From contig CAIRAW010000038.1 in NCBI GenBank assembly GCA_903876735.1, positions 1-64,000 of the forward strand: a stretch of DNA of 64,000 nt, read 5' to 3'. Shown here in pieces: positions 1 through 64,000 of this stretch. This DNA comes from an uncultured beta proteobacterium. Lineage in GTDB: Bacteria > Pseudomonadota > Gammaproteobacteria > Burkholderiales > Burkholderiaceae_C. Both the position numbers and the translations under genes were made by a program. The notes under the pieces were generated by a model that did not search any database, was not told the origin of the DNA, and saw only the letters and a program-made list of their open reading frames with translations. The stretch's first letter is position 1, and each line of letters opens with the position of its first letter.

Positions 1-416
1 ATCGCTTGAAGCCAAGGCAATCGACCCTGTGAGCGCAGCCCTTCAATGGACTCGGTGTAGTCATTCTTCATGTAGCTCGGCGTACAAACGACGAATCGTG
101 CCTCGGCGTGATCGAGCGCATAAGCGATCTCGCGCGCCGTCCACCACGTGTGCAGTGCCACGACGACGCCACCGACACAGGTGGCCGCCAGTGCAGAAAT
201 AATCCACTCAGCGCGATTGCCCATCAGACTGGCAATCTTGTCGTCCTTTCCCGCGCCGAGAGAGAGCAGACCACGGGCGAAGTCCTGAACAGCACCGTGA
301 AGCTGGCTGTACGTCAACCGACGTTCGCCATCGACGACGGCCTCGCGGTCCGGGTAGCGGGTCGCCATCTCTTGAAGCAGGTCTGGCAGCGTCTTGCTTT
401 GGGGCTGTATTGACAA
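1..416 (-). CDS. AMP-forming acyl-CoA synthetase, N-terminal part (runs off left edge)
   Basis: A minus-strand frame of 138 codons starts at a TTG at 416 and continues past the window edge. The TTG is preceded by GGAG at 423-426 with a 6-base gap, which decides the start. Visible sequence includes RYPDREAVVDGERRLTYSQL near residues 19-38, then a segment LGAGKDDKIASLMGNRAEW and ALHTWWTAREIAYAL, the usual N-terminal pattern of the ANL (adenylate-forming) superfamily. The SGTTG ATP-binding motif lies outside the window, so the acid substrate cannot be judged. It lies directly downstream of an acyl-CoA dehydrogenase and a dehydratase in the same direction and is probably co-transcribed with them. 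Confidence 0.75.
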   Translation of the reverse strand, partial: MSIQPQSKTLPDLLQEMATRYPDREAVVDGERRLTYSQLHGAVQDFARGLLSLGAGKDDKIASLMGNRAEWIISALAATCVGGVVVALHTWWTAREIAYALDHAEARFVVCTPSYMKNDYTESIEGLRSQGRLPWLQA

Positions 417-443
417 AGTTGTCTCCAAGTGTCCGGTCGGTTA

Positions 444-1607
444 CTAGAACGACCGCGGTAGGCCAAGCAGATGCTCGGCGACATAAGAAAGGATGAGGTT
501 CGTCGAGATTGGAGCGACTTGGTACAGACGCGTTTCCCTGAACTTGCGCTCGACGTCGTACTCATTGGCAAAGCCGAACCCGCCATGGAACTGCAGGCAG
601 GCATTGCCAGCCTCCCAGGAAGCTTTGGCTGCCAAATACTTCGCCATATTGGCTTGGGCACCGCAGGGCTGGCGGGCATCGAAAAGTTCGCAGGCTTTCC
701 AGCGCATCAGGTTCGCTGCCTCGAGCTCTATATAAGCTTCGGCAATCGGAAACTGGACACCCTGGTTTTGACCGATCGGCCGACCGAACACGACGCGCTC
801 GTTGACGTACTTCGTGATGCGATCAATGAACCAGTAGCCGTCGCCAATGCACTCCGCGGCAATCAGCGTGCGCTCGGCGTTCAGGCCGTCCAGGATGTAC
901 TTGAAGCCCTTGCCCTCCTGGCCGATCAGGTTCTCTTCCGGGATTTCGAGGTTCTCGAAGAACAGTTCGTTGGTCTCGTGGTTCACCATGTTCGGAATCG
1001 GCCGCACGCTCATGCCGCTCTTCTCAGCCTGGCGCAGATCGACCATGAAGATCGACATGCCTTCGGATTTCTTCGTGACCTCGGCCAAAGCCGTGGTGCG
1101 CGCCAGCAGGATCATCCAGTCGCTGTGCTGTACGCGCGAGATCCAGACCTTCTGGCCGTTGACGACATAGCGGTCGCCCTTCTTCACGGCCGTTGTCTTG
1201 ATCTTGGTGGTGTCGGTGCCGGTGCTGGGCTCGGTCACACCCATCGATTGCAAGCGCCACTCGCCGCTGGCGATTTTGGGCAGGTAATGCGCTTTCTGCG
1301 CCGGCGAGCCATGGCGCAGCAGCGTTCCCATGTTGTACATCTGGCCATGGCAGGCACCGGAATTGCCGCCGCTGCGGTTGATCTCTTCCATGATGACCGA
1401 AGCCTCGGTCAGGCCCAGCCCCGAGCCGCCGAACTCCTGCGGAATCAGCGCCGCCATCCAACCGGCCTTGGTCAGCGCGTCAACAAAGGCTTCCGGGTAG
1501 GCGCGCTGCTCGTCAATCTTGCGGTGGTATTCATCGGGGTACTCGGCGCAAAGGGCGCGCACGGCATCACGGATTTCCTGGTACTGGTCGGGGTCGCTTT
1601 TGATCAT
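444..1607 (-). CDS. Acyl-CoA dehydrogenase
   Basis: 387 residues, the normal length for FAD-dependent acyl-CoA dehydrogenases, which introduce a double bond into acyl-CoA and pass electrons to ETF. Visible hallmarks are GEWRLQSMGVTEPSTGTDT (115-133, flavin/substrate motif), GQKVWIS (151-157), and the C-terminal helical domain with QFHGGFGFANEYDVER (339-354). The classical C-terminal catalytic Glu of the YEGT motif is missing (the region reads LYQVAPIST at 361-369). A Glu at 245 in LNAERTL sits where isovaleryl-CoA/long-chain enzymes carry their base, so that position is the likely catalytic residue (inference). The flanking acyl-CoA synthetase and dehydratase suggest a beta-oxidation-like route. 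Confidence 0.9.
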   Translation of the reverse strand: MIKSDPDQYQEIRDAVRALCAEYPDEYHRKIDEQRAYPEAFVDALTKAGWMAALIPQEFGGSGLGLTEASVIMEEINRSGGNSGACHGQMYNMGTLLRHGSPAQKAHYLPKIASGEWRLQSMGVTEPSTGTDTTKIKTTAVKKGDRYVVNGQKVWISRVQHSDWMILLARTTALAEVTKKSEGMSIFMVDLRQAEKSGMSVRPIPNMVNHETNELFFENLEIPEENLIGQEGKGFKYILDGLNAERTLIAAECIGDGYWFIDRITKYVNERVVFGRPIGQNQGVQFPIAEAYIELEAANLMRWKACELFDARQPCGAQANMAKYLAAKASWEAGNACLQFHGGFGFANEYDVERKFRETRLYQVAPISTNLILSYVAEHLLGLPRSF

Positions 1608-1638
1608 GGTGGAGGTCTGTTGGGATTGATGACTGTCT

Positions 1639-2535
1639 TCAGGCCAGTTCGGCTGTGCCCTGCATGGTGAGCCAGCCCTCGTGGTCCTGCGCCCAGAGCT
1701 TCACGGTCTTGCCATCCGCAGAGGGTTGGCCATTGAGCCGGAACGGATGCAGGTCAAAGGTCGGCCGTACCGCCTTGAAATGAAAGCCCTTGATGAAGGC
1801 ATCCGGCAGATGGCGGCGCACCAGATCAACCAGCAGCGTGGCGATCAGCGGGCCGTGCACGATCAGGCCCGGGTAGCCCTCGACCTCGGTCACATACTTG
1901 CGGTCGTAGTGAATACGGTGGCCGTTGAAGGTCAGCGCCGAATAGCGAAACAGCAGCACGTCGTCGGGCACGATCTCGCGCTGCCAGAGTGCGCCCTGCT
2001 CTGCCGCTGTGGGCGGTGGCACCGGGTCGCCTGGCTGAGCGGCTGCGCGGTAGACGATATCGTGTTCTTCCGTCAGTGCCAGGCCTTTGCTGTTGTGCAC
2101 CTCGTGTTTCACCAGCACAAACAGCAGGTCACCGGTGCGACCGGCCTTGTGCGTGACCGATTCGATGCGCGAGACACGCTGCACGCCATCACCCACGCGC
2201 AGCGGATTCTCGGGCGACCATTGCAAGCGGCCACCGGCCCACATGCGACGCGGCAGCGGCACCGGCGGCAAAAAGCCGCCGCGTTTGGGGTGACCGTCCG
2301 GGCCAATCTGGCTCTGGCGCTGTTTGGGCAGGAAGTAAAGCCAGTGCCACAGCGGCGGCAGCACGCTTGATCCCGCCACGGGTGGCGCGTCATCGCGGTC
2401 CAGTGTCGCGGACAGGGCACACACCGGCGCGGCCGTGATGTCGTCTACCAGGGTGTCGGCCTTGCCGACCCAGCTTTGCAGATAGGCCAGCGTTGCGGGG
2501 TCAATGGTTCGGGTGTCCTTGTTCATCTTTGTCAT
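1639..2535 (-). CDS. FAS1-like/MaoC-type hot-dog dehydratase (mesaconyl-C4-CoA hydratase-like)
   Basis: 298 residues resembling the FAS1-like dehydratase domain proteins, double hot-dog enzymes that hydrate or dehydrate enoyl-CoA thioesters. Recognisable parts are the N-terminal segment with PPLWHWLYFLP and RRMWAGGRLQW (about 60-105) and the C-terminal half with FRYSALTFNGHRIHYDRKY and GLIVHGPLIATLL, typical of the MaoC-like fold with its hydratase His/Asp region. Two starts are possible: the ATG at 2535, or the ATG at 2526, which has AGGA 8 bases upstream and may be the real one. It stands head-to-head with a LysR regulator. The exact substrate is unknown. Confidence 0.7.
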   Translation of the reverse strand: MTKMNKDTRTIDPATLAYLQSWVGKADTLVDDITAAPVCALSATLDRDDAPPVAGSSVLPPLWHWLYFLPKQRQSQIGPDGHPKRGGFLPPVPLPRRMWAGGRLQWSPENPLRVGDGVQRVSRIESVTHKAGRTGDLLFVLVKHEVHNSKGLALTEEHDIVYRAAAQPGDPVPPPTAAEQGALWQREIVPDDVLLFRYSALTFNGHRIHYDRKYVTEVEGYPGLIVHGPLIATLLVDLVRRHLPDAFIKGFHFKAVRPTFDLHPFRLNGQPSADGKTVKLWAQDHEGWLTMQGTAELA

Positions 2536-2648
2536 CCTGAGTTTTCACTGGCATATTGAGCCCATCCGCGCTTCGCCACAATCACGCATTTCAAAACTGA
2601 GCCTTCGGAATTTCAAAAGCCTGCGCCGGGACTGCGTTACCATAAGCC

Positions 2649-3593
2649 ATGCATTTTGACCTGTCCGATTTGCGCCTGTTTGTGCGCACCGCCGACGAAG
2701 GCAATATGACCCGTGCGGCCGCACAACAACACCTGTCACTGGCTGCCGCCAGTACCCGCATCAAGTCGCTCGAGGCCCAGTCCGGCCAGACGCTGCTGTA
2801 CCGTGAAGCGCGTGGCGTACGCCTGACGCCTCCGGGCGAAGCTTTCCTGCACCACGCGCGCGGCGTCCTGCGCCAGGTGGACCAGTTGCGCAGCGACCTG
2901 CAGGAATACAGCGGCGGCCTGCGCGGCCATGTACGCGTTTTCGCCAACACCACAGCAGTGACCGATTTTCTGCCCGAAATCCTGCCCGACTTCCTCTCGC
3001 GCAACCCCGGCGTGAACGTCGACCTTCAGGAAAAGCCGAATGCTGAGATCGCCCGCGGTGTGCTAGACGGGCGTGTCGACATCGGCATCGTGGCCGGCCC
3101 GGTCGACATGCTGGGCCTGCAGGCGATCCATTTCAGCACCGACCGGTTAATGCTGGTCACTGCGCGCAATCACACGTTTGCATCCCGCAAAACCATCGCC
3201 TTTGTGGATACGCTGGACGAAGATGCCGTCGGCATGAACCAGCACAGCACCTTGCAGACCTTTCTGGCGCAGGTCACGGAAAAGCTGGGCAAGCGGCTGA
3301 AACTGCGCATCCAGTTGTCCAGCTTTGATGCCATGTGCCGCATGATAGGCGCCGGTGTCGGTGTCGGCATCGTGCCCGAGAGCGCGGCACGGCGCAACCA
3401 GGAAAGCATGGGCCTGGCGCTGATCGAACTGAACGACGCCTGGAGCGTGCGCGAGCGCCACATCCTGCTGCGTGACCGCGAAAAATTGCCGCCTTATGCC
3501 CTGTCGCTGATAGAGACCCTGTGCGCGCACTACCACGACAAGGCCGTCAGCGACGCGCCCGACGACACCAATCCTCGCCCATCGACACCATGA
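2649..3593 (+). CDS. LysR-family transcriptional regulator
   Basis: 314 residues. The N-terminal winged helix-turn-helix (about 1-65) reads LRLFVRTADEGNMTRAAAQQ followed by AAASTRIKSLEAQSGQTLLYR, the standard LysR DNA-binding pattern, and the remainder is a periplasmic-binding-like effector domain (about 90-295). It is divergent from the dehydratase/acyl-CoA dehydrogenase genes, separated by about 113 bp, so it most likely controls them (inference from the usual LysR arrangement). Its stop overlaps the ATG of the methyltransferase in an ATGA, so the two are translated together. The effector is not predictable. Confidence 0.92.
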   Translation: MHFDLSDLRLFVRTADEGNMTRAAAQQHLSLAAASTRIKSLEAQSGQTLLYREARGVRLTPPGEAFLHHARGVLRQVDQLRSDLQEYSGGLRGHVRVFANTTAVTDFLPEILPDFLSRNPGVNVDLQEKPNAEIARGVLDGRVDIGIVAGPVDMLGLQAIHFSTDRLMLVTARNHTFASRKTIAFVDTLDEDAVGMNQHSTLQTFLAQVTEKLGKRLKLRIQLSSFDAMCRMIGAGVGVGIVPESAARRNQESMGLALIELNDAWSVRERHILLRDREKLPPYALSLIETLCAHYHDKAVSDAPDDTNPRPSTP

Positions 3594-4291
3594 CAAAACC
3601 ACTCATCACCGACGAACTCGAACTGCTGCATTCACTGGTCAATCTTGACCGGAACCCACGCATCATCGAACTCGGCTGCGGTGCAGCGCAACTTTCGCGC
3701 GCCCTGCTGGCGCGCTTTGCGGCCTGCGAAGTCAGCGCACTGGAAGTGGACCAACGCCAGCACGCCAAGAACCTGCTCGAGCCGGCGTCGCGCCTGAACT
3801 TTGTGCAAGCCGGCGCGCAGGCCATTCCGTTTGCCGATGGGCAATTCGACCTGGCGCTGATGCTGAAATCCTTGCATCACATCCCACTGGACTTGCTCGA
3901 CCAAGCGCTGGGCGAAGTGTGGCGCGTGCTGCGACCCGGCGGCCTGCTTTATGTTTCAGAGCCGGTGTTTGCCGGCGCACAGAACGAGATCATGCGCCTG
4001 TTTCACGACGAGGAGCGGGTTCGCGCGGCAGCGCTGCGAGCGCTTGAAAAAGCGGTGACAAGTGGCGCTTGGGAACAGATGAGCGAAGTGTTCTTCGACA
4101 TGCCGGTGCGTTACCGGGATTTTGCGGAATTCAAACAGCGCCTGATCGCCATCACCTACCTTGACCACCAACTCGACGCCACCACGCTGGCCGCCGTGGG
4201 CGAACGATTCGAGCAGCACATGACGCCCAATGGCGCTTACTTCGAGCGCCCGATGCGGGTCAACCTGCTGCGCAAATTGCGGGATAACTAA
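3590..4291 (+). CDS. Class I SAM-dependent methyltransferase
   Basis: 233 residues from the ATG that overlaps the LysR stop codon (ATGA at 3590-3593). Motif I (IIELGCGAAQLSRALL, about 24-39) binds the SAM methionine part, an acidic residue follows in SALEVDQ, and FDLALMLKSLHHIP then LGEVWRVLRPGGLLYVSEP match the methyltransferase type 11/25 core (post-motifs II-III). Substrate is not evident. Translational coupling to the LysR gene is unusual for a housekeeping methyltransferase and suggests a regulated metabolite-modifying role, but this is a guess. Confidence 0.85.
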   Translation: MTKPLITDELELLHSLVNLDRNPRIIELGCGAAQLSRALLARFAACEVSALEVDQRQHAKNLLEPASRLNFVQAGAQAIPFADGQFDLALMLKSLHHIPLDLLDQALGEVWRVLRPGGLLYVSEPVFAGAQNEIMRLFHDEERVRAAALRALEKAVTSGAWEQMSEVFFDMPVRYRDFAEFKQRLIAITYLDHQLDATTLAAVGERFEQHMTPNGAYFERPMRVNLLRKLRDN

Positions 4292-4328
4292 CTATCGTTG
4301 CACCCTCTGTTGACATCACATCCCCTGC

Positions 4329-4399
4329 TGTCATTGCGGACCTGATCCGCAATCCAGGGGGAGCGTGGCCCTGGATCCCGGATCAAGTCCGGGATGACA
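4329..4399. repeat. REP-like cloverleaf palindrome, class A copy 1
   Basis: Outer arms TGTCAT (4329) and ATGACA (4394-4399) enclose three nested hairpins: TTGCGGA/TCCGCAA, CCAGGG/CCCTGG and ATCCCGGA/TCCGGGAT. Closely similar copies lie at 38298-38369 and 55955-56026, always between genes. It fills most of the gap between two convergent genes, so it may also act as a bidirectional transcription block (inference). Confidence 0.75.
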
Positions 4400-4436
4400 A
4401 CCGCTAGTCGGGCATGACAAAGCGTGGCGGATACGG

Positions 4437-5564
4437 CTAAAGCACCTTGTCCAGGGCCGCAGCCAACTGCGCTACCGTGCGGTCCACGTTGTGCCATTTG
4501 TCAAGACCAAACAGGCCAATGCGGAAGGTCATGAAGTCAGCCGGTTCGTCGCATTGCAGCGGCACGCCGGCCGCAGTCTGCAGACCCACGGCGAGAAACT
4601 TGCGGCTGGCCTGAATCTCGGGGTCTTCCGTGTAGCTCACCACGACGCCCGGCGCCTTGAAGCCCTCGGCGGCCACACTCGGGATACCACGGCTCTCGAA
4701 CAAGGCGCGCACCTTGGTGCCGAGTTCGATCTGCTCGGCGCACACCTTCTCAAAACCATAGGCCTGTGTTTCCTTCATCACCGCGCACAGCTTGGTGAGG
4801 GCATCGGTCGGCATGGTGGCGTGGTAGGCATGGGCGCCGCCTTCGTAGGCCTCCATGATCTGCAGCCACTTCTTCAAATCGCAGGCATAGCTGCTGCTGG
4901 TCGTAGCGTCGATGGCGGCGCGCGCGCGTTCGCTCATCATCACCATGGCGCAGCAGGGCGAACTGCTCCAACCTTTTTGCGGCGCGCTGATCAGGATGTC
5001 AACACCGGTATCAACCATGTTCACCCAGACCGCGCCCGATGCGATGCAGTCCAACACAAACAGACCGCCCACTTCGTGCACGGCCGCAGCGACGGCGCGC
5101 AGGTAGTCGTCGGGAAGGATCATGCCGCAAGCGGTCTCCACATGCGGCGCAAAAACGACGTCAGGCTTCTTGGCGCGAATGGTGGCCACCACCTCTTCGA
5201 TTGGCGCCGGCACCCAGGGTGCTTGTTTGCCACTGCCGACACGACGTGCCTTGAGCACCGTTGATTCGGCAGCGATGCGGCCCATGTCGAGGATCTGGGT
5301 CCAGCGGAAACTGAACCAGCCGTTGCGGATGATGAGAACCTTCTTGTCGGCGGCGAACTGGCGCGCCACGGCTTCCATACCGAAGGTGCCGCTGCCCGGC
5401 ACCAGCGCGACCGACTTGGCGTTGTAAACCGTCTTGAGCATCGCCGAAATATCCTTCATCACACCCTGAAAACTCTTGGACATGTGGTTGAGGGCGCGGT
5501 CGGTATAAACGACCGAGAATTCGAGCAGACCGTCGGGATCGACGTTGGAAAGAAGGCCGGGCAT
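4437..5564 (-). CDS. Class V aminotransferase (alanine/serine-glyoxylate type)
   Basis: 375 residues, fold-type I PLP enzyme of the class V family, cytoplasmic. Motifs include ALVPGSGTFGMEAVARQF (about 53-70, cofactor phosphate cup), FVLDCIASGAVW (PLP ring Asp) and DILISAPQKGWSS (lysine that forms the Schiff base, about residue 216). The start ATG has CAGGAG just upstream. Members transfer amino groups from alanine or serine to glyoxylate, or act on 2-aminoethylphosphonate; no phosphonate genes are nearby, so the alanine/serine-glyoxylate type is preferred. It follows the gamma-glutamyltransferase gene in the same direction, hinting at amino acid/glutathione turnover. Confidence 0.85.
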   Translation of the reverse strand: MPGLLSNVDPDGLLEFSVVYTDRALNHMSKSFQGVMKDISAMLKTVYNAKSVALVPGSGTFGMEAVARQFAADKKVLIIRNGWFSFRWTQILDMGRIAAESTVLKARRVGSGKQAPWVPAPIEEVVATIRAKKPDVVFAPHVETACGMILPDDYLRAVAAAVHEVGGLFVLDCIASGAVWVNMVDTGVDILISAPQKGWSSSPCCAMVMMSERARAAIDATTSSSYACDLKKWLQIMEAYEGGAHAYHATMPTDALTKLCAVMKETQAYGFEKVCAEQIELGTKVRALFESRGIPSVAAEGFKAPGVVVSYTEDPEIQASRKFLAVGLQTAAGVPLQCDEPADFMTFRIGLFGLDKWHNVDRTVAQLAAALDKVL

Positions 5565-5662
5565 GGAAGCTCCTGTTCAGGTTGAAATGGGCAGGGCCGA
5601 CAGGGCCGCGCCTGAGAGTGGCGTCAGCATAGCACGCGCCCCGCACGCATCTGAGGCCCTGC

Positions 5663-7390
5663 TCAATAGCCCAGCGCGAGCCCGGTATTGCGGCGCGGAT
5701 CGTTGGCGCCGTAGAAGCGATTGTTGGCCACCGGCTTGCCGCCAAGCGACGGCGCGCCAACCAGGATCGCCGCCAGATGACTGCCCGGCTGCGGCGCACC
5801 CAGTTTGTGCCCCATGTCGACCAGCATCTTGCGCGAATCAGGGCTCAGGCCAAAGGTATCGACGTTGGTCAGATCCGGCAACCATTGCTGATGAAAGCGC
5901 GGCGCATCAATCGCTTCCTGCACGTTCATGCCGTAGTCGATCACGTTCAGAATCGTGTGCGTCACGGCCGTGATAATGCGGCTGCCGCCCGGCGTTCCCA
6001 CCACCATGACCGGCTTGCCGTTCTGGCTGACGATGGTCGGGCTCATGGAACTCAGCGGCCGCTTGCCCGGGGCGATGGCATTGGCTTCGCCCTGCACCAG
6101 GCCGTAGATATTGGGCACGCCGACCTTGACGGTGAAGTCGTCCATCTCGTTGTTGAGCAGGACGCCAGTGCCGGCAGCAGTCACTTTGGCGCCGAACCAG
6201 TCGTTGAGCGTGTAGGTCACGGCCACGGCATTGCCATCCTTGTCGACAATCGAATAGTGCGTGGTGTTCATCCCTTCATGCGGCTCGACACCGGGCTTGA
6301 TGTCTTTCGACACGCCAGCCTTGGCCGGGTCGATGGCGGCGCGGATCTTGGCTGCGTAGCCCTTGTCAAGCAGGCGATCGAGCGGGTTCTTGACAAAGTC
6401 GGGGTCACCCAGGTAGCTGTTGCGGTCCACATAGGCGTGGCGCATCGCTTCGATCAGGTAGTGCACCGACTGCGCCGAGCGGAAGCCCAGGTCCTTGAGC
6501 GGATAGCCTTCGACGATATTGAGAACCTCGCAGATCACGACACCGCCCGAACTCGGCGGCGGCGCCGACACGATGTGATAGCCGCGGTAATCGCACTCCA
6601 CCGGCGCCAGCTCGCGCACGCTGTACTGGTCCAGATCAGCCTGCGTCAGCAGCCCCTTTCCGGCCACACTCGCAGCCACCAGCGCCTTGGCGACCGGTCC
6701 CTTGTAGAAACCATCAGCACCCTTGCTGCTGATCAGCTTGAGCGTTTTCGCGAGGTCCTTCTGCACCAGCTTATGACCCGCCAGCGGTAACTCACCCTTG
6801 TTCAGAAAGATGGCAGCCGACGGCGCGTCAGCGCGCAGATCAGCGCCTGCGCTCTGGAAGAAATCGGCATCGCCCTGCTGCAACACAAAGCCGCGCTCGG
6901 CGAGCTTGATCGCCGGCGCCATCAGCGCGGCGCGCGACAGTGTGCCGTACTTGGCGCGCGCGGTCTCGAAGCCGGCCACGGACCCCGGCACGGCGACGGC
7001 CAGATGACCCTTGGTGCTCAGGCCCTTGATGACGTTGCCGCTGGCGTCGAGGTACATGTTGGCGCTTGCGCCCAGGGGTGCTTTTTCGCGGAAATCAAGA
7101 AAAGTCTTGCGCCCGTCGGCCAGTTGCAAGGTCATGAAGCCGCCGCCACCCAGATTGCCAGCGGCCGGATACACAACGGCCAGCGCGTAGCCAACGGCCA
7201 CGGCCGCGTCAATGGCATTGCCACCTTTTTTCAGCACGTCAACACCGACCTGCGTTGCCAGATGCTGGGCCGTGACGACCATGCCGTGCTCGGCCGCCAC
7301 CGGCGCCACCGAGGCGGCCTGGCTGGTGCTGCAACAAAGGACGGCGACGCTGCCGAGCAGCGCCAGGCGCATGGGAAATTTTGGTTTCAT
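5663..7390 (-). CDS. ggt: Gamma-glutamyltransferase (periplasmic)
   Basis: 575 residues starting at an ATG with GGAG 7 bases upstream; longer upstream extensions lack a ribosome site. Residues 1-25 form a Sec signal peptide (KFPMRLALLGSVAVLCC...SQAA), so the enzyme is exported. The autoprocessing motif NTTHYSIVD has its nucleophilic Thr at about 376, and the LSSMSPTIV and GTPGGSRII segments in the small subunit bind the gamma-glutamyl group. It cleaves glutathione and gamma-glutamyl compounds in the periplasm. Length and motifs are complete, so it should be active. Confidence 0.95.
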   Translation of the reverse strand: MKPKFPMRLALLGSVAVLCCSTSQAASVAPVAAEHGMVVTAQHLATQVGVDVLKKGGNAIDAAVAVGYALAVVYPAAGNLGGGGFMTLQLADGRKTFLDFREKAPLGASANMYLDASGNVIKGLSTKGHLAVAVPGSVAGFETARAKYGTLSRAALMAPAIKLAERGFVLQQGDADFFQSAGADLRADAPSAAIFLNKGELPLAGHKLVQKDLAKTLKLISSKGADGFYKGPVAKALVAASVAGKGLLTQADLDQYSVRELAPVECDYRGYHIVSAPPPSSGGVVICEVLNIVEGYPLKDLGFRSAQSVHYLIEAMRHAYVDRNSYLGDPDFVKNPLDRLLDKGYAAKIRAAIDPAKAGVSKDIKPGVEPHEGMNTTHYSIVDKDGNAVAVTYTLNDWFGAKVTAAGTGVLLNNEMDDFTVKVGVPNIYGLVQGEANAIAPGKRPLSSMSPTIVSQNGKPVMVVGTPGGSRIITAVTHTILNVIDYGMNVQEAIDAPRFHQQWLPDLTNVDTFGLSPDSRKMLVDMGHKLGAPQPGSHLAAILVGAPSLGGKPVANNRFYGANDPRRNTGLALGY

Positions 7391-7483
7391 GGTGAGTCTC
7401 CTTGTAATGGGTTCAGGCAGCGACGCCGCATGGCATCGATCTCCCCGCCAATGTAGCAGGGACACGGGATCCGCGCAGGCAAA

Positions 7484-8989
7484 CTATGTTTTGTCATCGC
7501 TGGCCAGCGCCGCCGCATGCAGGGCCACCAGACGCGAGCGCTGCAGTTTGCCAGTCGCCGTCAGGGGCAAGGCGTCGACCCAATGCACCCAGTGCGGGCG
7601 CCGGTAGGTCGGCAGCGAAGCGATTGCATCCCGAACGCGCTGCTGCGCCAATTCCCCTCGCCCCGGCGCGGCGATGGCCAGCATTGACAAGGCGGTCAAA
7701 CCTTCGGGCGTGCGCACGCCAACGCAGGCCAGTTGCACAACGCTGTCACCCGCAGCATTGACAATCGCCTGTTCCACCCACAGCGTGCTGACCCAGCGCC
7801 CGCTGATCTTGAGCATGTCATCGATGCGCCCGGCAAATTCAAGCTGGTCATTGGCGCGGCGCAGGAACATGTCGCCTGGGCAGTACCAGCCGTCACGAAA
7901 GCCATCGGCCTGCGCCTGCGGCCGCTTCCAGTAGCCCAGCGCGACGGCGCTGCTGCGCAACCAGATGCGCTGTGGCCGATCCGGATCGGCATCGCTTGCG
8001 AAGCGCAGTTGCGTCTGCGGCGTGGTCTGCAACAGGCCGCTGTCGTCATCGCTGTAGAGCATCAGGCACAGGGTCTCGGAGGTGCCGTAGCCGCTGACAA
8101 TGGAGAGGCCAGTGGCCGCGCGCCAGCCCTGGCGCACGGCCACTGGCAGGCTCTCGCCGGCCGAGACAAAGTGCCGGATGCCGTGCCCGGCCAGTTGCGG
8201 TGCAATGCCGTCCTGCAGCATCTTGCTGTAGAGCGTGGGCACGCAAAACGCCAGGGTCGGCCGGTGCGCGCGCACCATCTCCAGCACGCGCTGCGGGTCC
8301 GGCCAGTGCCGATCCAGAATGACGGTAGCGCCAGCGCGCAGGCCCGCAAACAGGCTGTTGCCCAGCGCGTAGGCAAAGAACAGTTTGGAGCTGGCATAGA
8401 GACGGTCTGCCGCGCTCAGTTGCAGAATGCCGCGCGCAAATGAATCGGGCTGGCCAGCCGCGCGCTGCGCGTGCACAACCCCCTTGGAGACACCCGTGGT
8501 GCCGGAGGTGCCAATCCACAGCGCGGGCGCTTCTTCGTCCTGCAGCGCGTGCGCCATTTCCTGCGCAAGACTGAACTCGCGCGCCCAGTTCGAATCGTCA
8601 GTACCGCTGACCATCAGCGTCGGCGCCTGCGCCATGCCCGCCAGCAGTTGCGCCAGTGAGGTCACGCTGTCGGCTTCGCACCAGACATAGCGGACTTCGC
8701 TCTCCTGCAGAATCGGTGCGAGTTCGCTCGGTGACAGGCGCGGGTTGACGCCAATGGCCACGCCGCCGGCCCAGATCACACCCAGGTAGGCCAGCACCCA
8801 TTCAATGCTGTCGGGCGCCGTGATGATGACCCGGTCGCCCTGACGCAAACCGAGTCTGTGCCAGGCGCCGGCAGCGCGCCGGACCCGCTGGCGCAGCGCG
8901 TCATAGCTCAAGCGCTCGCTGCCGCATTCCAGCGCCGTAGCTCCCGGCGCACCGGCCTGCAACAGCGTCTGGGCCGCGTTCATGCGCAT
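7484..8989 (-). CDS. Benzoate-CoA-ligase-family acyl-CoA synthetase
   Basis: 501 residues of the ANL superfamily. Motif A3 is ALWIGTSGTTGVSKGVVHAQR (about 156-176), the A5 motif GYGTSETLC follows, then WYCPGDMF and GRIDDMLKISGRWVS (hinge), and PLTATGKLQRSRL carries the catalytic Lys. The arrangement FFAYALGNSLFAGLRAGAT is typical of the benzoate-CoA ligase subfamily rather than fatty acid ligases. It begins 9 bases after the stop of a TRAP solute-binding protein gene, so it is in an operon with the DctQMP importer and probably activates the imported aromatic or other organic acid to a CoA thioester. The specific substrate is not determined. Confidence 0.85.
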   Translation of the reverse strand: MRMNAAQTLLQAGAPGATALECGSERLSYDALRQRVRRAAGAWHRLGLRQGDRVIITAPDSIEWVLAYLGVIWAGGVAIGVNPRLSPSELAPILQESEVRYVWCEADSVTSLAQLLAGMAQAPTLMVSGTDDSNWAREFSLAQEMAHALQDEEAPALWIGTSGTTGVSKGVVHAQRAAGQPDSFARGILQLSAADRLYASSKLFFAYALGNSLFAGLRAGATVILDRHWPDPQRVLEMVRAHRPTLAFCVPTLYSKMLQDGIAPQLAGHGIRHFVSAGESLPVAVRQGWRAATGLSIVSGYGTSETLCLMLYSDDDSGLLQTTPQTQLRFASDADPDRPQRIWLRSSAVALGYWKRPQAQADGFRDGWYCPGDMFLRRANDQLEFAGRIDDMLKISGRWVSTLWVEQAIVNAAGDSVVQLACVGVRTPEGLTALSMLAIAAPGRGELAQQRVRDAIASLPTYRRPHWVHWVDALPLTATGKLQRSRLVALHAAALASDDKT

Positions 8990-8998
8990 CGTCGCGTC

Positions 8999-10036
8999 TT
9001 ACTTGTCGTACTGGTTCAGCAGCGCCTTGGCCGATTCAAGCAGTTGCTTGCCATCCGCGCCTTTGGCCGCCACATCCTTGAGCCAATCCTGCGCCACGCC
9101 TTCGGTTGCTTTTTCCCAGCGCTGAACTTCAGCGGCCGTGAGCACATTGACGACGTTGCCGCGATCGGTGGCGGACTTGCGTCCCGGCTCAATTGTGCTG
9201 TCCCAGATGCGGCCGGCCCAGGCTGATGCTTCAGCGCCGCTGTTGGCATCGATCACCTTTTTCAGGTCGGCTGGCAGGCTGTTGTACTTGGCCTCGTTCA
9301 TGGCGACGACGAAGATGGTGTTGGACATCTTGCGCTGGCCCGGCCCGGTCTCGGTATGAAACTTGGTCACCTCATGCACCTTGATGCCGGGCACAACTTC
9401 CCACGGCAGTGAGGCGCCATCAACCACACCCTTGGAGATGGCTTCCTGCACCTGCGGCGCCGGCATCTGGATCGGTGTGGCGCCCAGCGCTGTGAGCATG
9501 CGCGTGCCGATTCGTGTGGGGGCGCGTACCTTCAGGCCCTTGATGTCTTCCAGCGTTTTGACCGACTTGTTGGCGAAGTGGAGTTCGGCGCCGTCATGCA
9601 CATGCGCCATCAAAATCTTGGTGCCCTTGAATTCATCCAGTGAGTTCTTCTGCAAGTACTCCCAAAAAGCGCGGCTGCCGCCTTCGGCGCTCTTGATCAT
9701 GAAGGGCAACTCAAACACCTCGGACTTGGCGAAACGCCCGGCCTGGTAGGTGGGGACGGTCCAGACGATGTCGGCCACACCGTCCTTGGCCTGGTCGAAC
9801 AGTTGCGGCGGCGTGCCGCCAAGTTGCATGGCCGGATAGATCTGGCACTTGATGCGGTTGTTGGACTCCTTGCCCAGCTTCTCGCACCAGGGACCGAGCA
9901 GCAGCTTTTGCGAGGTCGCGTTCGGCGCCAGGAAATGGTGGACCTTGAGTGTCACGTCCTGCGCCCAGACGCCCCCTGCGCCAAGGGCCAGCGCAGTGGC
10001 GGCCAACACGGGGGTCAATGTCTTGCGGATCTGCAT
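8999..10036 (-). CDS. TRAP transporter solute-binding protein (DctP family)
   Basis: 345 residues; the start is the ATG at 10036 because GAGGAG lies 7 bases upstream (an upstream in-frame ATG would contain that site). Signal peptide MQIRKTLTPVLAATALALGAGGVWAQ (split here by cleavage near residue 26) shows export to the periplasm. The DctP fold is seen in LKVHHFLAPNA, VRAPTRIGTRMLTALGA (with the Arg that clamps the carboxylate) and GVVDGASLPWEVVPG. It captures an organic acid for the adjacent DctM/DctQ permease. It lies between the permease and an acyl-CoA ligase, supporting import and activation of the same compound. Confidence 0.93.
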   Translation of the reverse strand: MQIRKTLTPVLAATALALGAGGVWAQDVTLKVHHFLAPNATSQKLLLGPWCEKLGKESNNRIKCQIYPAMQLGGTPPQLFDQAKDGVADIVWTVPTYQAGRFAKSEVFELPFMIKSAEGGSRAFWEYLQKNSLDEFKGTKILMAHVHDGAELHFANKSVKTLEDIKGLKVRAPTRIGTRMLTALGATPIQMPAPQVQEAISKGVVDGASLPWEVVPGIKVHEVTKFHTETGPGQRKMSNTIFVVAMNEAKYNSLPADLKKVIDANSGAEASAWAGRIWDSTIEPGRKSATDRGNVVNVLTAAEVQRWEKATEGVAQDWLKDVAAKGADGKQLLESAKALLNQYDK

Positions 10037-10082
10037 GTCGAATCTCCTCATTGTTTTGGTTGGGAAACAGAGTGAACAGGAA

Positions 10083-11414
10083 TCAGGCGCCGAAGGTTCG
10101 CACCAGGTACAGCGAGATCACCGGAAAGAACACCAGCAGCGTGATGCGGATGAAGTCCGAGATCAGGAACGGAATCACGCCCTTGAAGGTCTCCATCAAC
10201 GGCACGTCAACGGCGAGCCGGTTGATGACGTAGACGTTCATGCCGACCGGCGGGTGCACCAGGCCGATCTCGACCACCATCAACGCCAGGATGCCAAACC
10301 AGATCGACTTGTCGACCTGTGCCAGGCCAAAGAAATCGAGGCCCATGATCATCGGGTAGAAGATCGGGATCGTCAGCAGGATCATGGCCAGCGAATCCAT
10401 GACGCAGCCCAGCAATATGTAGATCAGCAGGATCATGGCCATCACCAGCAGCGGCGACATTCCGCTGTTCTTGACCCACTGTGCGAGCTCGACCGGCATC
10501 TGCGAGATCGCCAGCGCCGTGTTCATCATGTCGGCGCCCAGCAGCACCAGAAAGATCATGGCCGTCGCCGTCGCGGTACCCAGCAGGGTCTTGCGAATTT
10601 CTTCCATGCCCATGTTGCCCGACAGCAGCGCCAGGATGCCGCAGGAGGCCGCGCCAATCGATGCGGCCTCGGTCGGATTGGCCCAGCCGCCGTAGATGCC
10701 GACGATCACGACCACAAAAACCAGCAGCACCGGCAGCACTTCAATCAAGCAACGCAGGCGCTGCGGCCAGGGCACGCGCGGCCCGGCCGGGCCGGCTTTC
10801 GGATCGAGCGTGACCATGATCTGCACCACCAGCATGTAACCGAGCATGGCGATGATGCCCGGCAGCACGGCGGCCATGAACAGCTTGCCGATCGACTCCT
10901 GCGTCAGGATCGCGTAGATCACCAAGGGCACCGACGGCGGAATCATGATGCCCAGCGTGCCGCCCGCGGCCAGGGCGCCGGTGGCGAGCGAACCGGAATA
11001 GCCATAGCGCCGCAACTCGGGCAGCGCGACCTGGCCCATGGTGGCGGCCGTTGCCAGCGACGAGCCGCAGATCGCGCCAAAGCCGGCACAGGCGCCGATC
11101 GCCGCCATGGCAATGCCACCCCTGCGGTGGCCGATGAAGGCGCTGACAAACCGAAACAGCGATCGACTCAGGCCCCCGTGCGTGGCGAACTGGCCCATCA
11201 ACAGAAACAGCGGAATCACAATCAGGTCGTAGTTCGACAGGCGGGCGTAGGCGAGGTTCTTGAGCGAGTTCAGCAGCACAGCGCTCTGGCCGCCGTTGAG
11301 GTAGAGGTAGCCGCCGGCACCGGCGATGAACATGGCAACGCCAATCGGAACGCGCAGCACCAGCATCGTCAGCAGGAAGCCGAAGATCAGGAAACCGAGT
11401 TGCATTCCGGTCAT
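10083..11414 (-). CDS. TRAP transporter large permease (DctM)
   Basis: 443 residues, about 12-13 membrane segments, of the DctM family which carries the sodium-driven transport path. The ATG at 11414 overlaps the DctQ stop (ATGA), fixing the start; the longer upstream frame is only the DctQ coding region read in another frame. Family motifs are visible in GSSLATAATMGQVALPEL and GGTLGIMIPPSVPLVIYAI, and in the C-terminal half VHPPVGMNVYVINRL. It acts in the inner membrane with DctQ and the periplasmic DctP encoded just downstream. Confidence 0.93.
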   Translation of the reverse strand: MTGMQLGFLIFGFLLTMLVLRVPIGVAMFIAGAGGYLYLNGGQSAVLLNSLKNLAYARLSNYDLIVIPLFLLMGQFATHGGLSRSLFRFVSAFIGHRRGGIAMAAIGACAGFGAICGSSLATAATMGQVALPELRRYGYSGSLATGALAAGGTLGIMIPPSVPLVIYAILTQESIGKLFMAAVLPGIIAMLGYMLVVQIMVTLDPKAGPAGPRVPWPQRLRCLIEVLPVLLVFVVVIVGIYGGWANPTEAASIGAASCGILALLSGNMGMEEIRKTLLGTATATAMIFLVLLGADMMNTALAISQMPVELAQWVKNSGMSPLLVMAMILLIYILLGCVMDSLAMILLTIPIFYPMIMGLDFFGLAQVDKSIWFGILALMVVEIGLVHPPVGMNVYVINRLAVDVPLMETFKGVIPFLISDFIRITLLVFFPVISLYLVRTFGA

Positions 11415-11950
11415 GATTTCATCTCGCGGCGGGTCCACGGATGCCAGCACATGTAAAAACCGGCCAGTGCCAGCAGCACAAAGCTCGGCACCATCAGCGC
11501 CTGCGCCAGCCACACCGGCAACTCAAGAATGGCCGAGGTCTCGCCCGCTTCCTTCAGGCTGATGGCGCCCGCCGCCGTGCGCCAGGCCAGCAGTGTGCCG
11601 AGCAGGCCGACCAACAGCGAGCCGACGGAATCGAGCACGAGACGCCGGCTGCTCGTCATGTTGGCGGTGAAGAAATCCACCTTCACATCGCCGTGCATCA
11701 GATGGCAATAGGCGAAGAAAGTGGCAGAGGCGAAGGCGGCGCAGAGTTGCAGCAGTTCGACGTCGCCCGGCACCGGCGCATTGAACAGCTTGCGTCCGAC
11801 GATCGACACCACCGACATCAGCACCAGGGCGATGAACACCAGACCGCCGGCGAAGGCAAACCAGGTTGCCAGCGTCAACAGCAGGCGACCGTACGGCCCC
11901 CTTTTTTCGTCGGCAGGCGGCGGCGCAGGGACTGCACTCTCCTCTTGCAT
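11411..11950 (-). CDS. TRAP transporter small permease (DctQ)
   Basis: 179 residues with four predicted membrane spans (about 24-48, 63-80, 100-120, 145-165), the DctQ topology. The motif VSIVGRKLFNAPVPGDVELLQ (38-residue region around 50-70) with R and E after the first helix is typical of the family. First gene of the operon dctQ-dctM-dctP-ligase; the ATG has AGGAGACAAGA upstream. DctQ stabilises DctM in the membrane. The N-terminal 20 residues are Pro/Ala-rich and cytosolic. Confidence 0.9.
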   Translation of the reverse strand: MQEESAVPAPPPADEKRGPYGRLLLTLATWFAFAGGLVFIALVLMSVVSIVGRKLFNAPVPGDVELLQLCAAFASATFFAYCHLMHGDVKVDFFTANMTSSRRLVLDSVGSLLVGLLGTLLAWRTAAGAISLKEAGETSAILELPVWLAQALMVPSFVLLALAGFYMCWHPWTRREMKS

Positions 11951-12205
11951 TCTTGTCTCCTACTGTCATTATTTTTGGCTTTCCGGCAATCGCAAACTGG
12001 TATAGCAATGCCGGAATTGACTGGGTGACCGGATAGTACATCAACATTGCGGCAGCGAACAGCGCATTTCTGATGGTTTTCCCTGACTCTGAACATCGCC
12101 TGCTAAGCCCAACTTTACCCACACGACATGCAGCTGACGCTTGCAATTGCTAAGCTCGCCACCAAGTTGCGCAGGTCAGGCCTTCACGCTTTACAGGAAA
12201 CCCCC

Positions 12206-13108
12206 ATGAAACAGACATCAATCATCTCCCGCGCCAGAATCTGGCTGCTGCTCGCCTTCTGCCTGAGCTTCGGCTTTGCCATGGCGCAATCCGAGCCCGG
12301 CATCAAGGAGATCTATGCGGCCGCGCAGGCTGGCAGGCTTGAGGAGGCGCAGGTCATGGTCCAGCAGGTGCTGGTCACCCATCCAAAAAGCGCAAGCGCG
12401 CATTTTGTGCAAAGCGAACTGTACGCACGCCAGGGCAATCTGCCGCGCGCGCGTGAGGCACTGGCGCAGGCCGAAAGCCTGAAACCCGGATTGCCGTTTG
12501 CCAAGCCGGAAGCTGTGCAGGCGCTGCGCGCGCAACTCGCAGCGCGCAGCAGCCCGAGCAACCCGCAGCGCTCCGTCGCGCGGGAACGTGCACCAGCTGA
12601 ACCGGTGTCCTCGTCCTCCTGGGCTCTGCCGCTGTTGCTGGCCGTTGGCGTGATCGCACTGGGTTACTTTGTATTTCGCCGGCGTGCACCGGCACCCCTT
12701 GAACAACAACCGGCCTATGCAGCGCCCAATGGCATGGCCGGACCACAGACCTTCGGCATGGGCGGCGGCACCGCCATGCAGCCGGCTTATGGTCAACCCG
12801 GCTACGGTCAGCCCGCCTATGGACAAGCACCCGGCACCGGTCTGGGTGGCCGCATCATGGGTGGCGTGGCCACCGGCCTTGCAGTGGGTGCGGGCGTTAT
12901 GGCGGCCCAAGCGATTGGCCGCAACCTGATGGGTCACGACAACCAGCCGTCTGGCAACTTCGACAATGCCGGCCACAACGTTGACCCGGGCTTTGACCGC
13001 AATGCCGACATGGGCGGAGCGAACTTTGGCCTCAACGACAGCAGTTCCTGGGACGACGGCGGATCGGTTGATGCGGGCGGCGGCGGCGGCGGCGACTGGG
13101 ATAATTGA
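12206..13108 (+). CDS. Exported TPR protein with single membrane anchor and Gly-rich tail
   Basis: 300 residues from the ATG at 12206 (AGGAAA upstream; the in-frame ATG at 12128 would bury the signal peptide). A signal peptide (about 1-30, LLLAFCLSFGFAMAQ) is followed by tetratricopeptide-like helices (35-115: AAQAGRLEEAQVMVQQVL, SAHFVQSELYARQGNLPRA). A membrane span lies at 142-162 (WALPLLLAVGVIALGYFVF) followed by RRR, then a low-complexity tail with YGQPGYGQPAYGQ repeats, a GGRIMGGVATGLAVGAGVMA hydrophobic stretch, and an acidic DSSSWDDGGSVD end with a run of Gly. Such proteins are annotated as TPR/membrane proteins of unknown function. It is followed 24 bp later by the thiamine-binding-type gene, probably in one operon. 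Confidence 0.75.
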   Translation: MKQTSIISRARIWLLLAFCLSFGFAMAQSEPGIKEIYAAAQAGRLEEAQVMVQQVLVTHPKSASAHFVQSELYARQGNLPRAREALAQAESLKPGLPFAKPEAVQALRAQLAARSSPSNPQRSVARERAPAEPVSSSSWALPLLLAVGVIALGYFVFRRRAPAPLEQQPAYAAPNGMAGPQTFGMGGGTAMQPAYGQPGYGQPAYGQAPGTGLGGRIMGGVATGLAVGAGVMAAQAIGRNLMGHDNQPSGNFDNAGHNVDPGFDRNADMGGANFGLNDSSSWDDGGSVDAGGGGGGDWDN

Positions 13109-13132
13109 GTTCCCACTCCACAGGAAGATCCC

Positions 13133-13441
13133 ATGGTTTTGCTTGAATTCTCGATGGCGCCGTCCGGCAAGGGCCTGAGCGTGAGCCCCTTCGTCGCGCG
13201 CATCCTCAACATCATCGACCAAAGCGGCCTGCCCTACCAGCTCACGCCCATGGGCACCATCATTGAAGGCGAATGGGACGAGGTGATGGGCGTCGTCGGC
13301 GCCTGCTATCGCGACCTCGCCGTCGACTGCGAACGCATCGGCGTGCACATCAAGATTGACGCCCGCAGCGGCCCAGGCGGGCGCATCAAGAGCAAGGTTG
13401 AAGCGGTGCAGCAGAAGTTGGGCCGCAAGCTCTCGACCTGA
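13133..13441 (+). CDS. MTH1187-family thiamine-binding-type protein
   Basis: 102 residues resembling the MTH1187/YkoF-like family (DUF77), small ferredoxin-fold proteins, several of which bind thiamine. The features are a beta-strand start VLLEFSMAPSGKG, SPFVARILNIIDQSGLPYQLTPMGTIIEGEWDEV and a C-terminal RIKSKVEAVQQKLGR helix. Length is normal for the family. It lies just after the TPR membrane protein. A role in thiamine handling is family knowledge only; nothing in the neighbourhood confirms it. Confidence 0.75.
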   Translation: MVLLEFSMAPSGKGLSVSPFVARILNIIDQSGLPYQLTPMGTIIEGEWDEVMGVVGACYRDLAVDCERIGVHIKIDARSGPGGRIKSKVEAVQQKLGRKLST

Positions 13442-13496
13442 ACGCCAGCGCGTAGTTGCGCAGCCCGTATGCAGCGCAGCGGAATACGGGATTGGC

Positions 13497-14093
13497 TCAG
13501 TCGGGGTTTAACGCGTGGAACACGCGCAGCGCCGCATAGGCGTCGTTGGCGGCGTAAATCAGTTGCGACTGGCTCAGATTGGGCGCGGCCCAGTTCGAGG
13601 TGGTGGCTTTCTTTGATTTGATAAAGCGCTGCTGAAACAGCACCGCCACCGCGCCTTTGACACCCATGTCCTTGCGGTAGCCGCGCTGGTGAAAAATGCT
13701 GTTGAGATCCAGCACGTCCTGCGCCTGCACCGCGAGCTTGGCTGCGATGCGCTTGCGGTCATCCCCCAGTCCAAAACCGGCCTTGGTGAAACCTGGCAGC
13801 GCGAGCAACTGCGCCACGATGGCGCTGCAATCCGGGTCGTGCAGCTGAAAGACCCAGGCCCGATCCAAAGTCGATAACTGCACGATGTGCGGGCCTTCGG
13901 AAACCTGCTCCTTGAAGAAGGTTGGTTTCGACTCCGTATCAAAACCCCAGACCTCGGTGTCACGCAGCGCTGCATCCGCCTCGCGCGCCTGCGCCTTTGT
14001 GGCCACCAGCGCAATGCGCTCTGGCCCCAGGCGGTCGAATTCGGGCAGCAGTGCGATCTCTTCTTTGCTGGGGGTGCTGTAGCGAGTGGTCAT
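13497..14093 (-). CDS. 3'-5' exonuclease, RNase D-like (DEDD)
   Basis: 198 residues with only the catalytic exonuclease domain. Exo I acidic pair appears in VWGFDTESKP (about 47-56), Exo II in FTKAGFGLGDDRKRI, and the Exo III end QSQLIYAANDAYAALRV (about 170-188) has the Tyr and Asp of the DEDDy class. Lacking HRDC domains, it is shorter than RNase D and more like stand-alone 3'-5' exonuclease proteins common in Burkholderiales. It degrades RNA or single-stranded DNA ends; the biological substrate is unknown. A convergent neighbour ends 55 bp away. Confidence 0.85.
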   Translation of the reverse strand: MTTRYSTPSKEEIALLPEFDRLGPERIALVATKAQAREADAALRDTEVWGFDTESKPTFFKEQVSEGPHIVQLSTLDRAWVFQLHDPDCSAIVAQLLALPGFTKAGFGLGDDRKRIAAKLAVQAQDVLDLNSIFHQRGYRKDMGVKGAVAVLFQQRFIKSKKATTSNWAAPNLSQSQLIYAANDAYAALRVFHALNPD

Positions 14094-14131
14094 GCTGCGA
14101 TGATGCCACGCATTCCCCGCTGCAATTCATG

Positions 14132-15751
14132 TCAGCTAAACACGCCCCCATACTGCTTGCGCAGATCGCCCTTTTGCACCTTGCCGGCTCCGCCAACAGG
14201 GAGTGCCTCCAAAAAGATGACGTCGTCGGGCACCCACCACTTGGCGACGCGCTCGGTGAGAAAGGCCAGAATCTCTTCGCGCTCGACGGTTTTGCCAGGC
14301 TTGCGCACGACGAAGAGCAGGGGGCGCTCGTCCCACTTCGGGTGCTTGACGCCGATGACGGCCGCCATGGCCACCGCCGGATGCCCCATGGCGGCGCTTT
14401 CCAGATCGATCGAGCTGATCCATTCACCGCCGGTCTTGATGACGTCCTTGGCGCGGTCACGGATCTGCATCACGCCGTGGGCGTCGATGGTGGCGATGTC
14501 GCCGGTCGGGAACCAGCCGTCCACCAGCGGCGAGACCTCGCCCTTGTAGTAGCCGCTGACGATCCACTGCCCGCGCACCATCAGTTCGCCTTGCGCGACA
14601 CCGTCGCGCGGCAGGGTGGCGCCGTATTCGTCAACGACCTTGATCTCGGTACCAAACACCGACTTGCCCTGGCGCGCAATCACCGCGTGCTGCTCGACTG
14701 GCGAGAGTTCCCGATTCTTTGGCGACAAACAACTCATGGTGGCCACCGCGGTGGTCTCGGTCATGCCCCAGCCGTGGCGCACTTCAACGCCGTAGTTGTC
14801 GACGAACTTGGCGATCAGCGCTGCCGGCATGGCCGAACCGCCGACGCCGGTGCGCTTCATGGTCGAAAAGCGCAGGCCATGTTCTTCCACGTACTGCATC
14901 AGCCCGAGCCAGATGGTGGGCACGCCGGCGCTGACGGTGACGCGTTCGCCTTCCATCAATTCGTACAGGCTGGCACCGTCCAGACGCGGCCCCGGCAGCA
15001 CCAGGCGCGCGCCACCGATTGGCGCTGCGTAGGGAATGCACCAGGCGTTGATGTGAAACATCGGCACCACCGGCAATATCGCGTCGCTCGGTGAGAGCGA
15101 CAGGATGCCGGGCAGGCAGCCTGATATGGCGTTGATAACGATGGCGCGGTGCGAATACAGCGCACCCTTGGGGTTGCCCGTGGTACCGGATGTGTAGCAA
15201 AGGGCGGCGCCGCTGCGCTCGTCAAACTCGGGCCAGTCAAACAGTTCGCTGTGCGGGGCGATCAGATCCTCGTAGCACACCATGCTGACGCCTTCGATGG
15301 CCGGCATGTTGGCTGCATCGCTCAGGCAGATCCAGTTCTTCACCTTCGGGCAATAGGGTGCAATGCCCTTGATCAGCGGCGCAAAGGTGCTGTCGAACAG
15401 CATGGCAGCGTCTTCGGCGTGGTTGATGATGTAGATCAGTTGCTGCGGCGCAAGGCGCGGGTTGCAGGTGTGCATCACCATGCCGCTGCCCGACACCGCA
15501 AAGTAGGCTTCGAGATGGCGGTGGTTGTTCCAGGCAATCGAGCCCACGGCGCTGCCGGCCTCCAGCCCCAGGCCCTTGAGCGCGTTGGCCAGTTTGCGCG
15601 AGCGCGCCGCGCACTGCTCGTAGGTGTAGCGAAACAGCGGCCCGTGCGTCTCGCGGGAGACGACTTCCACGTCACCAAACTGCGCTGCAGCGTGTTCGAT
15701 GATTCCGGAAATAAGAAGTGGGCGGTCCATCATGAGGCCGGCTTGTAGCAT
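14132..15751 (-). CDS. Fatty-acid-CoA ligase (DmdB/long-chain type)
   Basis: 539 residues, ANL family. The ATP motif is ALCYTSGTTGNPKGALYSHRA (about 180-200), GWGMTETTAV is the A5 motif, DGWFPTGDIATID and KDVIKTGGEWIS form the hinge, and PVGGAGKVQKGDLR bears the catalytic Lys. It resembles medium/long-chain and 3-(methylthio)propionyl-CoA ligases. The start has CGGAGACTC 9 bases upstream. The alpha/beta hydrolase gene lies 15 bp upstream in the same direction, and both follow the aldehyde oxidoreductase genes, so an acid produced by the oxidoreductase could be activated here (inference). Confidence 0.88.
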   Translation of the reverse strand: MLQAGLMMDRPLLISGIIEHAAAQFGDVEVVSRETHGPLFRYTYEQCAARSRKLANALKGLGLEAGSAVGSIAWNNHRHLEAYFAVSGSGMVMHTCNPRLAPQQLIYIINHAEDAAMLFDSTFAPLIKGIAPYCPKVKNWICLSDAANMPAIEGVSMVCYEDLIAPHSELFDWPEFDERSGAALCYTSGTTGNPKGALYSHRAIVINAISGCLPGILSLSPSDAILPVVPMFHINAWCIPYAAPIGGARLVLPGPRLDGASLYELMEGERVTVSAGVPTIWLGLMQYVEEHGLRFSTMKRTGVGGSAMPAALIAKFVDNYGVEVRHGWGMTETTAVATMSCLSPKNRELSPVEQHAVIARQGKSVFGTEIKVVDEYGATLPRDGVAQGELMVRGQWIVSGYYKGEVSPLVDGWFPTGDIATIDAHGVMQIRDRAKDVIKTGGEWISSIDLESAAMGHPAVAMAAVIGVKHPKWDERPLLFVVRKPGKTVEREEILAFLTERVAKWWVPDDVIFLEALPVGGAGKVQKGDLRKQYGGVFS

Positions 15752-15766
15752 GGGGTGAGTCTCCGA

Positions 15767-16558
15767 TTAGGGTTTGAGGGATGCAAGAAAGGTTTGGATC
15801 GCGGGATTGACCGCGTCCGGGTGCGTCAGATTCGAGGCGTGTCCCGCCCCCGGCACCACCACCACCTGCGCATTGGGCATGGCCGTGGCCATGGCCTGTG
15901 CGCGTGGCAACTCGATGGCACGGTCGATGTCACCATGGATCACCAGTGCCGGCACCGTGATCTGCCCGACCTTGTCGCTGATGTCATCGCGCATGCCCAG
16001 CGTCTGAAAGCTCTGCAGAAAATCTGCCGGCGCGGCCTTTTTCCATTTTGCGCGCCAGGCGGCAGCGCCAGCCCATTGCTCGCCCAGGATAATGGTTTCG
16101 ATGGTGGCGGCAGTCTGCTCGGACAGGCCGTTGCTGGCCCAGTCCTGCAGCATGGCCTGGTAGCCCGGCATCTTGGCCGGGTCTTCCGGCATCGCCTGCG
16201 TATCGATCAGAATCAGCGCACGCACAATGGCCGGGTGCGTCAGCGCGCAGCGCAGGCTGAGGTAACCGCCTTGCGACATCCCGGCCAGGACGGCCTGCTT
16301 GATGCCCAGGTGCGCGAGCAAGGCAGCCAGATCATTGGCCGAGTCGTAGTAGCTGAAAGGGGCACACTCGCCGGTTGCGGTCTGACCGTGGCCGCGCTCG
16401 TCCCAGACGATGCAGCGGTACTGTGACTTCAGTGCCGCCACTTGCGGCGCAAACATGCTGCAGTCCATCAACAGTCCATGAGAAAAGACAAGAGCGGGTC
16501 CGCTGCCGCCGCTGTCTTCAAAATAAATGTTCTGGCCGTTGACCTGTGCGTAAGGCAT
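15767..16558 (-). CDS. Alpha/beta hydrolase (3-oxoadipate enol-lactonase-like)
   Basis: 263 residues, alpha/beta hydrolase fold. The nucleophile elbow is AGMSQGGYLS (Ser about 94), the oxyanion region is FSHGLLMDCSMF, the acid is in HGDIDRAIE and the catalytic His is in GAGHASNLTHPD near the C-terminus. Overall similarity is to enol-lactonase/esterase-type hydrolases. It begins about 118 bp after the small aldehyde-oxidoreductase-linked gene and precedes an acyl-CoA ligase by 15 bp. Substrate unknown; an ester or lactone related to the downstream acid is plausible. Confidence 0.85.
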   Translation of the reverse strand: MPYAQVNGQNIYFEDSGGSGPALVFSHGLLMDCSMFAPQVAALKSQYRCIVWDERGHGQTATGECAPFSYYDSANDLAALLAHLGIKQAVLAGMSQGGYLSLRCALTHPAIVRALILIDTQAMPEDPAKMPGYQAMLQDWASNGLSEQTAATIETIILGEQWAGAAAWRAKWKKAAPADFLQSFQTLGMRDDISDKVGQITVPALVIHGDIDRAIELPRAQAMATAMPNAQVVVVPGAGHASNLTHPDAVNPAIQTFLASLKP

Positions 16559-16675
16559 GTTGTGTCCCCTTGATCTTTTCGTTCGACGATAGTGTCGGGC
16601 GCATCTTAGGATTGACCCGTTGTCCGGTCAATCAGAACAGGTAACGTGAGAGACAAGCGCTGCCGGCGCCGCGCC

Positions 16676-16975
16676 TCAACCCCCGCCCCGCTGCATGTAC
16701 AGGTCAAAGCGTTTCATGAAGGCGTAGCGCTGCGCCTCGTCCAGGCCGGCAAAGCGAAAGCTCACCAGAAAGCGCGGCATGCGCACCAGGGCGATGACGC
16801 GCGGCTCGCCCACCTGCCACTTCAAACCCAGCGCGCCATCACCGATGCGCACACCGGCTGATTTAGCTTGCAGCTTCCAGTGCTGCTCGCCAATGGCGTC
16901 GGGCAGCCAGCGCAGCCAGTCGGCCTCGGTGCAGGCCATTTCGCGCTCGAAGCGCTCAGGGTAGGACGATTGCAT
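16676..16975 (-). CDS. Small conserved-looking protein linked to the aldehyde oxidoreductase
   Basis: 99 residues; I do not recognise the family. The ATG at 16975 overlaps the stop of the MoaD-like gene (TGATG), so translation is coupled and this start is preferred to the TTG at 16978. The protein is rich in aromatic and basic residues (EADWLRWLPDAIGEHWK-like N-terminus, then RVIALVRMPRFLVSFRFAG, ending MQRGGG) with no membrane span, no Cys pattern and no signal peptide, so it is cytosolic. The coupling suggests a role in maturation or handling of the tungsten enzyme, but there is no direct evidence. Confidence 0.7.
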   Translation of the reverse strand: MQSSYPERFEREMACTEADWLRWLPDAIGEQHWKLQAKSAGVRIGDGALGLKWQVGEPRVIALVRMPRFLVSFRFAGLDEAQRYAFMKRFDLYMQRGGG

Positions 16976-17229
16976 CAACCACCGGCAATGGGCGGCCAGA
17001 TCGCCAGCACATCAGCTTCAACCAGCACCCGCGTGGCGCGCAGTTCGGGCGCGATGTAGCTGCCGTTGACCAGCACCAGATGCACCAGCTTCGGCGGCAA
17101 ATGGTAGATGTCGATGATCTGCCCGATGGTGGCGCTATCAGGCACATCGAGTTCAACGATGTTGGTGTAGCGCGAGGACTCGGGCAGGTAGTCGGTTAAA
17201 GAGGCAAAAAGCTTGAGGGTGATTTTCAT
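16975..17229 (-). CDS. MoaD/ThiS-family sulfur carrier
   Basis: 84 residues with the ubiquitin-like MoaD/ThiS fold: MKITLKLFASLTDYLP at the N-terminus, a central strand region VHLVLVNGSYI, and the C-terminal PPIAGG ending in the Gly-Gly that is adenylated and thiocarboxylated in this family. It lies 12 bp after the FAD subunit gene of the aldehyde oxidoreductase and overlaps the next small gene. Dedicated MoaD-like proteins next to tungsten oxidoreductases are thought to supply dithiolene sulfur for the tungstopterin. No MoaE or MoeB partner is in this window, so it would rely on genes elsewhere. Confidence 0.85.
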   Translation of the reverse strand: MKITLKLFASLTDYLPESSRYTNIVELDVPDSATIGQIIDIYHLPPKLVHLVLVNGSYIAPELRATRVLVEADVLAIWPPIAGG

Positions 17230-17241
17230 GCGTGGCGAATT

Positions 17242-18522
17242 TTATCGGCGCCGCTCATCCTGCGCGCCCGACCAGTCGCCTTGACCCTGCGCGGTTGCCA
17301 GGTAAGCCGGCATCACCTGGGTTGGATCGTTCAACAGCACGTCTTTCCAGTCGCCGAGCTTGACCCGCCCCTCGATCAAGCCCCGCAGCGCGCCAACGTG
17401 GTTGGTCAGACCGATGGCGGTGGCACCGATGAGGCGGTCGTCACCAAATTGCAGTGACAGGTAGCGGTAGTTGGGTTCATCGACGAGTTCAACACCCTGC
17501 CCACCGGTCTGGCCCTGCCACTGTCCAAACGAGCACGAAATCAGCCCGAGCGTGTCCAGCACATTCATCTGCATGCTGCCGATAAAACGGGTGTCGCCAC
17601 CCACCATGTTGAGCGCGGCGATGCGCCCCTGCTCCACAGCGTTGGGCTGTATGGCGTTGATCTGGCGCTCACCCGTCAGGCAGTCGCGCGACAAGGCCAC
17701 GTCACCGGCCGCATAGATACCCGGCACATTCGTGCGCAGCTGTTCGTCGACCAGAATACCGCCGTCCATGTCGACGCCGCTGCCGGCCAGAAAGTCGATC
17801 TCGGGCTTGACACCAACGACGCTCAGATAGACATCAGCCGCCAGCGTCTCGCCGGTTGTCAGCGTTATCTTGAGGGCACTGCCATCACGCTCGATACGCG
17901 CCGCCTGGGTTTTGCCCAGCACTCGCACCCCTTGCGCTTCGCACCACTGGCCGATCATTTCGCTGGCCTTGACCGGCATCATGCGCGAAACCATGCGACC
18001 GCTTCGGACCAGGATGGTCAGTTGCGCACCACGCTCGATCAACGCCTTGATGATGATGCAGCCGACAAAGCCGGCGCCCATCTGAACCACCCGCGCACCG
18101 GGCTTGACAGCCGCCTGAATGGCGCGCGCATCGGCGAGCGTCCAGCAGGTGTGGACGCCGGGCAGGTCGATACCCGGGATGGACTCCCGGCTTGGCACCG
18201 ATCCCGTCGCAATCAGCAAGCGGTCATACGGCAGGGTCCGGCCGTCAGCCAGTTGCACCAATGAAGTGGCGGGGTTGACGGAGCTGGCCCGCACTTTTTC
18301 GATCTTGATTTGCAGCTTGCGGTAATGCTCCGGGTCCATGCGCAGCCGCGTGCCGGACTCGTCAATCTGATCGGCCAGCAGGTAAGGAATCGCCATGCGC
18401 GCATAGGGCGTCTCGCCCTCACCATCGATGATGGTGATGCTCGCCTTGGCATCGAGCTTGCGAATCGCTTCTGCCGCCGTGACGCCGGCCGGACCGGCGC
18501 CGAGGATGATGTGATGGGTCAT
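17242..18522 (-). CDS. aorC: FAD/NAD(P)-dependent oxidoreductase subunit of aldehyde oxidoreductase
   Basis: 426 residues from the ATG at 18522 (GGAG 6 bases upstream). Two dinucleotide folds are clear: HHIILGAGPAGVTAAEAI at the N-terminus binds FAD and GARVVQMGAGFVGCIIIKAL (about 145-165) binds NAD(P)H; VPGIYAAGDVAL (about 268-279) closes the FAD site. It belongs to the pyridine nucleotide-disulfide oxidoreductase class without a redox CxxxxC. Position after the ferredoxin and AOR genes matches the three-subunit AorABC type known from Aromatoleum, where this subunit passes electrons to or from NAD+. A hairpin separates it from the AOR gene, which may lower its expression. Confidence 0.88.
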   Translation of the reverse strand: MTHHIILGAGPAGVTAAEAIRKLDAKASITIIDGEGETPYARMAIPYLLADQIDESGTRLRMDPEHYRKLQIKIEKVRASSVNPATSLVQLADGRTLPYDRLLIATGSVPSRESIPGIDLPGVHTCWTLADARAIQAAVKPGARVVQMGAGFVGCIIIKALIERGAQLTILVRSGRMVSRMMPVKASEMIGQWCEAQGVRVLGKTQAARIERDGSALKITLTTGETLAADVYLSVVGVKPEIDFLAGSGVDMDGGILVDEQLRTNVPGIYAAGDVALSRDCLTGERQINAIQPNAVEQGRIAALNMVGGDTRFIGSMQMNVLDTLGLISCSFGQWQGQTGGQGVELVDEPNYRYLSLQFGDDRLIGATAIGLTNHVGALRGLIEGRVKLGDWKDVLLNDPTQVMPAYLATAQGQGDWSGAQDERRR

Positions 18523-18542
18523 GTGAGTCTCCAAAAATAGAA

Positions 18543-18562
18543 AAGCGGTCGTGGGACCGCTT
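18543..18562 (-). terminator. Intercistronic hairpin before aorC
   Basis: On the minus strand AAGCGGTC and GACCGCTT form a perfect 8-bp stem with a 4-base loop, followed by TTCTATTTTT and, immediately after, the GGAG ribosome site of aorC. It looks like a weak intrinsic terminator or an mRNA-processing/stability hairpin setting the ratio between the AOR and FAD subunits. Confidence 0.6.
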
Positions 18563-18600
18563 GTTCGCTATTCAATTGCCTTTGGTCCGGCTGGGGTTCG

Positions 18601-18664
18601 GTCAATTGGGGTCAGCGGTCAATTGGGGTCAGAGCACGCGCCCTGCGGGCGGTGATCTGACCCC
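18601..18664. repeat. GGGGTCAG tandem and inverted repeat (REP-like)
   Basis: GTCAATTGGGGTCAG occurs twice in direct order (18601-18615 and 18618-18632). The second copy overlaps an inverted repeat, GGGGTCAGA (18625-18633) against TCTGACCCC (18656-18664), with an inner CGCCC/GGGCG hairpin. Such GGGGTCAGA/TCTGACCCC palindromes are familiar from REP elements mobilised by tyrosine transposases (RAYT); no such gene is in this window. Confidence 0.6.
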
Positions 18665-18671
18665 TTTAAAC

Positions 18672-20519
18672 CTACAGGCTCAAGCGTTTGCGGGTCTCGG
18701 CGGTGGGGCGGCCTTCGGCGTCCCAGCCGCGCGCGGCGTAGTACTTGGGCATCATCTCGGCCAGCATGTTGACCTTGCCCTTGGCCGGGCCGGTCTTGCA
18801 GGCTTCGGTCAGCAGGCGCTTGGGCAGGCTGTCGTCCTTGGCGGTCAGGCCGGCGCGGTTGTTGAACTCGCGCTCCATGTTCCAGATACGCTCGCCGATC
18901 AGCGCCAGTTCCTCGATCGTGAACTGCTCGCCGCAGGCACCCTGCATTTGCGGTGCCAGATCCTGCAGACCCCAGGCAAAGGTGGTGAAGATGCACAGAC
19001 CCGACGAATCAAAAGCCGCGGTCGCATCCTGGAAAGCCTTGACCAGATCGGGCTTGCCTTCATGCTCCAGCGGATCGGTCTTGACCGGAATGCCCAGCAC
19101 TTCAGAGGCAATGGTATAGCCGCGCAGATGGCAGCCGCCGCGGTTGCTGGTGGCGTAAGCCAGGCCGATGCCCTGGATGGCGCGCCCGTCGTAGGCCGGG
19201 AACTCCTGGCCCTTGGAACTCATGCTCAGGTCCGGATGGCCGTACTTGGCGGTCAGGCGTTTGGAGCCCTGGGCGATTTCCTTGCCAAAGCCGCGACCGT
19301 AAATGGTTTCTTCCGCCAGGAAAGCCACCGCACGGGCCGAGCCAAAGGGGGCTTCAATACCGAGTTGCTCTTTGGTCAGGACACCCATGCCATAGAGTTC
19401 CATCACGGCACCGATGGTGGCACCAAAGGTGATGGGGTCGATGCCTTCTTCGTTGCACAGCAGGTTGACGTATTGCAGGGCTTCCAGATCGTTCACGCCA
19501 TTGGCCGCACCGAGCGCCCAGGCCGCTTCGTATTCGAGGCCGCCGTTGGCACCGCGGTATTGCGGCTTGTTTTCGATGGTGAAGTGGCCTTCGTCCATCT
19601 TGCTGATGCGCCCGCAGGCAATGGTGCAACCAAAGCAGGCCTGATTGGTCACCAGTTGCTTCTTGCCGTCGGTCTTGCGTGGCGTTGCCATGGCCTCGGC
19701 GCCGATGTCCTTGGCGTTTTCAAACTGGTTGTCCTGGTGGTTGCGCGTGGGCAGCGCACCGGTCTCGTTGATCACGCTCATCAGCACCTGCGTGCCCATG
19801 GCGGGCAGGCCGGTACCGGTGACGCCATTCTCAGCCAGAACCTTCTTGCCGGCCTTGACCGCTTCCATGAACGCTTTCGGATTGACGATGTTGCCGACAC
19901 CCTTGGTGCCGCGCACCGCAATCGCCTTGAGGTTCTTGCTGCCCATGACAGCACCGACACCCGAGCGACCCGCCGCACGGTGCAGGTCATTGACCACCGC
20001 TGCAAACAGCACACCGTTTTCACCGGCCTTGCCGATGGATGACACGCGCGTCAGCGGGTCCTGCAGGCTCTTCTTGAGCGTCGCTTCGGTTTCCCAGACG
20101 CTCTTGCCCCACAGGTGGCTGGCGTCACGCAGTTCGGCCACGTCGTCGTTGACGTAGAGGTAGACCGGTGTGGCGCTCTTGCCTTCAAAAATGACCATGT
20201 CCCAGCCTGCCATCTTGAACTCGGCACCCCAGTAGCCGCCCGAATTGGAGCAGGCGATGGTGCCGGTCAGCGGGCTCTTGGTGATGACGGTGTAGCGCCC
20301 GCCCGTGGACGCCATGGTGGCCGTCAGCGGGCCGGTGGCCCAGATGATCTTGTTGGCCGGTGAGAGCGCGTCGACCTTGGCGTCGACCTCTTCCACCAGG
20401 TATTTGGAACCCAGACCACGCGAGCCCAGATAAGCGCGCGCCCAATCCATGTTGAGCGGCTCGGATTTGACGGTACCAGCGGTCAGATCAACGCGAAGAA
20501 TTTTTCCTGCCCATGCCAT
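18672..20519 (-). CDS. aorB: Tungsten-containing aldehyde:ferredoxin oxidoreductase, catalytic subunit
   Basis: 615 residues from the ATG at 20519, the normal length for the AOR family. The [4Fe-4S] ligands are C295, C298, C302 (NQACFGCTIACG) and C509 in DSSGLC (504-509), matching the four ligands of the archaeal enzyme and its DxxGLC pterin motif. N-terminal parts ATGPLTATMASTGGRYTVITKSP and RAAGRSGVGAVMGSKNLKAI bind the bis-pterin tungsten cofactor. It oxidises aldehydes to acids or, with low-potential electrons, reduces acids. It is cytoplasmic, follows the ferredoxin gene by 11 bp and precedes the FAD subunit gene. Neighbouring mod and tup transporters support a metal-dependent enzyme; tungsten rather than molybdenum is inferred from the family. 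Confidence 0.95.
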   Translation of the reverse strand: MAWAGKILRVDLTAGTVKSEPLNMDWARAYLGSRGLGSKYLVEEVDAKVDALSPANKIIWATGPLTATMASTGGRYTVITKSPLTGTIACSNSGGYWGAEFKMAGWDMVIFEGKSATPVYLYVNDDVAELRDASHLWGKSVWETEATLKKSLQDPLTRVSSIGKAGENGVLFAAVVNDLHRAAGRSGVGAVMGSKNLKAIAVRGTKGVGNIVNPKAFMEAVKAGKKVLAENGVTGTGLPAMGTQVLMSVINETGALPTRNHQDNQFENAKDIGAEAMATPRKTDGKKQLVTNQACFGCTIACGRISKMDEGHFTIENKPQYRGANGGLEYEAAWALGAANGVNDLEALQYVNLLCNEEGIDPITFGATIGAVMELYGMGVLTKEQLGIEAPFGSARAVAFLAEETIYGRGFGKEIAQGSKRLTAKYGHPDLSMSSKGQEFPAYDGRAIQGIGLAYATSNRGGCHLRGYTIASEVLGIPVKTDPLEHEGKPDLVKAFQDATAAFDSSGLCIFTTFAWGLQDLAPQMQGACGEQFTIEELALIGERIWNMEREFNNRAGLTAKDDSLPKRLLTEACKTGPAKGKVNMLAEMMPKYYAARGWDAEGRPTAETRKRLSL

Positions 20520-20530
20520 GATGGTTCTCC

Positions 20531-21007
20531 TTAAACGGCCGAGGGCTGGTTGCCCAATTTGTCTGCCCACTGTTCCATCTTTCCCAGACCGGTCCAGTTG
20601 GCGTCAATGAAAGTGATGGCGCCGGTCGGGCAGGCGTCGGCACAGGCCGGCTCACCGCCGCACAGGTCGCACTTTTGCACCTTGCCGGTGGCTTCCACGT
20701 AATTGATGGTGCCAAACGGGCAGGCGATGGTGCAGACCTTGCAGCCGACACAGGTGGTCTCGTTCACCACTTTGGCGCCAGTGGCCTTGTCCACCGTGAT
20801 CGCTTCAACCGGGCAGGCGTGCAGGCACCAGGCCTCGTCGCACTGCGTGCAGGTGTAGGGCACCTTCTTGCCGGTATGGTGAAAGTCGAATACCTTGATG
20901 CGCGATTTAGCGGTGGCGAACGTGCCATAGTTCTCGAAAGAACAGGCCATTTCGCACTGCAGACAACCGGTACATTTGTCTGCATTGATGTGCAACACCT
21001 TTTGCAT
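20531..21007 (-). CDS. aorA: Four-cluster ferredoxin subunit of aldehyde oxidoreductase
   Basis: 158 residues starting at the ATG at 21007 (GGAG-type site CCAGGAGAGTTCC upstream). Sixteen Cys are arranged in four groups: CTGCLQCEMAC (12-22), CTQCDEAWCLHACP (53-66), CVGCKVCTIACP and CDLCGGEPACADACP, enough for four [4Fe-4S] clusters. This is the polyferredoxin/HycB-like type that shuttles electrons between the AOR subunit and the FAD subunit. First gene of the operon; the 188-bp gap to the divergent regulator holds the promoter region. Confidence 0.92.
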   Translation of the reverse strand: MQKVLHINADKCTGCLQCEMACSFENYGTFATAKSRIKVFDFHHTGKKVPYTCTQCDEAWCLHACPVEAITVDKATGAKVVNETTCVGCKVCTIACPFGTINYVEATGKVQKCDLCGGEPACADACPTGAITFIDANWTGLGKMEQWADKLGNQPSAV

Positions 21008-21068
21008 GGAACTCTCCTGGGGTAGCGGCACTTATGAAATGCCATGCCTATGAAATAAAGAACATAGC

Positions 21069-21130
21069 GATTGTTAGGCGGCAATCACACAAATTTCCTA
21101 GGGATAACCCTAGAACCTGATCTAGAACAA
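21069..21130. promoter_or_regulatory. Palindromes in the aor/regulator divergent promoter region
   Basis: Three inverted repeats lie between aorA and the divergent regulator: GATTG-N8-CAATC (21069-21086), CTAGGG-ATAA-CCCTAG (21098-21113) and CTAGA-N6-TCTAG (21109-21124). They are candidate operators for the GAF-Fis regulator or a general factor. I could not identify convincing -35/-10 elements. Confidence 0.45.
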
Positions 21131-21195
21131 GGTGAAATTCTCAATTTGCAACACTGCGCCCGCTTTCTCCGTTGTGAACGAGAATTGACGTCACC

Positions 21196-22344
21196 GTGAA
21201 AAATGCCATTCCCGCCATCACCCCGGACAGCGCCTTCAGCGCCCATGCCGCCGCACGCTTGAACAGCATCGCGCTGGCGCGCCGCGCCGTGCTGCAGGAG
21301 CGCACCCTGGCCGGAGCCGGCACGCTGCCGCCCTGGGTAGAAAGTTCCTGGCAGCGCTGCCTGGCCCTGGGTCTGCGCCCGCAGCAGCGGGTCGTTTTCA
21401 ACGGTATCTCCGAGCCGCAGATGCGCCGCACGGCACAGGCCAACCAGCAACTGGTGCAGGCGGCGCGCCCGGTACTCGAAAAACTCGGCCGCGCCATCGC
21501 CGACACACGCTACTTTGCCATCCTGACCAACGCCGACGGTGTGGTGGTCGACGTCAGCGGCGTCATTGACCGCTCGGACCCGCGCGCCGACAACATTACC
21601 CGCATCGGCACCGACCTGTCGGAGCGCAGCGTCGGCACCACAGCCATTGGCGCGGCCCTGACCGACCTGCAGCCGGTCTGGCTGCACCGCGGCGAGCATT
21701 TCTTTGCCGACACCTCGGTCTACAGCTGCGCCGGCGCGCCGCTGTTCGGACCGGACGGCAATTGCATTGGCATGCTCGATCTGACTGGTATCGACGCGGT
21801 CGAACGCCCCGAGCTCAAGCACCTGGTCAGCCAGTCGGCACAGAAGATAGAAAACGCGCTGCTGCGGCGCCAGCCGCACCGCCTGCTCTTGCGTCTGAAC
21901 TGGCCGGGTAACGCCCTGGGCAGCGAAACCGACGGCATTCTGGGACTCGATGCCGACGGCTGGATCACCGGCGCGAATCAGATCGCGCGTCAGATGGTGC
22001 CCAGTCTGACCACAAGGGGCCAGACCAGCGTGCACGCCAACGAAGTGTTCGGCATGGCCTGCGACCTGTTGTTCGACGCTGCGCAACGCAGTGACGGCGT
22101 GCTTGAGATCCCGCTCTGGACCGGCTTGCGCCTGCAGGCGCAGGCTTTGGCGCGCGCGCATGAAGACCGCAGCCTCGCAACTGCGCCGCGCCCGGCGCTG
22201 GCCGACGCGCGGCCGCTCAAGGACATCGAGACCGCCCTGATCCTGCAGGCGGTAGAACAGGCACGCGGGAATGTGGCGCAAGCGGCTCTCGCCCTGGGCA
22301 TCAGCCGCGCCACCGTTTATCGAAAGCTGGGAAGACCCAAATGA
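21196..22344 (+). CDS. GAF-Fis transcriptional regulator of the aor locus (no AAA+ domain)
   Basis: 382 residues. The N-terminal half resembles AcoR-like activators (VESSWQRCLALGL at 48-60; a GAF sensor about 85-225 with LTNADGVVVDVSG, ERSVGTTAIGAAL and FADTSVYSCAGAPLFG). The C-terminus is a Fis-type helix-turn-helix (about 338-380: IETALILQAVEQARGNVAQ then ALGISRATVYRKLG). The central sigma-54-interacting AAA+ ATPase with its GAFTGA motif is absent, so it should act at sigma-70 promoters. It is divergent from aorA and its stop overlaps the modA start, tying aldehyde oxidoreductase control to metal uptake. Confidence 0.85.
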   Translation: MKNAIPAITPDSAFSAHAAARLNSIALARRAVLQERTLAGAGTLPPWVESSWQRCLALGLRPQQRVVFNGISEPQMRRTAQANQQLVQAARPVLEKLGRAIADTRYFAILTNADGVVVDVSGVIDRSDPRADNITRIGTDLSERSVGTTAIGAALTDLQPVWLHRGEHFFADTSVYSCAGAPLFGPDGNCIGMLDLTGIDAVERPELKHLVSQSAQKIENALLRRQPHRLLLRLNWPGNALGSETDGILGLDADGWITGANQIARQMVPSLTTRGQTSVHANEVFGMACDLLFDAAQRSDGVLEIPLWTGLRLQAQALARAHEDRSLATAPRPALADARPLKDIETALILQAVEQARGNVAQAALALGISRATVYRKLGRPK

Positions 22345-23087
22345 GAAGGACTTTGCTGACTTTGGCTTTTGGGGTTCTATGTGCCAGCGCGCAGGCCGAC
22401 GAAGTACAGGTCGCGGTGGCGGCCAATTTCGCGACGCCGCTGAAAACACTGGCCGCAGAATTTGAAAAAGTCAGCGGCCACACGCTGCGAATTTCAGCCG
22501 GCGCCACCGGCAAACTCTACGCCCAGATCAAGAGCGGCGCGCCGTTCGACGTATTCCTGTCGGCCGATGATGAAACCCCGGCCAGACTGGAAAAAGAGGG
22601 CGACGCCGTCAGCGGCACGCACTACACCTATGCCATCGGCCAGCTGGTGCTGTGGTCGGCGCAGGCGGGCTTCGTCGACGCGCAAGGCGCTGTGCTGAAG
22701 AGCGGCAACTTCAAACACCTGGCGCTGGCCGCGCCCAATCTGGCGCCCTACGGTGCCGCGGCCATCCAGACGCTGACGCAGCTCGGCCTGCGGGTCGCGA
22801 TTGAGCCGCTCATCGTGCAGGGCGAAAGCATTGGCCAGACCTACAGCTTTGTCGCCAGCGGCAACGCCGAGCTTGGCTTTGTCGCGCTGTCGCAGGTCGT
22901 TGATAACGGCAAGATCCGCCAGGGCTCGGCCTGGACCGTGCCGGCCGCTCTGCACAGCCCGCTGCGCCAGGACGCCGTGCTGCTGGCGCGCGGGCGTGAC
23001 AAACCGGCCGCGCGCGCCCTGCTGGCTTTCCTGAAAGCCGAGCGCACGCGCGCGTTGATCCGCGGCTTCGGCTATGAAACACCCTGA
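22341..23087 (+). CDS. modA: Molybdate/tungstate ABC transporter binding protein ModA
   Basis: 248 residues with a signal peptide (1-19, LLTLAFGVLCASAQA). The family start VQVAVAANFATPLKTLAAEFEK, the SAGATGKLYAQIKSGAPFDVFLSADDETP block and the GELGFVALSQV-like segment (AELGFVALSQVVDNG) match ModA. It captures molybdate or tungstate in the periplasm for ModBC. The ATG overlaps the stop of the GAF-Fis regulator (ATGA), so it is translated with it. Whether it prefers tungstate cannot be read from the sequence. Confidence 0.93.
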   Translation: MRRTLLTLAFGVLCASAQADEVQVAVAANFATPLKTLAAEFEKVSGHTLRISAGATGKLYAQIKSGAPFDVFLSADDETPARLEKEGDAVSGTHYTYAIGQLVLWSAQAGFVDAQGAVLKSGNFKHLALAAPNLAPYGAAAIQTLTQLGLRVAIEPLIVQGESIGQTYSFVASGNAELGFVALSQVVDNGKIRQGSAWTVPAALHSPLRQDAVLLARGRDKPAARALLAFLKAERTRALIRGFGYETP

Positions 23088-23093
23088 TCCGAC

Positions 23094-23795
23094 GTGACGC
23101 CAGCTACCCTGCCCTTTGCCTATGGCAGCGCAGTGGCGCTGACGCTCAAACTCGCCGGCCTGACCACGATTCTGTTGCTGCTGCTGGGCACGCCGCTGGC
23201 CTGGTGGCTGGCGCGCACGCGCTCCTGGCTCAAGGTGCCGCTGGGCGCCTTGGTGGCCCTGCCGCTGGTGCTGCCACCGACCGTGATCGGCTTTTACCTG
23301 CTGGTCGCCCTCGGGCCGCAGGGGCCGCTCGGCCAGATCACGCAGGCGCTTGGCCTGGGTCTGCTGCCCTTCAGCTTTGGCGGACTGCTACTGGGTTCGG
23401 TCATCTACTCGATGCCCTTTGTGCTGCAGCCGCTGCAAAACGCCTTCGAAGCCATCGGCGAGCAGCCGCTGGAAGCCGCCGCGACGCTGCGCGCCTCGCC
23501 GCTCGACACTTTTTTTCATGTCGTGCTGCCGCTGGCGCGCAGTGGCTACCTGAGCGCAGCGGTCATGGGTTTTGCCCACACCGTCGGTGAATTCGGCGTC
23601 GTGCTGATGATTGGCGGCAACATCCCCGGCAGCACGCGCGTGCTCTCGGTGCAGATCTACGATCATGTCGAGGCGCTCGAATACGCACAGGCGCACTGGC
23701 TGGCAGCGGGCATGCTGGCGTTCTCCTTTGCCGCCCTGCTGGCGCTCTACACGCTCAACCCGAGCGGACGACGCCAGCGCGGCCAAAAGACATGA
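23094..23795 (+). CDS. modB: Molybdate ABC transporter permease ModB
   Basis: 233 residues starting at a GTG 6 bases after the modA stop. Five membrane spans are visible (for example [25 protein letters not shown] and [22 protein letters not shown]), and the cytoplasmic EAA-type loop that contacts the ATPase is [22 protein letters not shown] (about 124-145). The stop overlaps the ATPase start in an ATGA, so modA-modB-modC is one tightly coupled operon. Confidence 0.93.
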
Positions 23796-24892
23796 ACAGC
23801 CCAACCGATCAGCGCCTGCACGCGCGCTTTCAGCTCAGTCACCCCGGCTTCGATTTGCAGGTGAAGCTGGACCTGGCCGGCAGCGGTGTGACCGCGCTGT
23901 TCGGCGCCTCCGGTTCCGGCAAGACCAGTTGCCTGCGCGTCATTGCGGGACTGACACGCAGTGACGCCGATTTCAACGCCTATATCGCGGTCAATGGCGA
24001 AGTCTGGCAGGACGATGCCCAGGGCCTGTTTGTGCCGGTGCACCAGCGCGCCATCGGCTATGTGTTCCAGGACGCCAACCTGTTTACGCACCTGAGCGTG
24101 GAACAAAACCTGGCGTTTGGCCTGAAGCGCGTGGCGCCCCAGCAGCGCCGCATCGCGCTGGAACAGGTCGTGGCGCTGCTGGGCATCGGTCATTTGTTGA
24201 AACGCCAGAGCGGCACCCTGTCCGGCGGCGAACGTCAGCGCGTGGCGATTGCGCGCGCCCTGGCCACCAGCCCGCGTCTGCTGCTGCTCGACGAGCCGCT
24301 CGCCGCGCTCGACGCGCAGCGCAAGGCCGAGATCCTGCCCTACCTGGAAAACCTGCACAGCGAACTCGACCTGCCGATCCTCTATGTGAGCCATGCGCTC
24401 GATGAAGTGGCACGCCTGGCGGACCAGATGGTGCTGCTTGAGGCCGGTCGCGTCAGCGCGGTCGGCGCTGCGCACGAACTGATGACGCGGCTCGACCTGC
24501 CGCTGGCACATGGAGATGGCGCCGGCGCCCTGATTCACGCCAGCATCAGCGGTCATGAAGCGGCTTACCATCTGACGCTGGCCGACTTCCCTGGCGGACG
24601 TCTGCGCGTGGCGCAGCAAAAACGCGAGATCGGCCAGACCCTGCGCCTGCGCGTGCTGGCGCGCGATGTCAGCCTGACGCTCGCGCCGCAGGTTGGCACC
24701 AGCATTCTCAACATCCTGCCGGCGCGCGTTGTTGCGCTTGCGGACGACAGCCCGGGCCAGGTCATGGTGGCCCTCGACGCCGGCGGCACGCCGCTGCTGG
24801 CACGCATTACAAAGAAATCAGTCGATGCGCTGGCACTGGCCCCCGGCCGCGCCGTTTACGCCCAGGTTAAAGGTGTGGCCATCGTGGGCTAA
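23792..24892 (+). CDS. modC: Molybdate ABC transporter ATPase ModC
   Basis: 366 residues. Walker A is GASGSGKTS (38-46), the signature is [15 protein letters not shown], Walker B is [12 protein letters not shown], and the H-loop is in [14 protein letters not shown]. The C-terminal about 80 residues form a TOBE domain ([17 protein letters not shown]) that binds oxyanion in ModC proteins and can limit transport. The last 4 bp overlap the end of the convergent pepF gene. Confidence 0.94.
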
Positions 24893-26745
24893 TTCCGATT
24901 GGCCACAATCGCCTCGATCTGGTCCATGATGCGGTTCATGCGCGCGACGATTGCCTGATAGGGCGCGGGCGTGGCCAGATCGACGCCGGCTTCTTTCACC
25001 AACTCATACGGGTAGCGCGAACCACCGGCGCGCAGGATGCCCAGGTAGCGTTCGCGTGCCCCTGGCACACCCTTGAGAATCTGGTCGGCAAACAGGCTGC
25101 CGGCAGCCACCGAGGTGGCGTACTGGAAGACGTAGAAGCGGTTGTAGAAGTGCGGGATAAAGGCCCACTCCACGGTATAGAGATCGTCGATCTTGACCAC
25201 CCCTTCCTTGTCGCCGTGGTAGCGCCGCAGGATGTCGCCGTAGATTTGGGTCAACGCTTCACCGGTCAGTGATTCCCCCTTGTCAACCCGGGCGTGCACC
25301 TCGCGCTCGAAGGCGGCAAACATGGCCTGGCGGAAGAAGGTGCCGCGCAGGTTCTCCAGCGCTGAGTCAAGATAGAGCAGACGCTCCTTGTCGTCTTTCG
25401 CGATGCGCAGCATGTGGTCAAGCAGCAGCACCTCGTTGGTGGTGGAGGCGATCTCGGCGGTGAAGGTCGGGTAGTCGGCGCTGATGAAGGGCTGGCTTCT
25501 GACCGCCAGGTAGGAGTGCATGGCATGGCCCCATTCATGTGCCAGCGTCGAGAGCGATTCGTAGTCGTCGTTGTGGTTGAGCAGCAGATAGGGGTGGACG
25601 TCGTAGACCGAGCCGTTCATGTAAGCGCCGGAGCGCTTCTTCGGGCGCGGGTAGACATCCATCCAACCGCTGGTCGTGCCCTTTTCCATGGCGCGCAAAT
25701 AGTCCTCGCCGAGCGGCTTGACCGATTCCAGCATCAGCCGTGTGCTCAGGCCAATCGGGTACTTCAGATCGCTGGCGACCATAGGCGGATAGATGTCGTA
25801 GTAGCGCATGTCGCTCACGCCCAGCATGCGGGCGCGCAACTTGAAGTAGCGGTGCAGCGTCGGCAGATTGAGCTCGGCCTGCGCCAGCAAGCTGTCGTAA
25901 ACAGCACGCGGCAAGTTGTTGCCGTCGAGCGCCTGCGTCAGCGTATCCGGGTAACGCCGGACTTTGGCCAGGGCCGCGTCCTTTTTCAGCTGTTCATAAA
26001 AGGTCACGCCGAAGGTGCGCTCAAATTCCTTCCAGCGACCCCAGAAGGCATCGAACACCCGTTTGCGATCGGCCCGGTTGCCCAGGGCACGGTTCTTCTC
26101 GTAGCCCGTCTGGTCGAGAACAACCTCTTGGCCATCGGACAGCGTGATTTTTGGCCAGGGCATGTCGGCGTCTGCCAGCGTCGAGTAGATTGCATTGGCG
26201 GCGCCGGTGGCGGCGCTGAAGTTGGCAATCAGTTCCTCACCGCTTTTGTCCAGCGTGTGCGGCGCCGTGCGCAGGATATCGTCCAGCCAGTGCGTGTAGA
26301 TGGCCATCGACTTGTCAGCCTTGCGCAGAAGATTCACCTTGTTGCGACCGATCTTCAGAATTTCGGGGCTGAGAAAAGACGTCGTCTCCTCAACGCGGTT
26401 GCCCAGCACGACAGCCCGCTGCTGCAAATCCATGCCAGCGGCCAGGCCCGTGTCTTCATCATGCGATTGCGAGGCGTAGCCGGCCAGGCGGTAATAGCGT
26501 TTGAGCAGGTCGGCATTGAGGTCCAGGCAGCTCTTGAAGCGCTTACCCGACTGCGCCAGATGGCCGGCGCAGGAGGATAGCGTCTTGAGTTGCTGCGCCA
26601 GCGTCACAGCGTCCTGGTCCCAGTCGCCCTGGCTCGCGTACAAGTCCTTGAGGTTCCAGCGGTCCGGCGCCGCCTCGGCAGCGATGGCGGGAAGCGCTGC
26701 CGCTGTCAACAGGGCAAGCGCGGCAAGGAGCAGGTGTTTCTTCAT
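24889..26745 (-). CDS. pepF: Exported oligoendopeptidase F-type metallopeptidase (M3)
   Basis: 618 residues. Zinc motif HEWGH at 402-406 (in STLAHEWGHAMHS), with the downstream Glu in the FTAEIASTTNEVLL segment, marks family M3 oligoendopeptidase F. Unlike the cytosolic type, it begins with a clear signal peptide (MKKHLLLAALALLTAAALP...IAAEA), so it should work in the periplasm on short peptides. It sits alone between modC and terC, and no operon partner is seen. Confidence 0.92.
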   Translation of the reverse strand: MKKHLLLAALALLTAAALPAIAAEAAPDRWNLKDLYASQGDWDQDAVTLAQQLKTLSSCAGHLAQSGKRFKSCLDLNADLLKRYYRLAGYASQSHDEDTGLAAGMDLQQRAVVLGNRVEETTSFLSPEILKIGRNKVNLLRKADKSMAIYTHWLDDILRTAPHTLDKSGEELIANFSAATGAANAIYSTLADADMPWPKITLSDGQEVVLDQTGYEKNRALGNRADRKRVFDAFWGRWKEFERTFGVTFYEQLKKDAALAKVRRYPDTLTQALDGNNLPRAVYDSLLAQAELNLPTLHRYFKLRARMLGVSDMRYYDIYPPMVASDLKYPIGLSTRLMLESVKPLGEDYLRAMEKGTTSGWMDVYPRPKKRSGAYMNGSVYDVHPYLLLNHNDDYESLSTLAHEWGHAMHSYLAVRSQPFISADYPTFTAEIASTTNEVLLLDHMLRIAKDDKERLLYLDSALENLRGTFFRQAMFAAFEREVHARVDKGESLTGEALTQIYGDILRRYHGDKEGVVKIDDLYTVEWAFIPHFYNRFYVFQYATSVAAGSLFADQILKGVPGARERYLGILRAGGSRYPYELVKEAGVDLATPAPYQAIVARMNRIMDQIEAIVANRN

Positions 26746-26840
26746 GATGACAGGCTGGTAATGGGGCTACTGGCCGCATCATCGCAGAACCTGCGTGCTG
26801 CCCGTACACTCGGTCCCTCACAAAATATCGGAAACCGCAC

Positions 26841-27587
26841 ATGGAATTTCTGTCGGACCCCAACACCTGGATTGCATTCTTCATGCTGGCAGCGCTGGAG
26901 ATCGTGCTCGGCATCGACAACATCATTTTCATCAGCATTCTGGTGGGCCGCCTGCCCAATGAACAACGCGATCTGGCGCGCCGCCTCGGCTTGCTGTTTG
27001 CGATGGCCTCGCGCATCGCCCTGCTGTTCAGCCTGGCCTGGGTCATGTCGCTGACAGATCCGCTGTTCACCGCCTTCGGCAATGAGATCAGCGGACGCGA
27101 CCTGATCCTGCTCGGCGGCGGCATCTTCCTGCTCTACAAGGCCTCGCACGAAATCTTTCTGGAAGTCGAGGCGCAGCCGAGCAAAGAGGTCAGCGCCGGT
27201 GTCGATACGCTCAAGACCGGTGCGACGATGTTCTGGCGAACGATTGTGCAGATAGGCATCGTCGACATTGTCTTCTCGCTCGACTCGGTCATCACCGCTG
27301 TCGGCATGGTCGACCAGATCAGCGTCATGGTGGCAGCCGTGGTGGCGTCAGTGGCGGTGATGATGCTGGCAGCCAAAACCATTGGCGACTTCGTCGAGCG
27401 CCATCCTTCGATCAAGGTATTGGCGCTGTCCTTCCTGACCATGGTTGGCACACTGCTGATCGCCGAAGCCTTTGACGTCCATGTGCCCAAAGCCTACGTC
27501 TATGTGGCGATGCTGTTCTCGCTGACGGTCGAGTCGCTCAACATCCGCGCGCGCGCCAAGCGCGCCCGGCTGGTCAGGGTCGAATAA
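26841..27587 (+). CDS. TerC-family integral membrane protein
   Basis: 248 residues, about seven membrane spans. The family motif is AALEIVLGIDNIIFISILVG (18-37), and a second acidic motif VDIVFSLDSVITAVGMV lies near the middle; the paired Asp residues are thought to bind a metal ion such as manganese. The C-terminus is basic (RARAKRARLVRVE) and cytoplasmic. TerC/YkoY/Alx proteins help metal homeostasis and metalation of exported proteins. Its last 14 bp overlap the convergent extra binding-protein gene. Confidence 0.9.
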   Translation: MEFLSDPNTWIAFFMLAALEIVLGIDNIIFISILVGRLPNEQRDLARRLGLLFAMASRIALLFSLAWVMSLTDPLFTAFGNEISGRDLILLGGGIFLLYKASHEIFLEVEAQPSKEVSAGVDTLKTGATMFWRTIVQIGIVDIVFSLDSVITAVGMVDQISVMVAAVVASVAVMMLAAKTIGDFVERHPSIKVLALSFLTMVGTLLIAEAFDVHVPKAYVYVAMLFSLTVESLNIRARAKRARLVRVE

Positions 27588-28416
27588 AACCGAAGCGACC
27601 AAACACCTGCTGCGCTGGCGCCGCCAGCAAGGCTTGCGCAAACGCAGCCGCTGATGCCGGGGCGTCGGTTCGCAGCGTCAAGCCATAGGCCGCGGCCACC
27701 TGCAATTGAGGCGGCACCTGCACCACGCGCAGGCGCGGCACTTCCTTTTGCGCTGCCACCGCGTTGGTGCAATAGGTCAGAAAGACATCGGCGCGTCCCT
27801 GGTCCATCAGCCAGCCATAGGCGCTGATTCCGTCCGGTGGTTTCGGTGAATCGGCCGCACCCGCGAGTTTCAAGGTCTTGGCGTCAAGTTTGGCGTAAGC
27901 ACCGGCTTGTACCGTGTCGGCCTTTTTGAACAACGCCCAGGTGTAGTCGCCCGAGGGGTCGGATTTGGGCGTCGAAGAACCGACGCGAACCTGCGGACTC
28001 AAAAGGGTAGCAAGCAGCGTGGCTGGGGTGGCCTCGATCTTGTCGCTGGTCAGCGCGCACAGGCCGTTGCGCACAAAAACAACCGGTGCCTGCCAGCCAC
28101 CGCGCTGCGCCAGGCGTTGCGGATGCTCGGTGTCAGCTGATGCGAACAGTTGCGCCGGTTCGCCTTTTTCAAGGCGCTCGCGCAGCAGACCGGAAGGCCC
28201 GTACGTCAAGCTGATTCTCTGACCGGTGCTTGCTTCGTAGTCGCTGGCCACTGCGTTGAGCGCGCCGCGCAGACTGCCGGCGGCATAGACCTGGAGCGCC
28301 ACCACGGGCGCCGCGGCCACCGGAGGCGCTTGCGCGATGCTGGCACAACTGGCCAGCGCCAAGAGCGCCGTCAACGCGATACGGGTGCAGGCCAGCGGAT
28401 GCATGGCGCGGCTCAT
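27574..28416 (-). CDS. Extra ModA-like periplasmic substrate-binding protein
   Basis: 280 residues starting at the ATG that overlaps the tupA stop (ATGA, 28413-28416). Signal peptide: ALTALLALASCASIAQA, with a possible lipobox-like ASC. The mature part begins LQVYAAGSLRGALNAVASDYE and continues YGPSGLLRERLEKGEPAQLFASAD, the ModA/extracellular-solute-binding type 2 pattern, and later ISAYGWLMDQGRADVFLTYC. It is a third oxyanion-type binding protein in 6 kb, in the tup operon but not closely like TupA. Ligand unknown; molybdate, tungstate or another oxyanion. Confidence 0.85.
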   Translation of the reverse strand: MSRAMHPLACTRIALTALLALASCASIAQAPPVAAAPVVALQVYAAGSLRGALNAVASDYEASTGQRISLTYGPSGLLRERLEKGEPAQLFASADTEHPQRLAQRGGWQAPVVFVRNGLCALTSDKIEATPATLLATLLSPQVRVGSSTPKSDPSGDYTWALFKKADTVQAGAYAKLDAKTLKLAGAADSPKPPDGISAYGWLMDQGRADVFLTYCTNAVAAQKEVPRLRVVQVPPQLQVAAAYGLTLRTDAPASAAAFAQALLAAPAQQVFGRFGFIRP

Positions 28417-29225
28417 TTGCCAGCGTTGGGGAAAAACACCGACTCGCCACCGATCTTGTAGCCGGCAATCACGCCCTGCCCTGGCGCCGCCACCAGCCAA
28501 TCGATGAATTTCTGGCCCTCGGCCACTTTCACATGCGGGTGTTTGGCCGGGTTTACCAGCATCACGCCGTACTGGTTGAAGAGGCGCTTGTCGCCTTCGA
28601 CCAGCACCGCCAGGTCGCCCCGGTTCTTGAAGTTGAGCCAGGTTCCGCGATCGGCCAGCAGATAAGCGCCGCTGCTCGACGCAATGTTCAGGGCCGGGCC
28701 CATGCCGCAGCCGCATTCCTTGTAGCCGCTGCCCTTCTTGTCGGCCAGTTGAGCGATGGCCCAGAAGCGCAGTTCAGCCGCGTGCGTGCCGCTCTTGTCG
28801 CCGCGCGAGATGAAGGCGACGTTGCCGTTGGCGAGTTTCTTGAGCGCTTCGACGATGTCGTTGCCTTTGGTTTTGGCCGGATCTGCCGCGGGACCAATCA
28901 GCACAAAGTCGTTGTACATGACCGGAAAACGCTTGACGGCAAAGCCCTCGGCGACCACCTTTTCTTCGGCCACCTGGTCGTGCACAAACAGCACGTCGGC
29001 GTCACCCCGGCGTCCCATGTCGATGGCCTGCCCGGTTCCCAGCGCCACCACCTTGACATCGATGCCGCTGGCCTTCTTGAACTCGGGCAGCAGGTAGGCG
29101 AAGAGACCGGACTGCTCGGTCGAGGTGGTTGAGGCAACCACGATGGACTGCGCCTGCGCCGCCAGCGTTGCCAGTACCAGAGCGGTGCCCAGCGCCGTGC
29201 GCCACAGGGATTTGGAAATCGTCAT
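28413..29225 (-). CDS. tupA: Tungstate ABC transporter binding protein TupA
   Basis: 270 residues with a signal peptide (LWRTALGTALVLATLAAQA). The tungstate-type signature region IVVASTTSTEQSGLFAYLLP then VKVVALGTGQAIDMGRRGDADVLFVHD (about 28-78) matches TupA/ModA-like 'phosphate-type' proteins rather than classical ModA. The start overlaps the ATPase stop (ATGA). It delivers tungstate to TupBC, fitting the tungsten enzyme 8 kb away. Confidence 0.92.
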   Translation of the reverse strand: MTISKSLWRTALGTALVLATLAAQAQSIVVASTTSTEQSGLFAYLLPEFKKASGIDVKVVALGTGQAIDMGRRGDADVLFVHDQVAEEKVVAEGFAVKRFPVMYNDFVLIGPAADPAKTKGNDIVEALKKLANGNVAFISRGDKSGTHAAELRFWAIAQLADKKGSGYKECGCGMGPALNIASSSGAYLLADRGTWLNFKNRGDLAVLVEGDKRLFNQYGVMLVNPAKHPHVKVAEGQKFIDWLVAAPGQGVIAGYKIGGESVFFPNAGK

Positions 29226-29956
29226 GCAAGTTCTCCTTTAACAAAAAGTTGGGCTGCCGGGTACTGCCGTTGCAGCAGTGCGTCGTCAAAAAAATCAGCC
29301 ACCGGCAGATCGGCCAGCACGCGGCCCTGCTCCAGGTAAACAACGCGACTCGCCAAGCGCTTGACCTGGCCCAGGTTGTGGCTGGCGAACACCAGCGTCA
29401 TGGCGCTTGCGGTGCCATCACCGGGCGGGTTGGAAAATTCATCAATCAGGGCTTCGACTTCGCGCTTGGCGTGCGGGTCCAGACTGGCCGTGGGCTCATC
29501 GAGCAGCATCACCTCGGGCGCCAGCGCCCAGGCCCGCGCCAGCGCCACACGCTGCTGCTGACCACCCGAGAGCTTGCGCGCATTGCGCTGCGCCAGCGCC
29601 GCCAACCCGACGCGCTCAAGCGCTGCCAGTGCCCGTGCGCGCGCCGTGCGCCAGCCCGTGCCGCTTAACCAGAGCCCGAGCGCAACATTGCTTTGCACCG
29701 ACAGGCGCATCAGATGCGGGTGTTGAAACAGCATGGCCTGACGCGTCGCTGGCGCGCTCTGCACCTGTCCAGCGGTGGCGCTGGTTAGTCCGTGCAGCAG
29801 ACGCAGCAGCGTGCTCTTGCCGCACCCGTTGGCACCAACCAGCGCGACGCGTTCGCCAGGCGCAATCGTCAGCGTCACGTCGCTCAGCGCATGCACCGCG
29901 TTGTGGGCTGGCCCGAAATGCACGCTGGCCTCAATCAGGCGAAAAAGCGAATTCAT
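29222..29956 (-). CDS. tupC: Tungstate ABC transporter ATPase TupC
   Basis: 244 residues; the ATG at 29956 overlaps the permease stop (ATGA), so the longer upstream reading is not used. Walker A GANGCGKST (41-49), signature LSGGQQQRVALARAW, Walker B VMLLDEPTASLD and H-loop FASHNLGQVKRLA are complete. There is no TOBE domain, as usual for TupC. Cytoplasmic energy subunit of the tungstate importer. Confidence 0.92.
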   Translation of the reverse strand: MNSLFRLIEASVHFGPAHNAVHALSDVTLTIAPGERVALVGANGCGKSTLLRLLHGLTSATAGQVQSAPATRQAMLFQHPHLMRLSVQSNVALGLWLSGTGWRTARARALAALERVGLAALAQRNARKLSGGQQQRVALARAWALAPEVMLLDEPTASLDPHAKREVEALIDEFSNPPGDGTASAMTLVFASHNLGQVKRLASRVVYLEQGRVLADLPVADFFDDALLQRQYPAAQLFVKGELA

Positions 29957-30729
29957 GACGAAACCTCCAGCACGCGCGGCGGCACATCCCTTGCGCTGCG
30001 AGTCGCGAAAGCGCGCCGACGCTCGCCGTGTTCGGAACGCTCGCGCCAACGCCGCACCAGAGAAATCAGGACGTTGAGCAGCAGCACGACACCGAGCAGG
30101 ATCAAGCCCAATCCCAATGCCAGCGGCAAATCGCCCTTTGAGGTCTCCAGCGCGATCGCAGTGGTCATGACGCGCGTGAAACCGTCAATATTGCCTCCCA
30201 CGATCATGACTGCACCGACTTCCGAGATGGCGCGGCCAAACGAGGCAATCACCACCGTCAGCAGCGCATAGCGCTCGTCCCAGGCCAGCAGCAGGCTGCG
30301 CATGAGGGGACGCGCGCCGAGCGAGCGCAACTGCTCGCCGTGCAGGTTTTCTGCGTCTTCCACGGCCTGCCGCGTCAGCGCCGCCACCACCGGCAACACC
30401 AATAAGGCTTGCGCCATCACCATCGCCTTGAACGAGAACAGCCAGCCCAGAAAACCAAGCGGCCCGCCGCGTGACAGCAGCAAATAGATAACCAACCCCA
30501 CCACCACCGAGGGAATGGCCAAAAAAGTGTTGAGCAGGGTCAGCAGCACGCCGCGCCCGGCAAAGCGCGCCACCCCAAGCCAGGCCCCCAGCACCAACCC
30601 AAAGGCACAGGCAATCGCGCTCGCGCTGGCGCTGACCGCCAGCGAACGAGCCGCAATGGCGAGCAGGCCGGGATCAAGGGAGACGATGAGTTGCAGTGCG
30701 GTGCTGGCGCTGTCGGAAAACGAAGACAT
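29953..30729 (-). CDS. tupB: Tungstate ABC transporter permease TupB
   Basis: 258 residues with about five to six membrane spans and the ATPase-contact loop ENLHGEQLRSLGARPLMRSLLLAWDERYALLT-type region (about 147-175; EAA-like). Features of the TupB family are RGVLLTLLNTFLAIPSVVVGL and ISEVGAVMIVGGNIDGFTRV. First gene of the tupBCA operon, divergent from the ModE-like regulator with 61 bp between starts containing an inverted repeat. Confidence 0.92.
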   Translation of the reverse strand: MSSFSDSASTALQLIVSLDPGLLAIAARSLAVSASASAIACAFGLVLGAWLGVARFAGRGVLLTLLNTFLAIPSVVVGLVIYLLLSRGGPLGFLGWLFSFKAMVMAQALLVLPVVAALTRQAVEDAENLHGEQLRSLGARPLMRSLLLAWDERYALLTVVIASFGRAISEVGAVMIVGGNIDGFTRVMTTAIALETSKGDLPLALGLGLILLGVVLLLNVLISLVRRWRERSEHGERRRAFATRSARDVPPRVLEVSS

Positions 30730-30749
30730 GGGTTGGAATATTTTTAGGG

Positions 30750-30781
30750 TATCGTAGCCAGCAAGTACATGACCTGCGATA
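30750..30781. promoter_or_regulatory. Inverted repeat operator between tupB and the ModE-like regulator
   Basis: TATCGTAG (30750-30757) and CTGCGATA (30774-30781) form an inverted repeat with one mismatch and a 16-base spacer. It lies inside the 61-bp divergent promoter and next to the GTG of the regulator, so it is a good candidate for autoregulation and repression of tupBCA by the ModE-like protein. The spacing resembles ModE boxes, but the half-site sequence differs. Confidence 0.6.
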
Positions 30782-30790
30782 TGAAACCCC

Positions 30791-31906
30791 GTGCATAGGC
30801 TCCAATTCCACTACACCTTGTCGCGCGACAGCAGCCCGGCGCTGGTGCGCAACCCGCTGATCGACCTGCTGCAGGCGGTCGGCACACAGGGCTCGATCTC
30901 GGCTGGCGCGCGCGCCCTCGGTCTGTCCTACCGCCACGTCTGGGGCGCCCTCAAGCGTTGGGAGAACGAGCTCGGCAACGAACTGGTGGTATGGGAGAAA
31001 GGCCAATCCGCGCGCTTGACCGAGTTCGGCACCAAGTTGCTGTGGGCCGAGCGCCAGGCCCAAGCGCGGTTGGCGCCGCAGATTGAAGCGCTGCGCAGCG
31101 ACCTGGAACGTGTTTTTGCCGTCGCCTTTGACGAGAACGCCCACGTCGTGACGCTCTACGCCAGCCACGACAGCGCCCTGACGGCGCTGCGCGAAGAAGC
31201 GCTGGCCAGCGACGCGGCAACGGACGGGGCGCAACTGCACCTGGACATCCGTTTCTGCGGCAGCGTGGACGCGATCCGCGGCCTCAATGAAGGGCGCTGC
31301 GTGATGGCCGGCTTTCACACGCTGCAACAGCCGGCACCCGGTTCGCTGGCCGAACGCGTTTACAAGCCGCTGCTGCAGCCGGGGCAACACAAGATCATCG
31401 GCTTTGCCGAGCGCACGCAGGGCTTGATGGTGGCGCCTGGCAATCCGCTGGGCCTGCGCAGCCTGGCCGATCTGGCAAACGGGCCAGTTCGCTTTGTGAA
31501 TCGGCCGCTGGGTACCGGAACGCGTGTCGTACTTGACGAGTTGCTGGCGCAAAGCGGTCTGCTGCCCGGCGCGATTCGCGGCTATGAGCAGACCGAGCCC
31601 TCGCACACCGCAGCCGCGCATGCCGTGGCATCTGGTGCCGCCGATGTGGCACTCGGGATTGAGATCGCCGCGCGCGCGCAAGGCCTGGATTTTGTGCCCC
31701 TGGTGCAGGAGAGCTACCACCTGGTGTGTCTCAAGTCGGCTTTAGCGGAGCCGGCCATCGGCTCACTGCTGGCGCTGCTGCAAAGCCGGCGCTGGCAGGA
31801 CAAACTGGCCGCCATGGCCGGTTATGCGCCACACCACAGCGGCGAGGTCCAGTCCATGCGCAGGGTCCTGCCCTGGTGGGATTTTGCGCGGCAAAAACGC
31901 GCCTGA
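30791..31906 (+). CDS. ModE-like HTH regulator with periplasmic-binding-type domain
   Basis: 371 residues with a GTG start at 30791 (upstream frames are closed). The N-terminal winged HTH (about 20-100) reads LLQAVGTQGSISAGARALGLSYRHVWGALKRWE, the ModE/LysR-type domain, and residues about 120-345 form a PBP-like ligand domain of the COG1910 molybdate-binding type (GFHTLQQP, FVNRPLGTGTRVVLDELL, DVALGIEIAARAQGLDFVPL). Divergent from tupBCA, so it most likely senses tungstate or molybdate and represses that operon. Confidence 0.88.
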   Translation: MHRLQFHYTLSRDSSPALVRNPLIDLLQAVGTQGSISAGARALGLSYRHVWGALKRWENELGNELVVWEKGQSARLTEFGTKLLWAERQAQARLAPQIEALRSDLERVFAVAFDENAHVVTLYASHDSALTALREEALASDAATDGAQLHLDIRFCGSVDAIRGLNEGRCVMAGFHTLQQPAPGSLAERVYKPLLQPGQHKIIGFAERTQGLMVAPGNPLGLRSLADLANGPVRFVNRPLGTGTRVVLDELLAQSGLLPGAIRGYEQTEPSHTAAAHAVASGAADVALGIEIAARAQGLDFVPLVQESYHLVCLKSALAEPAIGSLLALLQSRRWQDKLAAMAGYAPHHSGEVQSMRRVLPWWDFARQKRA

Positions 31907-32024
31907 AAGCCAGCGACCGCGGAAATCAGGCCTCGGCGCACACTAGAATCAGCGTATACCCCTAGGCCAAACAAGGGAAATCTACGATTTTGCCGTTTGC
32001 CACGGGTTACGCTCTAAGGATCAC

Positions 32025-32074
32025 AACCGCCGGACTGCCAACCCTTTCCAAGGGCCGGGCAAGCGGCGGTTTTG
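32025..32074 (+). promoter_or_regulatory. Nested stem-loop leader before the TRAP genes
   Basis: Three stems nest exactly: AACCGCCG (32025-32032) with CGGCGGTT (32064-32071), TGCC (32036-32039) with GGCA (32058-32061), and CCCTT (32042-32046) with AAGGG (32050-32054), followed by TTG. It sits 26 bases before the TRAP start. It may be a terminator/attenuator or a structured 5' leader; I could not match it to a known riboswitch. Confidence 0.5.
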
Positions 32075-32099
32075 TCCACACACCCATGATGGAGATTCC

Positions 32100-32708
32100 A
32101 TGCACGCGCTACTGAAGTTTTCGAAGGCAGTCGACTGGCTTAACACCCAGATCGGCAAGCACATCATCTGGCTGATTCTGGGCTCAACCGTCATCAGCGC
32201 CGTCAACGCCGCGGTGCGAAAGGTTTTCAACGTCAGCTCCAACGCCTATCTGGAGGTGCAGTGGTACCTGTTTGCGGCGGCCTTTTTGCTGGCCTCGGCC
32301 TACACCCTGCTCAACGGCGAGCACGTCAAAATCGACGTCATTTACAGTCGCTGGTCCAAACGCGCCCAGACCTGGATCGACGTCCTCGGCTTCACCTTCT
32401 TTTTGCTGCCGTTTTGCGCCACCATTCTGTGGTTCGGCATTCCGTTCTTTCTCAAGGGTTACCACTCCGGCGAAGTGTCGTCGAACGCCGGCGGCCTGAT
32501 CCTGTGGCCGGTCTACGCCATGATGCCGCTGGGATTTGGCCTGCTGCTGCTGCAGGGCCTTTCCGAACTGATCAAGCGCATCGCCTTCCTGATGGGCCTG
32601 ATTGAAGATCCGACGCACAAAACGATCGAGAAGACGGCCGAAGAAGAGCTGGCCGAGGCCATTCAGAAACTGGCCGAAGAAAAGGCCGCCAAAGCCGGCG
32701 CGGCCTGA
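32100..32708 (+). CDS. TRAP transporter small permease (DctQ-like)
   Basis: 202 residues with four membrane spans (about 20-40, 55-75, 95-118, 140-160). EVQWYLFAAAFLLASAYTLLNGEHVKIDVIYSRWSKR in the first half (about 50-85) is typical of small TRAP subunits of the YiaM/DctQ type. The ATG has GGAG 7 bases upstream. The C-terminal 35 residues are a charged Glu/Lys/Ala helix (KTAEEELAEAIQKLAEEKAAKAG), a cytosolic extension. It precedes the large permease by 15 bp. No binding protein is encoded next to it. Confidence 0.88.
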   Translation: MHALLKFSKAVDWLNTQIGKHIIWLILGSTVISAVNAAVRKVFNVSSNAYLEVQWYLFAAAFLLASAYTLLNGEHVKIDVIYSRWSKRAQTWIDVLGFTFFLLPFCATILWFGIPFFLKGYHSGEVSSNAGGLILWPVYAMMPLGFGLLLLQGLSELIKRIAFLMGLIEDPTHKTIEKTAEEELAEAIQKLAEEKAAKAGAA

Positions 32709-32723
32709 TCCTGGAGAAAACAG

Positions 32724-34496
32724 ATGCAATTTCTAGCAACCAATATCGCCCCCATCATGTTTGGTGGGCTTATCGTTTTCCTGCTGCTGGGTTTCCCGGT
32801 CGCTTTCAGCCTGGGCGCCTGCGGCCTGTTTTTTGGCTTTGTCGGCGTCGAACTCGGCCTGCTGCCTGAAGCCCTGCTGCAGGCATTGCCGCTGCGCATC
32901 TTCGGCATCATGAAGAACGACACGCTGCTGGCCATTCCCTTCTTCACGCTGATGGGGCTGATTCTGGAGCGCAGCGGCATGGCTGAAGATCTGCTCGACA
33001 CCATCGGCCAACTGTTCGGACCGTTGCGCGGTGGCCTCGCCTTTGCCGTGATCTTTGTCGGCGCACTGCTGGCCGCGACCACTGGCGTCGTGGCGGCCTC
33101 CGTGATCTCGATGGGTCTGATCTCGCTGCCCATCATGCTGCGCTACGGCTATGACCGGCGCGTTGCCTCCGGCGTGATTGCCGCTTCCGGCACACTGGCC
33201 CAGATCATTCCGCCCTCGTTGGTGCTGATCATTCTGGCCGACCAGCTCGGCCGCAGCGTTGGCGAGATGTACAAGGGCGCGTTCATCCCCGGCTTTGCCC
33301 TGACCGGCCTCTACATCGCTTACGTTGTTTTGCTGACCTTCATCCGGCCGAACTGGGTGCCGGCCCTGCCGCCTGAGGCGCGCACCATCCGTGAAGACAA
33401 TGGCACGAGCGGTCTGCGTTCACTGGGAATCCTGACCCTGATCTCGACCGCGCTGGCCGTAACCCTGGGTCAGAACTACGCCCGCGTTTCCAATTGGGTC
33501 AGCGGCAATGACGCTCTGACCGTGCCGACCGATGAAACCATTGTGGTCTCGCTGTGTGCCGGCGTGATCCTGGCCTTTGTCATTGCCGTCATCAACAAGG
33601 CGACGCGTCTGGGCCTGCTCTCACGCATGGCCGAGCGCGTGACCTTTGTGCTGATCCCGCCGCTGCTGCTGATCTTTCTGGTGCTGGGCACGATTTTCCT
33701 GGGCGTGGCGACACCGACCGAAGGCGGCGCCATGGGTGCGGTCGGCGCGCTGGTCATGGCCTGGAGCCGCGGTCGACTGAACCTGAGCCTGCTCAAGCAG
33801 GCACTGATGTCCACCACCAAGCTGTCGAGCTTCGTTGTCTTCATTCTGGTCGGCTCCACCGTTTTCAGCCTGGTGTTCCAGGGCGTTGACGGCTCGAAGT
33901 GGGTCGAACACCTGCTGACCTCGGTGCCCGGCGGCCAGGTTGGCTTCCTGATCGTAGTCAACCTCTTGATCTTCTTCCTGGCCTTCTTCCTCGACTTCTT
34001 CGAGCTCTCGTTCATCGTCGTGCCCTTGCTGGCGCCTGTGGCCGAGAAGATGGGCATCGACCTGATCTGGTTCGGCGTGCTGCTAGGGGTCAACATGCAG
34101 ACTTCCTTCATGCACCCGCCGTTCGGCTTCGCCCTGTTCTTCCTGCGCAGCGTGGCGCCGAGCCGCGAGTACACCGACAAGCTGACCAAGAAGCTGATCC
34201 AGCCGGTCACCACCATGCAAATCTACTGGGGCGCTGTGCCCTTTGTGATCATCCAGATCATCATGGTCGGCTTGATCATTGCCTTCCCCGGCATCGTCTC
34301 GAGCGGCCTGGACAAGGAAGAAAAGATCGACCTCGACAAGGTCACGCTCGAAGCCCAGGCCGAAGCCCCCCGCTCGGCCGCTTCAGACCCCAGCATGGGC
34401 GAGCTTGCAGCGCCAGGCGGTGATGAAAAGCCAACCGATGACGACCCGATGAAGGCCATGCAGGACACGATGGACAAGGACAAGCCCAAGAAGTGA
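32724..34496 (+). CDS. TRAP transporter large permease (DctM-like), long form
   Basis: 590 residues, longer than the usual about 430. The DctM core is clear (GVVAASVISMGLISLPIML, ASGTLAQIIPPSLVLIILAD, FGVLLGVNMQTSFMHPPFGFALFFLRSVAP). The extra length comes from an additional segment around 230-300 (VTLGQNYARVSNWVSGNDAL) and an acidic C-terminal tail of about 60 residues (from EEKIDLDKV to KDKPKK). This long form is known from TRAP systems for mannitol/chloroaromatic-type or unknown acids. The binding protein must be elsewhere. Confidence 0.88.
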   Translation: MQFLATNIAPIMFGGLIVFLLLGFPVAFSLGACGLFFGFVGVELGLLPEALLQALPLRIFGIMKNDTLLAIPFFTLMGLILERSGMAEDLLDTIGQLFGPLRGGLAFAVIFVGALLAATTGVVAASVISMGLISLPIMLRYGYDRRVASGVIAASGTLAQIIPPSLVLIILADQLGRSVGEMYKGAFIPGFALTGLYIAYVVLLTFIRPNWVPALPPEARTIREDNGTSGLRSLGILTLISTALAVTLGQNYARVSNWVSGNDALTVPTDETIVVSLCAGVILAFVIAVINKATRLGLLSRMAERVTFVLIPPLLLIFLVLGTIFLGVATPTEGGAMGAVGALVMAWSRGRLNLSLLKQALMSTTKLSSFVVFILVGSTVFSLVFQGVDGSKWVEHLLTSVPGGQVGFLIVVNLLIFFLAFFLDFFELSFIVVPLLAPVAEKMGIDLIWFGVLLGVNMQTSFMHPPFGFALFFLRSVAPSREYTDKLTKKLIQPVTTMQIYWGAVPFVIIQIIMVGLIIAFPGIVSSGLDKEEKIDLDKVTLEAQAEAPRSAASDPSMGELAAPGGDEKPTDDDPMKAMQDTMDKDKPKK

Positions 34497-34507
34497 AGCG
34501 GTAAAGC

Positions 34508-34521
34508 TTGAGTCAAATCAA
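34508..34521 (+). promoter_or_regulatory. FNR/Anr-like box upstream of the P-type ATPase
   Basis: TTGAG-TCAA-ATCAA differs from the FNR consensus TTGAT-N4-ATCAA at one base. Its centre (34514.5) would be at -41.5 if transcription starts near 34556, with TTCAAT (34543-34548) as a weak -10. It overlaps a GCTTGA/TCAAGC stem (34506-34523). Oxygen-controlled expression of the ATPase is inferred. Confidence 0.5.
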
Positions 34522-34571
34522 GCGTCCTTGCTGATTAGTCGATTCAATGAAGACCTGATAGAGGGTTTTCA

Positions 34572-37280
34572 ATGAATACGACTGCCGACAGCAACAGCTG
34601 GCACCAGCGCGAGGCGCAGGACTTGGCCAGCGAGCATGGCGTCGACCCTGACGTTGGCCTGCACCAGACCGAGGCTGAACTGCGGGCCGGGCGTCATGGC
34701 AGCAACGAGTTGCAAAGCCATGCCCAACGCGGCAAGCTGGCCCTGCTGGCCGAGCAGTTCACCGACTTCATGGTGCTGGTGCTGCTGGCCGCTGCCCTTA
34801 TTTCCGGCGTCCTTGGCGACCTGGTCGATACCCTGGCAATCCTGACGATTGTCGTGATCAACGCCGTGATCGGCTTTGTTCAGACCTGGCGCGCCGACCG
34901 CGCCATGGCGGCCCTGCGCCAACTCGCCGCGGCTCAGGCAACGGTGCTGCGCAGCGGGCAGATCGAACAGTTGGCGGCCAGCAGCCTGGTCCCCGGTGAC
35001 ATCGTGCTACTGGAGGCCGGCAACCAGGTGCCGGCGGATCTGCGTTTGATCGAAATCGCGCAGTTGCAGGTGGACGAGTCGGCCCTGACCGGCGAGTCCG
35101 TCACGGTGGCCAAGCAGACTGCAGCCCTGGCCAACGGCAGCGACAGCGCGCTGGGCGACCGCCTGAACATGGCGTACAAGGGAACCATGGCCACGCATGG
35201 CCGCGCCCGTGGTCTGGTGGTGGCCACCGGCATGGCCACCGAGTTGGGCAAGGTGGCGCGCCTGCTTGAAGGCGACAGCCCCAGCACCCCCTTGCAGCGC
35301 CGGCTTGCGGCCTTTGGCAAACGACTCGCCATCGGTGTTATCGGCATCTGCGTCGTGATCTTTGTTGTCGGTGTGCTGCGCGGCGAAGCGCCCTTGCTGA
35401 TGGCGCTGACCGCCATCAGTCTGGCCGTGGCGGCGATCCCCGAGGCGCTGCCGGCCGTGGTGACGGTGCTGTTGGCGCTCGGAGCCCGGCGCATGGTCGC
35501 CAAGAACGCACTGATCCGCCGACTGCCCTCGGTCGAGGCGCTGGGTTCGGTCACCGTCATCTGCTCCGACAAGACAGGCACCCTGACGCAAAACCAGATG
35601 CACGTCGAACTGCTGCTGGCCGGCGAGCAAAGCTGGATTCCGGGCGACCAGTTACCCGATGCCACGCACCGTGAAGCGCTGCGCGCCGCAGCACTGTGCA
35701 ACGACGCGCGTCGCAGGGACGACAGCCCGATCGACGCCTGGGAGGGCGACCCAACCGAAACAGCGCTGGTACTGGCGGCGCTAAGCGCACAGATCGACAA
35801 GACGGCACTCGACCTGGCCTCACCCCGGGTGCAGGAGCAGGCCTTCGATTCCGACCGCAAGCGCATGACCACCTTCCACCGCAATGCACCGGGCTATTTG
35901 GCCTACACCAAGGGTGCGCCCGAGTCGGTACTGCCGTGCTGTTCGACGCAGTGGTCAGCGGCCGCTGCGTTGCCGCTCGATCGTGAGGCCTGGCTGGCCC
36001 AGGCCACGACCCTGGCGGCGCGGGGTCTGCGCGTACTGGCTCTGGCGCGGCGTGGGCACGCACGCCTGCCCGATACCAATGCCATGGAAACGGTTGAAAG
36101 CGAGCTTGAGTTTCTCGGTCTGATCGCGCTGATTGATCCGCCGCGCCCCGAAGCCAAGGCGGCGGTGCGCGACTGCATGCAGGCGGGCATCACGCCGGTC
36201 ATGATCACGGGTGACCATCCGGCCACGGCATTGGCCATTGCACAGCGACTTGGCATTACTGAGGATGGGCAGAACGAGGTGCTGAGCGGCCAGGACCTGG
36301 CTACGCTGGACGCTGAGGCGCTGCGCCGGCGCGTGCAAGGGGTTCGCGTCTATGCGCGCGTCGATCCGTCGCAGAAAATCCGGATTGTCGAGGCGCTGCA
36401 GGCACAGGGCCAAATCGTCGCCATGACCGGCGACGGCGTGAACGACGCACCCGCACTGAAACGCGCCGACATCGGTGTCGCCATGGGCCGCGGCGGTACC
36501 GACGTGGCGCGCGAAGCCGCCAGCATGGTGCTGCTTGACGACAACTTCGCCACCATTGTGGCGGCGGTGCGCGAAGGCCGGCGCATCTACGACAACATCC
36601 GCAAGTTTGTACGCTATGCCATGACCGGCAATTCGGGCGAGATCTGGACGCTGTTTCTGGCGCCCATGCTCTTGCTGCCCATCCCGCTGCTGCCAATCCA
36701 CATCCTGTGGGTCAACCTGGTGACCGATGGCCTGCCGGGGCTGGCGCTGGCAGCCGAACCGGCGGAACGCGGTGTCATGCAACAGCCGCCGCGCTCGCCA
36801 ACCGAGAGCCTGTTTGCACGCGGCATGTGGCAGCACATCCTGGCGATTGGCCTGCTGATCGGCGGCCTGTGCCTGGGTGTGCAGGCCTGGGCGATCTCGA
36901 GCGGACACGCGCATTGGCAAACCATGGTCTTCACCGTGCTGACGCTGTCGCAAATGGCCCACGTGATGGCGATCCGGTCTGAACGGGATTCTCTGTGGCA
37001 GCTCGGCCTGTTGAGCAACCGCCTGCTGCTGGGTGCCGTGCTGCTGACCTTTTTGTTGCAGATGGCGGTGATTTACGTGCCGGCCCTGAACCCGATCTTC
37101 AAAACGGCACCGCTGAGCGCGACTGAGTTGGGCATCTGCCTGGGCGCAGCGGCCCTGGTTGGCTTGGCGGTGGAAATCGAGAAGGCCTGGCGCCGGCGCA
37201 CCGGTCGTCCATCCGAACCCGGACCCGCCGCCGACAGTCCAACCGACTTGGGCGAAACTAACGCGGCGCGGCCGCGTTGA
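34572..37280 (+). CDS. Cation-transporting P-type ATPase (P2A/calcium type)
   Basis: 902 residues. The phosphorylation motif CSDKTGTLT has Asp at about 333, the dephosphorylation motif is DESALTGESVTV, the transmembrane ion-site motif is VAAIPEALPAVVTVLLALGA, and the hinge is MTGDGVNDAPALK (about 618-630). C-terminal helices include PIPLLPIHILWVNLVTDGLPG, the SERCA/PMR1-like pattern. It exports or imports a divalent or monovalent cation across the inner membrane. A similar ATPase belongs to the Anr (oxygen) regulon in Pseudomonas, consistent with the FNR-like box here. Its last 23 bp overlap the convergent dehydrogenase gene. Confidence 0.92.
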   Translation: MNTTADSNSWHQREAQDLASEHGVDPDVGLHQTEAELRAGRHGSNELQSHAQRGKLALLAEQFTDFMVLVLLAAALISGVLGDLVDTLAILTIVVINAVIGFVQTWRADRAMAALRQLAAAQATVLRSGQIEQLAASSLVPGDIVLLEAGNQVPADLRLIEIAQLQVDESALTGESVTVAKQTAALANGSDSALGDRLNMAYKGTMATHGRARGLVVATGMATELGKVARLLEGDSPSTPLQRRLAAFGKRLAIGVIGICVVIFVVGVLRGEAPLLMALTAISLAVAAIPEALPAVVTVLLALGARRMVAKNALIRRLPSVEALGSVTVICSDKTGTLTQNQMHVELLLAGEQSWIPGDQLPDATHREALRAAALCNDARRRDDSPIDAWEGDPTETALVLAALSAQIDKTALDLASPRVQEQAFDSDRKRMTTFHRNAPGYLAYTKGAPESVLPCCSTQWSAAAALPLDREAWLAQATTLAARGLRVLALARRGHARLPDTNAMETVESELEFLGLIALIDPPRPEAKAAVRDCMQAGITPVMITGDHPATALAIAQRLGITEDGQNEVLSGQDLATLDAEALRRRVQGVRVYARVDPSQKIRIVEALQAQGQIVAMTGDGVNDAPALKRADIGVAMGRGGTDVAREAASMVLLDDNFATIVAAVREGRRIYDNIRKFVRYAMTGNSGEIWTLFLAPMLLLPIPLLPIHILWVNLVTDGLPGLALAAEPAERGVMQQPPRSPTESLFARGMWQHILAIGLLIGGLCLGVQAWAISSGHAHWQTMVFTVLTLSQMAHVMAIRSERDSLWQLGLLSNRLLLGAVLLTFLLQMAVIYVPALNPIFKTAPLSATELGICLGAAALVGLAVEIEKAWRRRTGRPSEPGPAADSPTDLGETNAARPR

Positions 37281-38235
37281 GCGCTGTCAGCGGCTTGCCC
37301 TTGAGCAGATAGCCGATCAGGTTGTCGGCCGCCAGATTGGCCATGGCCAGGCGCGTCGGCACGGTGGCGCTGGCAATATGCGGCGTCAGCACGACGTTGG
37401 GCACCGTCAACAGATCCGGATGCACTTTGGGCTCGCCTTCAAACACATCGAGTCCCGCTGCAGCAATCGCCTTGTTGCGCAGTGCCACGGCCAGCGCCGC
37501 ATCATCGACGATGCCGCCGCGCGCGATATTGACCAGCGTCGCCGTCGGCTTCATCTGCGCCAGTTCTGCTGCGCCGATGGCGTGGTGCGAAGAGGCCGAG
37601 TACGGCAGCACCAGCACCAGGTGATCAGCGGTCTTGAGCAGATCCTGCTTGCTGACGTAGGTCGCCTGGCACTGCGCTTCGGTGGCGGCGTCAAGCCGGG
37701 AGCGGTTGTGGTAGATCACCTTCATGCCAAAGCCCAGCGCGCCGCGCCGGGCAATGCCCTGCCCGATGCGGCCCATGCCCAGAATACCCAACGTGGCGCC
37801 ATGGATGTCGGACCCGGTGAACATGTCGTAGCGCCAGCGCGTCCACAGACCGGCGCGCAAAAAGTGCTCGCTCTCGGCCACGCGCCGTGCCGTCGCCATG
37901 AGCAGGGCAAAACCAAAATCAGCGGTGGTCTCGGTCAGCACGTCGGGCGCATTGGTGCCCAGCACACCGGCCGCCGTCATGGCGTCGAGGTCGAAGTTGT
38001 TGTAGCCGACGGCCATGTTGGCGCAGATTTTCAGCATCGGGCAAGCTGCCAGCAAAGCCGCATCAATTCGCTCGCTGCCGGTGGTGAAGACGCCTTGCAT
38101 GCCCTGCAATTGCTCAATCAGCTGCGAAGGCGTCCACAGCACGTCGTCCTGATTCGAGGTGACGTCGAAGTGCTGCGCCAGCCTCGCGATCACTTCCGGG
38201 AAAACGGCGCGGGCGATCAGTATTTTTTGTCGCAT
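37258..38235 (-). CDS. D-2-hydroxyacid dehydrogenase (glyoxylate/hydroxypyruvate reductase-like)
   Basis: 325 residues. The NAD-binding motif is LGILGMGRIGQGIARR (about 145-160), and the catalytic Arg, Glu and His are in NIARGGIVDDAAL, FEGEPKVHPDLL and VLTPHIASAT. The acid-specific N-terminal domain reads QNDDVLW-type ELPSQ... (ASQLIEQLQGMQGVFTTGSERID). It interconverts 2-keto and D-2-hydroxy acids such as glyoxylate and hydroxypyruvate with NAD(P)H. Monocistronic; the region upstream has REP-like palindromes. Confidence 0.92.
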   Translation of the reverse strand: MRQKILIARAVFPEVIARLAQHFDVTSNQDDVLWTPSQLIEQLQGMQGVFTTGSERIDAALLAACPMLKICANMAVGYNNFDLDAMTAAGVLGTNAPDVLTETTADFGFALLMATARRVAESEHFLRAGLWTRWRYDMFTGSDIHGATLGILGMGRIGQGIARRGALGFGMKVIYHNRSRLDAATEAQCQATYVSKQDLLKTADHLVLVLPYSASSHHAIGAAELAQMKPTATLVNIARGGIVDDAALAVALRNKAIAAAGLDVFEGEPKVHPDLLTVPNVVLTPHIASATVPTRLAMANLAADNLIGYLLKGKPLTALNAAAPR

Positions 38236-38257
38236 AAGAAGTGGGGTTTAAATGCGC

Positions 38258-38369
38258 TTGTCATTGCGAGCGAAGCGCGGCAACCCATGAACCCTGCTGT
38301 CATTGCGGGCATCGACCCGCAATCCATGGATCGCGTGGCACTGGATCCCGGATCAGGTCCGGGATGACA
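38258..38369. repeat. REP-like palindromes: class B half-copy plus class A copy 2
   Basis: 38258-38289 has the class B start TTGTCATTGCGAGCGAAGCG. 38298-38369 is a full class A copy: TGTCAT, hairpin TTGCGGG/CCCGCAA, CACTGGATCCCGGATC and GGTCCGGGATGACA. Together they fill the space between two genes on the minus strand. Confidence 0.75.
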
Positions 38370-38396
38370 ATTAACTCGCAATGACGAAATCGGCGC

Positions 38397-39680
38397 TCAG
38401 TGGAACAAACGGTACTGCACGACATAGGCGGCGGCGCCGGCCAGATAGCCCAGCAAGGCCAGGCCGCCGATCTTGCGCGCGTACCAGACAAAATCGATTT
38501 TCTCCAGGCCCATGGCCGCCACACCGGCTGCCGAGCCAATGATCAGGATCGAGCCACCGGTGCCGGCGCAATAGGCGATGAATTCCCACAGGAAACTGTC
38601 GGTCGGGTACTGCGCCAGGGTGTACATGCCCATGGAGGCGGCTACCAGCGGCACGTTGTCGACAACGGCACTGGCCAGGCCAATGATCAGGACAATGATG
38701 TCCTGGCGGCCCACCACCTTGTCAAGCCACTGCGCCAACGAGGACAGGACATGCGTGTGCTCCAGCACCGCCACGGCCATCAGGATGCCGATGAAGAAAA
38801 TGATGGAACTCATATCGATGCGCGTCAGCGCATGGACCAGCGTGAATTTGCGCTTGTTGTGGTCGTCCTTCTTCAGGTGCAGCAGATCGCCCACCATCCA
38901 CAACATGCCCAGGCCAAACAGGATGCCCATAAAGGGCGGCAGATGCGTCACGGTCTTGAACACCGGCACACCGACCAGGATGCCCAAACCCAGAACCAGC
39001 ATCAGATTTCGCTCGAAGGCGGTGGAACGCAGCGCACCGTCGTCCTGCGCACGCTTGGGCGAGACCACCGGACGGGAACCCATCAGATAACCGGTCACCG
39101 CCAGCGGCACCAGCAGATTGATCATGGAGGCAATGAACACGCTCTTCATGATTGACAGCGTGGTGATCTGGTTGCCGATCCAGAGCATGGTGGTGGTGAC
39201 GTCGCCGATGGGCGTCCAGGCGCCGCCGGCGTTGGCGGCGATGACGATGATGCCAGCAAAAAACAATCGGTCATCGCGCTTGTCCAGCAATTTCTTCATC
39301 AGCGAGACCATGACGATGGTCGTGGTCAGGTTGTCAAGAATCGAACTCAGGAAGAAGGTCACAAATCCGACCAGCCACATCAGGCTTGACAGGCGCGTGG
39401 TCTTGATGCGCGAGGTGATCGCCATGAAACCCTCGTGCGCATCGACCACCTCGACGATGGTCATGGCACCCATCAGGAAGAAGACAATCTGTGCCGTTCC
39501 CATCAGCGAGCGGTTCAGGTCGGCATCGACCTGGTTGATGTCGCCGCTGCCCAGCGCGTAAATCGTCCACAGCCAACCGGCCCCCATCAGGGCCGAGGCC
39601 GACTTGCTGATCTTGAGCGGATGCTCCAGCGCAATGGCCAGATAGGACAGAACAAAAATAATCGAGATGGCGATCAGCAT
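38397..39680 (-). CDS. nhaD: Sodium:proton antiporter NhaD-type
   Basis: 427 residues, about 12 membrane spans, of the ion transporter (IT) superfamily as in NhaD. Recognisable stretches are LSSILDNLTTTIVMVSLMKKLL (about 105-126), ANAGGAWTPIGDVTTTMLWI (conserved NhaD segment), GLASAVVDNVPLVAASMGMY and CAGTGGSILIIGSAAGVAAMG. It exchanges sodium or lithium for protons at the inner membrane. No operon partner seen. Confidence 0.9.
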   Translation of the reverse strand: MLIAISIIFVLSYLAIALEHPLKISKSASALMGAGWLWTIYALGSGDINQVDADLNRSLMGTAQIVFFLMGAMTIVEVVDAHEGFMAITSRIKTTRLSSLMWLVGFVTFFLSSILDNLTTTIVMVSLMKKLLDKRDDRLFFAGIIVIAANAGGAWTPIGDVTTTMLWIGNQITTLSIMKSVFIASMINLLVPLAVTGYLMGSRPVVSPKRAQDDGALRSTAFERNLMLVLGLGILVGVPVFKTVTHLPPFMGILFGLGMLWMVGDLLHLKKDDHNKRKFTLVHALTRIDMSSIIFFIGILMAVAVLEHTHVLSSLAQWLDKVVGRQDIIVLIIGLASAVVDNVPLVAASMGMYTLAQYPTDSFLWEFIAYCAGTGGSILIIGSAAGVAAMGLEKIDFVWYARKIGGLALLGYLAGAAAYVVQYRLFH

Positions 39681-39729
39681 GCGAGCTACCTTTTAGGGGT
39701 CTGTTGTTTGGGGCAGAAACTGGTGGTGA

Positions 39730-40965
39730 TTATCCGGGTTGCGTGATGTCGAAAACCTGGCGCAGGTAAGCCAGGTATTTTTCGTCATCGCACATGTCCT
39801 TGGCCGGTGAGTCCGACAGTTTGGCCACCGGCTGGCCGTTGCAGCGCACCATCTTGATGACGTTTTGCAACGGCTCGTAGCCGAGGTCATTGGTCAGGTT
39901 CGTGCCAATGCCAAAAGCCAGTTGACAACGGCCCTTGAACTGCTGGTAAAGCTCGATCGTGCGCGGCACCGTCAGCCCGTCGCTAAAGATCAGGGTCTTG
40001 GTGCGCGGATCGACACGGTTGTGGTGGTAGTGGGCCAGCATGCGCTCGCCCCACTGGAACGGGTCGCCGCTGTCATGGCGCGCGCCATCAAACAGCTTGC
40101 AGAAATAAAGATCAAAGTCGCGCAGGAAGGCGCTCATGCCATAAACATCGCTGAGCGCAATGCCGAGGTCGCCCCGGTATTCCTTGGCCCAGGACTCAAA
40201 GGCGTAGATCTGGCTGTCGCGCAGTCGTGGGCCCAGGGCCTGGCAGGCCTGCAGGTACTCGTGCGCCATGGTGCCCAGCGGTGTCAAACCAAGTTTCATC
40301 GCATACAGCACATTGCTGGTGCCCGCGAGTTGCCCGCTCATGCCAGCCAGGTTGCCCGGGCTCTGAGCCGTTCCCAGGCGGTTCGAGAGCACGCGCAGGA
40401 CCTCCTCGTGCCAGGCATTGGAGAAGCGCCGGCGTGTGCCGTAATCGGCAATCTTGAGGTCATGCAGCCCATCCTCGCGAAGTTGCCCGATCTTGAGTTC
40501 CAGGCGCTTGCGTCCTTCCATCAAGTCCGGCAACTGTTGCGTGTTGCGGAAGTAGACCTCGTTGACGATGGCCAACACCGGGATCTCAAACAGGATGGTG
40601 TGCAGCCAGGGGCCGCGAATCGTGATGTCGATCTCGCCCGACGGCAGCGCCGTCACGCTGATGTACTTTTCGTTGAGTTTGAAGAGGCCCAGAAAGTCGA
40701 CAAAGTCGCTCTTGATGAAACGTAGCGAATGCAGGTAGATCAACTCTGCGTCCTGGAAATGCAGGCTGCACAGGGAGCGGATTTCGTCGCGAATCTCGTT
40801 CACGCACGGGGCCAGCGCATGCCTTGCCTGACCGGTTGCCGGGTCGATGCCGGGGTTGCGGCATTTGAACTTGTACTCAGCCTGGGCACCGGGAAACTGG
40901 TGCAGCACAACCTGCATCATGGTGAACTTGTACAAGTCGGTGTCGAGAAGACTGGTGATGATCAT
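39730..40965 (-). CDS. pncB: Nicotinate phosphoribosyltransferase
   Basis: 411 residues, normal length. [18 protein letters not shown] at the N-terminus, the [20 protein letters not shown] block (about 170-190) and [20 protein letters not shown] (about 212-231, including the His that is phosphorylated in this family) are diagnostic. It joins nicotinate and PRPP to nicotinate mononucleotide in the NAD salvage (Preiss-Handler) pathway, with ATP hydrolysis. Single gene between nhaD and a nitroreductase. Confidence 0.95.
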
Positions 40966-41038
40966 GCTGTGACTTTAAATCGTATGTTGGCGTGCCAGCA
41001 AGGTGTTTACCCGATCAGCACGGCTTTCAGGCAGACAC

Positions 41039-41734
41039 TCATTCGACCCAGTGCGTGAACTCGGCTACCGGCACGCGCGGCGTGTGAAAGGTATTGACGA
41101 TCGCCGTCTCGTCAGCATAGCCCAGCGCCATGCCGCAGACCTGCATCTCGTCCTCACCAGCGCCGATATGCGGCAGGCTGATTTTGGAAAACAGGTTCCA
41201 GGCCTGCTGCGGGCAGGTGTGCAGACCGCGTCCGCGCGCCGCGAGCATGATGTTTTGCAGAAAGGTGCCGTAATCAAGCAGGGCACCACGCCCCATGCGG
41301 CGATCGACCGTGAAGAACAGCCCGACCGGCGCATCGAAGAACCTGAAGTTGCGCTGCATCTGCAGGTGCATCTTGTCGCGGTCGGCTTTGCCAATGCCCA
41401 GCAGGCCGTAAAGACCCCAGCCATTTTCGCGCCGGCGCTCGATATAGGGGCTGAACCACTGGGCCGGGTAGTAGTCGTATTGCTCCTGGTACTCGGCGGC
41501 GAGCGCCGGGTTGTCGCGGATCGCGTCGTGAACGGCGCAAACCTTGTTGACCAACGCGTCGCGACTGGCGCCCTGCACGACGTAGACCTTCCACGGTTGG
41601 GTATTGGTGCCCGATGGCGCGCGACTGGCGACCTGCAGCAATTCCTCCAGCGTTTGACGCGGCACAGCTTGCTGCGTGAAAGCGCGCACGGCCATGCGCG
41701 AGGTGATGGCTTCATCGACCGAGATCGTTTTCAT
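41039..41734 (-). CDS. Nitroreductase-family FMN oxidoreductase
   Basis: 231 residues. The FMN phosphate-binding start MAVRAFTQQAVPRQTLEELL followed by ASRAPSGTNTQPWKVYVV (about 34-51) and the late GRGLHTCPQQAWNLF / MALGYADE region match the nitroreductase family. It reduces nitroaromatics or quinone-like compounds with NAD(P)H; the natural substrate is unclear. Its start overlaps the stop of the thioesterase gene by 4 bp (ATGA, 41731-41734), so the two are co-translated. Confidence 0.9.
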   Translation of the reverse strand: MKTISVDEAITSRMAVRAFTQQAVPRQTLEELLQVASRAPSGTNTQPWKVYVVQGASRDALVNKVCAVHDAIRDNPALAAEYQEQYDYYPAQWFSPYIERRRENGWGLYGLLGIGKADRDKMHLQMQRNFRFFDAPVGLFFTVDRRMGRGALLDYGTFLQNIMLAARGRGLHTCPQQAWNLFSKISLPHIGAGEDEMQVCGMALGYADETAIVNTFHTPRVPVAEFTHWVE

Positions 41735-42177
41735 ACAAGCTTCTCCAGAACGGATTTAAGTGGGAGTGGCAGGGGTACGGGCCGACGGCTGTGCCGATCG
41801 ACGTAAACGTGAATGAAGTGGCCCTTGGCGGCGGTCAGCGGCTCGCCCTGGGCAAACAGGCCGACTTCGTAGCGCACACTGCTGCTGCCCAGACGGGCGA
41901 CACGTATGCCCGCATCCACCATCTGAGGAAAGGCCAGCGGCGCAAAATAATTGCACTGGGTCTCGATCACCAGACCGATGACCTCGCTGCGCTCGATGTC
42001 GAGCGCGCCCTGCTCGATCAGATGCGCGTTGACTGCCGTATCGAACCAGCTGTAGTACACAACATTGTTGACATGCCCATAGGCATCGTTGTCCATCCAG
42101 CGCGTGCCAATGCTGCGAAAAACCTTGTAAGCGCTGCGCGCTTCAGCCTGGGGTTTGTCAGATTTCTTTTCCGTCAT
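41731..42177 (-). CDS. Acyl-CoA thioesterase (4-hydroxybenzoyl-CoA thioesterase-like hot dog)
   Basis: 148 residues with the single hot-dog fold. The active-site motif RWMDNDAYGHVNNVVYYSWFDTA (about 26-48), with the Asp/His-Asn pattern, is that of YbgC/FadM/4HBT thioesterases. It hydrolyses acyl-CoA thioesters in the cytoplasm. First gene of a two-gene operon with the nitroreductase. The N-terminus is Lys/Glu-rich and probably flexible. Confidence 0.9.
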   Translation of the reverse strand: MTEKKSDKPQAEARSAYKVFRSIGTRWMDNDAYGHVNNVVYYSWFDTAVNAHLIEQGALDIERSEVIGLVIETQCNYFAPLAFPQMVDAGIRVARLGSSSVRYEVGLFAQGEPLTAAKGHFIHVYVDRHSRRPVPLPLPLKSVLEKLV

Positions 42178-42303
42178 GGGCCCTGATTTTGCCAGCGTGC
42201 CGACACCGCACCTTGATCCAGTCCGCGTAGACCCCCAAAAACAGCCGCGCCGGATTGTGACGGCGCCATGAAAACGCTGATTTCTAGAATTTCCGCCCTA
42301 ATA

Positions 42304-42318
42304 TGTTGCAATGCAACA
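42304..42318. promoter_or_regulatory. PhaR-like operator 1 upstream of the phasin promoter
   Basis: TGTTGCAATGCAACA is a palindrome with only the central base unpaired. A second copy (TGCTGCACTGCAACA) lies at 42363-42377. The pair brackets the phasin promoter, and TGC/GCA-rich palindromes are typical PhaR targets at phasin genes in PHB-producing proteobacteria. Confidence 0.6.
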
Positions 42319-42326
42319 AAAAATAC

Positions 42327-42354
42327 TTGCCAACATCAGGTAGCTCCCTATAAT
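42327..42354 (+). promoter_or_regulatory. Sigma-70 promoter of the phasin gene
   Basis: TTGCCA (42327-42332) and TATAAT (42349-42354) are separated by 16 bp. The predicted start near 42361 falls at the second PhaR-like operator, so binding there would block transcription, leaving an about 80-base leader with a GGAG site at 42432-42435. Confidence 0.65.
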
Positions 42355-42362
42355 TCGCTCCA

Positions 42363-42377
42363 TGCTGCACTGCAACA
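42363..42377. promoter_or_regulatory. PhaR-like operator 2 over the transcription start
   Basis: TGCTGCACTGCAACA matches operator 1 at 13 of 15 positions and lies 9 bases past the -10 box, a classical repressor position. Confidence 0.6.
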
Positions 42378-42443
42378 TAAACCCGGAAGTCCCAGGTTTC
42401 GGCGCAGATACCTTTTTACCTCACCCCTACTGGAGATATTCCT

Positions 42444-42986
42444 ATGTTGACCGTCGAACAAGTCCTGGCTTCGCAAAAAGCAAACCTCGAAACCCTGATG
42501 GGCCTGACCGCCAAAGCCTTCGAAGGCGTCGAGAAGATTGTTGAACTGAACCTGACCGCGTCCAAGGCCGCACTGGCTGAAACCAACGAACACGCCAAGG
42601 CCCTGCTCAGCGTGAAAGACGCGCAAGAACTGATGGCCGTGCAAACCGCCATGTTCCAACCCCTGGCCGAAAAGACCGCTGCCTACAGCCGTCACCTGTA
42701 CGACATCGCTTCCGGCTCCACTGCTGAATTCAGCAAGACCGTTGAAGGCCAGGCTGCGCAAGCCCAAAAGAAATTCATGGGCCTGGTTGACAACGCCGCC
42801 AAGAACGCACCCGCCGGTTCTGACACCGCTGTTGCCGTGATGAAGAGCGCTGTTGCTGCTGCCAGCAATGCACTGGAATCGGTGCAAAAGGCTGTCAAGC
42901 AAGCAACCGATGTTGCCCAGTCCAATTTCAATGCGGTGGCCGCTTCGGCTGCAGACGCTGGCAAGCCAGCTTCGAAAAAGCGCTAA
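42444..42986 (+). CDS. phaP: Phasin (PHB granule protein)
   Basis: 180 residues, almost entirely alpha-helical and amphipathic, as in phasin_2 family proteins ([43 protein letters not shown], later [19 protein letters not shown], ending in ASKKR). It coats polyhydroxybutyrate granules and sets their size and number. Strong promoter with two PhaR-like operators upstream, fitting the known scheme where PhaR releases DNA when granules form. Codon use is that of a highly expressed gene. Confidence 0.92.
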
Positions 42987-43054
42987 TTGACGCGCATGGT
43001 GTGAAGAAACATTGAGAAAAGTCACATTTTTTCATGGCAATTCTTAAAAAATAG

Positions 43055-43191
43055 GGAAAACCCTGAGATACTTCACCCAAGTTAGATTTTCAGAAACGCA
43101 TCGTTTCTAAAGGTTGTCTCCTCGGGTCCTTTCGTAACCTACAGGTTCAGGGATCCCTTAAGGGCTGGTTGCAAAACCGGCCCTTTTTTTT
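43055..43191 (+). ncRNA. Possible small RNA downstream of phaP
   Basis: No gene is seen from 42987 to 43190. The stretch has a perfect hairpin AGAAACG-CAT-CGTTTCT (43092-43108), a pyrimidine motif TCTCCTC (43117-43123) that could pair with ribosome sites, an AACCT-AC-AGGTT hairpin (43136-43147), and ends in a strong terminator. It could also be just the long 3' end of the phaP mRNA. The 5' end is not defined. Confidence 0.35.
43161..43191 (+). terminator. Rho-independent terminator
   Basis: AGGGCTGGTT (43161-43170) pairs with AACCGGCCCT (43175-43184) around GCAA, followed by a run of eight T. It ends phaP or the putative small RNA and abuts the transposon target duplication. Confidence 0.85.
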
Positions 43192-43192
43192 A

Positions 43193-43200
43193 TCTGGCTA
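43193..43200. repeat. Target site duplication, left copy
   Basis: TCTGGCTA immediately precedes the transposon; the same 8 bases occur at 49806-49813 immediately after it. Confidence 0.9.
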
Positions 43201-43222
43201 GGGTGTTAATAAGCTGATGGCC
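43201..43222 (+). repeat. Left terminal inverted repeat
   Basis: A 22-base sequence beginning GGGTGTTAATAAGC and ending GGCC is repeated perfectly in inverted orientation at 49784-49805. Confidence 0.95.
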
Positions 43223-43305
43223 AAAACCCCGAAGAATCAACGAGTTGCGTGATTTTCTGACGGCCAAAAAAGAAAATTAGGGGTGTCCCGAATCACCTTT
43301 AATTA

Positions 43306-43413
43306 TCGTGAGTTAACTCACGAAATAACTAGGCATCGCGCTGCATATCGTGAGAACGCTCACGTTAAAGCCAAAACTCAAACAACTCTTGAATATCGTG
43401 AGTGCAATCACGA
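43306..43413 (+). promoter_or_regulatory. Three palindromic operators before the RHH-like gene
   Basis: Copies are TCGTGAGTTAACTCACGA (43306-43323, perfect), TCGTGAGAACGCTCACGT (43348-43365) and TCGTGAGTGCAATCACGA (43396-43413). Start-to-start distances are 42 and 48 bp. The third ends 9 bases before the ATG at 43423 where a ribosome site would be, so a protein bound there would block transcription or translation. Confidence 0.75.
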
Positions 43414-43422
43414 TAATCTGGC

Positions 43423-43881
43423 ATGGGCAGAAAAATCTCATCGCTGGATTCGCAGTACTTCGAGCAAGCCGTCGCGTATCTACGACGCGCACTGCAACGG
43501 AATAGTGCAGAACTCTTCGTAAGACCGGCGCATGCTGGGACGGCATTGGCGCAAATTGAAACGCTTTTGCGGACCGTCAAGTCAGCCGAAGCGCCCGACG
43601 TATTTCGCTCGTGGTTGGACCTTCACCTGGCCCCTGCCGGCAGAGGGAAGTTGCTTGCGGCCCTGCGCAGGAAGCGGGCTGATACAAAGCCTGGCCGGCC
43701 AAAGCGGCATGTCATAAGCCTGGCACCAGAGGCCTACAAGGAACTGGTACGCCTTCAAAAGAAAGTTGGCGGCGCTCCCCTGCCAAAGCTACTGGAAAGC
43801 CTAGCCGCCGTAGCCCTTTTGGACAAGAAGCTTCAGGACAAACTGTTCAAGCTGAGCGTGGCCATCGCGACAAATTTGTAG
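43423..43881 (+). CDS. Ribbon-helix-helix-like DNA-binding protein (transposon passenger)
   Basis: 152 residues. I do not recognise the N-terminal half (AVAYLRRALQRNSAELFV, DVFRSWLDLHLAPAGRGKLL), but the C-terminal part RHVISLAPEAYKELVRLQKKVGG then PLPKLLESLAAVALL (about 92-130) fits a ribbon-helix-helix pattern: a strand with alternating residues and two helices around a G turn. The basic RRKRADTKPGRPKRH linker precedes it. No clear ribosome site is present; three palindromes lie directly upstream, so autorepression is likely (inference). Leftmost gene of the transposon. Confidence 0.55.
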   Translation: MGRKISSLDSQYFEQAVAYLRRALQRNSAELFVRPAHAGTALAQIETLLRTVKSAEAPDVFRSWLDLHLAPAGRGKLLAALRRKRADTKPGRPKRHVISLAPEAYKELVRLQKKVGGAPLPKLLESLAAVALLDKKLQDKLFKLSVAIATNL

Positions 43882-43896
43882 CTCCCGACCAACCCT

Positions 43897-44973
43897 ATGC
43901 CTTTTAGCGCTATATCTCCCGAAGGGCCAGTAACCTTGATTGGTGTTACGCCAGAGTCGGTTGAGTCCATGCGCTCGCGCAACCGCAAAGAGAAGGTCTA
44001 TACAGCCAAATGCTGCGGCGCACCTCTTTCAATTCGGGTCGCCGAAGGCAAGGCACCGCACTTCGTCCACCAAGTTACCCCCGAGAACTGCGACGCGGAC
44101 CGGTGTGAAACACCCGAACATCGACGGCTGAAGCATCTGATTGCAGAAACTGCCATACGCACATACGAGTTTGACGTCGAGACAGAGGCAAGGGAAAACG
44201 ACCCCGTTACTGGCCGCGCACTATGGCAAGCGGACGTTCTGGTTCTGATGAAGCGTGCAGCTGTCGCGTTTGAAGTCCAGCTATCTAACGCCGATTACGA
44301 GCATATGCGCGTCCGCCAGGCGCGCTACAAAGCTTCCGGTGTTAGAGGCTTGTGGCTGGTCCGAACCAAGAAAGGCTTCCCGCAATCGAAGGAACTTCCG
44401 GTATTTACATTGGAGAACCAAAAATTCGGAGACTGGGTAAACATCTCAACTCGCTGGGACTTGTCCGACATCTGGCGGCGAACGGAAGAAGCAAACTTAA
44501 TTGAGTTGCCGGACTTCGTTGAGGCAGTGCTGAATAAGCGGCTCAAGTGGGCGCCATTTGTAGGTAAGCCCGATACCCCACTCGACGCTGACGTTGGGTA
44601 CGTGCAAGTTGGCACCTGCGGCGGGTGCTCCCGAAAGATTGTGGTTGTCGATGAGTCGCGCCTATGCATAGCCTCCGAGTTCGGCTATCCCGACTATCTG
44701 TGTGTTGGGGGCCTCGGGCGGACGCGCAGAACCAAGTGGCACAGCAGAATAGCGGACGCAGTCTGGCAGAAGGTGGCCGGTGACGTGGACGTTACATTCC
44801 GCAGTGTCTCAAATGCCTGTTGCTGGTGTCACGCACCGATTGTGAGCGGTACCCCGACAACTCACGCGGATGGCTATCTGTCGACACAGCTAATGCTGCG
44901 GGACCTGCCCGCACCGGGCTTCGGGACCATTGAGTGGAGCTGGCTGCATCGGTGGTTTGTGATGGGGGAGTAA
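43897..44973 (+). CDS. CoiA-like nuclease with zinc-ribbon (transposon passenger)
   Basis: 358 residues. The N-terminal part has CC (39-40) and HFVH (55-58), then ETPEHRRLKHLIAE (71-84) and RALWQADVLVLMKRAAVAFEVQLS (107-130) followed by RQARYKASGVRGLWLVRT; this is the competence protein CoiA-like nuclease pattern, with D113 and E126-V-Q128 as the likely PD-(D/E)XK residues. The C-terminal third adds CGGC (241-244) and CCWC (308-311), a probable zinc site. CoiA proteins work in DNA recombination during transformation; here a role in transposon or DNA defence is possible but unproven. It starts 15 bp after the RHH-like gene. Confidence 0.65.
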   Translation: MPFSAISPEGPVTLIGVTPESVESMRSRNRKEKVYTAKCCGAPLSIRVAEGKAPHFVHQVTPENCDADRCETPEHRRLKHLIAETAIRTYEFDVETEARENDPVTGRALWQADVLVLMKRAAVAFEVQLSNADYEHMRVRQARYKASGVRGLWLVRTKKGFPQSKELPVFTLENQKFGDWVNISTRWDLSDIWRRTEEANLIELPDFVEAVLNKRLKWAPFVGKPDTPLDADVGYVQVGTCGGCSRKIVVVDESRLCIASEFGYPDYLCVGGLGRTRRTKWHSRIADAVWQKVAGDVDVTFRSVSNACCWCHAPIVSGTPTTHADGYLSTQLMLRDLPAPGFGTIEWSWLHRWFVMGE

Positions 44974-45129
44974 CCCCAGCATCAGCAAACGGGAGCTGGT
45001 GTCAAAGTATGCCGAGTTCCAGGTTCATCGCAACGAATAGCGGTATGGGCTCGAAAACCAGTCGTCAACAAGTACCTATGCCTGCTTGACAATCATTAGC
45101 CAATGGGGAGCCTAGAATGGCACAAACAA

Positions 45130-45146
45130 CCCTGCCTACGGCAGGG
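45130..45146 (+). promoter_or_regulatory. GC-rich hairpin upstream of the truncated frames
   Basis: CCCTGCC-TAC-GGCAGGG forms a perfect 7-bp stem with a 3-base loop. No T run follows, so it is not a standard terminator; it may mark the leader of the frame at 45182. From 44974 to 45181 I see no gene. Confidence 0.4.
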
Positions 45147-45181
45147 CGGTTATTGGCAATGTCGAGCATCAAGGGGCAGCC

Positions 45182-45433
45182 GTGAAGACCACAATGAAAG
45201 TTCTGGGAGCCGCAGGAATAGCGTTGCTTCTTTTGTACGCATTTGTTATCAAATTCTCAACAGTAGAGTCCCGCTTTCAGTGTCCTGGCGAAATACCCGC
45301 GCTGGGCCGGCAGTGTCTGGGACCTGGTTGCCCGAGCGTTGACGCGCACCCTGTACCGCGCGGACCAAGCACCGGCATCAAGCAAGCCAGACCGGCGCTG
45401 CGCCTACGCCACCCGTCTGTGCGCAGTCATTGA
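45182..45433 (+). pseudogene. Truncated membrane-anchored protein fragment
   Basis: The frame starts with MKTTMKVLGAAGIALLLLYAF, one clear N-terminal membrane segment, followed by STVESRFQCPGEI. After about residue 38 the translation becomes a Pro/Arg-rich stretch that overlaps the next frame and looks like out-of-frame reading. I read it as the N-terminus of a membrane-anchored protein of unknown function whose remainder was lost near 45295. It could still be made as an 83-residue protein. Confidence 0.35.
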
Positions 45434-45833
45434 ACGGTCCACTGGTGACACGCGTGGGGTCGAGCTCGCCACTGTCGAGATTTCGCAGGTGGGCAACCAG
45501 CGCGGCGTCTACACGGCCATCTTCAAGGAAGACATCGTCGGCGACCGCTCGGCCAGCTTCACCTACGGGCTCAAGTCGCTGGTGGCTCCAGACCTCCTGC
45601 TGCGCGCCATCTGCTGGGCCTACTTCGACAAGGACGTTCTGGGCGGGCGTCCGCACCTCATCTTGCCGGCCTCCGTCAAAATCAACGGCGTCGACCTGTT
45701 TGATGCGAATGCATTGCCCGAGCCGGCCAAGACCGGGTTTTGTCGTCATCGCGGCGGCAACTTCCCCGTGACAGAAGCACCCGCGCAGATGGCCAGGGCG
45801 GAAGACTACGTTGCCTTCCTGATGAGGGGCTAA
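45267..45833 (+). pseudogene. Unknown protein, probably missing its N-terminus
   Basis: A frame open from 45267 has no good start; the first candidates are TTG at 45339 or other weak codons. Residues such as WAGSVWDLVARALTRTLYRAD, RRCAYATRLCAVIE, LLLRAICWAYFDKDVLGG and HLILPASVKINGVDLFDAN look like normal folded coding sequence with coding-like composition, so translation in this frame is real or recently was. It ends 3 bases before the transposase start. I do not recognise the family. The overlap with the preceding frame suggests a deletion junction about 45290-45300. Confidence 0.4.
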
Positions 45834-45836
45834 TCG

Positions 45837-47075
45837 ATGTCTGCAACTCTTACCCTGTCAGACGCAGCAGAGCCGGAAAAGCGCAAACTGTTCCCGATTC
45901 GCAATCGCACAGGCACTGCCGCCTTTCATCTGTCGACCGATGCCGTCGGCTTCGGTCAGTCCGACCTCGAAAAGCTGACCGAGAAGCAAGCTGTGCTGTT
46001 CATGGCCGAGGCTCAGTGGGGCTCTGCCCAAGAGATGCCTTGCGTGCATTGCGGCTCAATCGATACGCACTACTGGACGCCCAAGGAAATGCGCTGGAAA
46101 TGCAAGTGCTGCGGCAAGCGGTTCTCTGTCACGTCCAACACCGTCTTTGCTGACCACAAGCTGCCACTGTCCAAAATTTTGAAAATTGCCTTCTCGTGGG
46201 CCAATGGCGCAGCAGGCGTGCCTGCACTCAAACTGCGGCGCGACTGGAACGTTGCCTATGCCACCGTGTTTACGCTTGCCCACAAGCTGCGTGAGGGCCT
46301 CACACGAGGCTTTGACAAAGGTCCGCTGGCTGGCGTGCACGAGATGGACGGGATGGACGTCAACGGACGGCGATACAAGGAAAAGCGCAACAAGCCACTG
46401 GGCAGTCGCTCGGCCGGCGCGCCGAAGATTCCGGCGGAGCTGCTCAAGCCTGCGGACGGCTCCGAGCTGATGGGCCCGGCCAAACCGCCAAAGTTCGGCA
46501 AGACTGCCAAGCAGCCAGCGGACCGGCGCCTGCTCCTGGTCATGTGCCAGCGCGGTGTGAGCGAAGGCAAGGGGACGTCAGCAACGCGCGTCGCCATCGG
46601 CTTGAGCGAGTCCACCAAGACGGTGACCGCCATGGCCACACAGCATGCCTCCGCCGAGTCAACCATCATGAGCGATGAAGACCCCTCGTATGCCAGCTTT
46701 CGCGACCTGTTTGCCGACCACCGGACCATCAACCACTCCGTCGCTTACAGCGATGGCAAAGGCACCAGCAACAACCAGGCTGAGAGCTTCAATGCCCGCA
46801 TGCGGCGCACCGCGGAGGGCACCTATCTTTCAATCTCAAACAAGTACCTTAAGGACTATGCCTGCGAGGTTGCTTGGAGAACCGACACACGCAAGATGTC
46901 GACGCGCAACAAGCTCAGGCACGTCATCCGCAATGCCTTGTCGGTTGGGATGTCGCTGTGGTGGCGCGGTTACACGCACGGGCATCACCGCGAAGAAGAA
47001 CTGTTGATTGAAGGGGCGCAGCTGGCGCTGGGGCGTGGTCGGCAGCCGGGGTGGAAGGCGAAAGTTCCACGGTGA
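45837..47075 (+). CDS. IS1595-family transposase (ISXO2-like)
   Basis: 412 residues. A zinc ribbon (C69-x2-C72 ... C89-x2-C92; MPCVHCGS and WKCKCCGKRF) at the N-terminus is followed by PLSKILKIAFSWANGAAGVPALKL and the DDE-type core: E169/D171 in HEMDGMDV, D280/D282 in SDEDPSY and E316 in NNQAESFNARMRR. This Zn_ribbon_IS1595 plus DDE_Tnp_ISXO2 order is diagnostic. It cuts and pastes the element bounded by the 22-bp inverted repeats. Full length, so probably active. Confidence 0.9.
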   Translation: MSATLTLSDAAEPEKRKLFPIRNRTGTAAFHLSTDAVGFGQSDLEKLTEKQAVLFMAEAQWGSAQEMPCVHCGSIDTHYWTPKEMRWKCKCCGKRFSVTSNTVFADHKLPLSKILKIAFSWANGAAGVPALKLRRDWNVAYATVFTLAHKLREGLTRGFDKGPLAGVHEMDGMDVNGRRYKEKRNKPLGSRSAGAPKIPAELLKPADGSELMGPAKPPKFGKTAKQPADRRLLLVMCQRGVSEGKGTSATRVAIGLSESTKTVTAMATQHASAESTIMSDEDPSYASFRDLFADHRTINHSVAYSDGKGTSNNQAESFNARMRRTAEGTYLSISNKYLKDYACEVAWRTDTRKMSTRNKLRHVIRNALSVGMSLWWRGYTHGHHREEELLIEGAQLALGRGRQPGWKAKVPR

Positions 47076-47126
47076 GTTGCGAGTCGCTAAACTGTCCATC
47101 CACGCCACTTATGGTATAAGGCTCCT

Positions 47127-47426
47127 ATGACAACGACTCACTTCTCGCGATTCATGCCCGCACCCCCGGTACGGCGAGGTGTTGGCGGGTCTGCACGTCC
47201 CGATAATGCAGTTGGCCAACCAGATGCGGCTGTCCATGAGACCAAGGTCAAGGTACTTTTTGAACTTGCGGAACTTGGCATGACTTACGTTGAGGACGAC
47301 AACGCCAAGCGATACTTCATTGACGGAGACTCAGAACTTACCGTTAAGGCTGTTAAGGGCCAAGTCTTAATGGCCAAAGTGAATGGGAACGGATACGTTC
47401 TGTCAGCCCGCAAAACCCCTCGATAA
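47127..47426 (+). CDS. Small unknown protein (transposon passenger)
   Basis: 99 residues, not recognised. The first 35 are Pro/Gly/Arg-rich and probably disordered; the rest (TKVKVLFELAELGMTYVEDDNAKRYFIDGDSELTVK then VKGQVLMAKVNGNGYVLS) looks like a small alpha/beta domain. A TATGGTATAAG promoter-like stretch precedes the ATG. It lies 9 bp before the papain-like gene, suggesting a pair. No signal peptide. Confidence 0.5.
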   Translation: MTTTHFSRFMPAPPVRRGVGGSARPDNAVGQPDAAVHETKVKVLFELAELGMTYVEDDNAKRYFIDGDSELTVKAVKGQVLMAKVNGNGYVLSARKTPR

Positions 47427-47435
47427 AGCGTTGGT

Positions 47436-48086
47436 GTGCCTAAATCCAGCGTAGTACTCCCTGCTCTAAACGGGGCAACGTCGATTGCACATGGCACCGA
47501 GAAGCGGCCTACTACATGGCAAATCGGGCATAAGGCGGTTCCGAGCTTCTCCGATATGCAGCCTGGAGATTTGGTTCTGGTAGCAACTGACAAATCGCCT
47601 ATTTGTACAGCGATACAAAACATTCAGTCCTCCCTGAAGTCGGGGTCGCCCACCCACGGAGACCCCAAATGGACGCATGTAGGTATTTACGTTGCCGACG
47701 GAATGATGCTGGAATCAGTTCCAAGGCTAGGTGTGAGGTACTGTACTGTTGAGAGATACGCAATAACCCGGGACATCCACGTTCGCAGGCTCACCCAGAA
47801 AGCAACTGCGGTGTCAGCCCTTCAGGGTGCCAGAGTTGTGCGTGTCGCTGCTGAGTTCTTTGAGAAGAAATACTCCATTGCCAGCATCGCAGTCCATCTC
47901 TTAAATCACTCAAAAATATCAAGTCCATCAGCCTTCTTTTGTAGCACCTTCGTAGCGGTGGTTTATGCAAAGGCATTGAAGGTTCTGCTTGACTCGGATG
48001 CCTCTCATAGGCCGTTACTGCCTGCAACATTGGCCAAGCACCCGTCATTTGTGGACGTTCCTATTGCTTGGCGTTCGCCTGCCTAA
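47436..48086 (+). CDS. YiiX/NlpC-type papain-fold protein (transposon passenger)
   Basis: 216 residues with a GTG start. The order MQPGDLVLVATDK (about 41-53), WTHVGIYVADGMMLESV (about 79-95, catalytic His) and FFCSTFVAVVYAKAL (about 167-181, catalytic Cys) is that of permuted papain-like YiiX/NlpC-P60 proteins, which act on peptide or lipid amide/ester bonds. There is no signal peptide, so it is cytosolic or injected. Role in a transposon is unclear. It converges with the next gene 14 bp away. Confidence 0.6.
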   Translation: MPKSSVVLPALNGATSIAHGTEKRPTTWQIGHKAVPSFSDMQPGDLVLVATDKSPICTAIQNIQSSLKSGSPTHGDPKWTHVGIYVADGMMLESVPRLGVRYCTVERYAITRDIHVRRLTQKATAVSALQGARVVRVAAEFFEKKYSIASIAVHLLNHSKISSPSAFFCSTFVAVVYAKALKVLLDSDASHRPLLPATLAKHPSFVDVPIAWRSPA

Positions 48087-48099
48087 CGCTACTCCCGCT

Positions 48100-48435
48100 T
48101 CAAAGTGCAGCAAGGTATCTCGCCAGTAGCAGCCGTGCTCCCAACCCCTTGCGACCAAACCCCGCCCGCCACCCGTCAGCACTCCCAATCCCCGCCGGGT
48201 CAATGCCAGCATCGAACTGCCTGATGGTTGCGTAGAGCGCGTCCCTGTCTGCGACCAGCTTTAACTGGCGCGCGGCCAGCCTCACCTGCACCTCCGGAGC
48301 CATTCCTCGCATAGACCCCGTGGCCCCGTGCAACAGGCCGTCCAGGAACGCCAACTCCCCGTGCACGTTCGCGACCATCTCCGCCAGCTTGGTGAGCGTT
48401 GTCTGCGTGCGGGTGCGCGTCATCGTCAACGCCAT
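48100..48435 (-). CDS. Small unknown protein downstream of the coiled-coil gene
   Basis: 111 residues from the ATG at 48435, which overlaps the end of the upstream gene by 10 bp. The sequence MALTMTRTRTQTTLTKLAEMVANVHGEL and LRLAARQLKLVADRDALYATIRQFD suggests a helical protein; the C-terminus is basic. I do not recognise it. Coupled translation with the upstream coiled-coil gene suggests a shared function. Confidence 0.5.
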   Translation of the reverse strand: MALTMTRTRTQTTLTKLAEMVANVHGELAFLDGLLHGATGSMRGMAPEVQVRLAARQLKLVADRDALYATIRQFDAGIDPAGIGSADGWRAGFGRKGLGARLLLARYLAAL

Positions 48436-49067
48436 GCCTGAGCCCCTTCCAGGGAGTGTTCTGCCGCCCGCTCCCGCAACGCATCCAGCGAAGCCGCGGG
48501 TGCCTTCCAGCGCCACCGCCCATGCGACCCAAGCTGCCTGTCGTGCAGGGGTTCGATAAGCCCCCGCAAGTGCAACCCGCGCAGCGAACCGCTGACTGAC
48601 TTGTTGAAGCTGCGGCGGTCCTTGGACAACGGGAACGTGATGCCGAATTGCCTTGCTGCCAAATTCATCAGCACCGTTGTGGTCAGTGGCTCGGGGGCGG
48701 CAGCGCTCAGCACCTCCTGGACGAATGCGCCCAGCGCGCCGCGCCTGCCGTACCGACCGGCCCACGCCTCGACAATGCCGCCGGCCGTGGGTTCCACTCG
48801 GGCATGGGCCAACGCCAGCGTTGCATCCAAGGCGTCCATCGATGCCTGCGCGCGAGACTGTGCACATTGAGCGCGCTCCGTCAAGAACTGCGCCTTGGCC
48901 AGTTGCTGTTCCAGACGCGCCTGCTTTGCCCGCAACCCTGCCTGCGTCACTTCGGCCTTGGACACTTCACCCGCCAGCGCCGCGCGCTCATTGAGCAACC
49001 ACTTGATGTCAGGAGGAGTTCGAGTCCGCAGGGTCGGGACTTCCGGCTCTGGCGCGTGGCGCTTCAT
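48426..49067 (-). CDS. Coiled-coil protein of unknown function, intact copy
   Basis: 213 residues. It starts with a Pro-rich segment and RTRTPPDIKWLLNERAALAGEVSK, continues as a coiled coil (about 30-85: AEVTQAGLRAKQARLEQQLAKAQ), then a globular C-terminal part with AGGIVEAWAGRYGRRGALGAFV, FPLSKDRRSFNKSVSGSLRGL and RGLIEPLHDRQLGSHGRWRWKAP. It is a clear paralogue of the frame at 49009-49728 just upstream, so it arose by duplication. Function unknown; the second half resembles a winged-helix-like fold (low confidence). Confidence 0.6.
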   Translation of the reverse strand: MKRHAPEPEVPTLRTRTPPDIKWLLNERAALAGEVSKAEVTQAGLRAKQARLEQQLAKAQFLTERAQCAQSRAQASMDALDATLALAHARVEPTAGGIVEAWAGRYGRRGALGAFVQEVLSAAAPEPLTTTVLMNLAARQFGITFPLSKDRRSFNKSVSGSLRGLHLRGLIEPLHDRQLGSHGRWRWKAPAASLDALRERAAEHSLEGAQAWR

Positions 49068-49728
49068 CAGCTGCCGCCTTCGCGATTGCCGCAGCTCTTA
49101 CGGCAAGGTCCGCCAATGTGGCTGGTTGCTTCCAGCGCCAAACCCCCGGAGTTCCAGACGCTGCGCCATGCAGAGGTTCGACCAACCTCTCCTGAACCAG
49201 GCGATAGAGCGCTGTCTTTATCGACTTCTTCAGGCTTGTGCGACTCGATGGGAACGGGAGCGAAAGCTGAAAATGCGCGGCGGCTTGGTTGATGAGCTGT
49301 CTCGTGTCCACCGTGGCCGGCGAGGCATCCTTCAGCGTTTGCGAGACGAACTGCGTGAGAGCGCCACGCTTTCCATACTTCCCGGCCCAGTCCCTCACGA
49401 CACCGCCGGCTCACGGGTCGGCCTGGTTGTACGCAAGCCCGATAGTTGTGTCCAAGGCGTCCAGGATAGCCTGGTGAGCCTCCCGCGCTTGTGCGCATCG
49501 CAGTATCAGCGCGGTCACGCCATCCATCTTGCGTTGAAGCGCAGCCAGCCTTGGCGCCAAAGTGCTTTGGTGAAAGTAGGTCCTGCTGATTTTGCCGGCA
49601 ATAGCGGCGCGCTCGTTGAGCAGCCACTTCAAGTCGGGTGGCGTGCGAGTGCGAACGGAGGGAGATTTGGGCACATTGACAGGGCATGGAGTTGACGATA
49701 CCGCTGTACAGCGACCAGTTGTGGCCAA
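49009..49728 (-). pseudogene. Coiled-coil protein paralogue interrupted by an in-frame TGA
   Basis: Read straight through, this is 240 codons that align along their whole length with the intact copy at 48426-49067: RTRTPPDLKWLLNERAAIAGK, a coiled coil, AYNQADP, then TGA at 49411-49413, then AGGVVRDWAGKYGKRGAL and RLVEPLHGAASGTPGVWRWKQP. The paralogue has Thr (ACG) where TGA stands. Both halves are otherwise open and well conserved, so it is a recent nonsense mutation, two split genes (the second could restart at a GTG, 49396-49398), or readthrough. The N-terminal start is a weak TTG. Confidence 0.6.
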
Positions 49729-49783
49729 AAAGCCGCGAAAACGGGCGAAAACCAGGGGAGTTTGACCATGGGGCCTATTCTTG

Positions 49784-49805
49784 GGCCATCAGCTTATTAA
49801 CACCC
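49784..49805 (-). repeat. Right terminal inverted repeat
   Basis: Perfect inverted copy of the 22-bp left end (43201-43222). Its terminal bases now supply the last codons (Gly, Cys) and stop of the adjacent MFS gene. Confidence 0.95.
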
Positions 49806-51032
49806 TCTGGCTAATTTTGCTCGCGCCGGGACACGCGCTTCACGGATCGGCAAATGCAGCAAGGCCGCGCCGACCGCCAGCACGATGTCAACATACCAGA
49901 CGACGTTGTAAGTGCCGGTTGCCTCCAGCACGCGACCGCCAAGCCAGGCTCCGAGAAAACCGCCGATCTGGTGCGTCAGCATCACGACGCCGAACAGCGT
50001 CGCCATGTTGGCTGTGCCAAAGAATTTGGCCACCAGGCCCGCCGTCGGCGGCACCGTAGACAAAAACGTCAGCCCCATGACCGCCGCAAAAGCCAGCACG
50101 ACGCCCTCGCTCTTGGGCGCCAACAGGAACAGCAGTACCGCCAGTGCCCGGGTCGCGTAAACCAGCGACAGCAGAGACTTCATGCGCCAGCGTCCCACCG
50201 CCCAGCCCATGGCAATGCTGCCAACGATGTTGAACAGCCCCAGCACGGCCAGTGACCAGGCACCGTACTGCAGCGGCAGGCCGCACATGGCGACCACGCC
50301 CGGAAGATGCGTGCCCAGAAAAGCGACGTGAAAGCCGCAAACAAAAAAGCCACCGGCCAGCATCAGGTAGCTCGGATTGCGCAAGGCTTGGCGCACCGCT
50401 GCCAGCGCGCCCAACGGTGCCTGACTCGGCGCCAGGGGATGGCCGGCCTGGCCGCGCAGCAGGTAGGCCGCCGGCAGCGCCAGCAACACGATCAGCGCCA
50501 TCACCTGCATGGCGTTGGCCCAGCCAAAGGCCAGCAAGAGCGCGCCGGCAATCGGCGCCATCAGGAACTGACCAAACGAGCCGCCGGCGTTGACGATGCC
50601 GGTGGCCAGGCCGCGCATGCCAGCCGGAATCATGCGCGTGGTAGCCGCCATCAACACCGCCGGACCCGCCATACCGGCGCCACCGGCCGCCAGCAGGCCA
50701 ATGGAAAAAATCAGACCTGCGGTCGTGCTCATCCAGGGCGTAATGAAGGTCCCCAGCGCCACCAGCAAGGCCCCGACCAGCAGCACGCGCCCGGCACCCA
50801 CCCGGTCCGCCATGGCACCGGCAAAAGGTTGCGTCAAACCCCAGCATAACTGGCCAAAAGCAAAGGCCAGGCTGATGTTGCCGACCCCGATTCCGGTAGC
50901 GGTATTCAAGGGGCTCAGGAACAGGCCCATGGTTTGGCGCGTGCCCATGGTCACGGCGAAGGTGCCTGCCGCCGCCAGCAACACCAGCCAGGCGGCGACT
51001 GCCGGCTTGCTGTCAAGCATTGGCTTATTCAT
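49797..51032 (-). CDS. MFS transporter with transposon-altered C-terminus
   Basis: 411 residues from the ATG at 51032, 12 membrane spans typical of the major facilitator superfamily (for example GRQTMGLFLSPLNTATGI, VGAGRVLLVGALLVALGTF motif A-like region). Substrate unknown. The final codons GGG TGT TAA come from the transposon end; before insertion the frame ended AGA TAA, so only Gly-Cys were added and the protein should still work. The start overlaps the MarR gene end by 8 bp, so the exporter is probably controlled by that regulator. Confidence 0.88.
   Translation of the reverse strand: MNKPMLDSKPAVAAWLVLLAAAGTFAVTMGTRQTMGLFLSPLNTATGIGVGNISLAFAFGQLCWGLTQPFAGAMADRVGAGRVLLVGALLVALGTFITPWMSTTAGLIFSIGLLAAGGAGMAGPAVLMAATTRMIPAGMRGLATGIVNAGGSFGQFLMAPIAGALLLAFGWANAMQVMALIVLLALPAAYLLRGQAGHPLAPSQAPLGALAAVRQALRNPSYLMLAGGFFVCGFHVAFLGTHLPGVVAMCGLPLQYGAWSLAVLGLFNIVGSIAMGWAVGRWRMKSLLSLVYATRALAVLLFLLAPKSEGVVLAFAAVMGLTFLSTVPPTAGLVAKFFGTANMATLFGVVMLTHQIGGFLGAWLGGRVLEATGTYNVVWYVDIVLAVGAALLHLPIREARVPARAKLARGC
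49806..49813. repeat. Target site duplication, right copy
   Basis: TCTGGCTA, identical to 43193-43200; lies inside the 3' end of the MFS gene. Confidence 0.9.
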
Positions 51033-51504
51033 CGGCAGCTCCGGCGACAGGCGCAAGCAGTTCCAGCGACTCGTCAATCAGCGCGTGCAGCGTCAGCAGA
51101 CGCGGCACACCGAGCAGCTTGTTCAGGCTGGTCTGCGCCGCCTTCCAGTGGCGCTGCGCGTCCTGACGCTTGTCGCGGCCGCTGTCCGTGATGCGAATCA
51201 GGCGGCTGCGCCCATCGGCACCACTGGCCAGTTCGACCCAACCTTCTGCCTGCAGCGGCTTGAGGTTGCGCGTCAGCGTGGAGGCTTCCATCTTCATAGC
51301 CCTTGCCAGCGCGCCGGGTTGGATTGGCCCGAGCTTGAGCACATGGGACAGCAGCGAGTACTGGGTCGTGCGCAGGCCAACCCGCGCCAGTTCGGCGTCG
51401 TAGCGTTGCGTGATGCGCCGCGTCAATTGCCGCAGCTTGAGGTTGGTACAACCCTGCAGCTTCACAGCGGCCGGTTCATTGCTTGCAAGTGGGTTGGCAG
51501 TCAT
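51025..51504 (-). CDS. MarR-family transcriptional regulator
   Basis: 159 residues from the ATG at 51504 (an ATG at 51513 is an alternative). The winged HTH is seen in GLRTTQYSLLSHVLKLGPIQPGALARAMKMEASTLTRNLKPLQAEGWVEL (about 46-95) with the wing ADGRSRLIRITDSGR. It likely represses the co-directional MFS exporter with which it overlaps, and perhaps the divergent thioesterase. A palindrome TTGTATATGCAA lies in the 49-bp divergent region. Confidence 0.88.
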   Translation of the reverse strand: MTANPLASNEPAAVKLQGCTNLKLRQLTRRITQRYDAELARVGLRTTQYSLLSHVLKLGPIQPGALARAMKMEASTLTRNLKPLQAEGWVELASGADGRSRLIRITDSGRDKRQDAQRHWKAAQTSLNKLLGVPRLLTLHALIDESLELLAPVAGAADE

Positions 51505-51527
51505 GCGCCGCATTGTAGCTAGAATAC

Positions 51528-51539
51528 TTGTATATGCAA
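51528..51539. promoter_or_regulatory. MarR-type operator candidate
   Basis: TTGTATATGCAA, an imperfect palindrome with paired TTG/CAA arms, lies between the divergent MarR and thioesterase starts. MarR-family sites often have this form. Confidence 0.5.
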
Positions 51540-51561
51540 CTTTAACGGACAAACGAACAAC

Positions 51562-52104
51562 ATGAGCAAGACCGATCACCTCGAAGCCTGGCTGGCGCAG
51601 GAAGCCATCATCCGCCAGGCGATGGACGCCGGCCCCGGACCGGGCGTTGCCACGCCACAGCAGATTGCCGGCAAGACCGGTCTGGAAGTCATGCAGGCGC
51701 TACTGCGCGGTGAACTGCCCTACGCACACATTGCCCAGACACTGGATTTCACGATGATCGAGGTCTCGCCAGGCCACGCCACGTTTCAGGGCACACCGGG
51801 CTTGGCCCACTTCAATCCGATGGGAACGGTACATGGCGGCTGGTTTGCCACACTGCTGGACTCAGCGCTGGGCTGCGCCGTCCACACCCGCATGGCACCG
51901 GGTCAGGCCTACACCACGGCCGAACTCAGCGTCAACATCGTGCGCGCGCTCACGCCCAAGGTCAGCCGCGTGCGCGCCGAAGGCAAGGTCATCCACTGCG
52001 GGCGCCAACTCGCCACCGCCGAGGGCCGTCTGATCGGGCCCGATGGCACGCTCTACGCCCACGCCACCACCACCTGCCTGGTGTTTCCACTTGCGACACA
52101 ATAA
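51562..52104 (+). CDS. PaaI-family thioesterase
   Basis: 180 residues with the hot-dog fold. [27 protein letters not shown] (about 82-108) holds the HGG motif of PaaI-type acyl-CoA thioesterases, followed by [16 protein letters not shown]. An N-terminal extension of about 50 residues is present. It hydrolyses acyl- or aryl-CoA thioesters. Divergent from the MarR/MFS pair and 5 bp before gloA. Confidence 0.88.
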
Positions 52105-52109
52105 GCCCC

Positions 52110-52496
52110 ATGCGATTCCTCCACACCATGCTGCGCGTTGGCGACCTGCAACGCTCAATCGACTTCTACACCCAGGTTCTGGGCATGCAACTGCTGCGCA
52201 AGACCGAGAACCCGGAGTACAAGTACACACTGGCTTTTGTCGGTTACGGCAAGAATCCGGACCACGCCGAAATCGAACTCACCTACAACTGGGGCGTCGA
52301 TTCCTATGAGTTGGGCACGGCCTTTGGCCACCTGGCGCTGGGCGTGCCCGACGTCTATGCGGCTTGCGAGAAGATCAAGGCCGCTGGCGGCAAGGTGACG
52401 CGCGAAGCCGGTCCGGTCAAGGGCGGCAGCACCGTGATTGCCTTTGTCACTGACCCTGATGGTTACAAGATCGAGTTGATCGAGCGAGCCCTTTAA
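52110..52496 (+). CDS. gloA: Lactoylglutathione lyase (glyoxalase I)
   Basis: 128 residues. Metal ligands H5, E56, H74 and E122 sit exactly where the E. coli enzyme has them ([33 protein letters not shown]). It isomerises the methylglyoxal-glutathione adduct to S-lactoylglutathione in the cytoplasm, usually with Ni2+ or Co2+ in this group. Five bases after the thioesterase gene, so probably co-transcribed; convergent with eda. Confidence 0.95.
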
Positions 52497-52500
52497 GGCT

Positions 52501-53142
52501 CTACTTCTTCAAAGCTTGGGTGGCGCGTGCCAGCGCGGTGATGCGCGCCCAGTCGCCTTGCGCCAGCGCCTCGGGCGGAACCAGCCACGAACCCCCAACA
52601 CAGACCACATTGGACAGCGCCAGAAAATCGCCCGCGTTCTGCAACGTCACGCCGCCGGTCGGACAAAACCGCACGTCAAAAAACGGCCCGCTCCAGGCCC
52701 TGAGCAAGGCCGGACCACCGGCTTGCATGGCGGGGAAAAACTTCAGCTCGGTGAACCCTTCTTCCTGCGCCATCATGATCTCGCTGCCGGTCGCGACACC
52801 GGGCAGCAAGGCCAGACCGGCATCGCGGCAGGCCTGTCCGAGCGCGCTGGTGTAACCCGGGCTGACGGCAAAACGGGCGCCGGCCATGGCAGCGGCCTGG
52901 GCATCGGCGCGGCTGCGCACCGTTCCGGCGCCGACCACGGCCTCCGGCACGGCTCTGGCAATCGCTTCGATACAAGGCAGCCCCTGCGCCGTGCGCAAGG
53001 TGACTTCAAGCATGCGTATGCCCCCAGCGACCAGGGCCCGCGCCAGCGGCACCGCGTGTGCTACATCGTTGAGGACAATAACCGGAATTACCGGGGCGTC
53101 CTGCATCACCTGCAGGGCGGTCAATTTGGTTTGCATGTTCAT
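52501..53142 (-). CDS. eda: KDPG aldolase
   Basis: 213 residues, TIM-barrel class I aldolase. The Schiff-base Lys is K134 in TELKFFPA and the catalytic Glu is E46 in RMLEVTLRTA; GAGTV and FAVSPGYT are family segments. It splits 2-keto-3-deoxy-6-phosphogluconate to pyruvate and glyceraldehyde-3-phosphate in the Entner-Doudoroff pathway. It follows edd in the same direction, separated by about 128 bp containing a REP-like palindrome. Confidence 0.95.
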   Translation of the reverse strand: MNMQTKLTALQVMQDAPVIPVIVLNDVAHAVPLARALVAGGIRMLEVTLRTAQGLPCIEAIARAVPEAVVGAGTVRSRADAQAAAMAGARFAVSPGYTSALGQACRDAGLALLPGVATGSEIMMAQEEGFTELKFFPAMQAGGPALLRAWSGPFFDVRFCPTGGVTLQNAGDFLALSNVVCVGGSWLVPPEALAQGDWARITALARATQALKK

Positions 53143-53172
53143 CCCATCTCCATCCAGAATTCACGAATCTCT

Positions 53173-53240
53173 TGTCACTGCGAGGCGCATAGCGACGTGG
53201 CAGTCCATGCATGGATTGCCGCGCTTCGCTCGCAATGACA
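53173..53240. repeat. REP-like palindrome, class B (between edd and eda)
   Basis: TGTCACTGCGAGGCG at the left and CTTCGCTCGCAATGACA at the right enclose a CCATGC/GCATGG centre. It may stabilise or separate the edd and eda transcripts. Related to 58800-58876. Confidence 0.7.
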
Positions 53241-53270
53241 ATCAGGATTGCATAATAAACAGGCCTTGAA

Positions 53271-55166
53271 TTAGAGCCAGCTACAAGCGCCTGCCTCGGC
53301 CGTCAGCGCATTGCGCCGCATACCGGCAAACAACTCGCGGCCCATGCCCACTGCATTGGCCTGGCGCAAAGTATCGGGCATCGGGGCCGGTTCACGCGCC
53401 GCCCACTCAGACTCGCTGAGCAGCACCTGCAGTGTGCCAGCAGTTGCATCGAGCCGGATCCGGTCGCCATCGCGCACACGCGCCAGCGGACCGCCCTCGG
53501 CAGCTTCGGGCGAGACATGGATGGCTGCGGGCACCTTGCCCGAAGCACCGCTCATGCGGCCATCGGTGACCAGCGCCACCTTGAAGCCCCGGCCCTGCAG
53601 CACCGCCAGCGGCGGCGTGAGTTTGTGCAACTCGGGCATGCCGTTGGCCTGCGGCCCCTGCCAGCGCACCACGCAAACCACATCACGATTGAGTTCATCG
53701 GCGGTGAAGGCCTGCTGCAGCGCCTCCTGCGAATCGAAGACGCGACACGGCGCCTCGATCACATGGCACTCGTCGGGTACGGCAGAGACCTTGATCACAC
53801 TGCGCCCCAGATTGCCCTGCAGCAATTTAAGGCCGCCGCTCGCGCTGAAGGGCGCGCTGACAGGGCGCACCACGCTGTCATCGCGGCTCTTACCCACAGC
53901 CGTCCACTCAAGACCGCCCTCGCCCCGGCCAGCCGGAATGCCGGTGTACTCGCGCAGACCACCCGCGCGAACCGTCAGCACCTCGGCGTGCATGAATCCG
54001 GCGTCCAGCAACTCGCGGATCACAAAACCGGGACCACCCGCCGTCTGGAACTGGTTGACGTCAGCGCTGCCATTCGGATAAACGCGCGTCAGCAAAGGCA
54101 CGACCTCGGACAGCGCCGCAAAATCATTCCAGTCAATCACGATGCCGGCCGCGCGCGCCACGGCGACCCAGTGGATCAGGTGGTTGGTGGAGCCGCCGGT
54201 GGCCAGCAACGCCACCATCGCGTTGACGATGCAGCGCTCATCCACCATCTCGCCAATGGGCGAACATGCCGCCCCCACGCTTGCCATTTCATGTGCTGCG
54301 CTGCCCCCCATAGGGGCTTGATCGCCTTGGGGCGGCCTGGCGGCGATCAGGCGCTGGCCACGGAGCACCGTCCGCACCGCTTCGCGCGTCAGTTCATCCC
54401 GCAGTTCGGCGCCGGGGTTGATGAAGGCCGTGCCGGGCACGTGCAAGCCCATCGCTTCGAGCAGCATCTGGTTGCTGTTGGCCGTGCCGTAAAAGGTGCA
54501 GGTGCCCGCGCCGTGGTAGGCCGCCGACTCGGCCGCCAGCAACTCAGGGCGCCCAAGCAATCCCTGCGCCGCCTGCTCGCGCACCCTGGACTTTTCGTTG
54601 TTGGACAGGCCCGATGTCATCGGACCGGCCGGCACAAACACGGTCGGCAAATGGCCGAAATGCAGCGCGCCGATCAAGAGACCGGGCACGATCTTGTCGC
54701 AGACGCCGAGCATCAGAACCGCATCGAAGACATCGTGGCTCAGCGACACGGCGGTTGCCATCGCAATCACGTCACGCGAGAACAGGCTCAGTTCCATGCC
54801 GGGCGTGCCCTGCGTCACCCCGTCGCACATGGCGGGCACGCCTCCCGCCACCTGCGCTGTGGCACCCAAGCGGCGCGCTTCGATCTTGATCAGCGCCGGG
54901 TAGTCCTGCAACGGCGCGTGCGCCGACAGCATGTCGTTATAGGCCGTGACGATACCGATGTTGGGCGCACGCTCGGCCACCACACGCAGTTTGTCATTGG
55001 CGGGCAGCGCGGCAAAGGCGTGCGCCACATTGGCGCAGCCCAGCCGCTCGGCACCGGGCTTGCGCTGCGCCGCCAGCGCCAGGCGCTCCAGGTAGGCGCT
55101 GCGCGTGAGCTGACTGCGTTGCCGGATGGCAGCCGTGACCGCTTCGACCGTGGCATTAAGTTTCAT
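53271..55166 (-). CDS. edd: 6-phosphogluconate dehydratase
   Basis: 631 residues, family IlvD/Edd. Cluster and substrate motifs include [33 protein letters not shown] (about 110-143), [18 protein letters not shown] with a cluster Cys, [15 protein letters not shown] with another, and the C-terminal [21 protein letters not shown]. It converts 6-phosphogluconate to KDPG. Slightly longer than the typical 605-610 residues. First gene of the Entner-Doudoroff pair, with pdxH divergent upstream. Confidence 0.95.
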
Positions 55167-55297
55167 GAAAATCAGAAATTATTGGTAACAAAATTACAAA
55201 CGCAATGGTACTGCGGAACCCGGCTCCATCAAGCGTCCGGTGTTACCAAGTGGTTACCAAATCGAGGCGCCCGCTTGCGCCTGCCTATACTGCAGCC

Positions 55298-55951
55298 ATG
55301 ACCTCTCTTGCCGACCTCCGAAAAAGCTACGAACGCGCCGAACTCAGCGAGGACGCGTCCAACAGCGACCCCTTGCTGCAGTTTGAACAATGGCTGCAGG
55401 AAGCCATTGCTGCGCAGGTCCCCGAACCCAATGCCATGACACTGGCCACCGTGGCCAGCAACCTGCGGCCCTCAACGCGCGTGGTGCTGATCAAGGGCTA
55501 CGACGAGCGTGGTATCAGCTGGTTCACCAACTACGACAGCCGCAAGGGCCTGGAACTGGCCGGCAACCCCTATGCGGCGCTGCAGTTCCATTGGGTCGAA
55601 CTCGAACGTGTGGTGCGCATCGAGGGGTTGGTGGAAAAGGTCAGCGCCGAAGAAAGCGATGCTTACTTTCACAGCCGGCCACTGGACTCGCGCATCGGCG
55701 CCTGGGCCTCGCCGCAAAGCGAGGTCATCAGTGGGCGCGGTGTGCTGGTGGCCAATGCGGCCAAGTACGGTGCCAAATTCCTGCTGCAGCCGCCACGCCC
55801 GCCGCACTGGGGTGGCTACCGACTCAAACCCGAGCAATGGCAGTTCTGGCAGGGCCGCAAAAGCCGCCTGCACGACCGCCTGCGCTACACCCAAGCTGGC
55901 AGCAACGCCGGCGGCAATTCGCTCTGGTTGCGCGAACGCCTGGCGCCCTGA
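55298..55951 (+). CDS. pdxH: Pyridoxamine 5'-phosphate oxidase
   Basis: 217 residues from the ATG at 55298; the frame stays open upstream but lacks homology there. FMN/PLP motifs: [23 protein letters not shown] (about 47-69), [26 protein letters not shown] and the C-terminal [30 protein letters not shown], all diagnostic. It oxidises pyridoxine/pyridoxamine phosphate to PLP with oxygen. Supplies PLP to enzymes such as the aminotransferase at 4437-5564. Confidence 0.95.
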
Positions 55952-55954
55952 ATT

Positions 55955-56066
55955 TGTCGTTGCGGACTCCGAGCCGCAATCCAGGTTTCGTGTGGCACTG
56001 GATCCCGGATCAAGTCCGGGATGACAGCCCTGAATTTGTCATTGCGGACTTGATCCGCAATCCATG
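55955..56066. repeat. REP-like palindromes: class A copy 3 plus half-copy
   Basis: 55955-56026 is a class A copy (TGTCGTTGCGGA ... GTCCGGGATGACA). A half-copy follows at 56037-56066 (TGTCATTGCGGACTTGATCC...). They separate convergent pdxH and the AEC carrier gene. Confidence 0.75.
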
Positions 56067-56076
56067 CCTGCGGACC

Positions 56077-57024
56077 TCAAGCGGCGCCTAGCAGATGCAT
56101 CACCAGCGACACCGTCAGCAGCGCCAGCAGCGTTGAAACCGCCACACTGGTGGTCACCAATTCCTGCGCCACCTGGTAGCGCTGCGAAAACAGGAAAACG
56201 TTGGCGCCGATCGGCATCGAGGCGGCGACAATCATCACCGACAGCGACAGGCCACTCAGGCCGAGCGACCAAGAAAGCAGCGCCACCAGTGCCGGAAAGG
56301 CCACGTTTTTGATCAGGGCCAGACCCAGCGCCCCCTTCAGGTCGGCGCTGACGCGCACCTGGCTCAGGGTGACGCCCACGAGCAGCAGTGCGATCGGCCC
56401 AAAGGCATTGCCCAGCAGCGCCAGCGGCTTGTCAACAATATCGGGCACCACCCAGCCGGTCTGCGCAAACAGCAGGCCCACCATGATCGGCAGCGGCACC
56501 GGGTGAAAGATGCCGTTGCGCACGGCCGCCAGAACCGTCAGCGCCATGTGCTGACCCTCATGCTCGCCGCTGGCCGCCGCCTCGCGCGCAACGGCCAGTT
56601 CCAGCATGATGGTCGCCAGCGTCAGCAGCACCAGCGCGTGCACCGAGATCAGTGTGAACAGCATGACCAGACCGGGCTTGCCGTAAGCCAGGCCCACCAG
56701 CGGCACACCGATCATCACGGTGTTGCTGAAGGTCGCGGCCAGCGCCAGCACGGCGGCGCGGCGCGTAAAACCCTGCCAGACCAGTATTGATGCAAACAGC
56801 AGGATCGCGGCCACAAAGTACATGGCCACCGGCCTGAAATCGAGTTGCTCCACATGCACCGTGCTCATGGTGCGAAACAGCAGCGCCGGTGTCAGCACCA
56901 TGAAGACCAGGTTCGACAAATCCTTGCTCGCCTCGGGTCGGATCCAGCCGGCGCGCCCGGTGATAAAACCAATGGCAATCAGCAGAACCACCGGCAGCAG
57001 GGCCGAGATGACAGGACTGTTCAT
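56077..57024 (-). CDS. AEC-family (auxin efflux carrier-like) transporter
   Basis: 315 residues, about 10 membrane spans in two inverted groups of five. LLPVVLLIAIGFITGRAGWI (9-28), VFMVLTPALLFRTM, FSNTVMIGVPLVGLAYGKPGL and SMPIGANVFLFSQRY are family landmarks. Members transport dicarboxylates or similar small acids. The start at 57024 lies 2 bases after the stop of the deacylase gene, so the two form an operon. Confidence 0.9.
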   Translation of the reverse strand: MNSPVISALLPVVLLIAIGFITGRAGWIRPEASKDLSNLVFMVLTPALLFRTMSTVHVEQLDFRPVAMYFVAAILLFASILVWQGFTRRAAVLALAATFSNTVMIGVPLVGLAYGKPGLVMLFTLISVHALVLLTLATIMLELAVAREAAASGEHEGQHMALTVLAAVRNGIFHPVPLPIMVGLLFAQTGWVVPDIVDKPLALLGNAFGPIALLLVGVTLSQVRVSADLKGALGLALIKNVAFPALVALLSWSLGLSGLSLSVMIVAASMPIGANVFLFSQRYQVAQELVTTSVAVSTLLALLTVSLVMHLLGAA

Positions 57025-57026
57025 GC

Positions 57027-58157
57027 TCAAGCCCCCAGCAACGGGCCGCTGCGAAACGCCTTGGCACCGGCAATCTTGCCAATCTCGCCACCTGCGTGCA
57101 CATAGCGCTCGCGGCTGCGCGCATAGAAAGTTCCGGCAACGCCGGCCAGCACGCGCTGCGTCTGAGCGGCGATGGGATCGATGATCTCGGCCACCAGATC
57201 CCCGACCTGCAACACGCTGCCAAGTTCGGCCGCGAACACGACAACGCCGGGGCCAACGGCGGTCAGCGTTTCGGAGCCGGCCAGCGGTGTCGGCTGGCAC
57301 TTGGCCGGCGGCACTTCCGGCATGCGCTCACAGGTCAGCGCCTGCGCGTGCTGCAGCCAGGCGAATAAGGCCCGCGCATCGGCCTGCGCCACCGCGTGGC
57401 TGACGTCGGCTTCGCCGCGCAGTTCAATCGTCGTGCTGCAGCAAGCCTGCGGCAACACCACGCTGCGACCCGCGGCACTGAGGGCGTCTGCGAGTTGCCA
57501 CCAGACACCCGACAGGCATTCGTCGAACGACCAGGCGCCCGAATTGCGCGCCAGCAAAATGGCTTCGCTGCCCAGAAAATGCGCCAGCGATTCGAGTTGC
57601 GGCCAGCAGTTTTCTTCAGTGTAGAAATGCATGACGGCTTCACTGTCGCAGTGCAGATCGAGCACGTGGTCGGCGTCGTGCGCCAGAAGCAGCAGCGTGC
57701 GGCGCAGGCTTTGCAGTTCGCTCGCTGGCGCCCAGTTGTGCAGATAGCCACCAATGGCCTGGCGCACCAGCGCCACATTGGCCTGCGCGTCCTGCCCCAG
57801 TGCGTCGCGCAAACCCGGCTCAATGGACTTGGCCAGATCAGGGTAATGGCGGTTGAAATTCTGGGCGCTGTCGAGCTCGAAACGCCCCATCGCCTTGTGG
57901 TTCAGGCGCTGCGCCAAACCGATCGGGTTGGCGACCGGCACCAACACGATTTCGCCACGCAGTTGCCCGGCCGCATCGGCCGCTTCCAGCAGGGCGCGCA
58001 AGTGGTGCGCCACCAGCATGCCAGGCAGTTCTTCGGCGTGCAGACTGGCCTGCAGGTAGATCTTGGGGAAACTCCCCTTGCTGCCGAAATGAAAACTGGT
58101 CAGCGTCTTGTGGCTGCCCAGGCTGTTGCTGAGCAGGGGATGGGCTATGCGTTGCAT
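57027..58157 (-). CDS. M14-type succinylglutamate desuccinylase/aspartoacylase
   Basis: 376 residues. Zinc ligands appear as LHAEELPG (His and Glu, about 38-45) and the later DLHCDSEAVMHFY (His, about 175); the substrate Arg and catalytic Glu follow the AstE/aspartoacylase pattern. The C-terminal part (VVFAAELGSVLQVGDLVAEIIDP) is a barrel-sandwich-like lid. It removes acyl groups from N-acyl amino acids. Followed by an AEC carrier that could move the product or substrate. Confidence 0.88.
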   Translation of the reverse strand: MQRIAHPLLSNSLGSHKTLTSFHFGSKGSFPKIYLQASLHAEELPGMLVAHHLRALLEAADAAGQLRGEIVLVPVANPIGLAQRLNHKAMGRFELDSAQNFNRHYPDLAKSIEPGLRDALGQDAQANVALVRQAIGGYLHNWAPASELQSLRRTLLLLAHDADHVLDLHCDSEAVMHFYTEENCWPQLESLAHFLGSEAILLARNSGAWSFDECLSGVWWQLADALSAAGRSVVLPQACCSTTIELRGEADVSHAVAQADARALFAWLQHAQALTCERMPEVPPAKCQPTPLAGSETLTAVGPGVVVFAAELGSVLQVGDLVAEIIDPIAAQTQRVLAGVAGTFYARSRERYVHAGGEIGKIAGAKAFRSGPLLGA

Positions 58158-58212
58158 GAGGTTCAGGGTTAGCGCCGGAGCCCCATTGTCTCAGTTCCCT
58201 TGCGCCGGCGCT

Positions 58213-58755
58213 TCACTTGACCAGGCGCGCAAAGGTCTTGCGGAACTTCGCCACTTTGGGCGCAGCCACGGCCATGCAATAACCCTGTTGCGGGTTGTTC
58301 GCAAAGAAATCCTGGTGGTAGTCCTCGGCCGGCCAGTAATTGGCCAGCGGCAAGACCTCGGTCACCAGCGGTCGGTCGTAGACACCGCTTTGCGCCATCT
58401 CGCGCAGCAGGTCCTTCGCGACCTGCGCCTGCTCCGGCGTCGAGACATAAATGCCGCTGCGGTACTGCGTGCCGCTGTCATGCCCTTGCCGGTTCAGCGT
58501 GGTCGGGTCGTGGATCAGAAAGAAGATTTCCAGTATCTCGCGCACGCTGATCTGCGCCGGGTCAAAACGCAGCCTGACGACCTCGTTGTGCCCGGTGCGC
58601 CCGCTGCAGACCTGCTCATAGCTCGGTTGCAGCGTCTGCCCGTTGCAGTAGCCGCTTTCCACATCCTCAACCCCCCTGACCTGGACAAAAACCGCCTCGG
58701 TGCACCAGAAGCAGCCGCCACCGAGGGTGAGGGTTTGCAGGGAATCCGACATCAA
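58213..58755 (-). CDS. msrA: Peptide methionine sulfoxide reductase A
   Basis: 180 residues. The nucleophile is C15 in GGGCFWCTEAVF (a second Cys at 18), and DPTTLNRQGHDSGTQYRSGIY (about 88-108) is the substrate pocket. It reduces the S-form of methionine sulfoxide in proteins using thioredoxin. Single gene; the stop is 55 bp from the deacylase start. Confidence 0.94.
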   Translation of the reverse strand: MMSDSLQTLTLGGGCFWCTEAVFVQVRGVEDVESGYCNGQTLQPSYEQVCSGRTGHNEVVRLRFDPAQISVREILEIFFLIHDPTTLNRQGHDSGTQYRSGIYVSTPEQAQVAKDLLREMAQSGVYDRPLVTEVLPLANYWPAEDYHQDFFANNPQQGYCMAVAAPKVAKFRKTFARLVK

Positions 58756-58799
58756 AACGCTCCTTGAAAATTAGCAAAGCATGGACTGTCGCCTTGGCC

Positions 58800-58876
58800 G
58801 TCATTGCGAGCCCAGTGAAGCAATCCATGAATTCAAACTGCATGGATTGCCGCGTCGCTACGCTCCTCGCAATGAC
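58800..58876. repeat. REP-like palindrome, class B
   Basis: GTCATTGCGAG at the left and CTCGCAATGAC at the right enclose GCAATCCATG and CATGGATTGC arms. It lies between msrA and the TetR gene. The rest of 58877-59016 holds only the TetR promoter region. Confidence 0.75.
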
Positions 58877-58984
58877 TGTGTGCATGGCAAATCCACCCGA
58901 ATTGTCGCGCTTGCGAAGGGCCTGCGTTGCCCAAAGGGTTTAGCTCGTCAATGGCGTCGGCAATTGACAGCGATCGGAGCGGAA

Positions 58985-59012
58985 GTTACATTACTAACCC
59001 TCTAGTCATTAA
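58985..59012. promoter_or_regulatory. Possible TetR operator
   Basis: TTACTA (58990-58995) and TAGTCA (59002-59007) form a near inverted repeat just upstream of the TetR ATG at 59017, within AT-rich sequence unlike the surroundings. Autoregulation is inferred. Confidence 0.35.
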
Positions 59013-59016
59013 CTTC

Positions 59017-59724
59017 ATGTCCACCTCCAAACCCGTCAGCAAGAACAGTTCGACAGCGCCGGTGCGCCACGAACGGCGCAAGGATGCGCGGCCGGGTGAG
59101 TTGCTGGCGGCGGCACTGGACCTGTTCGTGGAAAGAGGCTTCGCCGCAACCCGGGTTGAGGAAGTGGCGGCCCGCGCCGGCGTTTCCAAAGGCACATTGT
59201 TTCTGTACTTTGCAAGCAAGGACGACCTGTTCAAGGCGGTGGTACGCGAGAACATCTCGGGCCGCTTCCCGCAGTGGAATGTGGCCATCGAAGCCTTCGA
59301 CGGCAGCACCGCTGACATGCTGCGCCACGTGATGAACCTGTGGTGGGAGCGCCTGGGCAGCACCAAGGCCTCGGGCATCACCAAACTCATGCTCAGCGAG
59401 GCGAAGAACTTCCCCGAACTCGCCGCCTTCTACCAGCAGGAGGTGATGCAGCCGGCGCACGAGTTGATCCGGCGCATCCTGCAGCGCGGCGTGGACCGTG
59501 GCGAATTCGCGCCCATGAACATGAAATACACCGTTTACGCCGTGCTGGCGCCGATGCTGTTTCTGCAGCTGATGATGCACGCCAGCCAGGCCTGCTGCGA
59601 CAGCGCCGACGCCTTGCAACTGGTGCCCGAAGAATACCTCGCGGCACAGGTGCAAACCCTTCTTGAGGGCCTGCGCCTGCGCCCACCCTCACCCGCTTCC
59701 GACAAAGGACTGTCCTCTTTATGA
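59017..59724 (+). CDS. TetR-family regulator of the efflux operon
   Basis: 235 residues from the ATG at 59017. The HTH reads LDLFVERGFAATRVEEVAARAGVSKGTLFLYFASKDDLFKAVV (about 36-78), the TetR consensus. The ligand domain is helical and Met/Leu-rich. It overlaps the adaptor gene (ATGA, 59721-59724), as for AcrR-like repressors of RND pumps, so it likely represses this operon. Confidence 0.92.
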   Translation: MSTSKPVSKNSSTAPVRHERRKDARPGELLAAALDLFVERGFAATRVEEVAARAGVSKGTLFLYFASKDDLFKAVVRENISGRFPQWNVAIEAFDGSTADMLRHVMNLWWERLGSTKASGITKLMLSEAKNFPELAAFYQQEVMQPAHELIRRILQRGVDRGEFAPMNMKYTVYAVLAPMLFLQLMMHASQACCDSADALQLVPEEYLAAQVQTLLEGLRLRPPSPASDKGLSSL

Positions 59725-60869
59725 AACGCTGGCTGAAATGGGCGCTGATCGCCCTGGTACTGGTGGCGCTTGGCCTTGGCGTGTTGCGCGCCCTGTCGGC
59801 GCGCAAGGCACAACAGGCCACGGTGGCCAAACTTGCGCTGCAGGGCGAACAGGTGGTGGTTGAACTCGGCGGCGCCGATGTGGTGCAGGCCAAAACCCGC
59901 GAACTCGCGCCCGGGCTGGCGATTTCGGGTGCGCTCAAGGCCGTTAACAGCGCCCTGGTCAAAGCCCGCGTGCCGGGTGAATTGCAGGGGCTGACCGTGC
60001 GCGAAGGCGATGCCGTGCAAGCCGGCCAGGTCATTGCCCGCATTGACGCGTCGGAGTACCAGTCGCGCGTGCGCCAGGCCCAGCAACAGGCCGAGTCGGC
60101 CAAGGGCCAGGTTGACATTGCAAAGCGCGCCTTTGACAACAACCGATCACTGGTAGACCAGGGATTTATTTCCAAAACCGCACTCGACACCTCGCTGGCC
60201 AGTCTGGCATCGGCCGAAGCCAACTACCGAGCGGCGCAGGCCGGCACCGAGATCGCCGCCAAGGCGCTGGAAGACACGGTGCTCAAGGCTCCGATCAGCG
60301 GCCTGATCTCGCAGCGCCTGGCCCAACCCGGCGAACGCGTCGCGGTCGAGGCGCGCATCGTGGAAATTCTGGACCTCAGCCGACTCGAACTTGAAGCCAG
60401 CCTGAGCGCCACGGAGTCGCTCGGTGTGCGCCTGGGCCAGAGCGCCGTGCTGCAAATCGAAGGCGCCGCCAAAACCGTCCAGGCGCGCGTGGTGCGCATC
60501 AACCCGAACGCCGTCGCCGGCAGCCGCGCCGTGCTGGTCTACCTGGCGCTGGAGACCACACCCGGTCTGCGCCAGGGCCTGTTTGCCCAGGGCAGCCTCG
60601 TCACCGAACGGCTGCAGGCCCTGCTGGTGCCATTGAGCGCCGTGCGCACCGATGCACCGCAGCCTTACGTGCAAGTGCTGGAGCAGCAAAAGGTCGTGCA
60701 CCAAACCGTTCAAATGGGCGTGCGCGGCGAACTGGACGGCCAGACCATGGTCGCGGTCAAGGGCGTGCCCGAGAACGCGCTGCTGATCGCCGGCTCGGTC
60801 GGCAGCCTGCGCGCGGGCACGGCCGTGCGCTTCACCGCCCCGCCGGCCACGACACCGGTCGCCAAGTAA
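59721..60869 (+). CDS. RND efflux periplasmic adaptor (membrane fusion protein)
   Basis: 382 residues. An N-terminal signal anchor (MKRWLKWALIALVLVALGLGVL) without a lipobox Cys, a biotinyl-lipoyl domain (LQGLTVREGDAVQAGQVIARID), an alpha-helical hairpin (about 110-165: QSRVRQAQQQAESAKGQVDIAK), LKAPISGLISQRLAQPGERVA and a C-terminal beta barrel are in the usual order. It bridges the inner-membrane pump to an outer-membrane channel. Three bases separate it from the pump gene. Confidence 0.92.
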   Translation: MKRWLKWALIALVLVALGLGVLRALSARKAQQATVAKLALQGEQVVVELGGADVVQAKTRELAPGLAISGALKAVNSALVKARVPGELQGLTVREGDAVQAGQVIARIDASEYQSRVRQAQQQAESAKGQVDIAKRAFDNNRSLVDQGFISKTALDTSLASLASAEANYRAAQAGTEIAAKALEDTVLKAPISGLISQRLAQPGERVAVEARIVEILDLSRLELEASLSATESLGVRLGQSAVLQIEGAAKTVQARVVRINPNAVAGSRAVLVYLALETTPGLRQGLFAQGSLVTERLQALLVPLSAVRTDAPQPYVQVLEQQKVVHQTVQMGVRGELDGQTMVAVKGVPENALLIAGSVGSLRAGTAVRFTAPPATTPVAK

Positions 60870-60872
60870 GCC

Positions 60873-63800
60873 ATGTGGTTCACCCGTGTCAGTCTGAATA
60901 ACCCGGTTTTCGCGACCATGGCCATGCTGGCCATCGTGGTGCTGGGCCTGTTCTCCTACCAGCGCCTGCAGGTTGACCAGTTCCCCAATGTCGACTTCCC
61001 GGTCGTTGTCATCACGGCCGAATACCCAGGCGCCTCGCCCGAAATTGTCGAGAGCGAAGTGACCAAGAAAATGGAGGAAGGTGTCAACTCGATCGCAGGC
61101 ATTAACGCCCTGACCTCGCGCAGCTACGAAGGCATGTCGGTCGTCATCATCGAATTCCAGTTGCACATCAACGGACGCAAGGCAGCCGACGACGTGCGCG
61201 AAAAAGTCGCCATCGTGCGCCCGACCCTGCGCACCGAAGTAAAGGAACCGCGCGTGCTGCGCTTCGACCCCGCCAGCAAGGCGATCTGGTCTTTAGCTGT
61301 ACTTCCCGGTGCGGCCGGGCCAAGCCAAAAACAGCTCAGTGATGTGGAACTCACCAACTGGGCCGACCAGACCCTCAGAAAGCGCCTGGAGAATGTGCGC
61401 GGTGTGGGCTCCGTCACGGTGATTGGCGGCACCAAGCGCGAAATCAATATCTACCTCAAGCCCCAGGCGCTCGAAGCCTTTGGCGTCACGCCCGAGCAGG
61501 TGGTGGCGGCGGTCAACTATGAAAACCAGGACCTGCCGATGGGCGCGATCCGCTCGCTCGAGCAGGAACGCGTCGTCAAGATTGAAGCCCGCATGAAGCG
61601 GCCGGAGGATTTCGGCCGAATCATCGTGGCGCGCAAGAACGGCGCGCCGGTGCGGGTATCGCAGGTCGCCAGCGTCGTCGACGGCGCCCAGGAAACCGAC
61701 AGCCTGGCGCTCTACAACGGGCAGCGCACCCTGCTCATGAGCGTGCAGAAAGCGCAGGATGAAAACACCATCGGTGTGATCGACGGCCTGATGAAAACGG
61801 TCACCAGCATGAAGGCCGAGTTGCCGCCGGGCGTGCGACTCGAGCCAGTCTACGACGGCTCGCGCCAGATCCGCGTGGCGGTCGAAAACGTGCGCGAAAC
61901 GCTGTTCGAAGGCGCGCTGCTCACCATCCTGATCGTGTTCCTGTTTCTCAATTCCTGGCGCTCCACCGTCATCACCGGTCTGACGCTGCCGATTGCCCTG
62001 ATCGGCACCTTTTTGTTCATGAACCTGTTCGGCTTCACCATCAACATGATCACGCTGATGGCGCTGAGCCTGTGCGTGGGGCTGCTGATCGACGATGCCA
62101 TCGTGGTGCGCGAGAACATCGTGCGCCACGTGCAGATGGGCAAGAAGCCCTTTCAGGCCTCACTCGACGGCACGCAGGAAATCGGTCTGGCGGTGCTGGC
62201 CACCACGCTCTCCATCGTGGCCGTCTTCATGCCGATCGGTTTCATGGGCGGCATCATCGGCAAGTTCTTCCACGAGTTCGGCATCACCATCGTGGCCGCG
62301 GTGCTGATCTCGATGTTTGTCAGCTTCACGCTCGACCCCATGCTCTCGAGCGTCTGGCACGACCCCAGCATCGAGGCGCACCGCAACCACGGCCTCAATG
62401 ACGACGGCACGCCGCGCAAGGCCGTCACGTTTTACGACAAGACCATAGGCCGCGTCACCGGCTGGGTCGACCACGCCACCGAGCAGCTGATCGGCGCCTA
62501 CCAGGGCATTCTGCGCTGGTCGCTGGTGCACAAGCTCAAGACCCTGGCGCTCGCGCTCGTCATCTTCGTCACCAGCATTTTCATGGTGCCATTGCTGGGC
62601 ACCGACTTCGTGCCTTCGGCTGATTTTTCGGAAACCTGGCTCAACTTCTACACACCCATGGGCTCTTCGATCGAGGTCACCGAAGCCAAGGTCAAGCAGG
62701 TGGACGCCATCGTGCACAGCTACCCGGAAGTCAGCTACTCGCTGGCCACCATCAACACCAGCAGCGCCGGCAAGAGCTACGCCAGTTTTTATGTGCGCCT
62801 GATCGACCGCAAGGACCGCGTGCGCAACGTCGACGATCTGTCATCGGTGCTGCGCGAGCGCCTCAAGCAGGTGCCCGGCATCATCGTCACCCATGTCGGG
62901 CTGATGGACCCGGTGGGCGGGCAAAAGCAGATTGAGTTCTCGTTGCAAGGCCAGGATCTGCCCGAACTGGAACGCCTGACCGAATTGGTACGGCAAAAGA
63001 TCCACGCAATCCCGGGTCTGGTCGACCTCGACTCCAGCCTCAAGCCGCGAAAGCCGACCTTGGACGTAACCGTGCGCCGCGACGCGGCGTCTGACCTGGG
63101 CCTGGGCATGGCGCAGATTGCCAGTGCCCTGCGCACGCTGGTGGCGGGACAGACCGTGGGCAACTGGCGCGCGCCCGACGACCAGACCTACGACGTCAAC
63201 GTGCGCCTGGCGCCCGAGGCCCGCAACAACCCGGACGACCTGCAACGCCTGCCGTTCGCGCTTGGCATCAATGCCGACGGCAGCCCACGCATCGTGCGCC
63301 TGAACCAGGTCGCCAGCGTGAACGAATCGACCGGGCCGAATCAGATCAACCGGCGCGACATGACGCGCGAAGTGGCCATCAGCAGCAACGTCTATCAGCG
63401 CTCCGTGGGTGAAGTCTCCAACGACATCAAGGCCGCACTGGCCAGCATCAGTTTTCCGCCGGGCTACCGTTACCAGTTGGGTGGTTCGACCAAGAACATG
63501 GCCGAGTCTTTCGACTATGCGATCTCGGCCCTGGCGCTGGCCATCGCCTTTATTTACATGATTCTGGCCAGCCAGTTCAAGAGTTTTTTCCAGCCCCTGG
63601 CGCTGATGACGGCGCTGCCGCTGACCTTGATCGGTGTCGTGCTGTCCCTGCTGATGTTCGGCTCGACCTTGTCGATGTTTTCCATCATCGGCGTCGTGAT
63701 GCTGATGGGCCTGGTGACCAAGAACGCCATTTTGCTGGTGGACTTCGCGATCCGCGCCCGCGAGGACGGCATGGAGCGCAGCGCGGCGCTGCTGATGGCG

Positions 63801-64000
63801 GCCAAGGTGCGCTTGCGCCCCATCCTGATGACGACGCTGGCCATGATCTTCGGCATGCTGCCGCTGGCCATGGCGTTGACCGAAGGCTCGGAGCAGCGTG
63901 CCCCCATGGGCCAGGCCGTCATCGGCGGCGTGATAACCTCCTCCCTGCTGACCCTGGTGGTGGTACCGGTGGTCTACTGCTACATGGATGATCTGGCGCA
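60873..64000 (+). CDS. RND multidrug efflux pump (AcrB/HAE1-type), 3' end beyond the window
   Basis: 1,042 codons are visible; only the last few helix residues are missing. The sequence starts [22 protein letters not shown]4 carries D407 and D408 in [12 protein letters not shown], and TM10 carries K950 in [15 protein letters not shown], the proton-relay residues of AcrB-type pumps. It exports drugs, solvents or metabolites in exchange for protons, as a trimer with the adaptor encoded just upstream. No outer-membrane factor is seen before the edge; it may follow. Confidence 0.95.

Follow-up and report, generated by a model that had tools for sequence, protein, structure and literature searches.

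A probable shortened member of an IS1595-type transposon group found behind intrinsic terminators and carrying defence-type genes

Transposons of the IS1595 family encode a transposase that has DDE residues and, at its N terminus, a Cys4 zinc ribbon, and they duplicate 8 bp of target DNA, a trait common to elements of the tISCpe8/MTnSag1 type and to the group described here. Some IS1595-family elements carry passenger genes: tISCpe8 and MTnSag1/tISSag10 (PMC5704250), like the present group, combine an IS1595 transposase with terminal inverted repeats and passengers. Unlike them, members of the present group are larger; their several cargo genes are of the defence type, their backbone includes a gene for a LexA-like repressor among others, and their sites lie behind terminators. 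Group IIC introns insert shortly downstream of intrinsic terminators, and a gene-sparing benefit has been proposed (PMC3240598, citing Robart et al. 2007); both the sites and the proposed benefit are shared with the present group. These introns are retroelements, whereas the present group has a DDE transposase, inverted repeats and an 8-bp duplication. Tn7 uses accessory proteins beside its transposase, as in the present group. At attTn7 it inserts, again like the present group, just downstream of a gene (PMC2918618), and it reads one conserved sequence, in glmS; the genes differ in the present group, and the terminator is the common feature. TnGBS/ISLre2-type Mutator elements target sigma-A promoters, oriented and at a fixed distance (PMC3942029). 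They resemble the present group as DDE elements that take a transcription signal as target and insert in an oriented manner at a fixed distance, and differ in transposase family and in the signal itself, promoters instead of terminators. In the literature searched, most subscription journals being outside its reach, we came across no DDE transposon described as targeting terminators.

The element occupies positions 43201–49805 (6,605 bp) of the window, by which we mean the whole 64,000-nucleotide stretch of DNA analysed. An initial annotation described it as an intact transposon bounded by perfect 22-bp inverted repeats and an 8-bp duplication, and these boundaries are confirmed. The left (GGGTGTTAATAAGCTGATGGCC, 43201–43222, forward strand) and right (49784–49805, reverse strand) terminal inverted repeats, defined by repeat finder, mismatch scan and comparison with the ends of relatives, are identical at 22/22 bp; as drawn by the repeat finder, they reach 26 bp at 96%. 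Direct reading gives TCTGGCTA on both sides, at 43193–43200 and 49806–49813. Allowing up to six mismatches, the end pattern occurs in the whole window at the two element ends only, and a search of its genome at E 0.001 gave no second copy of the element. Ends and duplication are not due to chance, because the same type of end with exact 8-bp duplications recurs in other genomes. The transposase gene (45837–47075, +; 412 aa) passes the family models of Pfam (PF12762, DDE_Tnp_IS1595; 95.6 bits, cut-off 27) and NCBIfam (NF033547, IS1595; 97.7, cut-off 75), and scores 11.7 with the IS1/IS1595 zinc domain model, under its cut-off of 28. Cysteines 69, 72, 89 and 92 of the Cys4 zinc ribbon, and Asp171, Asp280 and Glu316, are invariant in 23/23 aligned transposases. 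The full-length zinc-ribbon DDE transposase first proposed is thus borne out and, with family models passed, Cys4 and DDE residues present and an 8-bp duplication, the window copy has the features of IS1595. A convergent ORF at 49797–51077 (−), which we take to encode an MFS-type transporter, now runs into the element and ends there: the duplication and the right inverted repeat make up its last codons, and the repeat provides a stop codon.

A collection with one genome per species yielded 11 transposase loci, with 57–69% identity over the best segment in ten and 34% in one. Nine of the hosts are named as Proteobacteria, or as genera or groups whose placement in Burkholderiales is our assumption. 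The others are named as a delta proteobacterium and a Caldilineaceae MAG, and these two raise the possibility of spread, or of misbinning, beyond one family. Searching the 11 genomes with the end pattern, and then the stretches fetched, gave two-ended elements in Hydrogenophaga (G107; 11.8 kb, with 1,748 N within the sequence), a Comamonadaceae genome (G104; 23.1 kb), Caenimonas (G103; 18.6 kb), Rhodoferax (G108; 19.8 kb) and a proteobacterium (G100; 16.0 kb), and elements without transposase in G109 (1.08 kb) and in the window's genus (G001; 1.99 kb). Further two-ended elements came from G638a (5.1 kb), G598 (12.2 kb), G565 (9.5 kb) and, at one of the 11 loci above, G106 (16.5 kb) and, by a looser rule, from the more distant G662a (12.4 kb), G736 (5.6 kb), G005c (3.5 kb) and G052 (14.5 kb); in the remaining fetched transposase stretches no convincing two-ended element was found. 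Genus samples, with 4/72 and 6/67 matches, later contributed G1714 (14.5 kb) and G1742 (9.9 kb). Exact 8-bp duplications flank 8/8 elements of the first set, then four, four and two more. The element was expected to recur as a unit if it is one, and related genomes do contain elements with matching ends and exact duplications; members of the group also carry what appear to be defence-type cargo genes. A transposase-profile search of 399 genomes of G107's family matched 11, G107 among them; repeated from the window's side, it again matched 11/399, this time with the window's own genome included. Since the shared matches lie at identical places, we infer that G107 and the window's source belong to one family. 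A class sample of 369 genomes gave no transposase match besides the window's own, and phages and viral contigs gave none. The 1.08-kb element on contig 250 of G109 (L041) has the same end type, a perfect 8-bp duplication, one 269-aa ORF, and a terminator site.

The left end of the window copy lies behind an intrinsic terminator (43160–43192, +; 11-pair stem, loop GCAA, T-tract), that of an upstream phasin-type gene. One script, applied to all 16 two-ended elements, called a stem-loop and T-tract beside the duplication in 14/16, the stem ending 1–7 nt before the duplication; read by eye, the duplication starts 6–9 nt after the GC-rich stem core in 14/14. The two elements in which no terminator was found beside the duplication, G736 and G005c, belong to the distant branch. 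By comparison, terminators were called at 63/6,600 random host-DNA positions (from 11 of the records), at 59/11,000 in a one-sided control, and at 57/8,130 (0.7%) in an intergenic control for which the crude gene caller leaves just 5.9% of positions. Counted per end, single ends included, a terminator adjoins 16/21 left ends and 2/20 right ends. Besides G736 and G005c, the left-end misses are G103, where the terminator is on the right side instead; G109, where orientation is arbitrary and the terminator is at the opposite end; and G101, where the contig starts 41 bases outside and a hairpin is visible with too poor a T-tract. Two of five unoriented ends are at terminators and three are not. 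Among oriented two-ended elements with a terminator, it is the left end that lies there in 12/13 (two-sided p 0.003). In a later test, G1714 and G1742 both had a terminator beside the left end and none beside the right (2/2). The G1671 end, on the right side, is without terminator, as expected; the end beside the G1756 transposase counts against the rule, being at a terminator yet on the 3' side of that transposase. These insertions are not all independent: about five sites are phasin-type terminators, and G104 and G105 share the same gene and a near-identical backbone. The upstream genes presumably encode phasin (in the window, and similarly at G053 and L031), GroEL, porin, binding proteins and acetyl-CoA synthetase, identities that, from sequence, hint at strong terminators. 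The distant G662a and G052 sit at terminators although neither has a recognisable ~100-aa or ~235-aa gene, which makes the transposase or the winged-helix end protein the more probable selector of the target.

Could an ordinary IS1595 transposon that inserts at random produce this pattern, if insertions into genes and operons were lost and only the survivors, harmless behind terminators, were seen? A large element is expected to persist at intergenic sites, and the phasin-type terminators that make up about five cases would fit. Such a bias, however, leaves unexplained both the narrow 6–9 nt spacing and the 12/13 orientation, and the rate in the crude intergenic control is just 0.7%. Moreover, 19 other IS1595-like loci furnished five candidate end pairs (with a perfect repeat in 1/5 only), of which 0/5 are at a terminator. 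We consider survivor bias improbable, and targeting of terminators the better reading.

Members of the terminator-targeting group share a backbone. With the transposase forward, its order is left end, cargo, LexA-like gene, a ~100-aa gene (cl8), a ~235-aa gene (cl2), transposase, a second cargo bay, winged-helix genes (cl0) and right end. Among the 16 two-ended elements, 14 of which have a transposase, cl0 is present in 15/16, cl2 in 10/16, and the LexA-like and cl8 genes in 8/16 each; G1714 and G1742 have all four. Neither the LexA-like gene nor cl8 was found in the window copy, whose cl2 is a 5'-truncated remnant (45279–45833, +; homology from about 45279, ORF 45339–45833) from which about the first 53–58 residues are missing. 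Near the right end, on the reverse strand, a short end-linked backbone gene of ~110 aa (48100–48438; homology 48151–48435) adjoins two cl0 genes: an inner, intact copy (48426–49067; 213 aa), recognised by homology and structure model, and an outer copy (49009–49728), recognised from the ORF list and by homology and split by one in-frame stop. In the model of the inner copy (pLDDT 86.5, pTM 0.47), a 69-residue helix leads into a winged helix, and its Foldseek matches are weak (best E 0.013), many being winged-helix regulators. What had been annotated as a coiled-coil pair within the cargo is instead two tandem copies of a long-helix and winged-helix protein (the inner copy modelled), plus the short third gene; by comparison with relatives these are backbone genes or remnants, as is the ORF just before the transposase. 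We regard the window copy, on these comparisons, as a reduced member of the group, to which its ends, transposase and truncated cl2 still tie it. It may no longer be fully competent, because the usual repressor is absent and two backbone genes are damaged.

The LexA-like gene is present in 9/10 close relatives (it is missing from L029, in G107), as well as in both later elements. Its protein matches Peptidase_S24 and LexA/UmuD structures, and Ala-Gly, Ser and Lys, residues whose roles we assume, are conserved in 8/8 aligned sequences. Near the gene start, a CTGT-N8-ACAG box is exact in 6/12 and has one mismatch in 5/12, with 0.08 expected per tested stretch and the near-identical L026 and L027 both counted in the 12; none was found at this place in G598. 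A second palindrome, CGAA-N6-TTCG, is exact in 8/12 and present with up to one mismatch in 4/12 (in one of these, G638a, it stands elsewhere), with 0.15 expected. Upstream of cl8 the LexA-type box is rare (1/12, with one mismatch), and an exact LexA box is absent from the window element. We infer that the LexA-like gene is probably under host LexA plus autoregulation. By eye, TCTAAA/TTTAGA-like boxes seem to be repeated upstream of the ~100-aa gene, ahead of the transposition operon, in L022, L025, L030 and L031.

Empty sites, which the initial annotation proposed to look for in close relatives, do occur. At 29 phasin-type loci of the genus (the best-scoring places), both window flanks are adjacent in 5/29 (L080, L082, L083, L094 and L098), 9–23 bp apart. 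Assembly G001 contains filled (contig C37) and empty (contig C248) versions together: C248 matches, at 241/241 bases, the DNA on the two sides of the C37 element with a single copy of the duplication between them, and the pair could stem from mixed strains within one assembly. The lost or broken backbone genes of the window copy would suit a dead relic, its parts drifted together and its cargo and ends functionally unconnected, but ends and duplication are perfect, every invariant transposase residue is kept, relatives show empty sites, and a sister element has a filled/empty pair; we think a relic quite unlikely, and a reduced, end-intact transposon the better description.

The target rule is the strongest step of our account of this transposon, and the role of the window cargo the weakest. 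The first gene inside the left end, cl13 (43423–43881, +; 152 aa), occurs in 4/16 two-ended elements, every time in this position (homologues in G108, G565 and G598). Upstream of it a pattern scan finds three exact CGTGA-N6-TCACG palindromes, putative operators, at 43307–43322, 43349–43364 and 43397–43412 (+). With up to one mismatch the pattern has nine matches in the window, a number reached by 0/100 shuffles. G108 has two exact copies, and N5 variants precede the cl13 homologue in G565 (exact) and G598 (one mismatch). The cl13 protein, first called RHH-like, has no Pfam or NCBIfam match; from the look of its sequence and from the operators, we retain it as a putative ribbon-helix-helix-like autoregulator. 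Next come a CoiA-type nuclease (43897–44973, +; 358 aa; PF06054), a putative defence effector in which Asp113, Glu126 and seven cysteines are invariant among 23 aligned sequences, and, beyond the transposase, a 99-aa ORF (47127–47426, +) with no Pfam or NCBIfam family match above cut-off and a permuted papain-like protein (Peptidase_C92; 47436–48086, +; 216 aa). The CoiA-type and C92 domains score above Pfam cut-offs, in agreement with the nuclease and papain-fold protein first named; PADLOC models gave no match up to E 1 to the CoiA-type, cl13 or C92 proteins. Of the two roles suggested for this cargo, defence fits, and DNA uptake or competence, for which the one pointer is the Pfam name CoiA, is very improbable.

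In our judgement the window element is very probably a shortened, end-intact member of a terminator-targeting, IS1595-type group that carries defence-type genes. Transposase gene, both ends, duplication, recurrence, empty sites, shared backbone and terminator position are the parts that can be read in the DNA. The transposase would join both ends to an 8-bp staggered cut, 6–9 nt past the GC-rich core of the terminator stem and so about where the transcript ends, with the left end mostly toward the terminator; host genes would thereby be spared and read-through into the element limited. Expression would in most members be tied to DNA damage by a self-cleaving, LexA-like repressor whose promoter carries LexA boxes, and the cargo would defend the host. 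The window copy would have lost the beginning of the ~235-aa gene and the whole of both the repressor and the ~100-aa gene; its three palindromes and cl13 head the cargo operon, and probably restrain the CoiA-type nuclease. The initial reading of an IS1595 unit with passengers, and of cargo fitting defence, stands in this account, to which we add what it missed, the LexA-like group trait and oriented insertion at terminators. A bolder proposal, which we put forward tentatively and with some doubt, is that the family reads transcription termination itself: the transpososome would dock on the hairpin of a terminator, or on the polymerase that is terminating there, and so land at the 3' end of genes with strong expression (those for phasin, GroEL, porin and binding proteins). 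The element's own LexA would switch it on upon DNA damage, and defence systems would be spread to safe, insulated sites. If our account is true, defence genes gain a DNA-transposon vehicle of their own, one whose landing rule spares genes, intrinsic terminators join the known targets of DDE transposases, DDE transposition of this kind becomes linked to the SOS response, and a possible tool is at hand for insertion behind terminators.

Three further arrangements of ends were observed. In L074 (G052), ~100 bp inward of the left end (positions 4741 and 4843), there is a second end that belongs to a different subtype (GGGTTTTACTACGC...), also behind a terminator, possibly a stacking of elements. 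In L047 (G110; 6835–11095), a distant-type transposase gene adjoins a further end that is accompanied by winged-helix genes and by a second transposase fragment, an apparent tandem accretion. And contig C2 of G398 has two identical, outward-facing, end-like sequences (2 mismatches) at 2148 and 14346, which could reflect a circular plasmid, or chance.
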